The translations under genes were made by a program, and so were the position numbers. Shown here in pieces: positions 1 to 64,000 of a stretch of 64,000 nt of DNA. The notes beneath the pieces are model-generated. The model worked only from the letters and a program-made list of their open reading frames with translations, was not told the origin of the DNA and made no database searches. The stretch comes from Streptococcus mitis subsp. hohhotensis. Lineage in GTDB: Bacteria; Bacillota; Bacilli; Lactobacillales; Streptococcaceae. Every line of letters begins with the position of its first letter. Position 1 is the stretch's first letter. The DNA lies in contig NZ_JPFZ01000009.1 of NCBI RefSeq assembly GCF_000722775.1, positions 434,001 to 498,000 of the forward strand. Direction: 5' to 3'.

Positions 1-86
1 TGCATAGCTGCAAGTTCAGCTTGACTTTGTTCCATTTGTTTTTGAAGTTTTTGTGCTTGGCGCATCATGTTTTGCATGTTCATCAT
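1..86 (-). CDS. ebfC: YbaB/EbfC family nucleoid-associated protein, N-terminal part
   Basis: Only the first 28 codons lie in the window; the gene continues off the left edge. The visible protein begins [19 protein letters not shown], the methionine- and glutamine-rich opening typical of YbaB/EbfC proteins. These are small homodimeric DNA-binding proteins that coat the nucleoid and are often found near recR or dnaX. Two adjacent ATG codons could start it (86 or 83); an AAAGGA lies about 14 bases upstream of the first. The call rests on this short stretch alone. Confidence 0.75.
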
Positions 87-206
87 GGTAATTTATAGTT
101 TCCTTTTATCTTATTTTTCTTCTTATTTTATCAATTTTGAGGTTAAAAGTCTAATCTTTTTTGAGTGAATTCATCTAGTAGCGAAAGGAATGTAGAGGAA
201 ATAAAA

Positions 207-252
207 ATATAGGATAGATATTCTAAGAGAATAAGAATATTTATCCTATATA
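207..252 (-). terminator. Hairpin terminator of the envelope cluster
   Basis: A long inverted repeat, arms of about 16 bases containing ATAGGATA and TATCCTAT, lies just past the stop of the lipoprotein gene. On the minus strand it is followed by a T-rich tract, as expected for an intrinsic terminator. The rest of 87-293 shows no gene. Confidence 0.6.
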
Positions 253-293
253 GATACTAGATATTCTATGGCAACTTTAAGGGGTTACCGTCA

Positions 294-1340
294 TTATTTT
301 ACCTTGTAGAAAAATCCCTCAGTACTACCATTGATAAGTTGGTGTCCAAACCATAAGCGGTCTTGTGTGATATCAGATGAGTCGGTATAGCTATCATCTG
401 TAGAAGAGGTGACAGACATGGTTATAGGGATTCCTGCTGGTAAAAAGGCAATAGCTGCACCAGCACCTCCATCTTTAGAAACAGAATTTGCCTTAAGATA
501 GTGGTCAATTTCTTTAGCATGTTCAATTGAAATTTTGGACTTATCACTTACTAAACCATTTTTGTCGAAAGTAAATTCAATACCTGAACGATTCCTCCAA
601 GTGCCTGCGACACTAGAAAAATCTCCATTTTGAATTGCAGAAATATCCATTCCTTTACTTTCTGACGGAAGGGTTATTTCTCCATTTATGAGACTTGTCA
701 CAGATTTCCAAGAGAAATATCTTATGTCAAGGGAAGGTGGTTTTGTCCCCAGTCCCTCTTCTGTATCTGATTCGATAACTAAGTCTAATCGTGTTCCATT
801 CTGATTTAACTTGTATAGTTTAAGTTGGATTTGATTAATAGATACTCGGGTAGATAATTGAAAATAACCATTTTCTAAAGGATTAAAATGTACTCGCTCT
901 CCAATAAAATCCAGATTGTTTTCTGCATTGGTCAGTCGAATAACTTCACCATTTTTAAGAGTTCGAATATCTAATAAATCGTAATAGTTAGAATACGTTT
1001 TTAGGGCAATCAAAAGTTCGTCCGTACCGTCTTGGTCTAAATCATACAAGCTATACTGTAATCCAGAATATTCGTTAGGATAACCATTTTTTAAGTTTGC
1101 TTTTGAATTGACCTCTGTATGTGAAGTTGATGAACCATCTAGTACTTTGGCATATTCTTTAAGGACAGGATTATATAGGGTGTAATCAGGTTTCTTCTCT
1201 TCCGATGTAGAAGAAGTTGAACTAGTACTTGAAGCAATTGCTTCAGAACTTGTTGCAGAAGTGTTTTCACTCTGATGTTGGCAAGCCGTTAAAATAGAGA
1301 TAGCTAAAATACTAATACTGAATAGAAATAATTTTTTCAT
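294..1340 (-). CDS. Surface lipoprotein of unknown function
   Basis: This 348-residue protein has a lipoprotein signal peptide with lipobox LTAC (Cys20), followed by a Ser/Thr/Glu-rich linker to about residue 48. A segment reading YDLDQDGTDELLIAL near residues 100-115 resembles the calcium-loop-like DxDxDGxxE element found in many secreted Firmicute lipoproteins. I do not recognise a named family or an enzymatic motif. The start codon lies five bases after the stop of the TM2 gene, so the two are probably co-transcribed. It is the last gene of a minus-strand run that begins with two choline-binding proteins, which suggests an envelope role. That role is inference from context. Confidence 0.8.
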   Translation of the reverse strand: MKKLFLFSISILAISILTACQHQSENTSATSSEAIASSTSSTSSTSEEKKPDYTLYNPVLKEYAKVLDGSSTSHTEVNSKANLKNGYPNEYSGLQYSLYDLDQDGTDELLIALKTYSNYYDLLDIRTLKNGEVIRLTNAENNLDFIGERVHFNPLENGYFQLSTRVSINQIQLKLYKLNQNGTRLDLVIESDTEEGLGTKPPSLDIRYFSWKSVTSLINGEITLPSESKGMDISAIQNGDFSSVAGTWRNRSGIEFTFDKNGLVSDKSKISIEHAKEIDHYLKANSVSKDGGAGAAIAFLPAGIPITMSVTSSTDDSYTDSSDITQDRLWFGHQLINGSTEGFFYKVK

Positions 1341-1344
1341 ATAT

Positions 1345-1809
1345 TTAATCTTGTAATTCTAAGCCTTGGGCATCTTGGTGCCATTTACTACCAGTTTTAG
1401 ACGTTAAAACTTGAATAGTAATCATAATATTCCAAATAGCATTTGCCAGTAAAACAAATGGCATTAAAATAGGAATGATAACTAGCAGAGTTAGAACGAT
1501 ACGCTTGTATCCTTGTTTAGTATTTCCAATGTAAAAATCGTAGGCACCAAACGCCCCTAAAAATAGGGCAAATAAGGCTGCGGCCAGTTTAGATTTATCA
1601 CTTACTCCATTTGAATGTTGACTAGAGGCGGCTGGAGATGTGTTATCTATTTTTGAAACAATATAGTCGTCACCATTTTGATAAAATTCTACATAATCAC
1701 CTACTTGTGGTTCAAAACCAAAACTTTTTCTTGAAATTGCAGTAAATTGACCATTATTACCTTTTCCAACATAAACTGTTTCATCTTCAATTTTTATAAC
1801 TTTGTTCAT
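1345..1809 (-). CDS. TM2 domain membrane protein
   Basis: The protein has 154 residues. Residues 1-55 form a small soluble, probably beta-rich domain (VKIEDETVYVG...DYVEFYQNGDDYIV). The C-terminal half is a TM2 domain: a first helix around LAAALFALFLGAFGAYDFYIG, a charged turn (NTKQGYKR), and a second helix ending at NAIWNIMITI. TM2 proteins are small membrane proteins without a settled function. It sits between a choline-binding protein gene and a lipoprotein gene on the same strand, and 33 bases separate it from the former. The family call is good; the role is unknown. Confidence 0.8.
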   Translation of the reverse strand: MNKVIKIEDETVYVGKGNNGQFTAISRKSFGFEPQVGDYVEFYQNGDDYIVSKIDNTSPAASSQHSNGVSDKSKLAAALFALFLGAFGAYDFYIGNTKQGYKRIVLTLLVIIPILMPFVLLANAIWNIMITIQVLTSKTGSKWHQDAQGLELQD

Positions 1810-1842
1810 ATAATTGTCTCCTTAATTTATTCCTATTGTATG

Positions 1843-3171
1843 TTAAACCCACTCACCGTTGTAATTGACACGATAGCCATCAGGTGTAGTCGTGTTGATT
1901 GCGAGTGCACCAGAGTTATAAGCATAGTACCATTTACCAGCTACTTTCATCCAACCAGTTTTCATTGCACCTGAGTCTTGAAGATAGTACCAGTTACCGT
2001 TATCTTTTAGCCAACCAGTCTTCATAGCACCTGAACCGTCAAGATAGTACCAGCTACCGTCTTTTACCCAGCCTGTTTGCATCCAACCAGAGTTATCAAA
2101 ACGATACCAAACACCATTGATTTTTTCCCAGTCATTAGTTGTATAGGAACCGTCGGCGTGTTTGTACCACCAGCGAGAACCAGATTTGACCCAACTGCCT
2201 GAGAAATTAGAATTTGAATCAGATTGAGTAGTCGTGTTAGTATTTGAATTTGTCGAAGGATTTCCGAAAGTCACCTCTTTTCTAGCTTTAAAGACACGTT
2301 TTCTGTTGTCAACTGAGTGATCGTGTGGAGAACCTGCCTCTCCTGACATCTCCAAGATGTATGTTCCGGCAGGAAACTGTCTGATATCGAAAACATCCCC
2401 TTTAAATTTATTGCTATAGATTAAAGGTAAAAGAAATTGGTCGCTGACGTTATTAGTTAGACCACTAAAGATGACATCATTATTATGTTGGTACACAATC
2501 TTTCCGCTAGCCTTATCAATTAGAGTAACATTTCCTCTAGCTGCATTATCTCCTCCGTGTTGTAGTGGCTCTGAGAGTACACCTTCAAAATTAACTCCAA
2601 AATGATGAATTTCAACCTTTGTAATTGTTGCTTCTATTTGTTTTTCAGTACTCGTATTCGAGATAGTATTTGCTTGATTAGTCGATAATACTTCTAGTTT
2701 GGTTACATAAGTGTAAAAAGGTGCCCCTTTTCCCACGTTTTCTCTAACATCGGCTGTTAATTTATAGCGAGTACCATTTAGTTCAAACTTCATGGTATAG
2801 ATACCATAATCTGTTGCTTTAAAGACAATTGTTTTACCGTTGAATCTAGCAATGCCATTTGATTCAAAACTTGCAAATTGCTTAGAAAATTCTTGTCTAT
2901 AAGCCCCGTCTACAAAATCAACCTCTGTAAAGTTAGCATCACCATCAGAAAATGCTCCAAGTTGTGCTTTTCTTTTTTCTACAAGCGTCACATCTGTTGC
3001 GACTAAATCTGTATCACGATAACCAGGAGCAGGTTCTTCAACATAAGCATTAGCTGCAGGAGACCAGAACTTGACCATCGGGACGGCACTTGCTGCATTG
3101 ACACTTGAAATTGTAGCTCCTGTTGCTACAAGTGATAAAACTGCTGTAGTAGTCAAAACGATTTTTTTCAT
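1843..3171 (-). CDS. Choline-binding surface protein with unique N-terminal domain
   Basis: This 442-residue protein has a signal peptide (residues 1-26, cleavage after VNA). A domain of about 280 residues follows that I do not recognise; it includes ATDYGIYTMKFELNG and looks beta-rich. A short Asn/Thr/Ser linker (about 303-322) leads to roughly five choline-binding repeats with the GWxxxxGxWYYLxxSGAMxT pattern, and the protein ends NTTTPDGYRVNYNGEWV. Such repeats hold proteins on phosphocholine of teichoic acids. The C-terminal 115 residues nearly match those of the next gene upstream, so one module probably copied the other. It is probably transcribed with its neighbours. Confidence 0.85.
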   Translation of the reverse strand: MKKIVLTTTAVLSLVATGATISSVNAASAVPMVKFWSPAANAYVEEPAPGYRDTDLVATDVTLVEKRKAQLGAFSDGDANFTEVDFVDGAYRQEFSKQFASFESNGIARFNGKTIVFKATDYGIYTMKFELNGTRYKLTADVRENVGKGAPFYTYVTKLEVLSTNQANTISNTSTEKQIEATITKVEIHHFGVNFEGVLSEPLQHGGDNAARGNVTLIDKASGKIVYQHNNDVIFSGLTNNVSDQFLLPLIYSNKFKGDVFDIRQFPAGTYILEMSGEAGSPHDHSVDNRKRVFKARKEVTFGNPSTNSNTNTTTQSDSNSNFSGSWVKSGSRWWYKHADGSYTTNDWEKINGVWYRFDNSGWMQTGWVKDGSWYYLDGSGAMKTGWLKDNGNWYYLQDSGAMKTGWMKVAGKWYYAYNSGALAINTTTPDGYRVNYNGEWV

Positions 3172-3216
3172 AATTTTTGTTTTCCTTTTCTTTTTATCTA
3201 TTTTTATAATCTTATC

Positions 3217-4452
3217 CTATACCCATTCCCCATTGTAATTGACACGATAACCGTCAGGGGTCGTTGTATTGATTGCGAGTGAACCAGAGCTATAGGCGTA
3301 ATACCATTTGCCAGATACTTTCATCCAGCCTGTTTTCATAGCTCCTGAGCTATCAAGATAATACCAGCTACCGTTATCTTTGAGCCAGCCAGTCTTCATA
3401 GCCCCTGAACCGTCGAGATAGTACCAAGTCTCACCGTCTTTCAACCAACCTGTCTGCATCCAGCCTGAACTATCGAAGTGATACCAGATATTATCTAATT
3501 GTGCCCACTGATTGTAAGGGTAAGACCCATCAAGTTGCATAAACCACCAACGAGAGCCAGATTGTCGCCAAAAACCCATACCCCTACCAATATCTTGCAT
3601 TTGAAAAAAGAAACCTGGTTTATTAGTCCCGTTAGACTTACCTTGTTTTATTTTCTTACTGGTATGAGTTCCGATGGCCTTCAAGTCTTTATCAAAAAGA
3701 TTCGCCTTAGTCGCAAATGTTTGAATCTGAGAAGAGTTTGCTTCTGTGTATTGAATGGCTTTTCCATAACTACCAGCTAGTTCTTCAGAGCTACCAGATG
3801 ATGTACCGAAACTTTGTGCAACGGTAACCCACCCATTTTGAGTGACAGGATTTTCAAAAGCTGCCAACCCCATATAGGTTAATTCTGGATTAATTAAGGA
3901 TTCGTAGTGTCCGGTTTGACCAGAGACACTTGCCCCACTACGAGATTTGACGTAATCTGCTTTTTCCTCATACCATTGATCAATAGCGGCCATAAACCCA
4001 TCATAGTTCCAAGCTAAGTTTTCGGCTAGTGAAAAATTTCCTGAAGGCCAGGCACTCCAAATATCTTTATTAGATAAACGTTTATGATTCATAGTTACAG
4101 AAGCTTCTGCTGCACGAGAAAAGGCTGTTTTCTCTAGTGCAGTTGACCATTTGATGGGAACGTAGCTACTGACTATTCCTTCCGTAACAGCTTCTTTTCT
4201 GATAGCATTTATACGGTCTAAAATAGCTTGTTTATCTGGCGTCAAGAAATTTCCTTCAATTCCAACTAAGCTATTACCAGCAGAATTGATATTTACTTCA
4301 GAGTTCATGATATGATAAGATTGACCATTGATTGCTTGAGTGGAAGCCAGCCTATCATTAGCGGCTACTGATTGGGGTGCAAGACTTCCAACTCCTAATA
4401 ATGAAAGTGCTAGAACTGTTGCAAGTGTGAATTTTTTAGTTTGCTTGTTCAT
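3217..4452 (-). CDS. Choline-binding protein with CAP/SCP domain
   Basis: The 411-residue protein has a signal peptide (about 1-31, LAPQSVAAN). Residues about 73-225 form a CAP/SCP (cysteine-rich secretory protein) domain, recognisable by ILDRINAIRKEA, the helix with SRAAEASVTMNHKR, SLAENLAWN, and GHYESLINPELTYMGLAA. About five choline-binding repeats follow from residue 292 to the end. Bacterial CAP proteins are secreted and some act on the cell wall or bind host molecules; no reaction can be assigned here. It is the first gene of the minus-strand envelope run and is divergent from the Rgg-type regulator, making it the obvious candidate target. Confidence 0.85.
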   Translation of the reverse strand: MNKQTKKFTLATVLALSLLGVGSLAPQSVAANDRLASTQAINGQSYHIMNSEVNINSAGNSLVGIEGNFLTPDKQAILDRINAIRKEAVTEGIVSSYVPIKWSTALEKTAFSRAAEASVTMNHKRLSNKDIWSAWPSGNFSLAENLAWNYDGFMAAIDQWYEEKADYVKSRSGASVSGQTGHYESLINPELTYMGLAAFENPVTQNGWVTVAQSFGTSSGSSEELAGSYGKAIQYTEANSSQIQTFATKANLFDKDLKAIGTHTSKKIKQGKSNGTNKPGFFFQMQDIGRGMGFWRQSGSRWWFMQLDGSYPYNQWAQLDNIWYHFDSSGWMQTGWLKDGETWYYLDGSGAMKTGWLKDNGSWYYLDSSGAMKTGWMKVSGKWYYAYSSGSLAINTTTPDGYRVNYNGEWV

Positions 4453-4530
4453 TTTGTCTCCTTTTGTTTTTATTATAAATGTTTTTATGATAAGTTAATT
4501 CCACCATCTCCTTTATAATAATTTACCTCT

Positions 4531-4536
4531 AGTATA
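4531..4536 (-). promoter_or_regulatory. Candidate -10 box for the CAP/choline-binding gene
   Basis: A TATACT hexamer on the minus strand lies about 80 bases upstream of the start at 4452. No strong -35 is visible at the right spacing, which would fit dependence on an activator. Confidence 0.35.
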
Positions 4537-4559
4537 CTAAGAAACTTTATTAAATTTAA

Positions 4560-4635
4560 AAAAACTACGAAAAAATACGTTTTTCTATATCAACACCCTA
4601 AAATCAAGGTGAAATAGAACGTTTTCGTAGTTTTT
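4560..4635. promoter_or_regulatory. 14-bp inverted repeat between divergent genes, possible regulator site
   Basis: AAAAACTACGAAAA at 4560-4573 is perfectly repeated in inverted form at 4622-4635. Both arms lie between the divergent promoters of the choline-binding gene (minus) and the Rgg-type gene (plus). The wide spacing (48 bases) suits either a looped operator or a long hairpin. An Rgg binding site is inference. Confidence 0.4.
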
Positions 4636-4658
4636 CTCCTATTTACTTATGATTAGTG

Positions 4659-4664
4659 TATAAT
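4659..4664 (+). promoter_or_regulatory. -10 box of the Rgg-type regulator gene
   Basis: TATAAT lies 37 bases upstream of the start codon at 4702. The -35 is not clear. A good ribosome site (AGGGAGAAAG) precedes the ATG. Confidence 0.55.
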
Positions 4665-4701
4665 ATAAAAGTGAAGTTAAAATAAAATAAGGGAGAAAGT
4701 T

Positions 4702-5607
4702 ATGTCTACAAATTTCGGCCCCGCGCTTAAAAAGATGAGAGAAGAAAGAGGATTTACTTTAAAACAAGTAGCTGGTACAGCGATTAGCCCTAATAATCTA
4801 AGTAAGTTTGAAAAAGGCGAAGCTATGATTAAAACAGATACTTTCTTTAAAATCTTTGAGAATCTGAATATTGTTTCCAATGAAGACATCATCCTTGTGG
4901 TTTCCATGCAAAATGAAGAGACAACCAAATTAGTCGAACATAGAAATGATCGAACCTTAGAGTCTGATGATGCGAAAGAGACAGTCAAAGATGATGAAAA
5001 TCCTTATGTTAGAAATTTCCTTCATTTACTAACTCTCATATCTACTGAAAAAATTCCAACGGAAGAGGATTGGGAAATCCTTGAACAACTAAAAGAACAG
5101 CTGTTTTCAATGGATTACTGGTTACCTTTTGACTTTCATGTATTTCAACGCTTAGGTACTTTATTTGATTTTCCCCTTCAAATGTATCAACAAAAAGAAA
5201 AAGAGGTTTTTGAAATTCTTACAAGTAGCCTTCCCTTAGCTACAAATCAAACCCATATGTTGGTGGATGTACTGCGAACAATTGTTAAATATTATTCTGA
5301 AAATGCTTATTATGATTTGGCACAACAATTGATTGATAAAATTGAATTGTATCGCATAAAGTATTGCAGGATTTTTCTTCATACTGGTTACTATTTACCT
5401 CTATATCCTTTTATGACTATCAAGATGTATGAGGTGTATAATTTTCTTAGACAAAATAAAACAGAGGGGATAAAACTGGGACATCAGATTATCGAACATC
5501 TTGATACTATGAAAGTTTTATTTCCAGAAAATGAAATTTTATCCCTAAAAAATTCTTTCATCAAGGAAGTCAAAGAACTCAATAAAACAGGGATTCCATT
5601 TCCCTAG
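4702..5607 (+). CDS. Rgg/GadR/MutR-family transcriptional regulator
   Basis: The protein has 301 residues, close to the usual Rgg length. Residues 5-65 form an HTH_XRE domain with the Rgg-like pattern ALKKMREERGFTLKQVAG...NNLSKFEKGE. The rest is a helical region of the kind that binds short peptides in Rgg/RRNPP regulators, though the middle (90-105) is low complexity. It starts a plus-strand pair with the amidase gene only 13 bases downstream, and is divergent from the choline-binding cluster. Rgg proteins usually regulate adjacent genes in response to exported peptides; I found no obvious short peptide gene beside it. The family is clear, the targets are inferred. Confidence 0.85.
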   Translation: MSTNFGPALKKMREERGFTLKQVAGTAISPNNLSKFEKGEAMIKTDTFFKIFENLNIVSNEDIILVVSMQNEETTKLVEHRNDRTLESDDAKETVKDDENPYVRNFLHLLTLISTEKIPTEEDWEILEQLKEQLFSMDYWLPFDFHVFQRLGTLFDFPLQMYQQKEKEVFEILTSSLPLATNQTHMLVDVLRTIVKYYSENAYYDLAQQLIDKIELYRIKYCRIFLHTGYYLPLYPFMTIKMYEVYNFLRQNKTEGIKLGHQIIEHLDTMKVLFPENEILSLKNSFIKEVKELNKTGIPFP

Positions 5608-5620
5608 AAAGGTTAAATAA

Positions 5621-7018
5621 ATGAAATCATATAAGAAATTTACGATTCTTGCTCTGGCTCTTCTTGGATTCAGTAGCCAAACAGTTCTAGCTAATGATGC
5701 TAGTCATTCTGCGAATAACTCTATCGATAGTTCAACTACTAGCTCTGCAAGTGCTTCTCAAGCAACTACAGAAAATCAGCCAACGACTCCTAGTTCAAGT
5801 GAGCAGGAGACAAAGCCAACTCTTCCTACTGAGTCTAAGCTACAAACTGGTTGGGTAAAAGAAGATGGGAAGTGGGCTTATTATAGTCAAACGGGTGTCA
5901 AATTTACAGATACTCTTTATGAGGGCTACCTATTTGATAAGAATGGTTACTTACTTGAAAATAGCTGGTATCAGATGGCTAACAAGTGGTACTACGCCAA
6001 TGGTTCAGGAAAATATCTGTCTAATCAATGGAGTCAAATCAATGGTAAGTGGTATTCATTTGATCAAAATGGTACCATGATGGCTAATACCTGGAAGGGA
6101 AATTATTACCTGAAGTCCAGTGGGGCTATGGCAGATAAAGAATGGGTGTACGATCCTAACTACTCTAGCTGGTTTTATCTCAAGTCAGGCGGACACTATG
6201 CTGAACAGCAATGGGTCGGCTCTTACTATCTAAAATCTGGTGGCTACATGGCTCACAAAGAGTGGATTTATGATCAAGATTATAAAGCTTGGTATTATCT
6301 TAAAGAAGATGGCGTTTATGTTACTGGAACTTATACTATTAATGGAAGCAGCCATTTTTTCAAAGATAATGGTAAATGGGTGCAAGAACTTCCAAAAGGA
6401 TTTGAAAAGGGGCACTATAGTAAAACTATTTTCCTAGATCCAGGGCATGGTGGACGTGATTCGGGTGCCTACTATTATGGAATAGCTGAAAAAGATTTGA
6501 ATCTACAGGTCTCTCGTAAATTACGGAAACGTTTAGAAGAACTTGGCTATACAGTTCTAACATCTCGTGATAGTGATGTGGATGTTGACTTTGTGACGGA
6601 GCGTTCTCGTATGGTAAATAAAACGAATGCAGACTTCTTTATTAGCATTCATTTTAACGCTACTGGAAATAACACAACATTGAATCTGGGAATACAGACT
6701 TATTCTTATAAGGAAGAAGCGGGTTACCCGAGCAAAATTAATCAATACTGGCACAATAATCCAGACCGAATGAGTGAAAGTAATCGTTTGGCCGCTGACC
6801 TTCACTCCTCTCTCTTGACTGAGACAGGAGCTAGAGATGCTGGGCTTCTGCAAGCCACCTTCGCTGTTCTTCGTGAGACTGCGAAACCTGCTGTGTTATT
6901 AGAATTGGGTTATATGGATAATCCAGAAGAAAACCAACGAATCCGTAGTGATCAATACCAAGATAAGTTAGTTGAAGGCATTATTAAAGGAATTCAAAAA
7001 TATTACGCTGGAAATTAA
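5621..7018 (+). CDS. Choline-binding N-acetylmuramoyl-L-alanine amidase (Amidase_3)
   Basis: The protein has 465 residues: a signal peptide (1-24, cut after VLA), a Ser/Thr/Gln-rich linker to about residue 72, choline-binding repeats (about 73-260; GWVKEDGKWAYY and similar), and an Amidase_3 domain from about 268 to the end. The zinc and catalytic residues of the LytC/AmiC family are visible: His in DPGHGG (about 276), Glu in AEKDLNL, His in SIHFNA, and Glu in LLELGYMDN. It should cleave the amide bond between muramic acid and the stem peptide in phosphocholine-bearing cell walls. Its gene follows the Rgg-type regulator by 13 bases. The catalytic domain at the C-terminal end differs from pneumococcal LytA, where it is N-terminal. 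Confidence 0.9.
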   Translation: MKSYKKFTILALALLGFSSQTVLANDASHSANNSIDSSTTSSASASQATTENQPTTPSSSEQETKPTLPTESKLQTGWVKEDGKWAYYSQTGVKFTDTLYEGYLFDKNGYLLENSWYQMANKWYYANGSGKYLSNQWSQINGKWYSFDQNGTMMANTWKGNYYLKSSGAMADKEWVYDPNYSSWFYLKSGGHYAEQQWVGSYYLKSGGYMAHKEWIYDQDYKAWYYLKEDGVYVTGTYTINGSSHFFKDNGKWVQELPKGFEKGHYSKTIFLDPGHGGRDSGAYYYGIAEKDLNLQVSRKLRKRLEELGYTVLTSRDSDVDVDFVTERSRMVNKTNADFFISIHFNATGNNTTLNLGIQTYSYKEEAGYPSKINQYWHNNPDRMSESNRLAADLHSSLLTETGARDAGLLQATFAVLRETAKPAVLLELGYMDNPEENQRIRSDQYQDKLVEGIIKGIQKYYAGN

Positions 7019-7030
7019 GAAACTAGATCA

Positions 7031-7067
7031 AACTAAGCTTTGGAGATTTTCCTAGGCTTAGTTTTTT
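7031..7067 (+). terminator. Terminator of the regulator-amidase operon
   Basis: CTAAGC and GCTTAG arms enclose a partly paired loop and are followed by TTTTTT, 15 bases after the amidase stop codon. Confidence 0.75.
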
Positions 7068-7186
7068 GCATTTGTAATGCTATTCATAACATTAAATTTT
7101 CTGAAAATTTATTAAAAAATGAGTAAAAACATATTATAATGAAACGTAAAATTAATTCAGGCTTCCTGAACCAATAGGAGTAAACA

Positions 7187-7647
7187 ATGAAAAAACTAGG
7201 TTTTGTCCTTTTATCTTCAGCCTTGCTATTGACAGCTTGTGCTGTTAGGTTTGAAAAATCAGCAGATACAACCGATTCGTCTAAGGTGACAGCCTTGTCT
7301 GAAGATAAGAAAAATTGCTTGATAAGGCCACTGCTGACTACAAGACTTTTTTGCAAGAGCAAATTGATAAACTGTTGACAGATACAGAAGGCTTTGTCAA
7401 ACTTTTGAAAGAAGGTAAGTTAGAAGAAGCCAAGAAGGTCTATTCATTGATTCGTATGTCTTATGAGCGTTCAGAACCAATCGCTGAGAGTTTTGGTGAG
7501 TCAGATGTCAAGATTGACTTCCGTTGGGCAGACTATATGGACGAAAACAAGATCGAGAAAGGTTGGTCAGGTTTCCATCGTATCGAGCGTATCCTTTGGG
7601 AAGACAATACAACAAAAGGAACTGAAAATCTAGATAAGGAAGAGTAA
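7187..7647 (+). pseudogene. efeO: EfeO/M75-family iron-uptake lipoprotein, frameshifted and truncated
   Basis: The first frame encodes MKKLGFVLLSSALLLTACA, a lipoprotein signal peptide with lipobox LTAC, and runs to about 7315. The reading then continues in another frame from about 7315 to a stop at 7645-7647 (DKATADYKTFLQEQIDKLL, then FRWADYMDENKIEKGWSGFH). The second part matches the EfeO/EfeM (peptidase M75-like) family, periplasmic or surface proteins of EfeUOB iron uptake, usually near 280 residues. Here only about 150 codons remain, so there is both a frameshift near the A-run at 7310-7316 and loss of the C-terminal half. A -10 (TATAAT, 7135-7140) and a ribosome site (AGGAG) survive. 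The efeU and efeB partners are not in the window. Confidence 0.75.
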
Positions 7648-7657
7648 ATCTGCACTA

Positions 7658-7718
7658 ATAAAAAAACTTTGTACTCTAGAAACCATTGTGTGGCAATCGA
7701 GAGTGCAAAGTTTTTTTG
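7658..7718 (+). terminator. Hairpin with T-tract after the EfeO remnant
   Basis: AAAAAACTTTG..ACTCT pairs with AGAGTGCAAAGTTTTTTT, giving a long imperfect stem with a run of seven T on the plus strand. It probably terminates the broken lipoprotein transcript. Confidence 0.6.
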
Positions 7719-7754
7719 AGTTTGGAACATGAAAACAGCAGTTCATTTCAAGAA

Positions 7755-7786
7755 ACAAAAAAAAGAACAGCCGAAGCTGTCTTTTT
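7755..7786 (-). terminator. Terminator of rpmE2
   Basis: GACAGC and GCTGTC arms with the loop TTCG, followed on the minus strand by CTTTTTTT, begin a few bases past the rpmE2 stop at 7791. Confidence 0.8.
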
Positions 7787-7790
7787 ACTA

Positions 7791-8033
7791 TTATTTGAGA
7801 CCGTATTTTTTGTTGAAACGATCCACGCGTCCATCTGCTTGAGTGAACTTTTGACGTCCAGTGTAGAATGGGTGTGAGTCTGATGAAATTTCCACACGGA
7901 TCAATGGGTAAGTTTCGCCTTCGAACTCAACTGTTTCGTTAGAGCGTTTTGTTGAACCGCTAAGGAATTGGTAACCAGTAGTTGTGTCCATGAAGACAAC
8001 TGGGCGATATTCTGGATGGATATCTTTTTTCAT
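7791..8033 (-). CDS. rpmE2: 50S ribosomal protein L31 type B
   Basis: The protein has 80 residues beginning [17 protein letters not shown] and ending [10 protein letters not shown]. It lacks the CxxC zinc residues of type A L31, which marks the type B, zinc-independent form. I chose the ATG at 8033 because AAAGGA lies a suitable distance upstream and the protein then has the usual length. An in-frame ATG at 8075 would add 14 residues, but it lies only about ten bases from the predicted transcript start. A promoter at 8092-8120 and a terminator downstream make this a single-gene unit. Confidence 0.93.
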
Positions 8034-8091
8034 TTTGCAATATTTCCTTTCTGCCATGGTCTCTTTGCGAGCCATAGATTGTTACCATACT

Positions 8092-8120
8092 AGTCTATCA
8101 GATTCTGAAAAGTTTGGCAA
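8092..8120 (-). promoter_or_regulatory. Promoter of rpmE2
   Basis: The -35 is TTGCCA (8115-8120) and the -10 is TAGACT (8092-8097), with 17 bases between them on the minus strand. Confidence 0.65.
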
Positions 8121-8128
8121 GTATTTTA

Positions 8129-9064
8129 TCAGTTTTTAAGCAAGTTTTTTAACTTTTGGTAGATGATTTCGTTTTCCTCTAGGCTATAGGAATTGGCACC
8201 ACTTGCTAGAGGGTGGCCTCCACCATCATGTTCCTTGGCGATTTCATTGATAGGATGGATTTTACTGCGTAAGCGAACACGATAGTGGCCATCAGCCTGC
8301 TCCACAAAAATTCCCCAGAGACTTACACTGTCAATACGTCCAGGTGCACCGACAATGGCTGCAGTTTCAGCATCGGTAACATTGAATTGTTTCAAGACTT
8401 CTTGACTCAGGATAACGCGCGCCGCACCATTTTCATCCACTTCCAGATGGTCGTAGATGTAGCCTTGAAGTTTTGCAATTTTGTAGCTCATAGTGTCCAT
8501 TTTGCGGGTGAGAGCCGCAAAGTCAAAGTTATGTTCTCTCAAATAAGCCGCCAGTCGGAGGGTTCGTGCAGTGGTAGAAGGGTAGAGGAAGCGACCTGTA
8601 TCACCAACAATTCCTGCAAAGAGCAACTCAGCAGCGCGATCTGACAAGGCAAGTTGGGTTGTTTCTGCAAATAGGGTAATCATCTCACTAGCGCTACTTG
8701 AACTAGTATCTACCCAAGATAGGTCACCGTATACATCATCATTTGGATGGTGGTCAATCTTAATGAGAAAATCACCTTGACGATAGCGTTTATCATCAAT
8801 ACGAGCAGTATTCGCCGTATCACAAACGATGATAAGGGCACCTTGGTAGGCACTATCTTCAACAAGATCCATTTCAGCCATCCAAGTAAGAGTTGGTTCA
8901 TCATAACCTACGGCTTTGATGGCTTTTTCTGGGAAATGATGTTTGAGAAGAGCTTTCAAGCCCACTTGACTTCCCAAGGCATCAGGGTCTGGTTTCATAT
9001 GACGATGAATGATAATCGTGTCGTATTCTTTAATTTTTTCTAAAATTTGATGGCAAATGTCCAT
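8129..9064 (-). CDS. pde2: DHH/DHHA1 phosphoesterase, c-di-AMP/pApA phosphodiesterase type (Pde2/NrnA)
   Basis: The protein has 311 residues from the ATG at 9064. An upstream in-frame TTG at 9076 is less likely, since GAGG sits eight bases before the ATG. The DHH domain shows IIHRHMKPDPDALGSQVGL, ALIIVCDTANTARID and the DHHP motif in KIDHHPND. The C-terminal DHHA1 domain carries HDGGGHPLASGA. This family cleaves nanoRNA, pAp and the c-di-AMP breakdown product pApA; in pneumococcus the orthologue Pde2 completes c-di-AMP degradation. It is divergent from flavodoxin; its minus-strand -10 (TACAAT, TGC-extended) is at 9091-9096. Confidence 0.9.
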   Translation of the reverse strand: MDICHQILEKIKEYDTIIIHRHMKPDPDALGSQVGLKALLKHHFPEKAIKAVGYDEPTLTWMAEMDLVEDSAYQGALIIVCDTANTARIDDKRYRQGDFLIKIDHHPNDDVYGDLSWVDTSSSSASEMITLFAETTQLALSDRAAELLFAGIVGDTGRFLYPSTTARTLRLAAYLREHNFDFAALTRKMDTMSYKIAKLQGYIYDHLEVDENGAARVILSQEVLKQFNVTDAETAAIVGAPGRIDSVSLWGIFVEQADGHYRVRLRSKIHPINEIAKEHDGGGHPLASGANSYSLEENEIIYQKLKNLLKN

Positions 9065-9090
9065 AAATAACCTCAATTCTTTCTCATTTC

Positions 9091-9140
9091 ATTGTAGCAC
9101 AAGAATTTTTATTTTTAAAATGAAAAAGATGTGATATAAT
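9091..9140. promoter_or_regulatory. Divergent promoters of pde2 and flavodoxin
   Basis: On the minus strand TGCTACAAT (extended -10, hexamer 9091-9096) precedes the phosphodiesterase gene. On the plus strand TGATATAAT (hexamer 9135-9140) precedes the flavodoxin gene. Confidence 0.6.
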
Positions 9141-9167
9141 GGAGAAAGATAAATTGAGGAGGACGAT

Positions 9168-9611
9168 ATGGCATTAGCAAAAATTGTATTTGCCAGTATG
9201 ACCGGTAATACCGAAGAAATTGCAGATATTGTAGCAGACAAATTACGTGACTTGGGCTTGGATGTCGATGTTGACGAATGTACAACGGTCGACGCTTCAG
9301 ACTTCTTGGAAGCAGACATCGCTATCGTTGCGACCTATACTTATGGTGATGGAGAATTGCCAGATGAGATGATGGACTTCTACGAAGACCTAGCAGATCT
9401 CAACTTGAATGGCAAAATCTACGGAGTGGTCGGCTCAGGAGATACCTTCTACGATGAATTCTGTAAGGCTGTTGATGACTTTGACCGTGTCTTTGTGTCA
9501 ACAGGAGCAGAAAAAGGTTCAGAGTGTGTCAAAGTTGATCTTTCTGCCGAGGAAGAAGATATTGAACGCTTAGAACAATTCGCAGAAGAATTGGCTGCTA
9601 AAGTAGGATAA
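9168..9611 (+). CDS. fld: Flavodoxin (short-chain)
   Basis: The protein has 147 residues, the usual size for short-chain flavodoxins. The FMN phosphate loop is seen as SMTGNTEEIAD near the start, followed by ATYTYGDGELPDEM and VVGSGDTFYDEFCKA, the two flavin-ring loops. It is strongly acidic, as is typical. It carries electrons for unidentified partners in the cytoplasm. It has its own extended -10 promoter, a strong ribosome site (GAGGAGG) and a terminator, so it appears monocistronic. Confidence 0.93.
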   Translation: MALAKIVFASMTGNTEEIADIVADKLRDLGLDVDVDECTTVDASDFLEADIAIVATYTYGDGELPDEMMDFYEDLADLNLNGKIYGVVGSGDTFYDEFCKAVDDFDRVFVSTGAEKGSECVKVDLSAEEEDIERLEQFAEELAAKVG

Positions 9612-9616
9612 GCATA

Positions 9617-9654
9617 AAAGTGCGCTGATGTAATTAATCAGTGCATTTTTCTTA
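9617..9654 (+). terminator. Terminator of flavodoxin
   Basis: GCGCTGAT and ATCAGTGC arms followed by ATTTTTC directly after the flavodoxin stop. Confidence 0.65.
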
Positions 9655-9696
9655 TCCAGAGTTGGGATTTTACTAGCCTATTTGATGGCTTTTTGA

Positions 9697-9702
9697 TACA
9701 AT
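9697..9702 (+). promoter_or_regulatory. Extended -10 promoter of the chorismate mutase operon
   Basis: TGATACAAT (hexamer 9697-9702) lies 24 bases before the start codon; AGGAGGA forms the ribosome site. Confidence 0.5.
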
Positions 9703-9726
9703 AATTCAAATAAAGGAGGAGACTGT

Positions 9727-9993
9727 ATGGATTTAGATATTATTCGCCAAGAAATTGATCAAATAGATGACCAAATTGTCAAACTGTTAGAAGAACGAAT
9801 GCATTTGGTTGAGGGGGTAGTTGCTTATAAGAAAGCATCAGGTAAACCGATTTTAGATACCAAGAGAGAATCAATTATCTTTGAAAAGGTTAGAAGTCGT
9901 GTAGGAGATAAGCGCTATAAGGAGACTATTGTAGCGACTTTTTCTGACATACTCAAACGTTCGCGTGATTATCAGGATCAAAACATCAAATGA
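9727..9993 (+). CDS. aroH: Chorismate mutase (AroQ class)
   Basis: The 88-residue all-alpha protein has the AroQ pattern: Arg7 in DIIRQEIDQIDDQIVKLLEERM, Lys in YKKASGKPILDTKRE, and a final helix. It converts chorismate to prephenate for phenylalanine and tyrosine synthesis. It stands alone, not fused to prephenate dehydratase. Its stop overlaps the start of the first fluoride-channel gene by four bases (ATGA), so the three genes form an operon although their functions are unrelated. Confidence 0.88.
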   Translation: MDLDIIRQEIDQIDDQIVKLLEERMHLVEGVVAYKKASGKPILDTKRESIIFEKVRSRVGDKRYKETIVATFSDILKRSRDYQDQNIK

Positions 9994-10364
9994 AAAAAGA
10001 ACAATTTTATCCGCTAGGAATTTTTCTAGCTGCCATGGTGGGCGGACTTGTGCGCTATCGAGTTTCCACTTGGTTACCAGCCAGCCCAGATTTCCCCTTG
10101 GGCACCCTTCTTGTTAACTATCTAGGCATTTTCTGCTTGGTGTATCTTGTTAAGGGCTATTTAGTCTATAAGGGAACCAGTAAAGGCGTTATTTTAGCAC
10201 TGGGGACGGGCTTTTGTGGCGGTTTAACAACTTTTTCCAGTCTAATGCTTGATGCTGTGAAACTGCTTGATACAGGGCGTTATCTTAGTTTAGTCCTGTA
10301 TTTGCTTTTGAGTATTGGTGGAGGCCCACTTTTGGCTTATTTTCTAGGGAGGAAGAAATGGTAA
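9990..10364 (+). CDS. crcB1: Fluoride channel subunit CrcB/Fluc 1
   Basis: This small membrane protein (124 residues) has four predicted helices. CrcB signatures are GGLVRYRVS near the start, GTLLVNYLGIF, and GTGFCGGLTTFSSLMLD. Fluc proteins form dual-topology dimers that export fluoride through two pores. The paired gene next door supports a heterodimer of two oppositely oriented subunits. The ATG overlaps the chorismate mutase stop, and the stop overlaps the start of the second subunit. Confidence 0.92.
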   Translation: MKKEQFYPLGIFLAAMVGGLVRYRVSTWLPASPDFPLGTLLVNYLGIFCLVYLVKGYLVYKGTSKGVILALGTGFCGGLTTFSSLMLDAVKLLDTGRYLSLVLYLLLSIGGGPLLAYFLGRKKW

Positions 10365-10687
10365 TCGTCTATCTTGCAATTGCTTGTGGTTTCGGAGCTT
10401 TAGTGCGCTATTTCTTTTCCCGCTATAATCAATCTTCTAAATTGCCACTTGGAACGCTTATAGCAAATCTTTTGGGGTGTTTTTTGATTGGATTATTCTA
10501 CAATCATGTAGAGTCTAAGGAAGTCTATGCTATTTTAGTGACGGGTTTTTGTGGAGGTTTAACAACTTTTTCTACCTTGAATGATGAACTTCAAAGACTG
10601 TTAAGCGATAAGAAGGTTTTTTACGTTTACCTGACTTTGACCTACCTAGGTGGTTTGGTTGCGATTTTTTTAGGAATTCTGCTATAA
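10358..10687 (+). CDS. crcB2: Fluoride channel subunit CrcB/Fluc 2
   Basis: The protein has 109 residues and four helices, with GFGALVRYFFSRY, GTLIANLLGCFLIG and TGFCGGLTTFSTLNDE. It overlaps the first subunit gene by seven bases. Tandem, unequal crcB genes usually encode the two halves of a heterodimeric fluoride exporter. No fluoride riboswitch is evident upstream of the operon. Confidence 0.92.
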   Translation: MVIVYLAIACGFGALVRYFFSRYNQSSKLPLGTLIANLLGCFLIGLFYNHVESKEVYAILVTGFCGGLTTFSTLNDELQRLLSDKKVFYVYLTLTYLGGLVAIFLGILL

Positions 10688-10692
10688 ATTTC

Positions 10693-10721
10693 TTTACTTT
10701 TTTGTGGAAATTTGGTAAACT
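10693..10721 (+). promoter_or_regulatory. Promoter of rplS
   Basis: TTTACT (10693-10698) and TAAACT (10716-10721) are separated by 17 bases, directly after the crcB2 stop. Confidence 0.6.
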
Positions 10722-10726
10722 GTATC

Positions 10727-10805
10727 TTGTGTGTAATGGACGCACAAAAATACAGTTTATCCGCTGAGGAAGATTCCTCAAGATTGACAAAGATAGGAGA
10801 ATAAA
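10727..10805 (+). promoter_or_regulatory. Candidate L19 leader (autoregulatory 5' UTR of rplS)
   Basis: The 5' UTR of about 78 bases contains a GTGTG/CGCAC stem and a GAGGAA/TTCCTC stem just before the ribosome site (AGGAG). Low-GC Gram-positives are known to carry a structured L19 leader here. I recognise it by position and hairpins, not by a model search. Confidence 0.4.
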
Positions 10806-11153
10806 ATGAATCCATTAATCCAAAGCTTGACTGAAGGTCAACTTCGTACAGATATCCCATCATTCCGTCCTGGTGACACTGTTCGTGTACATGCGAAAGT
10901 TGTCGAAGGTAACCGTGAACGTATCCAGATTTTTGAAGGTGTTGTTATCGCACGTAAAGGTGCTGGTATCTCAGAAAACTACACAGTTCGTAAAATCTCT
11001 AACGGTGTAGGTGTTGAGCGTATCTTCCCAATCCACACTCCACGTGTTGAAAAAATCGAAGTTGTTCGTTATGGTAAAGTACGTCGTGCGAAATTGTACT
11101 ACTTGCGTGCTCTTCAAGGTAAAGCAGCTCGTATCAAAGAAATCCGTCGTTAA
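10806..11153 (+). CDS. rplS: 50S ribosomal protein L19
   Basis: The 115-residue protein is a full-length L19, with [30 protein letters not shown] and the conserved end [10 protein letters not shown]. It lies at the 30S-50S interface. Its own promoter, long leader and terminator make it a single-gene unit just upstream of tRNA-Arg. Confidence 0.97.
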
Positions 11154-11164
11154 TTCGACTAAAA

Positions 11165-11191
11165 AACTCTGCTTTTTCAGCAGAGTTTTTA
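11165..11191 (+). terminator. Terminator of rplS
   Basis: AACTCTGC and GCAGAGTT arms followed by a T-tract, ending five bases before the tRNA. Confidence 0.85.
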
Positions 11192-11195
11192 TCTA

Positions 11196-11267
11196 GCTCC
11201 CTTAGTTCAATGGATATAACAACTCCCTCCTAAGGAGTAGTTGCAGGTTCGATTCCTGCAGGGGGCA
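11196..11267 (+). tRNA. tRNA-Arg (anticodon CCT)
   Basis: A 72-base cloverleaf: acceptor GCTCCCT pairs with AGGGGGC, the D arm is present, the anticodon stem ACTCC/GGAGT encloses CTCCTAA giving anticodon CCT, and the T loop is TTCGATT. The 3' CCA is not encoded. The DNA directly downstream is an AT-rich accessory islet, so the tRNA 3' end may have served as an insertion point. Confidence 0.95.
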
Positions 11268-11504
11268 TTTTTAGTAAATTAAGAAAAATAAAGAATATTC
11301 AAAGTGTTTATTTATAGGCAATCATTACAATTTAGTTTTTTAAAATAGGTTAGTATTTTTTCCTTGACTAATTCATAATCAAAATTTTACAAAAAATTAT
11401 ATTTTGATCAATGATTACAGAATAAAGTGGATCTGCATAGTAACTTTGACATCTATTAGTTAAAAAATAAGGACTTCCTTTGTTAGAATGTCCTTATTTT
11501 TATT
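11268..11504. other. AT-rich intergenic sequence at the islet's left edge
   Basis: No gene is visible. A hairpin with arms AATAAGGAC and GTCCTTATT and a T-tract ends near 11502 and may be an orphan terminator. I found no clear copy of the tRNA 3' end further right that would mark an attachment-site pair. Confidence 0.4.
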
Positions 11505-11735
11505 ATGGAATTGGACAAATGAGGTAAAGGTTCAGATCTATGAACTCAGAAAGTAAGTACAAAGCTTTAAACAGCTTTCAAAAAGATTTAGTGTGGATTT
11601 TTCGGGCTAAGGTATGTGACAAAAAGAATTGATTGTTATGAAATAGAGAGCCTAAAAAATGGGGAAAATCGTTATTGTTCCCCTGAATTTGATATGTTGT
11701 AAAAGATTATTTCTGGTCTGTTAAATATATCAATA
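11505..11735 (+). pseudogene. IS3-family transposase OrfA remnant
   Basis: Reading across several stops and frame changes gives MELDK, then NEVKVQIYELRK, SFKQLSKRFSVDFSG, and then, in another frame, IDCYEIESLKNGENRYCSPEF. This matches the helix-turn-helix OrfA of streptococcal IS3-family elements (typically KVQIYELRK...FKQLSKRF...LIDRYGIE...GKNRYYSPEL). No OrfB (DDE transposase) follows. It is a decayed fragment and marks the islet as former mobile DNA. Confidence 0.65.
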
Positions 11736-11847
11736 ACAAAATTTAAACATGATAGTCTAATATCTAATCCATTTAAAGTGAATACGTTTATCAATCGTTT
11801 GAGTAAGAAAATCTCAAAAGAAGGAGGGATAGGTTTTCAAAAATAAC
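11736..11847 (+). other. Unidentified open stretch after the IS remnant
   Basis: One frame reads through KFKHDSLISNPFKVNTF and NRLSKKISKEGG to a stop near 11847, with no start codon and no recognised family. It may be the tail of another decayed gene. Confidence 0.25.
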
Positions 11848-11960
11848 ATATCTAGTCATTGCTTATATATAATTTGTATCTTTTGTTTTGTTAATTTGTA
11901 TTTAAAATTTAATCGTGTTACAATTGAAATTGAAATCAAATAGAAAAGGAAAATGCAAAC

Positions 11961-12826
11961 GTGGGCACACTTTTAGCAACAAGATTAAAAAATAGACGAA
12001 AAGAATTAAAAATGTCTCAGCGAAAATTGGCTGAGGGGATATGCAAACAGGGACAGATTAGTCGATTGGAGAATGGAGAATTTCTCCAGGAGCAGACTTT
12101 TTATATGCTCTGTCTAAGAAGTTAAAAGTTAGTATAGATTATTTTTTTAATGAGGAGATTGGAGAGGAGATTGATGAGCTATCAGAGTTTAAGAAGTTAG
12201 CCCAGACATTTATCACAAATCGAAATTATGAGTCTCTGAAATATATATATGAACTAGAGAGTGTAAAGGTACATCGCTTGTCTCTAGTAGATAAGTTTTA
12301 TATGGAGTGGATAAAATCTCTTATAGATTTTTATTTCTACGGGCAAAAAGAGGAGGCTGTGGCAAGATTGGAGAAGGTACTGTCTCAGTTAAGTGTATCT
12401 GACTTGACCTACCTTCAGGTTTCAAATACTCTATTCAATTTTTATTATGATATTGAAGATTTAGAAAGTTTTAATGAAATTTGAGAAAAGTTAGAGTATC
12501 AAGTAAATCAACTCAAGTTAAACACAATCGAAGAATTAAACCTTTCTATTAAATTTAATTATAATGTTTGTCGCTACCTATGGTTGCAGAATAATACTGA
12601 AGAAGCTATTACTAAAATCACAGATACGATAAAGCAATGTAAGACGTATAGAACAACATATCTTTTGGCTGATTTGTATTTATTGATGGGAAATGTCAGT
12701 AAGAATTTTTCTTCTAAAGTTGCAGTAAAAGAGTACTTTGAAACGGCTTATTTTCTATATAAGCTTGAGGGCAATATGTCAATAGCTCTAAAAATTGAGC
12801 ATTACATTGCAGATATAACAGAATAG
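11961..12826 (+). pseudogene. PlcR/RRNPP-type HTH-TPR regulator, broken
   Basis: From a GTG at 11961 the frame encodes an XRE helix-turn-helix (LATRLKNRRKELKMSQRKLAEG...QISRLENGEF). A one-base loss at about 12079-12085 shifts the frame; the other frame continues with the expected SPGADFLYALSKKLKVSIDY. It then runs through a TPR-like helical region to 12826, interrupted by an in-frame TGA at 12482-12484. The total of 866 bases, one short of a multiple of three, fits a single deletion. An intact protein would have about 288 residues, typical of PlcR-like regulators that sense short peptides. No cognate peptide gene was found. Confidence 0.75.
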
Positions 12827-12828
12827 TA

Positions 12829-12858
12829 AAGACGATGTTCAATTAAGCATCGTTTTTT
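12829..12858 (+). terminator. Terminator after the broken regulator
   Basis: GACGATG and CATCGTT arms with a run of six T just past the stop at 12826. Confidence 0.7.
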
Positions 12859-12920
12859 AAATCCAAAATAATACAAATATGTATTTAATAAAAATAAATA
12901 AAAAAATATTATCGAAAATC

Positions 12921-12949
12921 TTGACAGTATTATATTGAAGTGCTAAAAT
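12921..12949 (+). promoter_or_regulatory. Strong promoter upstream of the CYTH gene
   Basis: A consensus TTGACA (12921-12926) and TAAAAT (12944-12949) are separated by exactly 17 bases, with a TGC extension of the -10. Confidence 0.7.
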
Positions 12950-12954
12950 GTGTG

Positions 12955-13067
12955 CAAGAAAATATTAGGCTTTGTGTCCATAAAACATCACCAGAAACTT
13001 ACTATAGACTGAGTGAATTTAAAGAGACTTCAGCCTTTGAAGAATTGAGAGGTAAAATTAATGAATG
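12955..13067 (+). pseudogene. 3' remnant of an unidentified gene
   Basis: One frame stays open and protein-like (ENIRLCVHKTSPETYY, then FKETSAFEELRGKIN) and stops with TGA at 13065-13067, four bases inside the CYTH gene. No usable start follows the predicted transcript start. It looks like the tail of a gene once translationally coupled to the CYTH gene, with its body deleted and a promoter now in its place. I do not recognise it. Confidence 0.4.
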
Positions 13068-13618
13068 AATTAGAAGTTAGATTTGAACTTAACGATGAGA
13101 GGGATTATAATAATGCTATTGCATATTTAGAAAAATCTTATAAATTTAAGTGTGAAAATAAGCAAGTTGATGAATATTTTAAAACAAAAGGAAGAGAATT
13201 TGAAAATGATGAGGTAGGTAGCTTTATTTACAGAATTCGTCAAGAAGCTGATGATAAGGCATGTGTTTTCACAAGAAAAGATACGATAAAACAAGGAATG
13301 TGGAGTGAAAGTGAAATAGAGTTAGAATCTGAAAAATTAGAATTTGTAAGGAATATCTTGCAAGATGGTTTTTCAAATATTTTCACAATAAGTAAACATA
13401 GAAAGACTTATCATGATGTATTAGAAAATAAAACGATTAATCTAGATCAGATTGATGGTCTTGGATTTTATCTTGAAATAGAGATTTTAGGAGATTTTTC
13501 AAAAGAAGATTATAATAATTTTTATGAGAAAATGTGCGGAGAGTTCTCGTTTTTAAATTCAAAAATAGAAACAAAGGGCTATGTCCAATTAATGAGAGAA
13601 AAAAATGGACGTAATTGA
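13061..13618 (+). CDS. CYTH-domain protein (triphosphate tunnel metalloenzyme family)
   Basis: The protein has 185 residues. It opens with an ExExR signature (Glu3, Glu5, Arg7), followed by the alternating charged strands of the CYTH fold: FIYRIRQE, ACVFTRKDT, SEIELESE, KHRKTYHD and FYLEIEI. CYTH proteins bind triphosphorylated substrates with divalent metal ions; known members include class IV adenylate cyclase, thiamine triphosphatase and inorganic triphosphatase. The substrate here cannot be told. AGG lies nine bases before the ATG. It sits between a gene tail and half a transporter gene inside the accessory islet. Confidence 0.75.
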   Translation: MNELEVRFELNDERDYNNAIAYLEKSYKFKCENKQVDEYFKTKGREFENDEVGSFIYRIRQEADDKACVFTRKDTIKQGMWSESEIELESEKLEFVRNILQDGFSNIFTISKHRKTYHDVLENKTINLDQIDGLGFYLEIEILGDFSKEDYNNFYEKMCGEFSFLNSKIETKGYVQLMREKNGRN

Positions 13619-14100
13619 AATTATCAAATAGTCTTGTTGGGATTGTTTACTCAATTGCTGGATTTGGTAGTTTGATAGCAGTAACCCTTCTTTCTACTTT
13701 TTTGAATAAGAAGGATGCCTTTATATTGATGAATATATCAATGGCAACCATCCCACTTGTCATTATGGCGAGTGGAATAGTAGAAAATTGGATATTTTTT
13801 GGAATTTGTTATTCAATTTTGAGCGGATTAATTACAATAGCTTCTGTTTCGATTACAACAATACAGCAACAAGAAAGTACTGTGTATAATATTGGAAAGA
13901 TACTTTCTAGTTCTTTTGTAATAGCTACCATTTTTGCTCCTTTTGGAGGGATACTGGCTGCTTATTTTAATTGGCTTTTAAACCCGAGATTAAGTCTAGT
14001 TATTTTGGGATTACTAAGTAGTTTATTGGTTATTCTTATAAAGAGTTATGAAAAAAAGCTAACTAAGAAAAGAACTGCAATATTTATAAAGGAAGATTAG
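13615..14100 (+). pseudogene. MFS transporter, C-terminal half only
   Basis: The 161-codon frame begins at a TTG that overlaps the CYTH stop by four bases and encodes about five transmembrane helices (IVYSIAGFGSLIAVTLLS, FILMNISMATIPLVIMASG, and others), ending in a Lys-rich tail. Spacing and content match helices 7-12 of a major facilitator exporter, usually about 400 residues. The N-terminal half is absent. It could be made as a short membrane protein, but I read it as a fragment left by deletion. Confidence 0.6.
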
Positions 14101-14245
14101 TGGATTAATTATCATTAGAAAAAATAATATTAATTCGTAGTAAAATAAAAAATTGAAAAAGGTTTTACATAATGTACTACCTTTTTCAGATTTAATAATT
14201 ATTAAGGAGATAGAACTAGAAACCAAAAATACTGAATTTTAAACT

Positions 14246-14320
14246 GCACCCCATAAGTAAGATTTTTTCTGTCTAACTTTTGGGGTCAGTACATTATCTC
14301 TAACTTATGGAGTGCTTTTT
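14246..14320 (+). repeat. Inverted repeat with IS3-like end sequence
   Basis: GCACCCCATAAGTAAG (14246-14261) and CTAACTTATGGAGTGC (14300-14315) form 16-base arms with two mismatches, followed by TTTTT. Between them GTCTAACTTTTGGGGTCAGTA resembles the terminal repeat of IS3-family elements (reverse: TACTGACCCCAAAAGTTAGAC). It may be a decayed IS end and may also act as a terminator. The rest of 14101-14336 shows no gene. Confidence 0.45.
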
Positions 14321-14336
14321 CTATATTCAAATTATT

Positions 14337-15143
14337 TTACAGCACCCACGTACGGATGGCATGGGCAACGCCAGATTCATCATTAGATTTAGTGATGTAT
14401 TTGGCGATTTTTTTGATTTCTGGATTTCCGTTTTCCATGACTACGGGGTTTCCAACGACTTCCAGCATGGCGCGGTCATTTTCTTCGTCACCGATAGCCA
14501 TGGTTTCATCTTTAGTCAATCCTAGTTTTTCAGCTAGGTGAGTGATAGCTGAACCTTTGTCAACATTCTTTTTAAGGAGTTCGAGGTAGAAAGGAGCGGA
14601 TTTGTTGATGGAGTAGCGTTCGTAAAATTCTGCTGGAATTTTTTCAATCGCAACATCGAGAATCTCAGGCTCATCGATGAACATACACTTGACGATTTCC
14701 TTATCAGCCATTTCTTCAGGTGTACGGTAGAAGATAGGCATGCTGACGAGGGTTGATTCGTGCACAGTGTATTTTCCGATATTGCGATTGGCAGTATAGA
14801 TACCGTCCTTGGTAATAGCGTGCATGTGAACGCCAAGCTTACGACTGAGGAATTCCATATCTAGATAATCCTCATAGGTCAAGGATTCGCTGATAATCTC
14901 ATGGCCTGTAGCAGTTTCTTGGACAAGGGCACCATTGAAGGTCACGACATAGTCGCCTTCATCTCTCAACTGCAAGTCGTCCAGAAGTTTGGCAACACCT
15001 GCGATGGGGCGACCAGTTGCAATGACGACTTTGACACCAGCTTCTTTGGCATCTTGGATGGCAGAAAAGACTTCAGGAGTGATCTCCTTTTGGCTGTTGA
15101 CTAGGGTTCCGTCGATATCGACGGCGATTAGTTTAATACTCAT
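14337..15143 (-). CDS. Cof-type HAD phosphatase
   Basis: The protein has 268 residues. HAD motif I is VDIDGTLV (Asp9, Asp11), motif II is the Thr in VIATGRP, motif III is a Lys before the C-terminal block, and motif IV is AIGDEENDRAML. The cap is the large alpha/beta C2 type of the Cof/YidA subfamily, which hydrolyses sugar phosphates and other small phosphates. The precise substrate is unknown. It lies 12 bases after the HD-domain gene on the same strand and is probably co-transcribed with it. Confidence 0.9.
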   Translation of the reverse strand: MSIKLIAVDIDGTLVNSQKEITPEVFSAIQDAKEAGVKVVIATGRPIAGVAKLLDDLQLRDEGDYVVTFNGALVQETATGHEIISESLTYEDYLDMEFLSRKLGVHMHAITKDGIYTANRNIGKYTVHESTLVSMPIFYRTPEEMADKEIVKCMFIDEPEILDVAIEKIPAEFYERYSINKSAPFYLELLKKNVDKGSAITHLAEKLGLTKDETMAIGDEENDRAMLEVVGNPVVMENGNPEIKKIAKYITKSNDESGVAHAIRTWVL

Positions 15144-15155
15144 AAATTTCCTCTT

Positions 15156-16484
15156 TTAGTTTTTATTTGGGGTAAAATGATCGTTCTCAATCAAGTGTAA
15201 AAATTGCTGGGTAATACTTGCAAAGATGCTGTTTTGGTCCAACATTTCTTTCGGAAAATAGAAACGATTATCTCCGTGACGACTACCAGCAAGGGATTGG
15301 ACGATAGGAGACAGGCTAGAGAGTTCGGCCAGTTCTCCATTCTTTTGTAAAATTTCAATCTGTGTCCGCGGATTTTCAGATTCGGGACGATAGATATCAT
15401 AAGGGAGGTCGAAGTTCTTATGAATAGCAGTGTAGTAGTCGGGATCAAAGCCGATGTCCTCAACCAATTTTCTCATGCTAGCAAGTTTGTCTTGGTCCTC
15501 TTGTGAAAAGGTAATGGATTTAAAGACCTTGCGGTTGACAAAGCGTTGCGACAGGTCTGCAAGAATCTTGTCAGGACTGGTCATCCAGAGTTGGAAATAG
15601 GTATTCATCACACCATCATCCAGAGCCAGATAGTCAGACAAGGTCACATTTTTTTCGAAGAAAGGCAGGAGATGTGGAGAAGTTCGTGCAAAGAAGTCCT
15701 TGTCCTCAGGATAGAGTTCCTTAGCCCGTTTGAGGAGATTTTGCAGGAGAACTTCCATGGCGCGTGTTGCTGGGTGGAAATAGACCTGCATATACATCTG
15801 GTAGCGACTGAGAACATAGTCTTCGATGGCGTGCATGCCATTGCGCTGAAAGGCGATACCATTTTCGACAGGACGAATCACTCGGAGGATTCGAGTCAGG
15901 TCAAATTCCCCATAGGATGCTCCTGTAAAATAGGAGTCGCGCAAGAGATAGTCCATGCGGTCCGCATCAATCTGACTGGAAATGAGCTGCACGACCTGCT
16001 TATTAGGATAGGTGTGGTCAATGACACTGGCAACCTTTTCTGGAAAGTCTGGCGCAACTTGTAGCAGGACTTGGTGAATCTCCGTTTCAGGACTTTGGAT
16101 AATCTCCGTTTCAGGACTTTGGATAATCTCCTGAGTAATGGCTTCATGGTCTGTATCAAAGAGATGTTCAAAAGTATGGGAGTAGGCACCATGCCCAAGG
16201 TCGTGTAAAAGAGCAGCGGTCATGGTCAAGAGAGACTCGGCAGGGTTCCATTCTTCTGGATATTTTTCTTCAAAGATCTCCGTGATACGTCGTGCAATTT
16301 CATAGACTCCTAGACAGTGGGAGAAGCGGCTGTGCTCCCCACCGTGGAAGGTATAACTGGAAGTTCCCAGTTGTTTGATACGACGCAAACGCTGAAATTC
16401 TTTTGTATTAATCAAGTCATAGATGATTTGATTATTGACATGGATGTAGTTGTGAACTGGGTCACGGAATACTTTTTCGTTCAT
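15156..16484 (-). CDS. HD-domain phosphohydrolase (YwfO-like, dNTPase-related)
   Basis: The protein has 442 residues. The HD motif is in TAALLHDLGHGAYSHTFEH, with an earlier His in GEHSRFSHCLGVYEIA and a later Asp in SSQIDADRMDYLLRDS. These belong to the dGTPase-like group that includes B. subtilis YwfO and E. faecalis EF1143, which hydrolyse dNTPs. An eight-residue stretch, IIQSPETE, occurs twice in tandem (16077-16124), an apparent recent 24-base duplication. The start codon lies six to seven bases after a TATAAT with no ribosome site, so the message may be leaderless. Confidence 0.88.
   Translation of the reverse strand: MNEKVFRDPVHNYIHVNNQIIYDLINTKEFQRLRRIKQLGTSSYTFHGGEHSRFSHCLGVYEIARRITEIFEEKYPEEWNPAESLLTMTAALLHDLGHGAYSHTFEHLFDTDHEAITQEIIQSPETEIIQSPETEIHQVLLQVAPDFPEKVASVIDHTYPNKQVVQLISSQIDADRMDYLLRDSYFTGASYGEFDLTRILRVIRPVENGIAFQRNGMHAIEDYVLSRYQMYMQVYFHPATRAMEVLLQNLLKRAKELYPEDKDFFARTSPHLLPFFEKNVTLSDYLALDDGVMNTYFQLWMTSPDKILADLSQRFVNRKVFKSITFSQEDQDKLASMRKLVEDIGFDPDYYTAIHKNFDLPYDIYRPESENPRTQIEILQKNGELAELSSLSPIVQSLAGSRHGDNRFYFPKEMLDQNSIFASITQQFLHLIENDHFTPNKN
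16077..16124 (-). repeat. 24-bp perfect tandem duplication inside the HD gene
   Basis: The unit AATCTCCGTTTCAGGACTTT plus four more bases (GGAT) occurs twice back to back (16077-16100, 16101-16124). It keeps the frame and adds eight residues to a loop in the HD protein. Confidence 0.9.
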
Positions 16485-16490
16485 ATGACC

Positions 16491-16521
16491 ATTATAGCAA
16501 AATCCTGATATTTTTGGTAAA
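16491..16521 (-). promoter_or_regulatory. Promoter of the HD gene, abutting its start codon
   Basis: TGCTATAAT on the minus strand (hexamer 16491-16496) with a possible TTTACC -35 at 16516-16521. The expected transcript start falls on or next to the ATG at 16484. Confidence 0.5.
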
Positions 16522-16555
16522 ATAGTAGGACAAGAGACAAGAAAGAGGACTAGAT

Positions 16556-16933
16556 GTGAAGATTCGGATGCGAAATACGATTCAGTTTGATGAGCAGTTG
16601 GAAGTGATTGACCAGCTATATGATGTTGAAGTGCATGAGAAGGGAGATTATAGCTATCTGCTTTTCTACAATGAGGAAAAGGAAAAAGTAGTGATTAAAT
16701 TTCATGCTCAAGAACTGGTGATGACACGTTTTTCGAGTCCCAAGACCATTATGCGCTTTTTAAAGGATAGTGATAGTTTAGCCTATATTCCCACACCTAT
16801 GGGCATGCAGGAGTTTATCATCCAAACGAACCGTTATGAAGTTGATGGACAAAAGATTCATTTAGATTATCAACTACAAAATCAAGAGGGGCAACCCTTT
16901 GCCCGCTATCAATTGGAAATTACTTGGGGTTAG
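16556..16933 (+). CDS. DUF1934 (YwiB-like) beta-barrel protein
   Basis: This 125-residue protein starts at a GTG (the ATG two bases earlier meets a stop at once). It matches the DUF1934 family: an N-terminal MRNTIQFDEQ strand, GDYSYLLFYNE, and a C-terminal run of strands ending ARYQLEITWG, as expected of a calycin-like barrel. Function is unknown. It is divergent from the HD gene, with a TGGTAAAAT -10 at 16514-16522. Confidence 0.8.
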   Translation: MKIRMRNTIQFDEQLEVIDQLYDVEVHEKGDYSYLLFYNEEKEKVVIKFHAQELVMTRFSSPKTIMRFLKDSDSLAYIPTPMGMQEFIIQTNRYEVDGQKIHLDYQLQNQEGQPFARYQLEITWG

Positions 16934-17011
16934 TCTCTTGTTTTTTTCAAATTTTTGCTAGCTATCTTCTCGGATTAGCCTGCTAATGTGGTAGATTAGG
17001 CTATTTTTTGG

Positions 17012-17017
17012 TATAAT
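17012..17017 (+). promoter_or_regulatory. Extended -10 promoter abutting the ylxM start
   Basis: TGGTATAAT ends seven bases before the ATG at 17025. Transcription should begin at or next to the start codon. Confidence 0.55.
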
Positions 17018-17024
17018 AAAAGTT

Positions 17025-17357
17025 ATGGAAATCGAAAAAACCAATCGTATGAATGCGCTCTTTGAATTTTATGCGGCGCTTTTGACAGATAAGCAAATGA
17101 ATTATATAGAGCTCTACTACGCTGATGATTACAGCCTTGCTGAGATTGCCGAGGAGTTTGGTGTCAGTCGTCAGGCTGTCTATGATAATATCAAGCGGAC
17201 AGAAAAGATTCTGGAAGATTATGAGATGAAATTGCACATGTACTCGGACTACATTGTCCGTAGTCAGATTTTTGACCAGATTTTGGAGCGCTATCCCAAG
17301 GATGACTTTCTGCAGGAGCAGATAGAAATTTTAACAAGCATTGATAATAGAGAATAA
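17025..17357 (+). CDS. ylxM: YlxM/P13-like DNA-binding protein of the SRP operon
   Basis: The protein has 110 residues with a sigma-70 region 4-like helix-turn-helix: [45 protein letters not shown]. The family is encoded next to ffh in most Firmicutes, and in S. mutans YlxM is reported to interact with SRP components. There is no ribosome site, and the -10 box lies so close that the transcript is probably leaderless. The stop is 11 bases before ffh. Confidence 0.9.
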
Positions 17358-17368
17358 GAGGAAGAAAC

Positions 17369-18940
17369 ATGGCATTTGAAAGTTTAACAGAACGTTTACA
17401 GAACGTCTTTAAAAATCTACGTAAAAAAGGAAAAATCTCTGAATCTGATGTCCAAGAGGCAACCAAAGAAATTCGCTTGGCCTTGCTTGAGGCCGACGTT
17501 GCCTTGCCTGTTGTAAAGGACTTTATCAAGAAAGTTCGTGAGCGTGCAATCGGACACGAAGTCATTGATACCCTCAATCCTGCCCAACAGATTATCAAAA
17601 TCGTTGATGAGGAACTGACAGCTGTTTTAGGTTCTGACACGGCAGAAATTATCAAGTCACCTAAAATTCCTACAATCATCATGATGGTTGGTTTGCAGGG
17701 GGCTGGTAAAACAACTTTTGCTGGTAAATTGGCCAACAAACTCAAGAAGGAAGAAAATGCCCGTCCTTTGATGATTGCGGCAGATATCTATCGTCCAGCT
17801 GCCATTGACCAGCTCAAAACTCTTGGACAACAAATTGATGTGCCTGTCTTCGCACTTGGGACAGAGGTTCCAGCTGTTGAGATTGTACGTCAAGGTTTGG
17901 AACAAGCCCAAGCCAATCACAACGATTATGTCTTGATTGATACGGCAGGTCGTTTGCAGATTGATGAGCTCCTCATGAATGAGCTTCGTGACGTGAAAGC
18001 CTTGGCTCAACCAAACGAAATCTTGCTTGTCGTTGATGCTATGATTGGTCAGGAAGCAGCCAATGTTGCGCGTGAGTTTAATGCTCAGTTGGAAGTGACT
18101 GGGGTTATCCTTACCAAGATTGATGGTGATACTCGTGGTGGTGCGGCTCTATCTGTTCGTCACATTACCGGAAAACCAATCAAGTTCACTGGTACAGGTG
18201 AAAAGATTACGGACATTGAGACCTTCCACCCAGACCGTATGTCTAGCCGTATCCTTGGCATGGGGGATATGCTCACTTTGATTGAGAAAGCTTCTCAGGA
18301 ATACGATGAGCAAAAAGCCCTTGAAATGGCTGAGAAGATGCGTGAAAACACCTTTGATTTCAATGATTTCATTGATCAGTTGGATCAGGTGCAAAACATG
18401 GGGTCGATGGAAGACTTGCTCAAGATGATTCCAGGTATGGCCAACAATCCAGCCCTTCAAAACATGAAGGTGGATGAGCGCCAGATTGCGCGCAAACGTG
18501 CCATTGTTTCTTCTATGACGCCTGAAGAGCGTGAAAATCCAGATTTGTTAAATCCAAGCCGTCGTCGTCGTATTGCCGCAGGTTCTGGAAATACATTTGT
18601 CGAAGTCAATAAATTCATTAAAGACTTTAACCAGGCTAAACAACTCATGCAAGGTGTTATGTCTGGCGACATGAACAAGATGATGAAGCAGATGGGAATC
18701 AATCCAAACAACCTTCCTAAAAATATGCCAAATATGGGAGGAATGGATATGTCTGCCCTTGAAGGAATGATGGGACAAGGTGGTATGCCTGACCTGTCAG
18801 CTCTCGGAGGAGCAGGAATGCCAGATATGAGTCAGATGTTTGGTGGCGGACTCAAGGGTAAAATCGGTGAATTTGCTATGAAACAGTCCATGAAACGCAT
18901 GGCTAATAAAATGAAGAAAGCAAAGAAGAAACGTAAGTAA
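17369..18940 (+). CDS. ffh: Signal recognition particle protein Ffh
   Basis: The 523-residue protein has the full SRP54 layout: N-terminal four-helix domain (1-85), G domain with GLQGAGKTTFAGKLA, DTAGR and TKIDGDTRGGAA, and a methionine-rich M domain with GDMNKMMKQMG and a Met/Gly-rich, then basic, tail. It binds signal peptides and 4.5S RNA and delivers ribosomes to FtsY at the membrane. It forms an operon with ylxM and ends at a strong terminator. Confidence 0.97.
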   Translation: MAFESLTERLQNVFKNLRKKGKISESDVQEATKEIRLALLEADVALPVVKDFIKKVRERAIGHEVIDTLNPAQQIIKIVDEELTAVLGSDTAEIIKSPKIPTIIMMVGLQGAGKTTFAGKLANKLKKEENARPLMIAADIYRPAAIDQLKTLGQQIDVPVFALGTEVPAVEIVRQGLEQAQANHNDYVLIDTAGRLQIDELLMNELRDVKALAQPNEILLVVDAMIGQEAANVAREFNAQLEVTGVILTKIDGDTRGGAALSVRHITGKPIKFTGTGEKITDIETFHPDRMSSRILGMGDMLTLIEKASQEYDEQKALEMAEKMRENTFDFNDFIDQLDQVQNMGSMEDLLKMIPGMANNPALQNMKVDERQIARKRAIVSSMTPEERENPDLLNPSRRRRIAAGSGNTFVEVNKFIKDFNQAKQLMQGVMSGDMNKMMKQMGINPNNLPKNMPNMGGMDMSALEGMMGQGGMPDLSALGGAGMPDMSQMFGGGLKGKIGEFAMKQSMKRMANKMKKAKKKRK

Positions 18941-18982
18941 GACAAGAGATTGAGCCAAATAAAGCAAATATTATAATAAAAC

Positions 18983-19026
18983 GCATAGTATCAAGGTTTA
19001 TGAACACCTGATATTATGCATTTTTT
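18983..19026 (+). terminator. Terminator of ffh
   Basis: GCATAGTATCA and TGATATTATGC arms followed by ATTTTTT. One arm and its flank reappear in inverted form at 26233-26266. Confidence 0.8.
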
Positions 19027-19034
19027 GATTTTAA
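19001..19034 (+). repeat. Left copy of a 34-bp inverted repeat flanking the uraA stub-pdxT block
   Basis: The reverse complement of this stretch matches 26233-26266 except for one substitution, one single-base insertion and the outermost bases. Its own partner arm forms the ffh terminator. Confidence 0.6.
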
Positions 19035-19113
19035 TAATTTTGTTAATACACTTTTATTATGATATACGAAAAATCCACTCAGTTGTCTGAGTAGATTAGG
19101 TGTATTTAGATTC

Positions 19114-19371
19114 TTAGTCTTTATTTTCGTATGGCAAGATCAAGTTCAAGATGATTCCTGTCATGGCTGATAGGGCAGTACCTGAAAGGGTAACTGGACC
19201 AAGTTTAAGGATAGCTCCTCCAAGTCCAAGGACCAACATAGCACTTGCGATGATGAGGTTACGCATTTGACTGAAGTCTACACGTTCTTTGATTAAGACT
19301 TTCAAACCGTTGCTGGCGATAACCCCATAGAGAAGGATTGACATACCACCAAGTACAGTTGACAAAGAGCC
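19114..19371 (-). pseudogene. uraA: Uracil permease (UraA/PyrP), C-terminal stub
   Basis: The frame encodes STVLGGMSILLYGVIASNG, then VLIKERVDF, MRNLIIASAML and LSGTALSAMTGIILNLILP. These are the last helices of a NCS2 uracil permease, normally about 430 residues. Only about 85 codons remain. The fragment begins right at the end of the reductase operon's terminator (19372-19395), so the 5' part was lost at that junction. Pneumococcal genomes carry a full uraA beside ffh, which fits a rearrangement here. Confidence 0.75.
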
Positions 19372-19395
19372 AAAAAAGGAACCAAAATGGTTCCT
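19372..19395 (-). terminator. Terminator of the reductase-apbE operon
   Basis: AGGAACC and GGTTCCT arms with TTTTTT on the minus strand, 11 bases past the stop at 19407. Confidence 0.8.
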
Positions 19396-19406
19396 AAAAC
19401 TATTAA

Positions 19407-20645
19407 TTAGTTACTTGCTCCAGATGTAGCGTCTGCGCCACCACCGTGACCTCCAGCATCACCTGAATCAGAAGCTCCAGATGTAGCATCTGCTCCGCCA
19501 TGTCCTCCAGCAGGAGCTGCAGCATTTCCACCAACTAGGCGTTGACCAGTTGTATTGAGGTACCAGTCAAGCCATGGTTGGAAATTAAAGATGATTTCAT
19601 TGATTCCAGCATATGAACCATCTGGATAGTACATTGCTTGGTAATTATGGGTGTTAATAACACCTTCAGGTGTTCCCGGCACAATTGTACGGACATATTC
19701 TTGATCCCCGTTACGCAATACGCCGACAACCCATTCAACGTTTTTCATTCTAGAATCTGGCAATGTACCGTGTACTGTTCCTAATCTATTTCCTGATTGA
19801 GCACGTACACGTTTACCAAACATTGTATCTGGGTCTTGGTGTGCGTTATTAAAGTACAAGAATTGATTGTTATCATCTGCAAATGTCAATTCAAATGGCA
19901 TTGCCTTCAAGAACATATCAATTTGGTTAACTGTCAAGATACCGTGGTCTAATTTAACGTAAGTATCTCCAGAAACAGCTCCAACAAGTTCGGCAGCTTT
20001 TTCTACCCATTCAGGATCATCTGGATCAACACCTTGGATGGTAGTTGCAATTGAATTTGTACAATATAAATCTTCTGGCTCAATTGGTTTTGGTTTTTTC
20101 AATTTTGAAACGACTCCCACATATTTTACAAAGTTGTCCAAGCATGTTTCAAGGAAATTAACAGTTCCTTCATTTGTGATATTTCCATTAACATCAAAAG
20201 CTTCTTTAGCTTTACCAAGAAGGAATTCGTTACCTGGAAGCGTATAGGCATTAACACCTGGAGCGTCAAGAATCTTACGAAGGTGAACTTGGGCACGAGA
20301 AGTACCTTGGTCGTAGTAAGAAGCTCCCACAATCATGACTGGTTTGTTTTCAAATGGATGAACTTCGTATGAAAGCCATTCAAGAACAGATTTTAGAGAA
20401 GCTGAGATTGTGTGGTTGTGCTCAGGAGTAGCAATAATGACACCATCAGCACGAGTAATTCTGTTATACAAGAGACGCAATTGGAAGTTTTCATCCCATT
20501 TTTCGTCTTGGTTAAACATTGGAACTTCGTCAATTTCGAGAACTTCTAATTCAAATTTGAGTTTGAAGTGACGACGGATGAATTCCAAGAGTTTACGGTT
20601 ATATGATTGATCGTAGTTTGATCCTACAAGTCCAACAAATTTCAT
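19407..20645 (-). CDS. Flavodoxin-fold NAD(P)H:FMN reductase with PAS_10 domain and C-terminal flavinylation motifs
   Basis: The protein has 412 residues. Residues 1-185 are an NADPH-dependent FMN reductase domain (GLVGSNYDQSYNRKLLEFI, TPEHNHTISASLKSVLEWLS, GASYYDQGTSRAQ). About 225-370 match a PAS_10 sensor domain (FADDNNQFLYFNN...GTVHGTLPDSR...YQAMYYPDGSYAGINEI). The tail is Gly/His/Ala-rich and contains DATSGAS twice (386-392 and 405-411), which fits the Dxx(S/T)GA(T/S) site that ApbE esterifies with FMN. The apbE gene lies two genes upstream in the same operon. I infer a cytoplasmic reductase carrying up to two covalent FMN groups at Ser392 and Ser411. There is no signal peptide. The acceptor is unknown. 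Confidence 0.85.
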   Translation of the reverse strand: MKFVGLVGSNYDQSYNRKLLEFIRRHFKLKFELEVLEIDEVPMFNQDEKWDENFQLRLLYNRITRADGVIIATPEHNHTISASLKSVLEWLSYEVHPFENKPVMIVGASYYDQGTSRAQVHLRKILDAPGVNAYTLPGNEFLLGKAKEAFDVNGNITNEGTVNFLETCLDNFVKYVGVVSKLKKPKPIEPEDLYCTNSIATTIQGVDPDDPEWVEKAAELVGAVSGDTYVKLDHGILTVNQIDMFLKAMPFELTFADDNNQFLYFNNAHQDPDTMFGKRVRAQSGNRLGTVHGTLPDSRMKNVEWVVGVLRNGDQEYVRTIVPGTPEGVINTHNYQAMYYPDGSYAGINEIIFNFQPWLDWYLNTTGQRLVGGNAAAPAGGHGGADATSGASDSGDAGGHGGGADATSGASN

Positions 20646-20663
20646 TCTTTTTGGTCTCCTATC

Positions 20664-21269
20664 TTACAAATTTTCCCAGTCAAAGTCTTCAGCATCTTTG
20701 CGAAGTAGGGCTTGTGCGTTGCGCAATTTTTCTGTGATTTTTACAAAGATACGGAAGTCGTCAAAAGTGGCATCCAGTTTTTTAATAACATCAAGATCTA
20801 CTAAATCTCCACTTGGGTTGAAGGCTTGAAGAGAATGTGAAAGCAAGAATTCATCTGGAAGGACACTTGCTTTAATTTCTGGAGCATTCAAGATTTGGCG
20901 AAGTTGCATTTGAGCACGTGATGAACCAAGCGTACCGTAAGAAGCACCAGTAATCATGATTGGTTTGTTCAAAAGTGGGTAAATACCGTATGACAACCAA
21001 GCAAGAGCGCTCATCAAAACAGCTGGGATAGAGTGGTCATACTCAGGAGTACCGATAATAACGCCATCTGCCTCTTCGATTTTAGCAGCAATTTCCAGAA
21101 TTTCAGCAGGTACTTGCTTGTCAGCTGGCTTGTTAAAGACAGGGATATCCTTGATTTCAACAAGTTCAATTTCAGCTTTGTCAGCAAAGTGTTTTTGCAT
21201 GTATTGAAGCAATTGACGGTTTGTAGAACGTTTTGAATTTGTTCCAACAATAGCAATAAGTTTTAACAT
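20664..21269 (-). CDS. NAD(P)H-dependent FMN reductase
   Basis: The 201-residue flavodoxin-fold protein has AIVGTNSKRSTNRQLLQYMQ near the start, VIIGTPEYDHSIPAVLMSALAWLS, and GASYGTLGSSRAQMQLR. It aligns well with the first domain of its downstream neighbour but has no PAS domain or flavinylation tail. Family members reduce flavins, quinones or azo compounds with NAD(P)H. Gene order apbE - this gene - large reductase, with 18 bases to the latter, indicates one operon. It may supply reduced flavin or electrons to the large protein; that is inference. Confidence 0.88.
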   Translation of the reverse strand: MLKLIAIVGTNSKRSTNRQLLQYMQKHFADKAEIELVEIKDIPVFNKPADKQVPAEILEIAAKIEEADGVIIGTPEYDHSIPAVLMSALAWLSYGIYPLLNKPIMITGASYGTLGSSRAQMQLRQILNAPEIKASVLPDEFLLSHSLQAFNPSGDLVDLDVIKKLDATFDDFRIFVKITEKLRNAQALLRKDAEDFDWENL

Positions 21270-21328
21270 GAGATTTCCTTTCTCTTTTTACATAATACGA
21301 TTTTAAAACTCCATTGAAACAGTTGTCT

Positions 21329-22252
21329 CTATAGAGTAGGGATTCCTGAAGAACAGCTTAGGTGACCTTCCTTATCAATCAGAATCGCTTCGATTCCCTC
21401 CAAACTTTCGACTTGCCAGAGGATAGAAGCAGGTCTTTCTCCAAAGAGTCGAGTTGTCCAGATTTCACCATCAACTGACTTATCAGAGATGATTGTGAGA
21501 CTAGCGAGTTCTGTTTCAACAGGATATCCTGTCTGACTGTCAAAAATGTGATGGTAATCTTTTCCATCGACTGTTAGGTGACGTTCATAAATGCCTGAAG
21601 TAACGACAGATTGATTGACAACAGGGATAGTCATTAAGTGATTTCCCCTTGGATTGGCTGGGTCTTGAATCCCGATTTGCCAAGGTTGATTCCCTCTTGC
21701 CTGATTTTTTCCAATGGTCAGGATATTCCCTCCCAGATTAATCAAAGCAGAAGTCACTCCCTCTGCTCTCAGAAATTGGGCGACCTTATCTGCACTGTAT
21801 CCTTTGGCTAAACAACCTAGATCGATCTTCATTCCTTTCTGTTTTAAAAGCACAGTAGAAGTAGAAGAATCTAACTCGATATAATGAGGATTGATTAAAG
21901 GGAGCACCGATTCAATTTCTTGAGGTTGGGCAACTTTGGCATCTGAAAAACCGATACGCCAGGTTTGAATTAAGGGACCAATACTGATGTTGAGATGGCT
22001 AGAGGGCGCTAGGCTATGCTCTAACCCAAGTGAAATCAGTTCAAACAGGTCTGGATGAACCTTGACGGGGGCTATTCCAGCTTGATGATTTATTTCCATC
22101 AACTCAGATTCTTGGCTATTGGCATTGAAGCGGTATTCTAAATCTCTGAGTAAATCAAAGGATTTCTGGAGCAAGATATCGGCTCGCTCATCCACTAATG
22201 AAATAGTGATAGTGGTTCCCATTAGGCGTTCAGAATGTGAACTAAGAGGCAA
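21329..22252 (-). CDS. apbE: FAD:protein FMN transferase (cytoplasmic ApbE)
   Basis: The protein has 307 residues, starting at a TTG (22252) with AAAGGAG eight bases upstream. ApbE signatures are MGTTITISLVDERA, MKIDLGCLAKGYSADKVA, ALINLGGNILTIG, and HHIFDSQTGYPVETELASLTII, the last bearing the metal-binding region. ApbE cleaves FAD and transfers FMN onto Thr or Ser of target proteins. Most ApbE proteins are exported lipoproteins; this one has no signal peptide or lipobox and should be cytoplasmic. The protein encoded two genes on, with two matching target motifs, is its likely substrate. Confidence 0.9.
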   Translation of the reverse strand: MPLSSHSERLMGTTITISLVDERADILLQKSFDLLRDLEYRFNANSQESELMEINHQAGIAPVKVHPDLFELISLGLEHSLAPSSHLNISIGPLIQTWRIGFSDAKVAQPQEIESVLPLINPHYIELDSSTSTVLLKQKGMKIDLGCLAKGYSADKVAQFLRAEGVTSALINLGGNILTIGKNQARGNQPWQIGIQDPANPRGNHLMTIPVVNQSVVTSGIYERHLTVDGKDYHHIFDSQTGYPVETELASLTIISDKSVDGEIWTTRLFGERPASILWQVESLEGIEAILIDKEGHLSCSSGIPTL

Positions 22253-22492
22253 GCTACCAACTCCTTTCTCTTATGAAAAGAAGGTTGAAATATAGTAAAT
22301 TTATGAAAAATGAACCCCTTACATTTTCTTTCCATGATACTAGCATACCATAAAGTCAGCGTTTTCACAAATAAAATTTGTAAAGATGTCAAGAAATATG
22401 CTCAAGAAATGAAGAAAAATTGCAAGAATCCGTGTTAAGGTACAGATTATTTACATTTTTTTACAAAAAAATCGGGAAAATCAGCTAAAGTC
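22253..22492. other. Divergent control region between apbE and nox
   Basis: There is no gene here. The minus-strand side holds weak -10-like sequences (TATATT near 22287) for the apbE operon. The nox promoter and cre lie at its right end. Confidence 0.4.
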
Positions 22493-22521
22493 TTGTAAAC
22501 GCTAACAGTAAATGTTATACT
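22493..22521 (+). promoter_or_regulatory. Promoter of nox with overlapping cre
   Basis: TTGTAA (22493-22498), 17-base spacer, TATACT (22516-22521) with a TGT extension. The 16 bases from 22493 to 22508, TTGTAAACGCTAACAG, match 15 of 16 positions of the CcpA cre consensus and cover the -35, which implies repression by CcpA. Confidence 0.7.
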
Positions 22522-22559
22522 AGAAGAGTAAATTTAAAATTGAAGGTAGGAATTTTTCT

Positions 22560-23939
22560 ATGAGTAAAATCGTTGTAGTTGGTGCTAACCACGCTGGTAC
22601 AGCATGTATTAATACTATGTTGGATAACTTTGGAAATGAGAATGAAATCGTTGTATTTGACCAAAACTCTAACATCTCTTTCCTAGGATGTGGAATGGCC
22701 CTTTGGATCGGTGAACAAATTGACGGTGCTGAAGGCTTGTTCTATTCTGATAAAGAAAAATTGGAAGCTAAAGGTGCTAAGGTGTACATGAACTCACCAG
22801 TTCTTTCAATCGACTATGATAACAAAGTAGTTACAGCAGAAGTTGAAGGAAAAGAGCACAAAGAATCATACGAGAAATTGATTTTTGCTACAGGTTCTAC
22901 ACCAATCTTGCCACCAATCGAAGGTGTTGAAATTGTTAAAGGCAACCGCGAATTTAAAGCAACTCTTGAAAACGTACAATTCGTGAAATTGTACCAAAAT
23001 GCTGAAGAAGTTATCAATAAACTTGCTGACAAGAGCCAGCACCTCGACCGTATCGCCGTTGTTGGTGGTGGTTACATCGGTGTTGAACTTGCTGAAGCCT
23101 TTGAACGTCTTGGAAAAGAAGTTGTCCTTGTCGATATTGTTGATACTGTCTTGAACGGTTACTATGACAAAGACTTCACACAAATGATGGCGAAGAACTT
23201 GGAAGACCACAACATCCGCTTGGCGCTTGGTCAAACTGTTAAAGCAATCGAAGGTGACGGTAAAGTTGAACGCTTGATTACTGATAAAGAAACTTTCGAT
23301 GTGGACATGGTTATCCTTGCAGTTGGTTTCCGTCCAAATACAGCTCTTGCTGATGGTAAGATTGAACTCTTCCGTAACGGTGCTTTCCTTGTAGACAAGA
23401 AACAAGAAACTTCACTTCCTGGTGTATTTGCCGTTGGTGACTGTGCGACTGTTTATGACAACGCTCGTAAAGACACAAGCTACATCGCCCTTGCTTCAAA
23501 TGCTGTTCGTACTGGTATCGTTGGTGCATATAACGCATGTGGACATGAATTGGAAGGAATCGGTGTTCAAGGTTCAAATGGTATCTCAATCTACGGTCTT
23601 CACATGGTTTCAACTGGTTTGACTCTTGAAAAAGCTAAAGCTGCTGGTTACAACGCAACTGAAACAGGCTTTAACGATCTTCAAAAACCAGAATTTATGA
23701 AGCATGACAACCATGAAGTTGCCATCAAGATTGTCTTTGACAAAGATAGCCGTGAAATTCTTGGTGCGCAAATGGTCTCACGCGATTCTGCAATCAGCAT
23801 GGGAATCCATATGTTCTCTCTTGCTATCCAAGAGCATGTGACAATTGATAAATTGGCATTGACAGACCTCTTCTTCTTGCCACACTTCAACAAACCTTAC
23901 AACTACATCACAATGGCTGCACTTACAGCTGAAAAATAA
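22560..23939 (+). CDS. nox: NADH oxidase, water-forming
   Basis: The 459-residue flavoprotein belongs to the CoA-disulfide reductase/NADH oxidase class. The FAD loop is [13 protein letters not shown], the redox cysteine is Cys44 in [10 protein letters not shown], His11 is present, the NADH loop is [19 protein letters not shown], and a second FAD contact is [11 protein letters not shown]. It reduces oxygen to water in four electrons without free peroxide, regenerating NAD+ in aerobic streptococci. It is transcribed alone from a promoter with a cre-like site and is divergent from the apbE operon. Confidence 0.95.
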
Positions 23940-23949
23940 AAATGAATGA

Positions 23950-23986
23950 GCTATCTGGCCTTAAGTTAAGGTCAGATAGTTTTTTA
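23950..23986 (+). terminator. Terminator of nox
   Basis: CTATCTG..CCTTAA pairs with TTAAGG..CAGATAG, then TTTTTT. Confidence 0.85.
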
Positions 23987-24090
23987 GCCAATCTGTACCC
24001 ATACAATTACGTTTTTTTTATCTTGTACTTCATTCTAATCTAACTTAAAATGAAATGGTAGCTACCAATATAAATGATGAGGAAAAAGAA

Positions 24091-24966
24091 ATGACTGAAA
24101 ATCGTTATGAATTAAATAAAAACTTGGCACAGATGCTCAAGGGCGGTGTAATCATGGATGTTCAGAATCCTGAACAGGCCCGTATCGCAGAAGCTGCTGG
24201 TGCGGCAGCTGTGATGGCCTTGGAGCGGATTCCAGCTGATATTCGTGCAGCTGGAGGAGTTTCCCGCATGAGCGATCCAAAGATGATTAAGGAAATTCAA
24301 GAAGCGGTTAGTATTCCAGTAATGGCCAAGGTCAGAATCGGGCATTTTGTTGAGGCTCAGATTTTAGAGGCTATTGAAATTGACTATATCGATGAGAGTG
24401 AAGTTTTATCTCCAGCAGACGACCGTTTCCATGTGGACAAGAAAGAATTTCAAGTACCTTTTGTCTGTGGAGCTAAGGACTTGGGTGAAGCCTTGCGTCG
24501 TATCGCTGAAGGTGCTTCCATGATTCGTACTAAAGGAGAACCAGGGACAGGAGATATCGTCCAAGCTGTTCGTCATATGCGTATGATGAATCAGGAAATT
24601 CGTCGAATTCAAAACCTACGAGAGGACGAGCTTTATGTTGCTGCCAAGGACTTGCAAGTCCCTGTTGAATTGGTTCAATATGTTCATGAACATGGAAAAT
24701 TGCCAGTTGTAAACTTCGCAGCTGGAGGCGTTGCAACGCCAGCAGATGCTGCGCTGATGATGCAATTAGGGGCAGAGGGGGTCTTTGTCGGTTCAGGTAT
24801 TTTCAAGTCAGGGGATCCTGTTAAACGGGCTAGTGCCATTGTTAAGGCTGTGACTAACTTCCGAAATCCTCAAATCCTAGCCCAAATCTCTGAAGATTTA
24901 GGAGAAGCCATGGTTGGTATCAATGAAAATGAAATCCAAATTCTCATGGCTGAGCGAGGAAAATAG
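24091..24966 (+). CDS. pdxS: Pyridoxal 5'-phosphate synthase subunit PdxS
   Basis: The protein has 291 residues from the ATG at 24091, chosen for its ribosome site (GAGGAAAAAG) and for family length; an in-frame upstream ATG at 24055 would add 12 residues. The TIM-barrel signatures are [30 protein letters not shown], the active-site Lys in VDKKEF or RTKGEPGTG, and GVFVGSGIF. PdxS makes PLP from ribose 5-phosphate, glyceraldehyde 3-phosphate and ammonia from PdxT, which follows directly. Confidence 0.97.
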
Positions 24967-25554
24967 ATGAAAATCGGAATATTGGCCTTGCAAGGTGCCT
25001 TTGCAGAGCATGCAAAAGTACTAGAGCAATTAGGTGTTGAGAGTGTTGAAATCAGAAATCTAGATGATTTTCAGAAACATGAGAGTGACTTGTCGGGATT
25101 GATATTACCTGGTGGGGAATCTACAACCATGGGCAAGCTCTTACGAGACCAGAACATGCTGATTCCCATTCAAGAAGCCATTCTATCTGGTTTACCAGTC
25201 TTTGGAACCTGTGCGGGATTAATTTTGCTGGCTAAGGAAATTACTTCTCAGGAAGAAAGTCATCTTGGAACTATGGATATGGTGGTCGAGCGCAATGCCT
25301 ATGGGCGCCAACTAGGAAGTTTCTACACGGAAGCAGAATGTAAGGGAGTCGGTCAGATTCCAATGACCTTTATCCGTGGTCCAATTATCAGTAGTGTTGG
25401 AGAGGGTGTAGAAATTCTAGCAACAGTTGACGATCAAATCGTTGCTGCTCAAGAAAAAAATATGCTGGTGACCTCTTTTCATCCAGAATTGACTGATGAT
25501 GTGCGCTTGCACCAGTACTTTATCAATATGTGTAAAGAAAAGATAGTGGAATAA
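24967..25554 (+). CDS. pdxT: Pyridoxal 5'-phosphate synthase glutaminase subunit PdxT
   Basis: The 195-residue class I glutamine amidotransferase has [13 protein letters not shown], the nucleophile Cys in [11 protein letters not shown], and the His-Glu pair in SFHPELTDD. It feeds ammonia into PdxS. The ATG follows the pdxS stop with no gap, so translation is coupled. Confidence 0.96.
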
Positions 25555-25768
25555 AAAGTGATAAATCAAGTTTCGATTCGCTTTTTCCAAAGAATCATTT
25601 TTTAAGTCATCTGACAGTATTCTGTGATTTTAGATTTATTTACGATAAATTAGAAAAGAATGATTGTTTTGACTTAGGGCATAAAGCTTATATGCTGAAT
25701 ATAGTGTTCAAGTATCTTTTATTGGGAGCACTTTAGGGGATGGAGTTAAAATACTATTCTATACTGCT
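25555..25768. other. Intergenic sequence after pdxT
   Basis: An imperfect hairpin (AAAAGTGATAAATC with GATTCGCTTTT) near 25555-25585 may terminate pdxST. The rest is AT-rich with no convincing gene. Confidence 0.35.
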
Positions 25769-25967
25769 TAATACTCTTAGAAAATCTCTTCAAACCACGT
25801 CAGCTTCACCTTGCCGTAGGTATGGTTACTGACTTCGTCAGTTCTATCCACAACCTCAAAACTGTGTTTTGATCTGACTTCGTCAGTCTTATTTATAACC
25901 TCAAAGCTGTACTTTGAGCAACCTGCGGTTAGCTTCCTAGTTTGCTCTTTGATTTTCGTTGAGTATA
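25769..25967 (+). repeat. BOX element, boxA-boxB-boxB-boxC
   Basis: The 199 bases start with AATACTCTTAGAAAATCTCT (boxA), contain two 45-base units that each begin CTGACTTCGTCAGT (boxB), and end with the boxC motif TTTGCTCTTTGATTTTCGTT followed by GAGTATA. The arrangement and total length equal one A, two B and one C. BOX elements are transcribed, mobilisable repeats typical of S. pneumoniae and close relatives. Confidence 0.9.
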
Positions 25968-26012
25968 AAAATGATGTATAGGACTGGTCAAAAAGATTAC
26001 TTCGAAAATAGC

Positions 26013-26046
26013 AAAAAACGAGTATCTCTACAGATGGAGATACTCG
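26013..26046 (-). terminator. Orphan terminator on the minus strand
   Basis: CGAGTATCTC and GAGATACTCG arms with TTTTTT on the minus strand. No intact minus-strand gene lies upstream (26047-26500), so it is left over from a lost gene or serves a short RNA. Confidence 0.6.
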
Positions 26047-26386
26047 TTCTATTATGTGTGAAGCTATGAGTCTGTCTTGCTCCATAGGATGCGCGTAGAA
26101 GTTTATACCAAAAAAATTCCAAAAGCGACACAATAAAGGAGATTAAGACAATTTTAAATTTTTTTGAGATGTAGGTAATGAGTTAAAATCAATGGCGGTT
26201 AAACAGGGTGAAAAGGATCAAGCAAAAAGTCTTTAAAATCAAAAAAACGCATAATATCAGGTGTTTTACAACGTTTTTTATTTTATTCTTTGGTATTCTT
26301 TTGCAAAAAAAGAATACAACATTTTGTTGTATCCTAAATATTAAATCAAGTCCTGAATTTTCTTAAGTTTTTATCATATTTTCTGT
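26047..26386. other. Intergenic sequence upstream of mntH
   Basis: No convincing gene. A minus-strand reading (FWNFFGINFYAHPMEQDRLI) is open for about 110 codons but has no ribosome site and runs through the BOX element, so I do not call it. The stretch 26233-26266 repeats part of the ffh terminator in inverted form. Confidence 0.35.
26233..26266 (-). repeat. Right copy of the 34-bp inverted repeat
   Basis: This matches the reverse complement of 19001-19034 with one substitution and one inserted base. Only one arm of the ffh-type terminator is present here, so it looks like a copied or cut end. Confidence 0.6.
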
Positions 26387-26407
26387 TATAATTAAGGTGC
26401 CTTAAGA
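26387..26407 (+). promoter_or_regulatory. mntH -10 box and palindromic candidate metal operator
   Basis: TATAAT (26387-26392) is followed directly by TTAAGGTGCCTTAA (26393-26406), a perfect six-base palindrome with a two-base centre. This position at the transcript start suits a DtxR/MntR-type repressor. The assignment is by position and symmetry only. Confidence 0.4.
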
Positions 26408-26529
26408 AAAATAATGAAAAAACTAAATGTTTTTCATATAGTTTTCATTGTTTTAATAGTTTAAAGTCAATCTTATTTTTCTCTAATAGAAAATAATGAA
26501 AAAGTAGGTTTAGAAAGAGGTAAGTATCT

Positions 26530-27864
26530 ATGTCTTCTCATAAAAAAGTGTCACTCTCTGAGATTAATCAATCTATCGATACTCCAAATAACAATCATTT
26601 CTGGCAAAATTTAAATGCCTTTTTAGGTCCGGGTGCTCTTGTCGCAGTTGGTTATATGGATCCAGGAAACTGGATTACCAGTGTAGTCGGTGGTGCTTCC
26701 TATAAGTATAGTCTCTTGTTTGTTATCTTGATTTCATCTCTCATTGCCATGCAACTTCAGCAGATGGCAGGAAAGCTTGGTATTGTAACCCAGATGGACC
26801 TGGCTCAAGCAACGGCTCATCATTCACCCAAATGGCTTCGTTATAGCTTATAGGTGATTTTGGAGTTGGCCTTGATGGCGACAGACCTGGCAGAAGTTCT
26901 AGGTTCAGCGATTGCTCTCAATCTTCTTTTTAAGATTCCGATTATGATAGCCATCCTTTTGACGGTTCTAGATGTCTTTCTCTTATTGCTTTTGATGAAA
27001 TTTGGCTTTAAGAAGATAGAAGCTATTGTGACAACACTGATTTTAACGATTTTAGCAATCTTTACTTATCTGGTAGCTTTATCAAATCCAAGTTTCCAAG
27101 GAATCGCTGAGGGTTATTTACCCAATTCGACCTTATTTGAGAGTCCTTTGCCAGGTCATGAAAGTCAATTAACTTTAGCTCTGGGGATTGTAGGTGCGAC
27201 GGTTATGCCTCATAACCTCTATTTGCATTCTTCCTTGTCTCAAACTCGGAAAATCAATCACAAGGACAAGGATGATGTTCGAAAAGCGGTGCGCTTTATG
27301 ACCTGGGATTCAAATCTCCAATTATCCTTGGCCTTTGTGGTTAACTCCCTTCTATTAATTCTCGGGGCGGCTCTCTTTTTCGGCCATGCATCTGAGATTT
27401 CTGCCTTCTCTCAAATGTATAATGCCTTGCAGGATTCTACTATTGCAGGAGCTATAGCTAGCTCGACCTTATCAACCTTGTTTGCCTTGGCTTTATTAGC
27501 CAGTGGTCAAAATTCGACAATTACGGGTACCTTGACTGGACAAATCGTTATGGAAGGTTTCTTGCATATGAGATTACCTCAATGGTTCATTCGTTTGGCA
27601 ACTCGTCTCTTTGCTTTGTTGCCTGTCATGATTGTAGCGGTTCTGTTTGGTCATCAGGAAAAAACATTGGATCAGTTATTGGTTTATTCACAAGTCTTTC
27701 TTTCGATTGCTCTTCCATTTTCAATCTTCCCACTGATTTATCTAACTTCTAAGAAATCACTGATGGGAGAATTTACCAATGCCAAATGGAATACCATCCT
27801 TGGCTATATCGTTTCCATTATCTTAACAATTCTCAATGTGAAATTGTTATTTGATATTTTCTAA
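26530..27864 (+). pseudogene. mntH: Nramp manganese transporter MntH, interrupted by an amber codon
   Basis: One uninterrupted frame of 445 codons is broken only by TAG at 26851-26853 (codon 108). The product is an Nramp transporter: [11 protein letters not shown] carries the DPGN metal-binding motif of helix 1, and GATVMPHNLYLHSS the MPH motif of helix 6. The context LRYSL-stop-VILELALMATDLAE suggests a former Trp (TGG to TAG). Apart from this codon the gene looks intact, so the change is recent, or an assembly error. The fragment from 26854 (GTG) would lack helix 1 and should not transport. Confidence 0.85.
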
Positions 27865-27896
27865 GAAATTCACCCGAGTTATAAAACAAGCATATA

Positions 27897-27936
27897 AGAA
27901 AAAAGATACCCAAGATTTCTTGGGTATCTTTTTTAA
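27897..27936 (+). terminator. Bidirectional terminator between mntH and tRNA-Ser
   Basis: AAAAAAGATACCCAAG pairs perfectly with CTTGGGTATCTTTTTT. It can stop both mntH from the left and the minus-strand tRNA from the right. Confidence 0.85.
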
Positions 27937-27942
27937 AATAAA

Positions 27943-28030
27943 CGGAAGACATGGGATTCGAACCCACGCACGCTGTTACACGCCTACCGCGTTTCCAACA
28001 CGGCCTCTTAAGCCTCTTGAGTAATCTTCC
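27943..28030 (-). tRNA. tRNA-Ser (anticodon GGA)
   Basis: An 88-base type II tRNA read on the minus strand: acceptor GGAAGAT pairs with GTCTTCC, the anticodon loop TTGGAAA gives GGA, the variable arm is long, and the T loop is TTCGAAT. CCA is not encoded. Confidence 0.95.
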
Positions 28031-28045
28031 AATACTTACTCAAAT

Positions 28046-28074
28046 AGTCTACCATAAAGCCTCTTATCTTGCAA
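28046..28074 (-). promoter_or_regulatory. Promoter of tRNA-Ser
   Basis: TTGCAA (28069-28074) and TAGACT (28046-28051) with 17 bases between and a TGG extension. Confidence 0.65.
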
Positions 28075-28131
28075 TAAAAATTCTAGAAATAAGAAAAATG
28101 ATAGAATTTGAAAGAAAATGATAAAAAATGC

Positions 28132-28180
28132 TTGACTTTGAAAGAAAGTATGATAGAATGAATAGTGTAAACGATAACAG
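28132..28180 (+). promoter_or_regulatory. Promoter of the fru operon with cre-like site
   Basis: TTGACT (28132-28137) and TAGAAT (28154-28159), spacing 16. GTGTAAACGATAACAG at 28165-28180 matches 14 of 16 cre positions and lies around the transcript start, suited to CcpA repression; FruR may bind the same palindromic stretch. Confidence 0.6.
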
Positions 28181-28191
28181 GAGGTGATTCA

Positions 28192-28932
28192 GTGTTAAAA
28201 ACAGAGCGGAAGCAACTGATTTTAGAGGAGTTAAATCAACATCATGTAGTTTCTCTAGAAAAATTAGTTAGTTTGCTAGAGACCTCAGAATCAACGGTGC
28301 GAAGAGACTTGGATGAGTTGGAAGCAGAAAACAAGCTTCGTCGCGTGCATGGTGGAGCAGAATTGCCCCACTCCTTGCAGGAAGAGGAAACCATTCAAGA
28401 GAAATCTGTCAAAAACCTTCAAGAGAAGAAGTTGCTGGCTCAGAAAGCTGCCTCTCTCATCAAGGAACAAGATGTCATCTTTATCGACGCTGGAACAACG
28501 ACAGCCTTTTTGATTCATGAATTGGTTAATAAAAATGTTACAGTTGTTACCAACTCTATTCACCATGCAGCTCAGTTGGTTGAAAAGCAGATTCCGACTG
28601 TCATTGTTGGAGGAAGTGTCAAAACAGCTACGGATGCTAGCATCGGGGGTGTTGCTCTTAACCAGATTAATCAATTGCACTTTGACCGTGCCTTTATCGG
28701 AATGAATGGTGTGGACGATGGCTATTATACGACTCCTGATATGGAGGAGGGAGCTGTGAAGCGTGCTATTTTGGAGAATGCCAAACAGACCTATGTCTTG
28801 GTGGATTCATCAAAAATTGGACAAACTTGCTTTGCCAAGGTAGCACCACTCAAACGAGCAATTGTTATCACAAGTCAAGGGCATGAACTCTTGCAGACAA
28901 TAAAGGAGAAAACGGAGGTAATAGAAGTATGA
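28192..28932 (+). CDS. fruR: DeoR-family fructose operon repressor
   Basis: The protein has 246 residues from a GTG with a near-perfect ribosome site (AGGAGGTGA). The N-terminal DeoR helix-turn-helix is ERKQLILEELNQHHVVSLEKLVSLLETSESTVRRDLDELE, followed by the RVHGGAE element. The C-terminal sugar-phosphate sensor domain has IFIDAGTTTAFLIHEL and FIGMNGVDDGYYTTPD. It should sense fructose 1-phosphate and control fruRKA. It overlaps fruK by four bases. Confidence 0.93.
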   Translation: MLKTERKQLILEELNQHHVVSLEKLVSLLETSESTVRRDLDELEAENKLRRVHGGAELPHSLQEEETIQEKSVKNLQEKKLLAQKAASLIKEQDVIFIDAGTTTAFLIHELVNKNVTVVTNSIHHAAQLVEKQIPTVIVGGSVKTATDASIGGVALNQINQLHFDRAFIGMNGVDDGYYTTPDMEEGAVKRAILENAKQTYVLVDSSKIGQTCFAKVAPLKRAIVITSQGHELLQTIKEKTEVIEV

Positions 28933-29840
28933 TTTATACAGTCACACTCAATCCATCCATTGACTATATCGTGCGTTTGGATCAAGTCCAAGTTGGTAGT
29001 GTCAATCGTATGGACAGTGATGATAAGTTTGCTGGTGGGAAAGGAATCAATGTCAGTCGTGTCTTGAAACGCTTGGATATTCCAAATACAGCGACTGGAT
29101 TTATCGGAGGTTTTACTGGTAAATTTATCACAGATACTTTGGCAGAGGAAGAAATCGAGACACGTTTTGTCCAAGTGGCAGAAGATACTCGTATCAATGT
29201 TAAGATTAAAGCGGACCAAGAAACAGAAATTAATGGAACGGGTCCAACTGTTGAACCGGATCAGTTAGAAGAATTGAAAGCTATTTTGTCTAGTTTGACT
29301 GCAGAAGATACAGTTGTATTTGCTGGTTCAAGTGTTAAAAACCTAGGGAATGTCGTCTACAAGGATTTGATTGCCTTGACGCGCCAGACGGGTGCGCAAG
29401 TCGTTTGTGATTTTGAAGGACAGACCTTGATTGATAGTTTGGACTACCAGCCACTTTTGGTTAAACCAAACAATCATGAACTTGGAGCAATTTTTGGGGT
29501 TAAACTCGAAAGTTTAGATGAAATCGAGAACTATGCTCGTCAGTTACTGGCTAAAGGTGCTCAAAATGTGATTATTTCTATGGCTGGTGATGGTGCCCTT
29601 CTTGTCACATCTGAGGGAGCTTACTTTGCTAAACCAATCAAGGGAACAGTGAAAAATTCAGTCGGAGCTGGCGATTCTATGGTCGCTGGATTTACAGGTG
29701 AATTTGTCAAATCAAAAGACGCAGTAGAAGCCTTCAAATGGGGAGTGGCTTGCGGAACGGCAACGACCTTCTCGGATGACTTGGCAACAGCAGAATTTAT
29801 TAAAGAAACATATGAAAAAGTTGAGGTAGAAAAAAGATGA
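28929..29840 (+). CDS. fruK: 1-phosphofructokinase
   Basis: The 303-residue PfkB-family kinase has the first signature GGKGINVSRVLKRL and the second, active-site signature VKNSVGAGDSMVAGF with the catalytic Asp. It phosphorylates fructose 1-phosphate to fructose 1,6-bisphosphate. Its start overlaps the fruR stop (ATGA) and its stop overlaps the fruA start (ATGA), so all three are translationally coupled. Confidence 0.95.
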   Translation: MIYTVTLNPSIDYIVRLDQVQVGSVNRMDSDDKFAGGKGINVSRVLKRLDIPNTATGFIGGFTGKFITDTLAEEEIETRFVQVAEDTRINVKIKADQETEINGTGPTVEPDQLEELKAILSSLTAEDTVVFAGSSVKNLGNVVYKDLIALTRQTGAQVVCDFEGQTLIDSLDYQPLLVKPNNHELGAIFGVKLESLDEIENYARQLLAKGAQNVIISMAGDGALLVTSEGAYFAKPIKGTVKNSVGAGDSMVAGFTGEFVKSKDAVEAFKWGVACGTATTFSDDLATAEFIKETYEKVEVEKR

Positions 29841-31789
29841 AAATTCAAGACCTATTGAGAAAAGATGTTATGTTGCTGGATTTGCAGGCGACTGAAAAAA
29901 CAGCTGTCATTGAAGAGATGATTAAAAGCTTGACAGACCACGGTTATGTAACAGATTTTGAAACCTTTAAAGAAGGAATTTTGGCGCGTGAAGCTCTGAC
30001 TTCTACAGGTTTGGGTGACGGAATTGCTATGCCTCACAGCAAAAACGCTGCTGTCAAAGAAGCGACAGTCCTCTTTGCCAAGTCAAACAAGGGTGTTGAC
30101 TACGAGAGCTTGGATGGGCAAGCAACTGATCTTTTCTTTATGATTGCGGCTCCAGAAGGTGCCAATGACACTCACCTAGCAGCCTTGGCAGAATTGTCTC
30201 AATACTTGATGAAAGACGGTTTTGCTGATAAACTTCGTCAAGTAACATCATCTGACCAAGTTATCGAACTTTTTGACAAAGCTTCAGAAAAAACTGAAGA
30301 GCCTGTTCAAGCACCTGCCAATGAATCTGGTGACTTTATCGTGGCTGTTACAGCTTGTACAACAGGTATTGCCCACACTTACATGGCCCAAGAAGCTCTT
30401 CAAAAAGTGGCTGCTGAAATGGGGGTTGGTATCAAGGTCGAAACCAACGGTGCTAGCGGTGTTGGTAACCAACTAACTGCGGAAGACATTCGTAAGGCTA
30501 AAGCTGTTATCATCGCAGCAGACAAGGCTGTTGAAATGGATCGATTTGATGGAAAACCATTGATCAATCGTCCAGTTGCTGACGGGATCCGTAAGACAGA
30601 AGAGTTAATTAACTTGGCTCTTTCAGGAGATGCTGAAGTCTACCGTGCTGCTAATGGAGCCAAAGCTGCAACAGCCTCTAACGAAAAACAAAGCCTTGGT
30701 GGTGCCTTTTACAAACACTTGATGAGTGGTGTATCTCAAATGTTGCCATTCGTTATTGGCGGTGGTATCATGATTGCCCTTGCCTTCTTGATTGATGGTG
30801 CTTTGGGTGTCCCAAATGAAAACCTTGGTAATCTTGGTTCTTACCATGAGTTAGCTTCTATGTTCATGAAAATTGGTGGTGCAGCCTTTGGCTTGATGCT
30901 CCCAGTCTTTGCAGGTTATGTTGCCTACTCTATCGCTGAAAAACCAGGTTTGGTAGCAGGTTTCGTGGCTGGTGCTATTGCCAAAGAAGGTTTTGCCTTT
31001 GGTAAAATTCCTTATGCCGCAGGTGGTGAAGCAACTTCAACTCTTGCAGGTGTCTCATCTGGTTTCCTAGGTGCCCTTGTTGGTGGATTTATCGCAGGTG
31101 CTTTAGTTCTTGCTATCAAGAAATACGTTCAAGTTCCTCGTTCACTTGAAGGTGCTAAATCAATTCTTCTCTTGCCACTTCTTGGAACAATCTTGACTGG
31201 ATTTGTCATGCTAGCTGTGAATATCCCAATGGCAGCAATCAACACTGCTATGAATGACTTCCTAGGCGGTCTTGGAGGAGGTTCAGCTGTCCTTCTTGGT
31301 ATCGTCCTTGGAGGAATGATGGCTGTTGACATGGGTGGACCAGTTAATAAAGCGGCTTATGTCTTCGGTACAGGTACGCTTGCAGCGACTGTTTCTTCAG
31401 GTGGTTCTGTAGCCATGGCAGCAGTTATGGCTGGAGGAATGGTGCCACCACTTGCAATCTTTGTCGCAACGCTTCTTTTCAAAGATAAATTTACCAAAGA
31501 AGAACGCAACTCTGGTTTGACAAACATCATCATGGGCTTGTCATTTATCACTGAGGGAGCGATTCCGTTTGGTGCAGCTGACCCAGCTCGTGCTATCCCA
31601 AGCTTTATCCTTGGTTCAGCAGTAGCAGGTGGCCTCGTTGGTCTTACTGGTATCAAACTCATGGCGCCACACGGAGGAATCTTCGTGATCGCCCTCACTT
31701 CAAATGCTCTTCTTTACCTCGTTGCTGTCTTGGTAGGAGCAATCGTAAGTGGTGTGGTCTATGGTTACCTACGCAAACCACAAGCATAA
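29837..31789 (+). CDS. fruA: PTS fructose-specific EIIABC
   Basis: The 650-residue fused permease has, in order, EIIA (1-150, phospho-His in GIAMPHSKN), EIIB (about 170-265, phospho-Cys in VTACTTGIAHTYMAQ) and EIIC (about 285-650, multiple helices, GGPVNKAAYVFG). It imports fructose as fructose 1-phosphate, the substrate of FruK. It is the last gene of the fru operon. Confidence 0.96.
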   Translation: MKIQDLLRKDVMLLDLQATEKTAVIEEMIKSLTDHGYVTDFETFKEGILAREALTSTGLGDGIAMPHSKNAAVKEATVLFAKSNKGVDYESLDGQATDLFFMIAAPEGANDTHLAALAELSQYLMKDGFADKLRQVTSSDQVIELFDKASEKTEEPVQAPANESGDFIVAVTACTTGIAHTYMAQEALQKVAAEMGVGIKVETNGASGVGNQLTAEDIRKAKAVIIAADKAVEMDRFDGKPLINRPVADGIRKTEELINLALSGDAEVYRAANGAKAATASNEKQSLGGAFYKHLMSGVSQMLPFVIGGGIMIALAFLIDGALGVPNENLGNLGSYHELASMFMKIGGAAFGLMLPVFAGYVAYSIAEKPGLVAGFVAGAIAKEGFAFGKIPYAAGGEATSTLAGVSSGFLGALVGGFIAGALVLAIKKYVQVPRSLEGAKSILLLPLLGTILTGFVMLAVNIPMAAINTAMNDFLGGLGGGSAVLLGIVLGGMMAVDMGGPVNKAAYVFGTGTLAATVSSGGSVAMAAVMAGGMVPPLAIFVATLLFKDKFTKEERNSGLTNIIMGLSFITEGAIPFGAADPARAIPSFILGSAVAGGLVGLTGIKLMAPHGGIFVIALTSNALLYLVAVLVGAIVSGVVYGYLRKPQA

Positions 31790-31803
31790 AAAATAGAAAA
31801 TGA

Positions 31804-31836
31804 AAAGATTGGACCGTTTGGTGCAGTCTTTTTCTC
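31804..31836 (+). terminator. Terminator of the fru operon
   Basis: AAAAGATTG and CAGTCTTTTT arms with an inner CC/GG pairing, 15 bases after the fruA stop. Confidence 0.6.
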
Positions 31837-31861
31837 TTTCCGAAATGCCTGTGAAATATGG

Positions 31862-31867
31862 TATAAT
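31862..31867 (+). promoter_or_regulatory. Extended -10 promoter abutting the ftsK start
   Basis: TGGTATAAT ends six bases before the ATG at 31874, with no ribosome site between them. Confidence 0.55.
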
Positions 31868-31873
31868 AGAAGA

Positions 31874-34177
31874 ATGGCAAACAAGAATACAAGTAAAACA
31901 AGACGGAGACCGTCTAAAGCAGAACTCGAAAGAAAAGAAGCGATTCAACGAATGTTGATTTCTTTGGGAATCGCGCTTTTATTGATTTTCGCAGCCTTCA
32001 AATTAGGGGCTGCAGGTATAACCCTTTACAATCTAATTCGCTTGCTGGTGGGTAGCCTAGCTTATCTGGCAATATTCGGCCTATTAATCTATCTCTTCTT
32101 TTTCAAGTGGATACGAAAACAGGAAGGCCTCCTATCTGGCTTCTTCACTATATTTGCGGGCTTGCTCCTGATTTTTGAAGCTTACTTGGTTTGGAAATAT
32201 GGTTTGGACAAGTCAGTTCTAAAAGGAACTATGGCTCAAGTTGTGACTGATTTGACTGGTTTTCGAACGACCAGTTTTGCTGGTGGAGGCTTGATTGGTG
32301 TTGGACTCTATGTACCAATCGCCTTTCTCTTTTCAAATATCGGTACTTACTTTATTGGTTCTATCTTGATTTTAGCAGGCGCTCTCCTAATCAGTCCTTG
32401 GTCTGTTTACGATATTGCTGAATTTTTCAGTAGAGGCTTTGCCAAATGGCGGGAAGGGCATGAGCGTCGAAAAGAGGAACGCTTTGTCAAACAAGAAGAA
32501 AAAGCTCGCCAAAAGGCTGAGGAAGAGGCTAGATTAGAACAAGAAGAGGCTGAAAAAGCCTTACTCGATTTGCCTCCTGTTGATATGGAAACGGGTGAAA
32601 TTCTGACAGCAGATGTTGTGCTTGACGTTCCACCTGTTCCAGAAGAAGAGTGGGTAGAACCAGAAATCATCCTGCCTCAAGCTGAACTTGAATTCCCTGA
32701 ACAGGGAGATAACTCTGATGACGAAGATGTTCAGGTCGATTTTTCAGCCAAGGAGGCTCTTGAATACAAACTTCCAAGCTTACAACTCTTTGCCCCTGAT
32801 AAACCCAAAGACCAGTCTAAAGAGAAGAAAATTGTTCGAGAAAATATCAAAATTCTAGAAGAAACCTTTGCTAGCTTTGGTATTAAGGTAACGGTTGAAC
32901 GGGCTGAAATTGGGCCATCAGTGACCAAGTATGAAGTTAAGCCAGCAGTAGGTGTACGGGTCAACCGCATTTCCAATCTAGCAGATGACCTCGCTCTAGC
33001 CTTGGCTGCTAAGGATGTCCGAATCGAAGCACCTATCCCAGGGAAATCTTTAGTGGGAATTGAGGTACCTAACTCTGAGATTGCGACAGTTTCTTTCCGC
33101 GAACTATGGGAACAATCTCAAACGAAAGCAGAAAATCTCTTGGAAATTCCTCTAGGAAAGGCGGTTAATGGCACCGCAAGAGCTTTTGACCTTTCCAAAA
33201 TGCCCCACTTGCTCGTCGCAGGTTCAACGGGTTCTGGGAAGTCAGTAGCTGTTAACGGCATTATCGCTAGCATCCTCATGAAGGCGAGACCTGACCAAGT
33301 TAAATTTATGATGGTCGATCCCAAAATGGTTGAGTTGTCCGTTTACAATGATATTCCCCATCTCTTGATTCCAGTTGTGACCAATCCACGTAAGGCCAGC
33401 AAGGCTCTGCAAAAGGTTGTGGATGAGATGGAAAATCGTTATGAACTCTTTGCCAAAGTGGGAGTCCGTAACATTGCAGGCTTTAATGCCAAGGTAGAAG
33501 AGTTCAATGCCCAGTCTGAGTACAAGCAAATTCCGCTACCACTCATTGTCGTGATCGTGGATGAGTTGGCTGACCTCATGATGGTTGCCAGCAAGGAAGT
33601 GGAAGATGCTATCATCCGTCTCGGACAGAAGGCGCGTGCTGCCGGCATCCACATGATTCTTGCAACCCAGCGTCCATCCGTTGATGTCATCTCTGGTCTG
33701 ATCAAGGCCAATGTTCCTTCTCGTGTCGCTTTCGCGGTTTCATCAGGGACAGACTCCCGTACTATCTTGGATGAAAATGGAGCAGAAAAATTACTTGGTC
33801 GAGGAGACATGCTCTTTAAACCAATCGATGAAAATCATCCAGTTCGTCTCCAAGGCTCCTTTATCTCGGATGACGATGTCGAACGCATCGTAAACTTCAT
33901 CAAGGCTCAGGCTGATGCGGACTACGATGAGAGTTTTGATCCAGGTGAGGTTTCTGAAAATGAAGGAGAATTTTCAGATGGTGAATCTGGTGGAGACCCG
34001 CTTTTTGAAGAAGCCAAGGCTTTGGTAATCGAAACCCAGAAAGCCAGCGCATCTATGATTCAGCGTCGTTTATCAGTTGGATTTAACCGTGCGACCCGTC
34101 TCATGGAAGAGCTTGAGATGGCAGGTGTCATTGGTCCAGCTGAAGGTACTAAGCCAAGAAAAGTATTGCAACAATAA
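31874..34177 (+). CDS. ftsK: DNA translocase FtsK/SpoIIIE
   Basis: The 767-residue protein has a basic N-terminus, four to five membrane helices (about 25-180), an acidic/Glu-rich linker (200-300), then the motor domain with Walker A in [15 protein letters not shown] and Walker B in [15 protein letters not shown]-terminal gamma winged-helix domain follows ([19 protein letters not shown]), which reads DNA orientation. It pumps DNA through the septum and aids dimer resolution. The start codon lies next to the -10 box, so the transcript appears leaderless. Confidence 0.95.
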
Positions 34178-34201
34178 ATTTCTCTCTTATACGGAAATGT
34201 G

Positions 34202-34240
34202 AACCTGACGTGATTTGAAGAGGTTTTTGAAGCGGATTAT
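34202..34240 (-). repeat. Truncated BOX remnant (boxA end)
   Basis: CTGACGTGATTTGAAGAGGT followed by TTTTGAAG is the reverse of the first part of boxA with a few changes. It ends next to the RUP-like repeat. Confidence 0.55.
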
Positions 34241-34248
34241 CTATGATG

Positions 34249-34348
34249 TATAATTAATTGAATCTAAAATAGTACGAAACGACTTTTAAAGCATGAAATT
34301 GATTTGAATTCCCTAATAAATTTGTTCACATTTTATTCAAACACTATA
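34249..34348. repeat. RUP-like small repeat, degenerate
   Basis: About 100 bases bounded by TATAATTAATTGAATCTA and the inverse TATTCAAACACTATA, containing AAAATAGTACGA. A second, better copy is at 43760-43848. RUP elements are about 107-base repeats thought to be moved by an IS630-type transposase in pneumococci; I identify it from pattern memory. Confidence 0.5.
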
Positions 34349-34391
34349 TCAAGCTGAAACAGATTTAGAATTTCTTTTAGATATATGAAGA

Positions 34392-34446
34392 CTCCCCTTA
34401 TAGTTTCTAGTGAATATTTGTTTTTCACTAGAAACTATAAGGGGAG
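34392..34446. repeat. Perfect 23-bp inverted repeat (hairpin) downstream of ftsK
   Basis: CTCCCCTTATAGTTTCTAGT and GAA at 34392-34414 pairs perfectly with 34424-34446 around a nine-base loop, followed by CTTTTG on the plus strand and CTTCATA on the minus strand. It is stronger than most terminators and has only a short T-run, so a small mobile repeat or RNA hairpin is also possible. Confidence 0.6.
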
Positions 34447-34448
34447 CT

Positions 34449-34610
34449 TTTGTACTCATGTATGAGATAGATTTCTTTTTTTGTTTTATTAAGCTGCATA
34501 GCTCACTTTTCAGCAGGAATCAGCTATTGTATTCGCCAGATGTTAGCTGACATCAATTCACTACTGTTTAAAATTTTGAGAGTTTTGCAGTTGTTGAGTT
34601 CGGTTTCTGT
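34449..34610. other. Short spacer between the hairpin and argR
   Basis: No gene or clear terminator is visible after argR. A weak AGCTGA/TCAGCT pairing lies near 34525-34550. Confidence 0.3.
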
Positions 34611-35081
34611 TTATTCACCAAAGAAAAATGGTGGGGCGAACCGTTTCAGCTCTTCAAAGCAATGTTGGGCTGCCTCTGCATCTTCACAGATGACAAGGCA
34701 GACATCATCACCACAGAGGGTAGCGATAGCGTCAGGGAAACTCAAAGCATCAATGATAGAACCAAATGATTGAGCCAGTCCAGGAAGGGTTTTTAGTAGG
34801 ACTTGGTGTTGAACTGGGCGCATCAAGACAAGGGCATCTTCCATGTAGAGTTCGAGGCGTTTTTCCCATTTTGAGATAGAACCTGTATTGAGCACGTAGT
34901 AAGAGTTATCTTCTTCTCGTACTTTTGAGAGGTTCATACTTTTAATATCCCTCGAAAGTGTCGCTTGTGTAACTTGAATATCATTATCGGCAAGAAGAGC
35001 TTGTAACTCAGCTTGTGTGTGAATCTTATTTTTCGTTACAAGAGCTCGTATGAGTTGGTGTCGGTGTTCAGATTTATTCAT
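34611..35081 (-). CDS. argR: ArgR-family arginine repressor, copy 1
   Basis: The 156-residue protein has an N-terminal winged helix (HRHQLIRALVTKNKIHTQAELQALL...VTQATLSRDIKSMNL) and a C-terminal hexamerisation and arginine-binding domain with ATLCGDDVCLVICED. It begins 18 bases after the pepX stop on the same strand. Mitis streptococci carry several ArgR/AhrC paralogues that act together on arginine genes; which one this is cannot be told. A second copy is at 56995-57426. Confidence 0.9.
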   Translation of the reverse strand: MNKSEHRHQLIRALVTKNKIHTQAELQALLADNDIQVTQATLSRDIKSMNLSKVREEDNSYYVLNTGSISKWEKRLELYMEDALVLMRPVQHQVLLKTLPGLAQSFGSIIDALSFPDAIATLCGDDVCLVICEDAEAAQHCFEELKRFAPPFFFGE

Positions 35082-35099
35082 AATAATTTAACTCCTTTT

Positions 35100-37373
35100 T
35101 TAGTGAGGTATGATAAGAGTAGACTGTTCAAGATCAACAGTCAGCTGGTAAGCGGTATTATCACGGATTGTGATTTCAAAGTCAGTAGTATAGAGGACTA
35201 AACGAAGAGTATCTCCTTCTTTTAACTTGTAAATAGTAGGTTGTAGTTCAAATTGCACATCCATCCATTCATCTGCAGTAACATCCTCTACTAACAGTAA
35301 ATCATTTCTATTTTGTAAATTGAGGTAACCTTTTGTCACGACTCGTTGTGTATCTGGTCTAATTGGTAATTCACAGAGATTTTCCAACATATGGTAGCGT
35401 CCATTATCAATGGTTTTAGCACTTAAAATAGCTGGATAAGGTTGTAGGTATTTCTTTTGTCCAAGTTCCAGTAGTTGAGCAGATAAGAGCCCCTTGTTTG
35501 TGCTGGATTTGATACGAAGATTGAGTTGAGCTCGACCGTTCAAGTGAAGATCCTTAGTCACAGGAAGGTCAATAGTAATCTGATTGACTTTCCCTTGATA
35601 AAGTTCTGTATTGAAGGTCTGGTAGGTCTTACCATAGCGCTTAAAATCCTTATCTGGGTATTGGTTTTGAATGACTTTCTCTTCTTGACCAAGTGAGAAG
35701 GATTCAAAGCTTTCTTGCCCATCGAAGTTATCAAGTGATAACCAAGTCTGAGGGGCTGTATTGTCCTGCCAAATAACAGTAGGGAGTTGAAAATCTGTAT
35801 CTTCTCCCAGTAATTTCTTAGTCAATAAGGCGTTCATGGACTCACGGAAGTCAATGGACTGCCAGTTGTTCATGTACACATGGGCACCATTATGGAAAAA
35901 GAGGTGCTTGTTTATATGAGTAGGTAGAGCATGGAACATCTGGTAAACATGAATTGGTTTGACATTCCAATCCTGAGAACCATGGGTAAAGACAACCTCT
36001 GCCTTTACTTTGTCAGCATTGAGCAGATAGTTGCGGTCATGCCAAAACTGATTGTAGTCGCCAGTCTTGCGATCCAGTTGCTCTTTTACTTTTTCTAAGT
36101 CAGCTTGGTGAGCCTCATTGCCACGGATATAGTCGCCAGCCAAGAGATTACGAGAATAGGTTAGCTCAGCAAGAGAGTCAAAGTCCTCACCTGGATAACC
36201 GCCTGGACTAGTTACCAGACCGTTTTCACGGTAGTAGTTGTACCAAGATGAAATGCCAGCCTCGGCAATGATGACTTCTAAACCATCGACGCCTGTAGTC
36301 GCAAGCCCATTGGACATGGTACCTAAATAGGAAAGTCCAGTTGTGGCAACTTTTCCGTTTGACCAGTCAGCTTTGACTTGACGCTGGCGCGTGTGGTCGG
36401 TAAAGGCACGACAACGACCATTAAGCCAATCGATGACATTTTTATAGGCCTCGATTTGCTGGTAGTCTCCATTAGTCATGAAACCAGTAGAGTCTTTGGT
36501 ACCAACACCTGAAACATAGAGATTGGCAAATCCTCGTGGGAGGAAGTAGTCGTTGAGTGTATAGCTAGAGTTGATGTGACTTAGCTTTTCCTCAGCTTCT
36601 GACGCAAGCTCAGCTTGGCCTTGAGGTTGGACGAGATTGAGTTGAGGTTCCTCTAGCTCAATCTTGTGAGCAGGTTTAACCTCAAGCTCGCCCTCCATCT
36701 TGTAGAGAGCCTTATCGCTTGCCTTGTCATTTGTTCCCTGATGATAAGGACTGGCTGTCATGATGGCAGGGATTTGTCCCTCATAACGTGGACGAATAAT
36801 GCTGACCTTGACTAGGTCTGGTAGACCTTTTTGGTCGGTATCGACACGAGACTCAACGTAGACCACTTCTCGAATAACATCATGGCTAGAAAAAGTAGCC
36901 AAACTCTTACCGTTAAAGTAGTGGTAGTCATTATCCTCCGGAATAAGACCATCACTAACAAGTTGGTCGATAAGAGTATTTCCCTTTTTGGTGCGAGTAT
37001 TGAGTAACTGATAGAGATTTTCAATCAAGTCACCATATACAATAGGAAATCCAGTCTCTTTACGAAAAGCTTCACTATCTTCGAAGTCAACCAAATAAGA
37101 AAAGCCTAAAAGTTGAAAAGCAACAGTATAAAAAATATCTGCTGTCAGTTCATCTTCTGATTGAAAAAATGTCAGCAGGTCTGTTTTTTTATCAGTTGCT
37201 AGGATGGAAAGTGGGTAGTTGGTGTCTTGATAAGTGAAAAAGAAACGACTTAGAAAAGTCTCCAACATCTTTTTATTTGTTGACTCAGATGGAAAATCAA
37301 ATCCATACTTTTTTAATTCATATAAAATAGTATCTCTTGGAAGTGATAAATAGCTGAATTGATTAAAGCGCAT
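35100..37373 (-). CDS. pepX: Xaa-Pro dipeptidyl-peptidase
   Basis: The 757-residue protein has the size and order of streptococcal PepX. The nucleophile Ser is in [13 protein letters not shown] (GxSYxG), the Asp in HGSQDWNV and the His in FHNGAHVYM, the S15 peptidase triad. An N-terminal helical domain ([10 protein letters not shown]...) and a C-terminal jelly-roll complete it. It removes X-Pro dipeptides in the cytoplasm. AAGGAGG precedes the ATG. It is probably co-transcribed with argR. Confidence 0.95.
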
Positions 37374-37691
37374 AAAACCTCCTTGTAAAATAATAATTAA
37401 GGTTATTATATCAAAAAAATAGGAAAAAGGGAATCATTAAGTGAGAAAGAAATTAATTAAAGAATAATGAATATTATTTATATGAAAAACAGGTACAACT
37501 CTATAGTTAAACACAAGTTATAATAGTAAATAGATTAACTGGATGTGTCTTTCTATTTTAAAAGATATATTCACTTCTTGGGATAAAAAAGTAAAAAATT
37601 ACCGGATCATTTGATTCTTTAAATGTATTTTTGCTTTTTTCATTCAAAAAATTTTACTTTAAGGATAAAATAGAGATAGGAGTCATTGCTT
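37374..37691. other. Divergent promoter region between pepX and dnaE
   Basis: About 320 bases without a gene. A TATAAT on the minus strand (37399-37404) could serve pepX. The remainder is AT-rich, without a recognised repeat. Confidence 0.4.
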
Positions 37692-37721
37692 TTGTATTTC
37701 TCTTTTTGAAAATGGTATAAT
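37692..37721 (+). promoter_or_regulatory. Promoter of dnaE
   Basis: TTGTAT (37692-37697), 18-base spacer, TGGTATAAT (hexamer 37716-37721). Its position favours the TTG start at 37752 over an in-frame GTG at 37725. Confidence 0.6.
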
Positions 37722-37751
37722 ATAGTGAGAAGGATAGAGGAGAAGTGTAAA

Positions 37752-40700
37752 TTGATCGCACAACTAGATACAAAAACAGTCTATAGTTTTATGGAGAGCG
37801 TCATTTCGATCGAAAAGTATGTGAGAGTAGCTAAAGAATACGGCTACACTCATCTGGCTATGATGGATATTGATAATCTTTATGGTGCTTTTGACTTTCT
37901 AGAGGTTACAAAAAAATATGGCATTCATCCTTTATTAGGGCTTGAAATGAATGTGCTTGTGGATGCTCAGGAAGTGAATCTGCGCTTTTTAGCTCTATCT
38001 AGTGTGGGCTATCAGCAGTTGATGAAGCTTTCAACAGCCAAGATGCAGGGGGAGAAAAGTTGGTCAGTCTTGTCCCAGTACCTGGAGGATATCGCGGTAA
38101 TTGTGCCTTATTTTGAAGAGCTTGAATCACTAAATCTAGGCTGTGATTACTATATAGGAGTTTATCCGGAAACAATAGCAAGCGAATTTCACCATCCAAT
38201 CTTGCCCCTTTATCGGGTCAATGCCTTTGAAAGTAGGGATAGAGAAGTTCTGCAAGTCTTAACAGCGATTAAAGAAAATCTACCGCTCAGAGAAGTCCCT
38301 TTACGCTCGCGACAAGATGTTTTTATATCAGCAAGTTCTTTAGAGAAACTATTCCAAGAACGTTTTCCTCAAGCCTTGGAAAACTTAGAAAAGCTGATTT
38401 CAGGCATTTCTTATGATTTGGACACTAGTCTGAAACTGCCTCGTTTTAACCCAGCTAGACCAGCAGTAGAAGAGTTGAGAGAACGCGCTGAGCTTGGGCT
38501 TGCTCAGAAGGGGTTGTCTAGTAAAGAATATCAAGATCGACTAGACCAAGAATTGGCTGTTATTCATGATATGGGCTTTGATGATTATTTTTTGGTTGTC
38601 TGGGATTTGCTGCGTTTTGGACGTTCGAATGGCTACTATATGGGAATGGGACGGGGTTCTGCAGTAGGCAGCTTGGTTTCTTATGCCTTAGATATCACAG
38701 GGATTGACCCAGTAGAGAAAAATCTGATTTTTGAACGTTTCCTCAATCGTGAACGCTATACTATGCCTGATATTGATATTGATATCCCAGATATTTATCG
38801 TCCAGATTTTATCAGGTATGTTGGCAATAAATATGGAAGTAAACATGCTGCTCAAATCGTTACTTTTTCAACCTTTGGAGCCAAGCAAGCTCTACGAGAT
38901 GTCTTGAAACGCTTTGGTGTTCCTGAGTATGAATTATCTGCAATTACCAAGAAAATCAGTTTTCGTGATAATCTCAAGTCAGCTTATGAGGGCAATCTCC
39001 AATTTCGTCAGCAAATCAATAGTAAGTTAGAATACCAAAAAGCCTTTGAAATTGCCTGCAAGATCGAGGGTTATCCAAGACAAACCTCTGTCCATGCAGC
39101 TGGTGTTGTCATTAGTGACCAAGACTTGACCAACTACATCCCTCTAAAGCATGGTGACGAAATCCCACTGACTCAGTATGATGCTCATGGTGTTGAAGCA
39201 AGTGGGCTTTTGAAGATGGACTTTCTGGGACTACGAAATTTGACCTTTGTCCAGAAGATGCAAGAATTGCTTGCTGAAACAGAAGGTGTTCACCTTAAAA
39301 TCGAAGAAATAGATTTGGAAGACAAAGAAACTCTAGCTCTTTTTGCTTCTGGAAATACAAAAGGTATCTTTCAATTTGAGCAACCTGGTGCTATTCGTCT
39401 GCTTAAGCGTGTCCAACCAGTCTGCTTTGAAGATGTCGTAGCGACTACTTCTCTAAATAGACCAGGTGCTAGTGACTATATCAATAATTTTGTGGCAAGA
39501 AAGCATGAACAGGAAGAAGTGACTGTTCTGGATCCTGCTCTGGAGGATATTTTGGCTCCAACCTACGGCATCATGCTCTATCAGGAACAGGTTATGCAGG
39601 TAGCTCAGCGATTTGCTGGATTTAGTCTTGGGAAAGCCGATATTTTGCGTCGGGCTATGGGGAAAAAGGATGCTTCAGCCATGCATGAGATGAGGGCTTC
39701 CTTTATCCAAGGAGCATTAGAAGCTGGCCATACTGCGGAAAAAGCAGAGCAGGTTTTTGATGTCATGGAGAAGTTTGCAGGTTATGGATTTAACAGATCT
39801 CACGCCTATGCATACTCAGCCTTGGCCTTCCAGTTGGCCTATTTCAAAACACATTATCCAGCCATTTTTTATCAGGTCATGTTGAATTTTTCCAACAGTG
39901 ATTACCTAACAGATGCTCTTGAAGCAGGCTTTGAAGTAGCGCCTCTGTCAATTAACACCATTCCCTATCACGATAAAATTGCCAACAAGTCTATCTATCT
40001 AGGTTTGAAATCGATTAAGGGAGTCAGCAAAGATTTGGCGCTTTGGATCATTGAAAATAGACCTTATTCTAACATTGAAGATTTTATAGCTAAATTACCT
40101 GAGAATTATCTGAAACTTCCTCTGCTAGAACCTTTGGTAAAAGTTGGCCTTTTCGATTCATTTGAAAGAAATCGTCAAAAAGTATTCAATAATTTAGCTA
40201 ATCTATTTGAATTTGTGAAAGAGTTAGGAAGCTTGTTCGGTGATACGATATATAGTTGGCAGGAATCGGAAGATTGGACGGAACAAGAAAAATTCTATAT
40301 GGAACAAGAGCTTTTAGGAGTAGGAGTTAGCAAACATCCCCTACAAGCTATTGCAAGTAAGGCTATTTATCCGATTACACCAATCGGAAATTTGTCAGAA
40401 AATAGTCACTCCATTATCTTGGTAGAAATTCAAAAAATTAAAACCATTCGCACCAAAAAGGGTGAAAATATGGCCTTTTTACAGGTAGATGACAGTAAGA
40501 AAAAATTGGATGTCACACTCTTTTCAGACTTATATCGTCAGGTTGGGCAGGAAATAAAAGAGGGAGCCTTCTACTATATAAAAGGAAAAATCCAGTCACG
40601 TGATGGCCGTCTGCAAATGATTGCACAAGAAATAAGAGAAGCAGTTGCTGAACGCTTTTGGATACAGGTAAAAAATCATGAATCGGATCAAGAAATTTCA

Positions 40701-40853
40701 CGTATTTTAGAACAATTTAAAGGTCCAATCCCAGTCATCGTCAGGTATGAAGAGGAACAGAAAACAATCGTTTCCCCTCATCATTTTGTAGCTAAATCCA
40801 ATGAATTAGAAGCGAAGTTGAATGAAATCGTTATGAAAACGATTTATCGCTAA
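37752..40853 (+). CDS. dnaE: DNA polymerase III subunit alpha, DnaE type
   Basis: From the TTG at 37752 (GAGGAG ten bases upstream) the protein has 1033 residues and begins (M)IAQLDTKTVYSFMESV, the PHP domain. The C-family polymerase core has the catalytic aspartates in YTMPDIDIDIPDIYR, plus MGMGRGSAVGSLVSY and GYGFNRSHAYAYS. A helix-hairpin-helix and an OB fold (IILVEIQKIKTIRTKKGENMAFLQVDD) follow. In Firmicutes DnaE extends primers, while PolC does bulk synthesis. The PHP domain lacks many metal ligands, as is usual for this type. Confidence 0.95.
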   Translation: MIAQLDTKTVYSFMESVISIEKYVRVAKEYGYTHLAMMDIDNLYGAFDFLEVTKKYGIHPLLGLEMNVLVDAQEVNLRFLALSSVGYQQLMKLSTAKMQGEKSWSVLSQYLEDIAVIVPYFEELESLNLGCDYYIGVYPETIASEFHHPILPLYRVNAFESRDREVLQVLTAIKENLPLREVPLRSRQDVFISASSLEKLFQERFPQALENLEKLISGISYDLDTSLKLPRFNPARPAVEELRERAELGLAQKGLSSKEYQDRLDQELAVIHDMGFDDYFLVVWDLLRFGRSNGYYMGMGRGSAVGSLVSYALDITGIDPVEKNLIFERFLNRERYTMPDIDIDIPDIYRPDFIRYVGNKYGSKHAAQIVTFSTFGAKQALRDVLKRFGVPEYELSAITKKISFRDNLKSAYEGNLQFRQQINSKLEYQKAFEIACKIEGYPRQTSVHAAGVVISDQDLTNYIPLKHGDEIPLTQYDAHGVEASGLLKMDFLGLRNLTFVQKMQELLAETEGVHLKIEEIDLEDKETLALFASGNTKGIFQFEQPGAIRLLKRVQPVCFEDVVATTSLNRPGASDYINNFVARKHEQEEVTVLDPALEDILAPTYGIMLYQEQVMQVAQRFAGFSLGKADILRRAMGKKDASAMHEMRASFIQGALEAGHTAEKAEQVFDVMEKFAGYGFNRSHAYAYSALAFQLAYFKTHYPAIFYQVMLNFSNSDYLTDALEAGFEVAPLSINTIPYHDKIANKSIYLGLKSIKGVSKDLALWIIENRPYSNIEDFIAKLPENYLKLPLLEPLVKVGLFDSFERNRQKVFNNLANLFEFVKELGSLFGDTIYSWQESEDWTEQEKFYMEQELLGVGVSKHPLQAIASKAIYPITPIGNLSENSHSIILVEIQKIKTIRTKKGENMAFLQVDDSKKKLDVTLFSDLYRQVGQEIKEGAFYYIKGKIQSRDGRLQMIAQEIREAVAERFWIQVKNHESDQEISRILEQFKGPIPVIVRYEEEQKTIVSPHHFVAKSNELEAKLNEIVMKTIYR

Positions 40854-40868
40854 AAATACGGAAAATAG

Positions 40869-41942
<1,074 letters not shown>

Positions 41943-42000
41943 TTTACAATTTAGTTAATAAGACCAAAAAGGTCATATATATAAAGGAGTCACAAAAATC

Positions 42001-43506
42001 ATGAACAAACGTGTAAAAATCGTTGCAACTTTGGGTCCTGCGGTAGAAATCCGTGGTGGTAAAAAATTCGGTGAGGACGGATACTGGGGTGAAAAACTTG
42101 ATGTTGAAGCTTCAGCTAAAAACATTGCTAAATTGATTGAAGCTGGTGCTAACACATTCCGTTTCAACTTCTCACACGGTGACCATCAAGAACAAGGTGA
42201 GCGTATGGCAACTGTTAAACTTGCTGAAAAACTTGCAGGTAAAAAAGTTGGTTTCCTTCTTGATACAAAAGGACCAGAAATCCGTACAGAATTGTTCGAA
42301 GGTGAAGCTAAAGAGTATTCATATAAAACTGGTGAGAAAATCCGTGTTGCAACTAAACAAGGAATCAAATCAACTCGTGAAGTGATTGCATTGAACGTTG
42401 CTGGTGCTCTTGATATCTATGATGATGTTGAAGTTGGTCGTCAAGTTTTGGTTGACGATGGTAAACTTGGTCTTCGTGTGGTTGCTAAAGATGATGCAAC
42501 TCGTGAATTTGAAGTTGAAGTTGAAAACGATGGTATCATCGCTAAACAAAAAGGTGTGAACATTCCTAACACTAAAATTCCTTTCCCAGCTCTTGCTGAA
42601 CGCGATAACGACGATATCCGTTTCGGTCTTGAACAAGGTATCAACTTCATCGCGATTTCATTCGTACGTACTGCAAAAGATGTGAACGAAGTTCGTGCAA
42701 TCTGTGAAGAAACTGGAAACGGACATGTTCAATTGTTCGCTAAAATCGAAAACCAACAAGGTATCGATAACTTGGATGAAATCATCGAAGCTGCTGATGG
42801 TATCATGATCGCTCGTGGTGACATGGGTATCGAAGTACCATTCGAAATGGTTCCAGTTTACCAAAAAATGATCATCACTAAAGTCAATGCTGCAGGTAAA
42901 GTTGTTATCACTGCAACAAACATGCTTGAAACAATGACTGAAAAACCACGTGCAACTCGTTCAGAAGTATCAGACGTATTTAACGCTGTTATTGACGGAA
43001 CTGACGCAACAATGCTTTCAGGTGAGTCTGCAAATGGTAAATACCCACTTGAGTCAGTAACTACAATGGCTACAATCGATAAGAACGCTCAAACTCTTCT
43101 TAACGAATACGGACGTTTGAACTCAGATTCATTCGAACGTAACTCTAAGACAGAAGTAATGGCTTCAGCTGTTAAAGATGCTACTAACTCAATGGACATT
43201 AAATTGGTTGTAACTCTTACTAAGACAGGTCACACTGCACGTTTGATCTCTAAATACCGTCCAAATGCTGACATCTTGGCATTGACATTCGACGAATTGA
43301 CAGAACGTGGATTGATGTTGAACTGGGGTGTTATCCCAATGTTGACAGATGCTCCATCTTCAACTGACGATATGTTCGAAATTGCTGAACGTAAAGCAGT
43401 TGAAGCAGGTCTAGTAGAATCTGGTGACGATATCGTTATTGTTGCTGGTGTACCAGTTGGAGAAGCTGTTCGTACAAACACAATGCGTATCCGTACAGTA
43501 CGTTAA
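42001..43506 (+). CDS. pyk: Pyruvate kinase
   Basis: The 501-residue protein shows FNFSHGDHQEQ, LLDTKGPEIRTE, FAKIENQQGIDNLDEI and the conserved MIARGDMGIEVP. It lacks the extra C-terminal domain of Bacillus enzymes. It makes pyruvate and ATP, and in streptococci is activated by sugar phosphates. It probably shares the pfkA transcript; AAAGGAG precedes the ATG. Confidence 0.97.
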   Translation: MNKRVKIVATLGPAVEIRGGKKFGEDGYWGEKLDVEASAKNIAKLIEAGANTFRFNFSHGDHQEQGERMATVKLAEKLAGKKVGFLLDTKGPEIRTELFEGEAKEYSYKTGEKIRVATKQGIKSTREVIALNVAGALDIYDDVEVGRQVLVDDGKLGLRVVAKDDATREFEVEVENDGIIAKQKGVNIPNTKIPFPALAERDNDDIRFGLEQGINFIAISFVRTAKDVNEVRAICEETGNGHVQLFAKIENQQGIDNLDEIIEAADGIMIARGDMGIEVPFEMVPVYQKMIITKVNAAGKVVITATNMLETMTEKPRATRSEVSDVFNAVIDGTDATMLSGESANGKYPLESVTTMATIDKNAQTLLNEYGRLNSDSFERNSKTEVMASAVKDATNSMDIKLVVTLTKTGHTARLISKYRPNADILALTFDELTERGLMLNWGVIPMLTDAPSSTDDMFEIAERKAVEAGLVESGDDIVIVAGVPVGEAVRTNTMRIRTVR

Positions 43507-43515
43507 TTAATAGAA

Positions 43516-43565
43516 AAATAGCCTATCGTATCAAGCTGTCTAGCCTGTATGATGGGCTTTTTTGT
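43516..43565 (+). terminator. Terminator of pyk
   Basis: AGCCTATC..TA pairs with TA..GATGGGCT, followed by TTTTTT. Confidence 0.7.
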
Positions 43566-43581
43566 ATATGGGAAAAGTTTT

Positions 43582-43740
43582 CTACTTTTGATTTAATGTA
43601 ACTGTAGCTAGAGAGTAAATCGTTGCTTGTTCCATACTTTTTGTGATGTGAGTATAAATCCGATTGGTAGTCTTTTTATCTTCATGCCCAAGCCATGACA
43701 TGATAACTTTTAAAGGGATGTTGTTTTTTGAACGAAAATT
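43582..43740 (-). pseudogene. Tyrosine recombinase (phage-type integrase), C-terminal remnant
   Basis: Read on the minus strand: IPLKVIMSWLGHEDKKTTNR, then IYTHITKSMEQATIYSLATV, then a stop. This is the end of a phage integrase catalytic domain, with the His of LGHED and the nucleophile Tyr of RIYTHIT. The 5' part is lost through a frameshift near 43725 and the RUP-like repeat beyond it. About 45 of nearly 380 usual codons survive, evidence of a former prophage or integrative element. Confidence 0.7.
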
Positions 43741-43759
43741 TCATAAAATGTTTAGTTCT

Positions 43760-43848
43760 TATAGTGGATTGCAGCTAGAATAGTACGCCGTGGCTACTAA
43801 AACATTTCTAGAAATTAATTTGTTCATATCTTATTTCAATCTACTATA
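43760..43848. repeat. RUP-like small repeat
   Basis: 89 bases bounded by TATAGTGGATTG and its inverse CAATCTACTATA, with internal CTAGAATAGTACG. It shares this pattern with 34249-34348. It lies where the integrase remnant breaks off. Confidence 0.55.
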
Positions 43849-43853
43849 ATACA

Positions 43854-43889
43854 GAAAAAAACAACTCCTTGATGATTCAAGGAGTTGTC
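43854..43889 (-). terminator. Terminator of ldh
   Basis: ACAACTCCTTGA and TCAAGGAGTTGT form a perfect 12-base stem, followed on the minus strand by TTTTTTTCTG. Confidence 0.9.
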
Positions 43890-43899
43890 TATAGTTAAA

Positions 43900-44928
<1,029 letters not shown>

Positions 44929-44936
44929 TTATTTTA

Positions 44937-44965
44937 ATTCTATCACTTTTAAAAAGCTTTGTCAC
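44937..44965 (-). promoter_or_regulatory. Promoter of ldh
   Basis: GTGACA (44960-44965) and TAGAAT (44937-44942), 17-base spacing, with TGA extension. Confidence 0.65.
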
Positions 44966-45014
44966 GAATATGCCTTGGAGTTCTTGATGTAAACGTTTTA
45001 GCTAATTTGGATAC

Positions 45015-45043
45015 CTGAAATATGGCGGACATTATGGTATAAT
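45015..45043 (+). promoter_or_regulatory. Promoter of gyrA
   Basis: CTGAAA (45015-45020), 17-base spacer, TGGTATAAT (hexamer 45038-45043). Confidence 0.6.
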
Positions 45044-45080
45044 ATTATTAATTACTAATAGTGAAATGAGGCATTTATTA

Positions 45081-47549
45081 ATGCAGGATAGAAATTTAGT
45101 GAATGTCAATCTGACAAAGGAGATGAAGACGAGCTTTATCGATTACGCCATGAGTGTTATCGTAGCGCGGGCTCTTCCTGATGTTCGAGATGGCTTGAAA
45201 CCTGTTCACCGTCGGATTCTCTATGGAATGAATGAATTGGGTGTTACTCCAGACAAACCCCATAAAAAATCTGCTCGTATTACAGGGGACGTCATGGGTA
45301 AATACCACCCACACGGGGATTCCTCTATCTATGAAGCAATGGTCCGCATGGCTCAATGGTGGAGCTACCGTTACATGCTTGTAGATGGGCATGGAAACTT
45401 TGGTTCCATGGATGGAGATGGTGCTGCCGCCCAGCGTTACACTGAGGCACGTATGAGCAAGATTGCTCTAGAAATGCTTCGAGATATCAATAAGAATACG
45501 GTTGATTTCGTTGATAACTATGATGCTAATGAACGTGAACCCTTGGTCTTGCCAGCTCGTTTTCCAAATCTTTTAGTTAATGGAGCAACTGGTATTGCCG
45601 TTGGGATGGCGACCAATATTCCCCCTCATAACTTGGGTGAAACCATTGATGCAGTGAAGTTGGTCATGGACAATCCTGAAGTGACTACCAAGGACTTGAT
45701 GGAAGTCTTGCCTGGTCCAGATTTTCCAACAGGTGCCCTTGTCATGGGGAAATCAGGCATTCATAAGGCTTATGAAACAGGTAAAGGTTCTATTGTCCTT
45801 CGTTCTCGTACTGAAATTGAAGAAACTAAGACTGGCCGTGAGCGCATCGTTGTGACGGAATTTCCTTACATGGTCAATAAAACCAAGGTGCATGAGCATA
45901 TTGTTCGTTTGGTTCAGGAAAAACGGATTGAGGGCATCACAGCGGTTCGTGATGAGTCAAACCGCGAAGGGGTTCGTTTCGTGATCGAGGTCAAGCGCGA
46001 TGCTTCAGCCAATGTTATCCTCAATAACCTCTTCAAGATGACCCAGATGCAAACCAACTTTGGTTTTAATATGTTGGCGATTCAAAATGGGGTGCCGAAG
46101 ATTTTATCTCTTCGTCAGATTTTGGATGCTTATATTGAGCACCAAAAAGAAGTGGTTGTTCGTCGTACTCGTTTTGATAAGGAAAAAGCGGAAGCGCGTG
46201 CTCATATCTTAGAAGGTCTCTTGATTGCGCTAGACCATATCGACGAAGTGATTCGTATCATCCGTGCTAGTGAAACGGATGCTGAAGCACAAGCTGAGTT
46301 GATGAGCAAGTTTAAGCTTTCTGAACGTCAAAGTCAGGCCATCCTTGATATGCGTCTCCGTCGTTTGACAGGTTTGGAACGCGATAAGATTCAGTCTGAG
46401 TATGATGACCTCTTGGCTCTGATTGCGGATTTAGCAGATATTCTTGCTAAACCAGAACGTGTTTCTCAAATCATCAAAGATGAATTAGATGAAGTCAAGC
46501 GTAAGTTTGGTGACCAACGTCGTACTGAATTGATGGTCGGTGAAGTCTTGAGTCTTGAAGATGAGGATTTGATTGAAGAATCGGATGTCTTGATTACGCT
46601 TTCTAACAAGGGATACATCAAACGTCTGGACCAAGCTGAGTTTACTGTTCAAAAACGTGGTGGCCGCGGTGTTCAAGGGACAGGTGTTAAGGATGACGAT
46701 TTTGTCCGAGAGTTAGTGTCAACTAGCACTCATGATCATTTACTCTTCTTCACAAATAAAGGACGTGTCTATCGCCTGAAAGGTTATGAAATTCCTGAGT
46801 ATGGTCGGACAGCCAAAGGGCTACCAGTAGTCAATCTCTTGAAATTGGATGAAGGTGAAAGTATTCAGACTATTATCAATGTTGAGTCTGAACGCAGTGA
46901 TGACGCTTACCTCTTCTTCACAACCCGTCATGGTATTGTAAAGAGAACCAGCGTTAAGGAATTTGCTAATATTCGTCAAAATGGACTTAAGGCATTGAAC
47001 CTCAAAGATGAAGATGAGTTGATTAATGTCTTGTTGACGGAAGAAAATACGGATATTATCATTGGTACCAAGTTTGGGTATGCAGTTCGCTTTAATCAAT
47101 CAGCCGTTCGCGGCATGAGTCGTATCGCCACAGGTGTGAAAGGTGTTAATCTCCGTGAGGGAGACACAGTAGTTGGTGCTAGCGTAATTACTGATCAAGA
47201 TGAGGTTCTTATCATTACTGAAAAAGGATATGGTAAGCGTACAGTTGCGACTGAATATCCAACAAAAGGTCGTGGTGGTAAAGGGATGAAGACGGCTAAT
47301 GTAGCTGAAAAAAATGGTCCTCTATCAGGTCTCTTGACTGTGAAAGGTGATGAAGACTTGATGATTATCACTGATACAGGTGTCATGATTCGAACCAATG
47401 TTGCCAATATTTCACAAACAGGACGCTCAACTATGGGAGTTAAAGTAATGCGTCTGGATCAAGATGCTAAAATTGTAACCTTTACTACGGTTGCAGCGGC
47501 AGAAAAAGAAGAAGTTGGGACAGAAAACGAAACAGAAGGTGAAGCATAA
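45081..47549 (+). CDS. gyrA: DNA gyrase subunit A
   Basis: The protein has 822 residues from the ATG at 45081; an upstream in-frame ATG at 45066 is possible but would add five residues absent from relatives. The catalytic Tyr lies in [13 protein letters not shown], and six C-terminal beta-pinwheel blades follow, with the GyrA box in [12 protein letters not shown]. At the quinolone-resistance positions it has Ser81 and Glu85, the wild-type state. Residue 114 is Gly, where I recall Ser in pneumococcus. The stop overlaps the srtA start by one base. Confidence 0.97.
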
Positions 47550-48292
47550 TGTCTCAAAAAAATAATAAAAAGAAAAACAAACGGAAAAATCTGCTGACAA
47601 ATGTCCTGGCAGGATTTCTGATACTACTATCAATTGCTTTGATTTTTAATGCTAAAATTCGTGATATTTTCATAGTTTGGAATACCAATAAGTACCAAGT
47701 TAGTCAGGTATCAAAAGAAAAAATAGAAGAAAATCAGGATACAGAAGGAAATTTTGATTTTGATTCTGTCAATGCTATCTCTTCGGAAGCTGTTCTAGCT
47801 TCTCAATGGGATGCTCAAAAATTACCAGTTATCGGCGGAATTGCAGTTCCTGAATTAGAAATGAATCTGCCAATTTTTAAAGGGCTTGATAATGTCAATC
47901 TCTTCTATGGTGCTGGTACCATGAAACGCGATCAAGTGATGGGGAAAGGAAATTATAGTCTAGCTAGTCATCATATTTTTGGTGTCAATAATGCTAATAA
48001 AATGTTATTTTCTCCTTTAGATAACGCTAAAAATGGTATGAAGATTTATCTAACCGATAAAAATAAAGTTTATACTTATGAAATACGTGAAGTCAAACGT
48101 GTTACACCGGATCGTGTTGATGAAGTTGATGATAGAGATGGGGTCAATGAGATTACATTAGTAACCTGTGAAGACCTTGCTGCCACAGAACGTATTATTG
48201 TAAAAGGCGATTTGAAAGAAACAAAAGAATATTCACAAACATCTGATGAAATCCTAACAGCTTTCAATCAACCATACAAACAATTTTATTAA
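47549..48292 (+). CDS. srtA: Sortase A
   Basis: The 247-residue class A sortase has a basic N-terminus, one membrane anchor (about 17-34), and the catalytic His in LASHHIFG, Cys in EITLVTCEDL and Arg in AATERIIVKG. It links LPxTG surface proteins to the cell wall. It follows gyrA with a one-base overlap, the usual streptococcal arrangement, so the two are coupled in expression. Confidence 0.95.
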   Translation: MSQKNNKKKNKRKNLLTNVLAGFLILLSIALIFNAKIRDIFIVWNTNKYQVSQVSKEKIEENQDTEGNFDFDSVNAISSEAVLASQWDAQKLPVIGGIAVPELEMNLPIFKGLDNVNLFYGAGTMKRDQVMGKGNYSLASHHIFGVNNANKMLFSPLDNAKNGMKIYLTDKNKVYTYEIREVKRVTPDRVDEVDDRDGVNEITLVTCEDLAATERIIVKGDLKETKEYSQTSDEILTAFNQPYKQFY

Positions 48293-48294
48293 TA

Positions 48295-48331
48295 CAAATC
48301 AGTGAAATCTTGGATTTCACTGATTTTTTAA
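48295..48331 (+). terminator. Terminator of gyrA-srtA
   Basis: AAATCAGTGAAATC and GATTTCACTGATTT arms, followed by TTTT. Confidence 0.9.
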
Positions 48332-48395
48332 GCTTTTCATAAGAATAAACTTTTATGAAATACAGAAAACGCTTCCTTAATTTTAACGTTTGTGA

Positions 48396-48401
48396 TATAA
48401 T
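48396..48401 (+). promoter_or_regulatory. Extended -10 promoter of the formate/nitrite transporter gene
   Basis: TGATATAAT with hexamer 48396-48401, 31 bases upstream of the start. Confidence 0.55.
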
Positions 48402-48431
48402 TATCAGGTAAAAAATTTTTAGGAGTTTATT

Positions 48432-49229
48432 ATGGTTTCTTCAGAATTTATCTCAAAGATTGAATTTGCTTGCAAGAAGAAAGAAAGTCTTTATAGTCAA
48501 AGCAAATTTAAGTATGCGATTCGTTCTATGTTCGCAGGTGCATTTTTAACCTTCAGTACTGCTGCAGGTGCAGTTGGGGCTGACTTGATTAATAAAATTG
48601 CACCAGGTAGTGGACGCTTCCTCTTCCCATTTGTCTTTGCTTGGGGATTGGCCTACATTGTTTTCTTGAATGCCGAGTTGGTAACATCAAACATGATGTT
48701 CTTGACTGCTGGTAGTTTCTTGAAAAAAATCTCTTGGAGAAAGACAGCTGAGATTTTACTTTACTGTACCTTGTTCAACCTTATTGGAGCCTTGATAGCA
48801 GGTTGGGGATTTGCTCATTCGGCAGCTTATGCACATCTGACACACGATAGTTTCATTTCAGGGGTTGTTGAGATGAAGTTAGGCCGTTCAAATGAATTAA
48901 TCTTACTTGAGGCGATTTTGGCAAATATTTTCGTAAATATTGCGATTCTTTCATTTGTTTTGGTCAAAGATGGTGGTGCCAAACTTTGGCTTGTGTTGTC
49001 AGCGATTTACATGTTTGTATTCTTAACAAACGAGCACATTGCGGCGAACTTTGCTTCTTTCGCGATTGTAAAATTCAGTGTTGCTGCTGACTCAATTGCT
49101 AACTTCGGTGTTGGAAATATGCTTCGCCACTGGGGTGTAACCTTCGTTGGAAACTTGATTGGTGGAGGTCTTTTGATGGGTCTTCCATATGCCTTCCTCA
49201 ATAAAAACGAAGACACTTATGTAGATTAA
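48432..49229 (+). CDS. Formate/nitrite transporter family channel
   Basis: The 265-residue protein has six membrane helices and FNT-family features: AIRSMFAGAFLTFSTAAG, the ELVTSNM segment, NIFVNIAILS and NLIGGGLLMGLPYAFL. FNT proteins are pentameric channels for formate, nitrite, lactate or hydrosulfide. Given lactate and mixed-acid fermentation, formate is a reasonable substrate, but the sequence does not decide. It is a single-gene unit. Confidence 0.9.
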   Translation: MVSSEFISKIEFACKKKESLYSQSKFKYAIRSMFAGAFLTFSTAAGAVGADLINKIAPGSGRFLFPFVFAWGLAYIVFLNAELVTSNMMFLTAGSFLKKISWRKTAEILLYCTLFNLIGALIAGWGFAHSAAYAHLTHDSFISGVVEMKLGRSNELILLEAILANIFVNIAILSFVLVKDGGAKLWLVLSAIYMFVFLTNEHIAANFASFAIVKFSVAADSIANFGVGNMLRHWGVTFVGNLIGGGLLMGLPYAFLNKNEDTYVD

Positions 49230-49233
49230 GAAA

Positions 49234-49262
49234 ATGAGCACGATTGATTCGTGCTTTTTTCG
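49234..49262 (+). terminator. Terminator of the FNT gene
   Basis: AGCACGA and TCGTGCT arms with TTTTTT. Confidence 0.85.
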
Positions 49263-49375
49263 ATTTTGTAAGAAGTAATAGTCGCTCCTTATATCAAAAT
49301 ATAGAAAAGAGGTATTAGTCAAGATAGGCCGATAGTGCTAGAATATCCTTAATCAAACTATTTGGAGGTCGTTTT

Positions 49376-50656
49376 ATGACTCGTGATTTTAAATTTGAAA
49401 CTCTGCAACTACATGCTGGTCAAGTTGTGGATCCAGCTACCAAGTCTCGTGCAGTGCCGATTTATCAAACAACATCCTTTGTTTTTGATGATACGCAGGA
49501 AGGTGCCGATTTGTTTGCCTTGAGAAAACCAGGGAACATTTATACTCGTATCACCAACCCTACAACAGCTGCCTTTGAAGAAAGAATTGCTGCTCTTGAA
49601 GGTGGTGTTGGAGCTCTTGCAACCGCATCAGGTATGGCTGCAGTGACTTATACGATTTTGGCTCTTGCCCATGCTGGTGACCATGTTGTAGCAGCATCAA
49701 CTATTTACGGTGGGACTTTCAATCTCTTGAAAGAAACCCTTCCTCGTTATGGGATAACAACAACCTTTGTCGATGTGGATAATTTGGAGGAAGTAGAAGC
49801 AGCTATTAATGACAATACCAAGCTTGTTCTGATTGAAACTTTGGGTAATCCTTTGATTAACATTCCTGACTTGGAAAAATTAGCTGAGATCGCGCATAGA
49901 CACCAGATTCCACTCGTTTCTGACAATACTTTTGCCACACCTTACTTGATTAACGTCTTCTCTCACGGCGTAGATATTGCCATTCACTCTGCGACTAAGT
50001 TTATCGGTGGGCATGGTACGACTATTGGTGGAGTGATTGTCGATAGCGGTCGTTTTGACTGGGCGGCTTCAGGTAAATTCCCTCAATTTGTTGAGGAAGA
50101 CCCAAGCTACCACAATTTGAGCTATACTCGTGATGTGGGTGTAGCAGCCTTTATTATCGCTGTCCGTGTTCAATTGCTTCGTGATACAGGTGCAGCCTTG
50201 TCACCATTTAATGCCTTCCTCTTGCTCCAAGGACTTGAAACCCTTTCTCTTCGTGTCGAACGTCATGTGCAAAATGCTGAGAAAATTGTTGATTTCCTTG
50301 TCAACCATCCTAAGGTAGAAAAAGTCAACTATCCAAAACTTGCTGATAGTCCCTACCATGCCTTGGCTGAGAAATATTTGCCAAAAGGTGTGGGCTCAAT
50401 CTTTACCTTCCATGTCAAAGGTGGGGAGGCAGAAGCACGCAAGGTAATTGATAATTTGGAAATCTTTTCTGACCTAGCAAACGTGGCAGATGCTAAATCG
50501 CTTGTTGTTCATCCAGCTACAACCACTCACGGTCAATTGTCAGAAAAAGACCTTGAAGCAGCAGGAGTCACACCAAACCAAATCCGCTTGTCAATCGGAC
50601 TTGAAAATGTAGAGGATTTGATTGAAGACTTGCGCTTGGCCTTGGAAAAAATTTAA
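49376..50656 (+). CDS. metY: O-acetylhomoserine sulfhydrylase (Cys/Met PLP enzyme)
   Basis: The 426-residue protein belongs to the Cys/Met metabolism PLP family. The N-terminus reads FETLQLHAGQ, the pyridoxal Lys is in HSATKFIGGHGTTIGG, and YTRITNPT, ALATASGMAA and the C-terminal ANVADAKSLVVHPATTTH are typical of O-acetylhomoserine aminocarboxypropyltransferases. It would make homocysteine directly from O-acetylhomoserine and sulfide. It needs PLP, which PdxST can supply. A TAGAAT lies at 49339-49344, and GGAGG precedes the ATG. Confidence 0.9.
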   Translation: MTRDFKFETLQLHAGQVVDPATKSRAVPIYQTTSFVFDDTQEGADLFALRKPGNIYTRITNPTTAAFEERIAALEGGVGALATASGMAAVTYTILALAHAGDHVVAASTIYGGTFNLLKETLPRYGITTTFVDVDNLEEVEAAINDNTKLVLIETLGNPLINIPDLEKLAEIAHRHQIPLVSDNTFATPYLINVFSHGVDIAIHSATKFIGGHGTTIGGVIVDSGRFDWAASGKFPQFVEEDPSYHNLSYTRDVGVAAFIIAVRVQLLRDTGAALSPFNAFLLLQGLETLSLRVERHVQNAEKIVDFLVNHPKVEKVNYPKLADSPYHALAEKYLPKGVGSIFTFHVKGGEAEARKVIDNLEIFSDLANVADAKSLVVHPATTTHGQLSEKDLEAAGVTPNQIRLSIGLENVEDLIEDLRLALEKI

Positions 50657-50751
50657 AGAAAAAGAAGATAAACAGTGGGTTTCGACTCGCTGTTTTTGAT
50701 TTTCCCTTAGGCATGATATAATGGTTACAGAAGTCTAGAAAGAGGAACGAT

Positions 50752-52026
50752 ATGAACGAAATCAAATGCCCCAACTGTGGGGAAGTCTTTACAGTAAATG
50801 AAAGTCAGTATGCTGAACTTTTGTCCCAAGTGAGAACAGCAGAGTTTGATAAGGAACTACACGATCGCATGATGCAGGAACTGGCTTTGGCAGAGCAAAA
50901 GGCCATGAATGAGCAACAGTCTAAACTAGCTCAAAAAGACCAAGAAATTGCTCAATTACAGAGTCAAATCCAAAATTTTGATACAGAAAAAGAATTGGCC
51001 AAGAAAGAGGTTGAACAGGCAAGTCATGAGGCCTTATTGGCTAAGGACAAGGAAGTACAGGCCTTGGAAAACCAATTGGCAACCTTGCGTTTAGAGCATG
51101 AAAATCAACTGCAAAAGACTCTTTCTGACCTTGAAAAAGAACGCGATCAGGTTAAAAACCAACTGCTTTTGCAGGAAAAGGAAAATGAATTATCTTTGGC
51201 TTCTGTTAAGCAAAACTATGAAGCCCAGCTCAAGGCAGCTAGTGAACAAGTCGAATTTTACAAGAATTTCAAGGCTCAACAATCTACAAAAGCCATCGGG
51301 GAAAGTCTGGAACAGTATGCAGAGAGTGAGTTTAACAAGGTCCGCAGTTTTGCCTTTCCAAATGCTTACTTTGAAAAGGATAACAAGGTTTCTGCGCGTG
51401 GGTCTAAGGGGGACTTTATCTTCCGTGAGTGTGATGAAAATGGAGTCGAAATCATTTCTATCATGTTTGAGATGAAAAATGAAGCAGATGGAACAGAGAA
51501 GAAGCATAAGAATGCAGATTTTTACAAGGAATTGGACAAGGACCGTCGGGAGAAGAACTGTGAATATGCGGTTTTGGTAACCATGCTTGAGGCCGATAAT
51601 GATTACTTTAACACAGGGATTGTAGACGTCAGCCACGAGTACGAAAAGATGTATGTGGTTCGTCCTCAATTCTTTATTCAGTTGATTGGGCTTTTGCGAA
51701 ATGCGGCGCTTAATTCCCTAAAATACAAGCAGGAGTTGGCCTTAGTTCGCGAGCAAAATATCGACATTACGCATTTTGAGGAAGACTTGGATGCCTTTAA
51801 GCTAGCTTTTGCTAAAAACTATAATTCAGCTTCGACCAACTTTGGCAAAGCTATCGATGAAATCGACAAGGCCATCAAACGCATGGAAGAGGTCAAGAAG
51901 TTCCTAACCACATCCGAAAACCAACTCCGTCTTGCAAATAACAAATTGGAGGATGTATCCGTAAAAAAATTGACCCGAAAAAATCCAACCATGAAAGCGA
52001 AGTTTGAAGCATTGAAGGGGGAGTGA
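50752..52026 (+). CDS. DUF2130 protein with coiled coil and nuclease-like domain
   Basis: The 424-residue protein has an N-terminal zinc-ribbon-like half site (CPNCG, Cys6 and Cys9), a long coiled coil (about 20-170, rich in Glu, Gln and Lys), then the DUF2130 domain ([10 protein letters not shown]...[11 protein letters not shown]...[16 protein letters not shown]). The pattern of Asp, Glu-x-Lys resembles PD-(D/E)XK nucleases. The role is unknown, although DNA repair or recombination is plausible by analogy with RmuC. It lies just upstream of truB, 10 bases away. Confidence 0.8.
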
Positions 52027-52036
52027 GAAAGCAAAA

Positions 52037-52915
52037 ATGAACGGTATTATTAACTTAAAAAAAGAAGCAGGGATGACCTCGCATGATGCGGTTTTTAAAC
52101 TGCGTAAGATTTTGGGAACTAAGAAGATTGGTCATGGTGGGACCTTGGATCCGGATGTGGTGGGTGTTTTGCCGATTGCAGTTGGTAAGGCGACACGAAT
52201 GGTCGAGTTTATGCAGGATGAGGGCAAGGTCTATGAGGGTGAAATCACTCTTGGCTATTCCACGACGACTGAGGATGCCAGTGGGGAAGTGGTCGCAGAG
52301 ACACCTATTTTGTCGCACTTGGATGAAAAGCTTGTCGATGAAGCGATTGCTAGCTTGACTGGACCTATTACTCAGATTCCCCCTATGTATTCGGCTGTTA
52401 AGGTCAATGGTCGTAAGCTCTATGAGTATGCGCGTGCTGGTCAGGAAGTGGAGCGTCCAGAACGTCAGGTGACTATTTATAGCTTTGAGCGGACAAGTCC
52501 GATTTCTTATGAGGGCGAACTTGCACGCTTTACTTTCCAGGTGAAATGTAGCAAGGGGACTTATATCCGTACATTATCAGTTGACTTGGGAGAAAAACTT
52601 GGCTATGCTGCCCATATGTCACATTTGACACGGATTAGTGCAGCTGGTTTGCAGTTAGAAGATGCTCTTACCTTAGAAGAAATTGCTGAAAAAGTAGAGG
52701 CTGGTCAACTGGACTTTCTCTATCCTCTAGAGATTGGGACAGGAGACCTCGTCAAAGTTTTCCTAACTCCAGAAGAGGCTACAGAAGTACGCTTTGGTCG
52801 TTTTATAGAGCTCGAACAAACAGAACAAGAATTAGCTGCCTTTGAAGATGATAAATTGCTAGCCATTCTAGAAAAACGAGGAAATCTCTACAAGCCAAGA
52901 AAGGTTTTTATCTAA
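52037..52915 (+). CDS. truB: tRNA pseudouridine-55 synthase
   Basis: The 292-residue protein has the catalytic Asp in [44 protein letters not shown] and [12 protein letters not shown]. It makes pseudouridine 55 in the T loop of tRNAs. It is shortly after the DUF2130 gene and probably shares its promoter. Confidence 0.95.
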
Positions 52916-53025
52916 TCTAACTGGAGTGCGGGGATGGAATTCTTCCCCTTGACTATCTAAATCAGACTATAAATTTTGTAAAAAATGTGATAGAATAGAC
53001 GACGGATAAAAAAACGGAGGATAGC

Positions 53026-53664
53026 ATGCAAAATAGACCAATCATTATCGGAGTGACAGGTGGTTCTGGTGGTGGTAAGACCAGTGTTTCAAGAGCCATT
53101 TTATCGCACTTCCCTGATGAAAAGATTTCCATGATTGAACATGATTCATACTACAAGGATCAGTCTCATTTGACCTTTGAAGAGCGTGTCAAAACCAACT
53201 ATGACCATCCTTTTGCTTTTGATACAGACTTGATGATCGAGCAGATTAAGGAATTGTTGGCAGGGCGTCCGGTGGACATCCCGACTTATGACTATACAGA
53301 GCATACACGAAGCAGCAAGACCTATCGTCAGGAACCTCAAGATGTCTTTATCGTTGAGGGGATTTTGGTCTTGGAGGACAAGCGCCTGCGCGATTTGATG
53401 GATATCAAGATTTTTGTGGATACGGATGACGATGTGCGCATTATTCGTCGTATCAAGCGTGATATGGAAGAGCGTGGCCGTAGCCTTGATAGCGTTATTG
53501 ACCAGTACTTAGGTGTGGTTAAACCAATGTACCACCAGTTTATCGAGCCGACTAAGCGTTATGCGGATATCGTCATTCCTGAGGGAGTCAGCAATACAGT
53601 GGCTATCGACCTGTTGACAACCAAGATTGCAAAGATTTTGGAAGAAGCTCGAAACAGCAAATAA
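53026..53664 (+). CDS. udk: Uridine kinase
   Basis: The 212-residue protein has the P-loop [17 protein letters not shown], the base-binding [17 protein letters not shown] and IVEGILVL. It phosphorylates uridine and cytidine with ATP or GTP in pyrimidine salvage. A TAGAAT -10 at 52992-52997 and its own terminator make it a single unit. Confidence 0.96.
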
Positions 53665-53671
53665 TCAGATG

Positions 53672-53697
53672 TGGAGGCTTTGCCTCCTTTTTCTATT
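53672..53697 (+). terminator. Terminator of udk
   Basis: GGAGGC and GCCTCC arms with TTTTTC just after the stop. Confidence 0.8.
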
Positions 53698-53745
53698 TTT
53701 CTCTCATAATGGTACATAAATGGAGATTTTTAGGCATATTTTTGG

Positions 53746-53751
53746 TATAAT
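53746..53751 (+). promoter_or_regulatory. Extended -10 promoter of the xseA operon
   Basis: TGGTATAAT with hexamer 53746-53751. The likely transcript start coincides with the ATG of a seven-codon frame at 53759. Confidence 0.55.
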
Positions 53752-53758
53752 AATACCC

Positions 53759-53782
53759 ATGAAAGAGCAAGAAAATGAATAG
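53759..53782 (+). CDS. Possible leaderless leader peptide upstream of xseA (MKEQENE)
   Basis: Seven sense codons and a TAG begin seven bases after the -10 box and end nine bases before the xseA start. If the message begins here, ribosomes could start on this short frame and then reinitiate on xseA. There is no independent evidence that it is translated. Confidence 0.3.
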   Translation: MKEQENE

Positions 53783-53791
53783 TAGGTGGAG

Positions 53792-55132
53792 ATGGAAAAG
53801 TATTTATCGGTAACAACTTTGACCAAGTATCTGAAAATGAAATTCGATAAAGACCCTTACTTGGAACGGGTCTATTTAACTGGTCAAGTTTCCAACTTTC
53901 GTAAACGACCTACTCACCAATATTTCTCCCTAAAAGATGACCATGCAGTTATTCAAGCGACTATTTGGTCTGGGGTTTATCAGAAATTAGGTTTCGACCT
54001 AGAAGAAGGAATGAAAATCAATGTGATTGGGCGTGTGCAGGTCTATGAACCAAGTGGTAGCTACTCCATCATCATTGAAAAGGCTGAGCCTGATGGGGTT
54101 GGGGCGCTTGCGATTCAGTTTGAACAACTCAAGAAAAAATTGACAGAAGAAGGCCTGTTTCAAGAACGCTTCAAGCAAGCTCTGCCCCAATTTTCTAAGA
54201 GAATTGGTGTAGTAACCAGTCGCAGTGGAGCCGTGATTCGAGATATTATCACGACCGTCAGCAGGCGATTCCCAGGTGTCGATATCCTGCTTTATCCAAC
54301 TAAGGTGCAAGGTGAAGGGGCAGCAGAAGAAATTGCTCGAAATATTGCGCGTGCTAATCAACGGGACGATTTGGACTTGCTGATTATTGGTCGTGGTGGG
54401 GGTTCTATCGAGGATCTCTGGGCCTTTAACGAGGAAATTGTGGTACGAGCTATTTTTGAATCTCGTTTACCAGTTATCTCTAGTGTGGGGCATGAGACGG
54501 ATGTGACCTTGGCAGATTTTGTGGCAGATCGCCGCGCTGCCACACCAACAGCAGCGGCTGAACTGGCAACACCTGTGACCAAGTTGGATCTATTAGCTCA
54601 TTTGCAAAATCAAGAAAAACGGATGGCAACAGCAGTCCGAAATGTCCTATCGAAGAAACAAGAAGCTTTGAAAAAATGCAGTCAGTCTGTTATCTTTAGA
54701 CAGCCAGAGCGTTTGTATGATGGCTATTTGCAACGCTTGGACCAACTGCAACTGCGATTAAAACAAAGTTTGCGAACACGGATTTCTGATAACAAACAAG
54801 TCGTCCAAGCAAGGACTCATCAACTGGTCCAATTATCACCCGTTACCAAAATTCAACGTTATCAAGACCGTCTAGGCCAGTTGGATAAGCTCCTCCGTAG
54901 CCAAATGGCTTTGGTTTATGATGCCAAGGTTGCTGAGGTGAAAAGACTTTCAGAAGCCTTGTTGATGTTGGATACCAGTCGAATCGTGGCGCGTGGTTAT
55001 GCTATTGTCAAAAAAGAAGAGTCCGTTGTAGATTCAGTTGAGAGTTTGAAGAAAAAAGACCAAGTGACGCTTTTGATGCGAGATGGTCAAGTAGAATTAG
55101 AGGTTAAAGATGTCAAAACAAAAGAAATTTGA
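53792..55132 (+). CDS. xseA: Exodeoxyribonuclease VII large subunit
   Basis: The protein has 446 residues from the ATG at 53792; a GTG two codons earlier is weaker. It has an N-terminal OB fold ([27 protein letters not shown]), the catalytic core ([58 protein letters not shown]) and a long coiled coil. With XseB it degrades single-stranded DNA in repair. It leads an operon that reaches at least to recN. Confidence 0.96.
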
Positions 55133-55322
55133 GGAAAATCTAGCAGAACTGGAAACCATTGTTCAAAGTTTGGAAAATGGTGAAATTGCTCTGGAAGATG
55201 CGATTGCTGCCTTTCAGAAGGGAATGGTCTTGTCAAAAGAGCTCCAAGCGACGCTGGACAAGGCTGAGAAGACCTTGGTCAAGGTCATGCAAGAAGACGG
55301 AACAGAAAGTGATTTTGAATGA
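55110..55322 (+). CDS. xseB: Exodeoxyribonuclease VII small subunit
   Basis: The 70-residue helical protein has [33 protein letters not shown], the family core. Several copies bind the XseA coiled coil. It overlaps xseA by 23 bases and ispA by four. Confidence 0.95.
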
Positions 55323-56194
55323 AAAAGCAAGAAAAATTAGCTCTTGTCGAGTCGGCTTTGGAAGACTTTTATGGAGACCACCAGTTTGCCTCTAGTTTGC
55401 GAGAGTCTGTTCTCTATTCTATTCATGCTGGTGGCAAGCGTATTCGGCCTTTTCTCTTGTTAGAAGTTTTGGAAGCCTTGCATATTGCCATCAAACCTGC
55501 TCACGCGCAGGTGGCTGCGGCCTTGGAAATGATTCATACAGGGAGCTTGATTCACGATGATCTTCCGGCTATGGATGATGATGATTACCGTCGGGGACAC
55601 TTGACCAACCACAAGAAATTTGGTGAAGCTATGGCAATTTTGGCTGGAGATGCTTTATTCCTAGATCCTTACGCCTTGATAGCGCAGGCAGGTTTGCCAA
55701 GTCAGATTAAGGTAGACTTGATTGCCAACTTATCCCTAGCGTCAGGTAGTCTGGGCATGGTAGCAGGGCAGGTTTTGGACATGGAAGGCGAACACCAGCA
55801 TTTGTCTTTGGAAGAACTCCAGACCATTCATGCCAATAAGACTGGGAAACTACTAGCCTATCCCTTCCAGGCAGCTGCTATTATAGCTGAATTGGCTCCT
55901 GAAATACAAGCAAAACTGAAAACTGTTGGTGAATTGATTGGATTGGCCTTTCAAGTCAGAGACGATGTGCTTGATGTGACAGCTAGTTTTGAGGAAATCG
56001 GCAAGACGCCACAAAAGGACCTGCAGGCTGAAAAGTCAACCTATCCAGCCTTGTTAGGCTTGGAAGAGGCTATTGCCTTTTGTAACCAAACACTGGATCA
56101 AGCTAATGCCAAATTAGAAGACATTGCCCAGCAGATTCCCTTTGAAACAGAATCGATTGTAAAAGTAGTAGAAAGTTTGAGAATCAATGGCTAA
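55319..56194 (+). CDS. ispA: Farnesyl/geranyl diphosphate synthase
   Basis: The 291-residue trans-prenyltransferase has the first aspartate-rich motif in [17 protein letters not shown] and the second in [11 protein letters not shown]. It builds C15 (or C10) diphosphates for undecaprenyl phosphate and other isoprenoids. It overlaps xseB (ATGA) and tlyA. Confidence 0.94.
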
Positions 56195-57002
56195 GGAAAG
56201 AGTGGATGTACTAGCTTATAAACAGGGCTTGTTTGAAACGCGAGAGCAGGCCAAGCGCGGTGTCATGGCTGGCCTAGTCGTAGCAGTCCTGAATGGAGAA
56301 CGGTTTGACAAGCCAGGAGAGAAAATTCCAGATGACACCGAGCTGAAACTCAAGGGTGAAAAACTCAAATATGTTAGTCGTGGTGGCTTGAAACTGGAAA
56401 AGGCCTTGCAGGTCTTTGATTTGTCAGTAGAAGGGGCAACAACGATTGATATCGGTGCTTCTACTGGAGGTTTTACCGATGTTATGCTGCAGAATGGTGC
56501 TGAACTTGTCTTTGCAGTTGATGTCGGTACCAATCAGTTGGCTTGGAAATTACGCCAAGACCCACGGGTTGTCAGCATGGAGCAGTTTAATTTCCGCTAT
56601 GCTGAAAAGACTGATTTTGAGCAGGAACCGAGCTTTGCCAGTATTGACGTGAGTTTCATTTCCCTCAGCCTTATTTTACCGGCCTTGCACCGTGTCTTGA
56701 CTAATCAAGGGCAGGTCGTGGCTTTGGTTAAGCCTCAGTTTGAAGCAGGACGTGAGCAGATTGGGAAAAATGGAATTATTCGCGATGCCAAGGTCCATCA
56801 ACATGTCCTTGAATCTGTCACAACCATGGCAGTAGAGGAAGGCTTTTCAGTTCTTGGTTTGGACTTTTCTCCCATCCAAGGCGGTCATGGAAATATTGAG
56901 TTTTTAGCGTATTTGAAAAAAGAAGAGTCAGCAAGCAATCAGGTTCTTGCTGAGATTGAAGAAGTAGTAGAGAGGGCGCATAGTCAATTTAAAAATGAAT
57001 AA
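56187..57002 (+). CDS. tlyA: TlyA-family rRNA 2'-O-methyltransferase
   Basis: The 271-residue protein has an N-terminal S4 RNA-binding domain (RVDVLAYKQGLFETREQAKRGVMAG) and an FtsJ-like methyltransferase domain with TIDIGASTGGFTDVML and the Lys in VALVKPQFEAG. TlyA proteins methylate 16S and 23S rRNA ribose; the old name haemolysin A is not supported by mechanism. Its ends overlap both neighbouring genes. Confidence 0.9.
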   Translation: MAKERVDVLAYKQGLFETREQAKRGVMAGLVVAVLNGERFDKPGEKIPDDTELKLKGEKLKYVSRGGLKLEKALQVFDLSVEGATTIDIGASTGGFTDVMLQNGAELVFAVDVGTNQLAWKLRQDPRVVSMEQFNFRYAEKTDFEQEPSFASIDVSFISLSLILPALHRVLTNQGQVVALVKPQFEAGREQIGKNGIIRDAKVHQHVLESVTTMAVEEGFSVLGLDFSPIQGGHGNIEFLAYLKKEESASNQVLAEIEEVVERAHSQFKNE

Positions 57003-57426
57003 AAAAGAGAGACTTGAAAAAATTAGACGATTTGTGACAGATTATCAAATCGGCACGCAAGAAGAAATTGTAGAACATTTGAAAGAGGCAGGCATCACTG
57101 CCACTCAGGCAACGGTATCCCGAGATATCAAAGAGCTAGGTATTGTCAAAATTCCTTTGAGAGACAACACCTATGTCTATGAATTGCCAAAATCAATCGT
57201 AAAAAGTTTGCAACTGGCTGAAGACAATATTGAGTCAGCTGAATTGATGGATAAGATGATCAATCTCCAAGTTATCCCAGGAAATACAGCTTTTGTAAAA
57301 GCTCAGTTAACCGAGACTTTTGCGGATAAGATTTTTAGCTGTTTAGCTGATGATAGCTCGATTTTAGTCATTGCCAGAAGTGAAAATCTAGCTGAGGAAA
57401 TCTTTGAACAAGTAAAAAATTGGTAG
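56995..57426 (+). CDS. argR: ArgR-family arginine repressor, copy 2
   Basis: The 143-residue protein has the winged helix (RLEKIRRFVTDYQIGTQEEIVEHLKEAGITATQATVSRDIKELGI) and a C-terminal domain with ADDSSILVIARSEN. It overlaps tlyA by eight bases and lies six bases before recN, the conserved position of ArgR/AhrC in Firmicutes. It differs well beyond recent duplication from the copy at 34611-35081. Confidence 0.92.
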   Translation: MNKKERLEKIRRFVTDYQIGTQEEIVEHLKEAGITATQATVSRDIKELGIVKIPLRDNTYVYELPKSIVKSLQLAEDNIESAELMDKMINLQVIPGNTAFVKAQLTETFADKIFSCLADDSSILVIARSENLAEEIFEQVKNW

Positions 57427-57432
57427 GTCTAT

Positions 57433-59100
57433 ATGTTACTTGAAATTTCGATAAAAAACTTTGCCATTATTGAGGCTATTTCCCTCAATTTTGAAAAGGG
57501 AATGACTGTCCTGACTGGTGAAACGGGTGCAGGGAAGTCGATTATCATTGATGCCATGAATATGATGTTGGGGACTCGTGCTACGACAGATGTTATTCGT
57601 CATGGTGCGCCAAAGGCAGAGATAGAGGGGCTTTTCTCAGTTGAGAATAGTCGTCTTTTACAGGAAATTTTTGATGAGCAAGGTTTGGAAATGGGTGATG
57701 AGATTATCATCCGTCGAGAAATCTTGCAAAATGGTCGGAGTATTAGTCGTGTCAATGGCCAGATGGTCAATCTATCTGTTTTGCGTGCTATTGGACAACA
57801 TCTAGTAGATATTCATGGTCAGCATGACCAAGAGGAGTTAATGCGTCCTCAACTGCATATCCAGATGTTGGATGAATTCGGTGATGTAGCTTTTTGGAAT
57901 TTGAAAGAAACCTATCAAACGAGTTTTGATGCCTACCGTAAAATGCGTAAGCAGGTTCTGGAAGTCAAGAAAAACCAACAGGAACACAAGGCACGTATCG
58001 AAATGTTGGAATTTCAAATGGCAGAGATTGAGGCAGCAAACTTGCAGGCTGGAGAAGATCTGGCTCTCAATCAAGAGCGTGATAAACTTCTCAATCATAA
58101 AAATATTGCGGATACGTTGACCAATGCCTACAGTATGTTGGACAATGAAGACTTTTCAAGTCTGGCCAATGTTCGTTCAGCCATGAATGACATGGAAAGT
58201 GTTGAAGAGTATGACCCTGAATACCGTGAAATTTCAAGCTCTTTGTCTGAGACCTACTATGTCTTAGAAGATATTAGCAAACGTTTGGAAGCTATTATAG
58301 AGGACCTTGATTTTGATGGCAATCGTCTCATGCAGGTTGAGAATCGTTTAGACCTCCTTCATACTATTACCCGTAAGTATGGTGGGACTGTAGACGATGT
58401 CTTGCTTTATTTTGCCAAGATTACGGAAGAATACAATCTCTTGACAGGCAATAACCTTTCGTCTGAGGATATGGAAGCAGAGCTTAAGAAATTGGAAGTC
58501 AATCTTGTCGCCTTGGCAGGTCAGCTTGCCTCTGCTCGTCATGATTTGGCTCAGCAGCTCGAAGCTGAGATTAAACAAGAACTGCAAGATCTTTATATGG
58601 AAAAAGCCCAGTTTCAGGTTCGTTTTAGCAAGGGAAAATTCAGCCGTGAAGGCAATGAAACGGTCGAGTTTTACATTTCAACCAACCCTGGCGAAGACTT
58701 TAAACCCTTGGTCAAGGTTGCGTCTGGTGGGGAATTATCTCGTCTCATGCTAGCCATTAAGTCCGCCTTTTCACGTAAAGAAGGCAAGACCAGTATTGTC
58801 TTTGATGAAGTGGATACGGGAGTTTCAGGACGTGTTGCCCAGGCTATTGCGCAGAAGATTCACAAGATTGGCCAGCATGGTCAGGTTCTGGCTATTTCCC
58901 ATTTGCCACAAGTGATTGCGATTGCGGATTATCAATTCTTTATTGAAAAGATTAGCAATGACCATTCAACAGTTTCGACTGTTCGTCTCTTGACGGTTGA
59001 AGAGCGAGTGGAAGAAGTTGCTAAGATGTTGGCAGGTGATGATGTCACAGAAGCCGCCCTGACGCAAGCCAGAGAATTGTTGAGAAACAGGGAGAAATAA
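57433..59100 (+). CDS. recN: DNA repair protein RecN
   Basis: The 555-residue SMC-like ATPase has Walker A GETGAGKSIIIDAMN, a central coiled coil (about 150-370), the ABC signature VASGGELSRLMLAIK and Walker B SIVFDEVDTGVSG. It gathers broken DNA ends early in double-strand break repair. It continues the xseA operon, and the next gene starts one base after its stop. Confidence 0.96.
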   Translation: MLLEISIKNFAIIEAISLNFEKGMTVLTGETGAGKSIIIDAMNMMLGTRATTDVIRHGAPKAEIEGLFSVENSRLLQEIFDEQGLEMGDEIIIRREILQNGRSISRVNGQMVNLSVLRAIGQHLVDIHGQHDQEELMRPQLHIQMLDEFGDVAFWNLKETYQTSFDAYRKMRKQVLEVKKNQQEHKARIEMLEFQMAEIEAANLQAGEDLALNQERDKLLNHKNIADTLTNAYSMLDNEDFSSLANVRSAMNDMESVEEYDPEYREISSSLSETYYVLEDISKRLEAIIEDLDFDGNRLMQVENRLDLLHTITRKYGGTVDDVLLYFAKITEEYNLLTGNNLSSEDMEAELKKLEVNLVALAGQLASARHDLAQQLEAEIKQELQDLYMEKAQFQVRFSKGKFSREGNETVEFYISTNPGEDFKPLVKVASGGELSRLMLAIKSAFSRKEGKTSIVFDEVDTGVSGRVAQAIAQKIHKIGQHGQVLAISHLPQVIAIADYQFFIEKISNDHSTVSTVRLLTVEERVEEVAKMLAGDDVTEAALTQARELLRNREK

Positions 59101-59101
59101 G

Positions 59102-59830
59102 ATGACAGACTATTATGTTATTGGAGATGTTCATGGAAAAGCTGGGATGCTAGAAGACCTTCTCAAAACCTGGGATGGTCAGACCCAGTTGCTCTTTCTA
59201 GGGGACTTGATTGACCGTGGTGAAGATAGTCGCCGTGTTCTAGAGATAGTTAAGGACTTGGTGGACAATCAAGGGGCGATCTGTTTGTCAGGAAATCACG
59301 AGTATATGTTTTTGACTTGGCTCGATGACCCAGAAGAAAGTTATGACCATTATCGTCGCAATGGTGGAGATACAACCATTAACTCTATCCTAGGTCGTCC
59401 CTTGGATGCACCAGTTGACGGAGTAGAAGATGCCAAGTGTGTTGCTACTGAAGCGGCAGATTTGGTCGAATTTATTCGTCAAATGCCATTTGTGGTAGAG
59501 ACAGATAAGTATATCTTTGTTCATGCAGGTATTGATTTGACCTTGGATGACTGGCATGAAACAACAGATTACAAGAAAGTCTGGCTCAGAAAACCATTCC
59601 ACGAAGCCGAAAATCATACTGGAAAAACCATTGTCTTTGGTCACACACCAGTTTATGGTTTGCTGAAGCAAGAACGCGGTACAGCTGAGCTTTGGACTAC
59701 AGAAGATGGTAAGATTGGGATGGACGGAGGAGCTGTCTATGGTGGTGTCCTTCATGGGATTGTCTTTACAGACCAAGGAATGACAGAACATCACTTTATC
59801 GAAAATGACGGCTTTGTTGCTGAAGATTAG
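59102..59830 (+). CDS. PPP-family metallophosphoesterase (Ser/Thr phosphatase-like)
   Basis: The 242-residue protein has the PPP metal motifs in order: IGDVHGK, FLGDLIDRGEDS, LSGNHEYMF, and later His residues in FVHAGIDL and VFGHTPVYG. Such enzymes dephosphorylate proteins or dinucleotides such as Ap4A; the substrate is not known. It is the last gene of the operon begun by xseA. Confidence 0.9.
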   Translation: MTDYYVIGDVHGKAGMLEDLLKTWDGQTQLLFLGDLIDRGEDSRRVLEIVKDLVDNQGAICLSGNHEYMFLTWLDDPEESYDHYRRNGGDTTINSILGRPLDAPVDGVEDAKCVATEAADLVEFIRQMPFVVETDKYIFVHAGIDLTLDDWHETTDYKKVWLRKPFHEAENHTGKTIVFGHTPVYGLLKQERGTAELWTTEDGKIGMDGGAVYGGVLHGIVFTDQGMTEHHFIENDGFVAED

Positions 59831-59851
59831 TACTCCTAGCAGGGTATGGTC

Positions 59852-59880
59852 TTGTCAAAATGTCAAAAACAACTTATAAT
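59852..59880 (+). promoter_or_regulatory. Promoter of lepA
   Basis: TTGTCA (59852-59857), 17 bases, TATAAT (59875-59880). The transcript start then lies after the in-frame ATG at 59846, ruling that start out. Confidence 0.7.
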
Positions 59881-59908
59881 AAATAGATACCCTGAAAGGA
59901 AGAGAATC

Positions 59909-61732
59909 ATGAACTTAGAAGAATTGAAAAAACGACAGGAGAAGATCCGTAACTTCTCTATTATCGCCCATATTGACCATGGAAAATCGACTCTAGCAGA
60001 CCGCATTTTGGAAAAGACAGAGACGGTTTCAAGTCGTGAAATGCAGGCCCAGCTTTTGGATAGCATGGATCTAGAGCGGGAACGTGGAATTACCATTAAG
60101 TTGAATGCCATCGAGCTCAATTATACTGCAAAAGATGGGGAAACTTATATTTTCCACTTGATTGACACGCCGGGGCACGTGGACTTTACCTATGAAGTTT
60201 CACGTTCGCTCGCTGCCTGTGAGGGGGCTATTTTGGTGGTCGATGCTGCCCAAGGGATTGAAGCTCAAACCCTTGCCAACGTTTATCTAGCCTTGGACAA
60301 TGATTTGGAAATCATGCCAGTCATTAATAAAATTGACCTACCAGCTGCAGATCCTGAGCGCGTGCGTACAGAGATTGAAGATGTCATTGGTTTGGATGCC
60401 AGTGAAGCAGTATTGGCTTCTGCCAAGGCTGGTATCGGTATTGAAGAAATCCTCGAGCAAATCGTAGAAAAAGTACCAGCCCCAACGGGTGATGTGACGG
60501 CACCACTGAAGGCCTTGATTTTCGACTCAGTTTACGATGCTTACCGTGGGGTTATTCTCCAAGTGCGTGTCATGGATGGTGTGGTCAAACCTGGCGATAA
60601 GATTCAGCTTATGAGCAATGGCAAGACTTTTGATGTGACTGAGGTTGGAATTTTTACTCCTAAGGCAGTTGGTCGTGATTTCCTTGCGACTGGTGACGTT
60701 GGTTATATTGCGGCTTCTATTAAGACGGTTCAGGATACGCGTGTGGGTGATACCGTTACCTTGGCAACCAATCCTGCGGCAGAGCCATTACATGGTTACA
60801 AGCAGATGAATCCTATGGTCTTTGCGGGTCTATATCCTATCGAGTCAAACAAGTATAATGACCTACGTGAAGCCCTTGAAAAATTGCAACTGAATGATGC
60901 CAGTTTGCAGTTTGAACCAGAAACATCTCAGGCCCTTGGATTTGGTTTCCGTTGTGGTTTTCTTGGACTTCTCCATATGGATGTTATCCAAGAACGTTTG
61001 GAACGTGAGTTCAACATCGACCTCATCATGACAGCTCCATCCGTTATCTATAAGGTTAATTTGACCGATGGTGAGTCTATGGATGTGTCTAACCCATCTG
61101 AGTTCCCAGACCCAACCAAGATTGCGACCATTGAAGAGCCATATGTTAAAGCGCAAATCATGGTACCGCAAGAGTTCGTCGGAGCAGTGATGGAATTAGC
61201 TCAACGTAAGCGTGGGGACTTTGTGACTATGGATTATATCGATGATAACCGTGTTAATGTTATCTATCAAATTCCTCTTGCTGAAATCGTCTTCGACTTC
61301 TTTGATAAACTCAAGTCTTCAACACGTGGTTATGCAAGCTTTGACTATGAATTGTCAGAGTACCGCCCATCTAAGCTTGTGAAAATGGATATCCTTCTCA
61401 ACGGAGACAAGGTGGATGCCCTCAGCTTTATCGTTCACAAGGATTTTGCTTACGAACGTGGGAAACTCATCGTTGATAAGCTCAAGAAAATCATCCCTCG
61501 TCAACAATTCGAGGTACCAATTCAAGCAGCAATTGGACACAAGATTGTCGCTCGTACTGATATCAAGGCCCTTCGTAAGAATGTACTTGCTAAATGTTAT
61601 GGTGGTGACGTTTCTCGTAAACGCAAACTCCTTGAAAAACAAAAAGCTGGTAAGAAACGCATGAAAGCCATCGGATCAGTAGAAGTTCCACAAGAAGCCT
61701 TTCTCAGCGTCTTGAGTATGGATGAAGAATAA
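59909..61732 (+). CDS. lepA: Elongation factor 4 (LepA)
   Basis: The protein has 607 residues from the ATG at 59909 with AAAGGAAGAG upstream. GTPase motifs are [23 protein letters not shown] and NKIDLP; the C-terminal LepA-specific domain ends in [18 protein letters not shown]. It acts on the ribosome and is implicated in initiation and back-translocation under stress. It is a single-gene unit. Confidence 0.97.
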
Positions 61733-61793
61733 GTTATCAGAAATGCCTTTCCTTGTTCATAGGAAATTTATATAAGAATTAATCGTAAAGCAG

Positions 61794-61817
61794 GCTTAGA
61801 TGGTCTGCTTTTTTAGT
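61794..61817 (+). terminator. Terminator of lepA
   Basis: AGCAG and CTGCT arms with an 11-base loop and TTTTTT. Confidence 0.6.
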
Positions 61818-61929
61818 TTCTAGAACAGAAAAAAATGTTTGAAATGTTTGTTTATGTGTTCGTTTTTTAATAAGAAACTATAAAAACAACAAAAATATAA
61901 AAAAAGAGACAAAAAACAACAGAAAATCA

Positions 61930-61958
61930 TTGAAAACGGTTTCATATAGTGTTATACT
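61930..61958 (+). promoter_or_regulatory. Promoter of the galactitol-type PTS operon with a perfect cre
   Basis: TTGAAA (61930-61935), 17 bases, TATACT (61953-61958) with TGT extension. TTGAAAACGGTTTCAT at 61930-61945 fits all 16 positions of the cre consensus and covers the -35, so CcpA should repress the operon when glucose is present. Confidence 0.8.
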
Positions 61959-61994
61959 TATAGCATAAAGTTAATGGAAAGAAGGGAAAACCTT

Positions 61995-62471
61995 ATGGGA
62001 TTAGATCATTTCTTTGACAAAAACCTTGTGTTTTGCTTAGAAGCGGATAATCAAGAACATCTCTTTGATCAGGTTGCAACTTTATTGGAAGAACGAGAAA
62101 TCGTAACTCCGACTTATCGTGAAGCCTTGATCACGCGTGAAAAGTCATTTCCAACTGGCTTAGATATGGAATTTTTGGGTAAGGATTTGCCGAATGTGGC
62201 TATTCCTCATACAGATATTGTTCATAATCTAGCTGAAAAAGTTGTGGTCGTTCGATTAGATAAACCAGTGACTTTCCACAATATGATTGCACCAGATAAG
62301 GAAGTAGAAGTATCTTTACTCTTCTTTATCATTAATAACTCAAGTTCAAGTCAAACAAACATTCTTGCTCAGTTGATGGACTTCTTTACTGGAAATGGTC
62401 ATCTTGAAGACCTATCAAAAATTTCTGAACCAGAAGCCCTCTATGCTTATATAGCTGAAGCAATCGCTTAA
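61995..62471 (+). CDS. PTS EIIA component, galactitol/fructose-mannitol type
   Basis: The protein has 158 residues from the ATG at 61995, preceded by AAGGGA; an ATG at 61974 lies close to the predicted transcript start and would add seven residues. The EIIA signature has the phospho-His in LPNVAIPHTDIVHN. It passes phosphate to the EIIB encoded next. The gene order A-B-C matches galactitol-type systems, although several streptococcal ones serve galactose or other sugars. Confidence 0.9.
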   Translation: MGLDHFFDKNLVFCLEADNQEHLFDQVATLLEEREIVTPTYREALITREKSFPTGLDMEFLGKDLPNVAIPHTDIVHNLAEKVVVVRLDKPVTFHNMIAPDKEVEVSLLFFIINNSSSSQTNILAQLMDFFTGNGHLEDLSKISEPEALYAYIAEAIA

Positions 62472-62509
62472 TCTTGTCTATTAAAAATATTAAATCGGAG
62501 GAAATCCAT

Positions 62510-62815
62510 ATGATTAAAATTCTTGCTGCCTGTGGTGCAGGTGTTAACTCAAGCCACCAAATTAAAAGTGCTCTTGAAGAAGAACTTTCAAACCGTGGTT
62601 TTGATGTTCACTGTGATGCTGTTATGGTAAAAGACGTTAACGAAGACCTTATCAAAGGTTATGACATCTTCACACCAATTGCTGCGACAGATCTTGGTTT
62701 TGATCCAGGTATTCCAGTTATCGAAGCTGGACCAATCTTATTCCGTATCCCAGCAATGAGCGCTCCAGTATTTGACAATATTGAAGCAGCTATCAAAGAA
62801 CACGGATTAAGCTAA
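62510..62815 (+). CDS. PTS EIIB component, galactitol type
   Basis: The 101-residue protein has the phospho-Cys in ILAACGAGVNSSHQIK. The ATG at 62510 has an excellent ribosome site (GGAGGAAA); an ATG at 62474 upstream is weaker. The small fold and the motif match the galactitol EIIB group. Confidence 0.92.
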   Translation: MIKILAACGAGVNSSHQIKSALEEELSNRGFDVHCDAVMVKDVNEDLIKGYDIFTPIAATDLGFDPGIPVIEAGPILFRIPAMSAPVFDNIEAAIKEHGLS

Positions 62816-62862
62816 TTCTAATTTGTTAACATTCATATAACATAAAAAAGGGAGGAACTGTT

Positions 62863-64000
62863 ATGGATGCAATCTTTGACCTAATCAAAAAGGTCTTTAC
62901 ACCCGTCTTAGATATGGGTGGTCCTGTCATCATGTTGATCATTTTGACAATATTGGCTCTACTTTTTGGAGTGAAATTCTCCAAAGCGCTTGAAGGTGGT
63001 ATCAAACTTGCCATCGCTCTTACAGGTATCGGTGCCATCATCGGTATGCTAAACACTGCTTTCTCAGCATCACTAGCAAAATTCGTTGAAAACACAGGTA
63101 TCCAATTGAGTATCACTGACGTTGGTTGGGCACCACTTGCAACAATCACTTGGGGTTCTGCTTGGACACTATACTTCTTGCTTATCATGTTGATTGTCAA
63201 CATAGTGATGCTAGCTATGAAGAAAACTGATACACTTGATGTTGATATCTTCGATATCTGGCACTTGTCTATCACAGGTCTTTTGATTAAATGGTATGCA
63301 GACAACAACGGTGTGAGTCAAGGGGTTTCACTCTTTATTGCTACAGCAGCTATCGTCCTTGTTGGTGTGTTGAAAATTATCAACTCTGATTTGATGAAAC
63401 CTACATTTGATGACCTTCTTAACGCTCCAAGTTCATCACCAATGACATCAACTCACATGAACTACATGATGAACCCAATTATCATGGTTTTGGATAAGAT
63501 TTTTGAGAAATTCTTCCCAGGCCTTGATAAATATGACTTTGACGCTGCTAAATTGAACAAGAAAATCGGTTTCTGGGGTTCTAAATTCTTTATCGGTTTC
63601 ATCCTTGGTATTGTTATCGGTATTATGGGAACTCCACATCCAATTGCAGGTGTTGAAGATGCAGATAAATGGCGTCTGGTTATTAAAGGATGGTTGTCTC
63701 TTGGTTTGACTGCCGGTGTATCTTTGGAACTCTTCTCACTTATCGGTTCTTGGTTCATCGCAGCAGTAGAACCACTTTCACAAGGTATTACAAACGTTGC
63801 TACTAAACGTCTTCAAGGACGTAAATTCAACATCGGTCTTGACTGGCCATTCATCGCTGGTCGTGCTGAAATCTGGGCTTGTGCTAACGTACTTGCACCA
63901 ATCATGTTGATTGAAGCAGTGCTTCTTTCAAAAGTCGGAAATGGTATTTTGCCACTTGCAGGTATCATCGCTATGGGTGTTACTCCAGCTCTCTTGGTTG
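62863..64000 (+). CDS. gatC: PTS EIIC component, galactitol type (partial, runs off the window)
   Basis: An open frame of about 379 codons from the ATG at 62863 (GGGAGGAAC upstream) continues past the right edge. It is very hydrophobic, with at least eight visible helices and PTS galactitol EIIC features: DMGGPVIMLIILTI near the start, GWAPLATITWGSAWTLY, GIMGTPHPIAG and NIGLDWPFIAGRAEIWA. Usual length is about 420-450 residues. It is the membrane channel for the sugar; the substrate cannot be fixed from sequence. Confidence 0.9.
   Translation, partial: MDAIFDLIKKVFTPVLDMGGPVIMLIILTILALLFGVKFSKALEGGIKLAIALTGIGAIIGMLNTAFSASLAKFVENTGIQLSITDVGWAPLATITWGSAWTLYFLLIMLIVNIVMLAMKKTDTLDVDIFDIWHLSITGLLIKWYADNNGVSQGVSLFIATAAIVLVGVLKIINSDLMKPTFDDLLNAPSSSPMTSTHMNYMMNPIIMVLDKIFEKFFPGLDKYDFDAAKLNKKIGFWGSKFFIGFILGIVIGIMGTPHPIAGVEDADKWRLVIKGWLSLGLTAGVSLELFSLIGSWFIAAVEPLSQGITNVATKRLQGRKFNIGLDWPFIAGRAEIWACANVLAPIMLIEAVLLSKVGNGILPLAGIIAMGVTPALLV

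Follow-up and report, generated by a model that had tools for sequence, protein, structure and literature searches.

The window, a stretch of 64,000 nucleotides from Streptococcus mitis subsp. hohhotensis, encodes a 412-aa flavin reductase with a C-terminal tail of predicted flavin-acceptor sites, and we put at roughly 0.55 the probability that a reductase heterodimer reduces the tail flavins, which would be its tethered substrates or carriers and not only anchored cofactors. In sequence, the 412-aa protein and its 201-aa neighbor match FRedA/FRedB, the H2O2-forming NADH:flavin reductase of Lactobacillus johnsonii, with the FRedB-type subunit fused to LjPAS, a match that the first-pass annotation had missed. 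Few roles are known for cytosolic flavinylation, and the surveys consulted deal mostly with extracytosolic systems. A tie between ApbE and the FRedA/FRedB-LjPAS reductase would provide a testable job for a modification found across the Lactobacillales and may account for the working of a free-FMN reductase inside the cell; LjPAS, so far described as a sensor, becomes a candidate electron carrier in lactobacillus H2O2 formation. The class of flavin-accepting FMN_red proteins is itself already known, having been published in 2024; the comparison adds the link to an H2O2-making enzyme and a suggested purpose for the tail.

Gene content of the locus and its relation to FRedA/FRedB

The locus comprises the following features:

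19407..20645, minus strand: FMN_red-PAS_10-tail protein of 412 aa, FRedB-like and fused to an LjPAS-like domain (ORF and Pfam)
20205..20645, minus strand: FMN_red domain, residues 1-147 of the 412-aa protein (Pfam PF03358, E 7.6e-34)
19581..19922, minus strand: PAS_10 domain, residues 242-355 of the 412-aa protein (Pfam PF13596, E 3.1e-21)
19407..19550, minus strand: flexible Gly/Ala/His-rich acceptor tail, residues 366-412 (from orthologue tails)
19470..19490, minus strand: predicted flavinylation site 1, DATSGAS at residues 386-392, acceptor Ser392 (motif)
19413..19433, minus strand: predicted flavinylation site 2, DATSGAS at residues 405-411, acceptor Ser411 (motif)
20664..21269, minus strand: 201-aa FMN_red protein, FRedA-like partner (Pfam)
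21329..22252, minus strand: apbE, FAD:protein FMN transferase, 307 aa, TTG start (PF02424, 258.9 bits)
22560..23939, plus strand: nox, H2O-forming NADH oxidase, divergent neighbor (NF046103, 761.8 bits against a cut-off of 600)
19377..19395, minus strand: terminator-like hairpin directly 3' of the fusion gene (consensus match only; 3 such hairpins in the region against 2.4 expected)
22354..22367, minus strand: cre-like (CcpA) site upstream of apbE (pattern match)
22493..22507, plus strand: cre-like site overlapping the promoter-like site of nox (pattern match)

The ORFs and coordinates first proposed for the 412-aa reductase, its PAS_10 domain and its two DATSGAS sites proved right. Pfam assigns this protein FMN_red and PAS_10 only, without FMN_bind or FAD_binding_2. 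By sequence search of the PDB, the FMN_red part lies nearest to the chromate/quinone reductases 1rtt, 3svl (YieF) and 3u7r, and the PAS part nearest to 2qkp, an uncharacterised protein. A structure model predicted from 24 close streptococcal sequences was too poor for use (mean pLDDT 42.1, pTM 0.40, pLDDT below 50 across residues 181-412). The apbE gene lies on the same strand as the 201-aa gene, at a gap of 59 nt, and in 183 of the 187 distinct orthologues the fusion gene is immediately preceded by a gene of the 201-aa type.

Both reductase subunits have counterparts in a genome (L339) where the primers published for L. johnsonii find their targets with 0-1 mismatches: the 412-aa protein shares 45% identity over 181 aa with its FRedB-type protein, and the 201-aa protein 46% identity with its FRedA-type protein. 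Residues 191-411 of the 412-aa protein are 36% identical over 228 aa to a free-standing PAS-tail protein of L323. The locus shares with the L. johnsonii system a neighboring pair of FMN_red subunits that differ from each other and have FRedA and FRedB as homologues, together with an LjPAS-type PAS_10 protein in fused form. A second FMN reductase had been noted previously; the FMN_red gene is indeed present, but is better read as the FRedA-type heterodimer partner than as an extra enzyme. The L. johnsonii system is reportedly treated by Hertzberger et al. 2014 as well.

FRedA/FRedB (LJ_0548/LJ_0549) were described by Valladares et al. 2015 (PMC4500961), in the available text of which they form an obligate heterodimer with two FMN sites, use NADH to reduce added FMN (Km 20 uM) and produce H2O2 in preparations without LjPAS. 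The likeness to our locus consists of a tandem FMN_red pair, a PAS_10 protein and, in relatives, a nearby apbE, separated by 0.8-2 kb from tandem fredAB in 13/13 genomes (the FMN_red-matching members of a single genus). Unlike the present fusion to the FRedB type, the L. johnsonii PAS-tail is encoded by a separate gene, and the gene order also differs. PAS-FMN reductase fusions in other species were remarked on by the same authors (PMC4500961), and a word search of the available text returned 0 occurrences of ApbE or covalent flavin. A link between LjPAS and flavinylation was likewise not found in the literature searched.

The predicted acceptor tail and the neighboring ApbE

The tail of the 412-aa protein is very probably an ApbE flavin-acceptor tail, as was initially proposed from its two sites, and this assignment draws on the motif, its conservation, the linkage to apbE and the published flavinylation of Lactococcus FMN_red tails. 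The strict motif, defined as D-x-x-[ST]-G-A-[ST], occurs 355 times in the tails of the 187 distinct orthologues versus 1.45 times in shuffles, and nowhere outside the tail (0/187); when the tail of the 412-aa protein itself was shuffled, two strict motifs arose in 0 of 20000 cases. At least one motif of the form D-x-x-[ST]-[GSA]-A-[ST] is found in 184/187 orthologues and the strict form in 173/187, so that the tail is not, as the first-pass annotation allowed, missing from most orthologues. In 67 non-redundant orthologues, D386, A391 and S392 are conserved at 95% or more. Among the 184 motif-bearing proteins of the full set of 187, the final motif stops 1-3 residues short of the C-terminus in 175; the motif is kept while the tail linkers drift. 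Free-standing LjPAS-type proteins end in one to three relaxed acceptor motifs in 11 of 12 cases.

In Lactococcus, ApbE was shown to flavinylate C-terminal extensions of FMN_red proteins (Huang et al., mSystems 2024, PMC11334425): the available text reports flavinylation of L. lactis WP_021723379.1 and L. taiwanensis WP_205872264.1 after co-expression with ApbE in E. coli, with the motif Ser/Thr being required. That the tail is not flavinylated in its host, the motif having arisen by chance in a low-complexity Gly/Ala/Ser tail while ApbE acts elsewhere, is very improbable: the tail is indeed of low complexity, but the shuffles rule out a chance motif, the same protein class is modified in E. 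coli, and no convincing alternative ApbE substrate was identified in the genome by strict motif or FMN_bind. The whole 2.13-Mb genome encodes a single ApbE and no FMN_bind protein, and a search with the strict motif as a DNA pattern gave 9 matches. Three of these are strict and fall within long open frames, namely the two tail sites and DYWSGAT within a 501-codon frame that looks like a phage structural protein; two further strict motifs sit in short frames (20 and 28 codons), and the other four contain no motif once translated.

The neighboring ApbE lacks an export signal, as claimed earlier. No hydrophobic stretch occurs in its first 45 residues, where the Kyte-Doolittle mean over 15 residues peaks at 0.91 (a secreted-type ApbE reaches 2.85), none of the 151 ApbE ORFs near such reductases exceeds 1.9, and no signal peptide or lipoprotein signal is apparent, as judged solely on hydrophobicity.

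The idea that this tail architecture is unusual did not hold, for it runs through the Lactobacillales as FMN_red-PAS_10-tail and belongs with a one-to-two-site class published in 2024. The reductase is present in 121/147 sampled Streptococcus genomes (seven of them broken or partial) and absent from all 3 of the 147 that lack any ApbE, kinship being ignored. An apbE gene lies within 1.5 kb upstream in at least 146 of the 187 distinct orthologues, several stretches having ended early; an ApbE of any type was found somewhere in 34/34 genomes, chosen mostly where the fetched stretch had no apbE beside the gene. In a phylum sample of 398 genomes, in which Lactobacillales made up 3 of the 22 rows listed, two matched at E 1e-40, both of the same genus as the host.

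Three other observations concern the tail sequence. A metal site in the His-rich tail was thought unlikely, since 25/187 orthologues have no His in the last 45 residues; Tandem Repeats Finder detected no repeat in 19380-19600, which excludes a tandem DNA repeat artefact; and a seemingly longer fusion of 737 aa in S. gordonii (L094) was set aside, as unknown residues make up most of its additional length.

Possible roles of the tail flavins

In the preferred reading, the three minus-strand genes would constitute a cytosolic NADH-dependent flavin reductase module, in which the 201-aa FRedA-type protein and the FRedB-type FMN_red domain pair as a heterodimer whose two pockets hold FMN non-covalently. 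ApbE would transfer FMN from FAD to Ser392 and Ser411, and electrons would pass from NADH to the pocket flavins and on to the flavins of the flexible tail, which would act as swinging arms replacing free FMN. The acceptor could be O2, giving superoxide or H2O2 by the chemistry shown for the L. johnsonii enzyme, or another partner. The PAS domain may place the tail on the heterodimer, and CcpA control may make both the module and the divergent nox responsive to carbon and redox state. A cre core is found on the apbE strand in 67/82 and on the nox strand in 79/82 distinct apbE-nox intergenic regions; the control consisted of plain shuffles of related sequences, by which significance is overstated.

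A less probable explanation, though one that deserves weight, is that FMN fixed by ApbE is an anchored cofactor held in the FMN_red pocket by a tail that folds back, extra sites being spares or raising occupancy. AlphaFold models in Huang et al. place the Lactococcus tail sites close to the flavin pocket (PMC11334425), which fits single-site members and counts against the preferred reading, and the need for the motif Ser/Thr agrees with anchoring. FRedA/B binds FMN merely at micromolar strength (KD 1.96 uM, PMC4500961), so tethering could help. However, at least two relaxed motifs are present in 62 of the 67 non-redundant proteins, with a maximum of 7, which exceeds the capacity of one pocket per chain; moreover, the FRedA/B pockets fill and function without a tail (PMC4500961), and members of the L. 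johnsonii group carry the tail on a separate protein.

Less probable still is that the flavinylated PAS-tail is mainly a sensor or regulator that responds to oxygen or redox state and delays or allows reductase assembly, as proposed for LjPAS. In the available text of Valladares et al. 2015 (PMC4500961), LjPAS slows formation of the active complex in vitro, and anaerobic growth represses the LjPAS gene more than 3-fold. A sensor role leaves unexplained both the several acceptor sites at the extreme C-terminus and the fusion to a catalytic subunit throughout the Lactobacillales, and that text makes no mention of ApbE or covalent flavin.

Some observations count against the tethered-carrier reading that we prefer. 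LjPAS slowed, and did not help, assembly of active enzyme, the proteins having been made in E. coli and ApbE not being named in the available text (PMC4500961). In one of the 13 Lactobacillus-like genomes (G368), fredAB and apbE are present, yet a PAS_10 search yielded no PAS-tail protein; 14/187 tails lack a strict motif, 3/187 having none of either form; and the second motif position in S. pneumoniae 19F reads DATAGAS.

We advance a broader proposal more tentatively, at somewhat less than even odds: that the real cellular substrate of H2O2-forming NADH:flavin reductases in lactic acid bacteria is not free FMN but LjPAS, a poly-flavinylated PAS-tail protein that may be fused or stand alone, bearing one to seven ApbE-attached FMNs as swinging arms, with ApbE as an unrecognised essential part of flavin-reductase oxygen metabolism in lactobacilli and streptococci.

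Comparable systems

The ApbE-linked FMN_red class is described in the available text of Huang et al. as occurring mostly in Firmicutes, with an unstructured extension carrying one to two motif-like sites (PMC11334425). It resembles our locus in joining an FMN_red protein with a C-terminal motif extension to a co-localised apbE, and differs in site number, orthologues here having up to seven. A word search of its main text (PMC11334425) found no PAS domain, heterodimer, hydrogen peroxide/H2O2 or Lactobacillus, both 'pas' matches being 'passed' and 'pasteurianum'.

Proteins of ~810 aa combine FMN_red, FMN_bind and FAD_binding_2 (Pfam on three of them), and 8/9 carry a DxxSGAS site, several of the nine being truncated where the locus ends. 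They suggest a comparable wiring from NADH through FMN_red and covalent FMN to an acceptor, in favor of the preferred reading. A small FMN_red gene adjoins the larger FMN_red fusion of this type in several genomes. These proteins are probably of the HcrA/HcrB hydroxycinnamate reductase type of lactobacilli, in which HcrB would have this make-up. HcrAB is reported to be a heterodimer that needs NADH/FMN (PMC10295242). The ~810-aa type has a catalytic FAD module and FMN_bind, whereas the locus protein has PAS and a tail. The fumarate reductase of Klebsiella pneumoniae likewise differs from the locus protein in substrate architecture. There, a cytosolic ApbE without a signal peptide modifies a soluble reductase (PMC12052999), and this pairing of a signal-less ApbE with a soluble reductase is shared with the present locus.

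The module and its tail

The apbE gene, the gene for a 201-aa FMN_red protein and that for the 412-aa reductase lie on one strand, with gaps of 59 nt (apbE to the 201-aa gene) and 18 nt (201-aa to 412-aa gene), and are preceded by a divergent NADH oxidase gene:

19407-20645, minus strand: gene of the 412-aa reductase
20664-21269, minus strand: gene of the 201-aa FMN_red protein
21329-22252, minus strand: apbE, with a TTG start
22354-22367, apbE strand: cre-like site
22493-22507: cre-like site over a promoter-like site of nox
22560-23939, divergent to the module: H2O-forming NADH oxidase (nox)

The 412-aa protein comprises an FMN_red domain (residues 1-147), a PAS_10 domain (242-355) and a Gly/Ala/His-rich tail in which DATSGAS occurs twice (386-392 and 405-411), and no hydrophobic segment was found at the N-terminus of ApbE. 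The ORF, domain and N-terminus checks thus bear out the first-pass annotation, which had described a reductase with a double-motif tail and an apbE lacking an export signal. The nearest four named records are S. mitis (99-100% identity), placing the host in the mitis group of Streptococcus. Just downstream of the module lies a probable gene remnant, an 83-aa ORF (19114-19365, minus strand) whose match to uracil permease is confined to the C-terminal end.

The published ApbE motif is D-x-x-[ST]-G-A-[ST], with the final Ser/Thr as acceptor; substitutions are partly tolerated, including Gly to Ala at ~50%, and the motif description there makes no statement on Gly to Ser (PMC12052999). This strict motif, and a relaxed form also allowing Ser or Ala at the Gly place, were counted in 243 ORFs with both domains (79 from named records and 164 from other genomes; loci chosen among the matches listed), of which 187 were distinct. 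The 187 tails held 355 strict motifs, more than chance would give: 200 shuffles averaged 1.45. Most carried two (123 tails), the others none (14), one (24), three (21), four (4) or six (1). Gly to Ser was the most frequent departure (53 of 411 relaxed motifs). The first pass had named absence of the tail from most orthologues beside apbE as a refutation; a relaxed motif was found in all but three of the 187: L235 and L217 have degenerate tail motifs, and at L165 (genome G077) the tail is cut off and the apbE of the same locus is in two pieces, reflecting either joint decay or an assembly fault. Among 67 non-redundant orthologues (<85% identity), 62 had at least two relaxed and 45 at least two strict motifs. 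At least 95% retain D386, A391 and S392, while the linkers between motifs drift. In 190 of 227 cases motif starts are 14-21 residues apart; the final motif ends 1-3 residues before the C-terminus in 175 of 184 orthologues. The most motifs were seen in the tail at locus L224 (seven relaxed, six strict). In L046 (a record titled S. pneumoniae 19F), L012, L014 and L041 the second motif is DATAGAS instead of DATSGAS, leaving one strict site, unlike most S. mitis records.

Huang et al. 2024 (PMC11334425) described FMN_red proteins, most of them from Firmicutes, whose C-terminal extensions contain one or two motif-like sequences, and demonstrated ApbE-dependent flavinylation for two Lactococcus examples, which settles the class. 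The 412-aa protein is very likely flavinylated as proposed.

Relation to FRedA/FRedB and LjPAS

Of greatest interest is a connection with an H2O2-forming reductase. The L. johnsonii FRedA/FRedB enzyme described by Valladares et al. 2015 (PMC4500961) is an obligate heterodimer that holds FMN at two sites. It oxidises NADH, can reduce FMN that is added to it and forms H2O2, and its assembly is slowed by the PAS protein LjPAS; PAS-FMN reductase fusions were noted in other species. In comparison with the Lactobacillus-like genome G154, the 201-aa protein shares 46% identity with the FRedA-type protein and the first 181 residues of the 412-aa protein share 45% with the FRedB-type protein (both at locus L339); residues 191-411 share 36% with a free-standing PAS protein (L323). 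The six cloning primers published for L. johnsonii all match G154, G249 and G380 with 0-1 mismatches, and SGASEY followed by a stop is already encoded in the reverse primer for LjPAS. The window module is therefore FRedA plus a fusion of FRedB and LjPAS.

The 13 genomes of the Lactobacillus-like genus g9 with an FMN_red match in the order-wide search all contain ApbE, encoded on the same strand ~0.8-2 kb from the tandem FMN_red pair (L330-L342). The gene order differs from that of the window, with the FMN_red pair first and apbE last; at L339, tyrosine-phosphatase-like and MupG-like genes lie between them, and a TetR-type regulator is found upstream of the fredA-fredB pair. A free-standing PAS-tail protein was present in 12 of the 13 (L274-L285) and was not found in G368. 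Relaxed motifs number two or three in 10 of the 12 and one in L274; L282 has none, its tail seeming to run out of frame. Acceptor motifs on LjPAS-type proteins (11 of 12) are a feature unmentioned in the main text of the LjPAS paper, where a word search gave zero occurrences of covalent, flavinylat and ApbE. A search of open-licence papers for PAS plus flavinylation found none whose searched passages joined LjPAS to ApbE.

Proposed role of the tail flavins

The two pockets of L. johnsonii FRedA/FRedB fill and work without any tail, with added FMN as substrate (PMC4500961); a tail may hold up to seven acceptor sites and may sit on a separate protein. A single anchored cofactor fits these three observations less well than do tethered flavin substrates or carriers for the reductase. 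With tethered flavins, electrons would pass from NADH via FMN_red to ApbE-attached FMN and on to an acceptor; O2 is proven in this role only for the L. johnsonii enzyme, with free FMN (PMC4500961). An AlphaFold2 model of the 412-aa protein (mean pLDDT 42) was too poor to place the tail.

The same wiring also fits ~810-aa fusions of FMN_red, FMN_bind and FAD_binding_2 (Pfam on three; L230, L231, L232 and L250-L255). One DxxSGAS site occurs in 8 of 9 such ORFs, several being incomplete at the locus end, and a small FMN_red gene adjoins some. They probably represent another class of ApbE substrate in the cytosol. The window genome has no FMN_bind protein.

Distribution and expression

The first-pass view that the architecture is unusual proved wrong. 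The reductase (best E below 1e-100) was present in 121 of 147 Streptococcus genomes; in seven of these it is broken or partial (G014, G015, G064, G077, G109, G125 and G134). An order-wide search (E 1e-30) gave matches in 158 of the 295 genomes sampled, from 49 of 74 genera. These include FMN_red proteins that are shorter as well as the ~810-aa fusions, but among the matches listed the full-length ones span seven families (f1-f4, f6, f8 and f9). In a phylum sample (E 1e-40) 2 of 398 genomes matched, both of this genus. The 201-aa gene lies directly upstream of the reductase gene in 183 of 187 loci and apbE no more than 1.5 kb upstream in 146, several of the examined stretches being incomplete; all 34 genomes selected mainly for the absence of apbE from the stretch examined did contain an ApbE. 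The spread and linkage thus make the architecture a standard part of Lactobacillales. ApbE occurs in 144 of the 147 Streptococcus genomes, and the three lacking it (G041, G053 and G055) also lack the reductase; since 23 of the 26 reductase-less genomes retain ApbE, it has other uses there.

Of 82 distinct intergenic regions, 67 carry the cre core pattern on the apbE strand and 79 on the nox strand, against 0.3-0.4% of shuffles, a comparison that is descriptive only because these sequences are related; across the window it occurs six times against 2.2 by chance, a mild excess. In S. mutans, SMU.1088-1090 are listed at +1.7 in a comparison of wild type and ccpA mutant, which we read as higher expression when ccpA is mutated; CcpA is also predicted to target SMU.1088 (PMC3610829). 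A study of a galactose regulator in pneumococcus found a joint change of SPD_1301-1302 (-2.2; PMC5327383); SMU.1089/1090 and SPD_1301/1302 were matched to the 201-aa and 412-aa genes by order and annotation, not sequence. In S. agalactiae, RNA levels of apbE and of two FMN reductase genes vary jointly with temperature (PMC6224512). Aeration and heat increase the amount of SMU_1090 protein, and vancomycin lowers it (PMC5656683). A table of genes found to affect a LytTR regulatory system (PMC6193735) lists SMU_1089 and SMU_1406c, both with the annotation NADPH-dependent FMN reductase, which raises a possible connection between FMN reductases and the regulation of bacteriocins.
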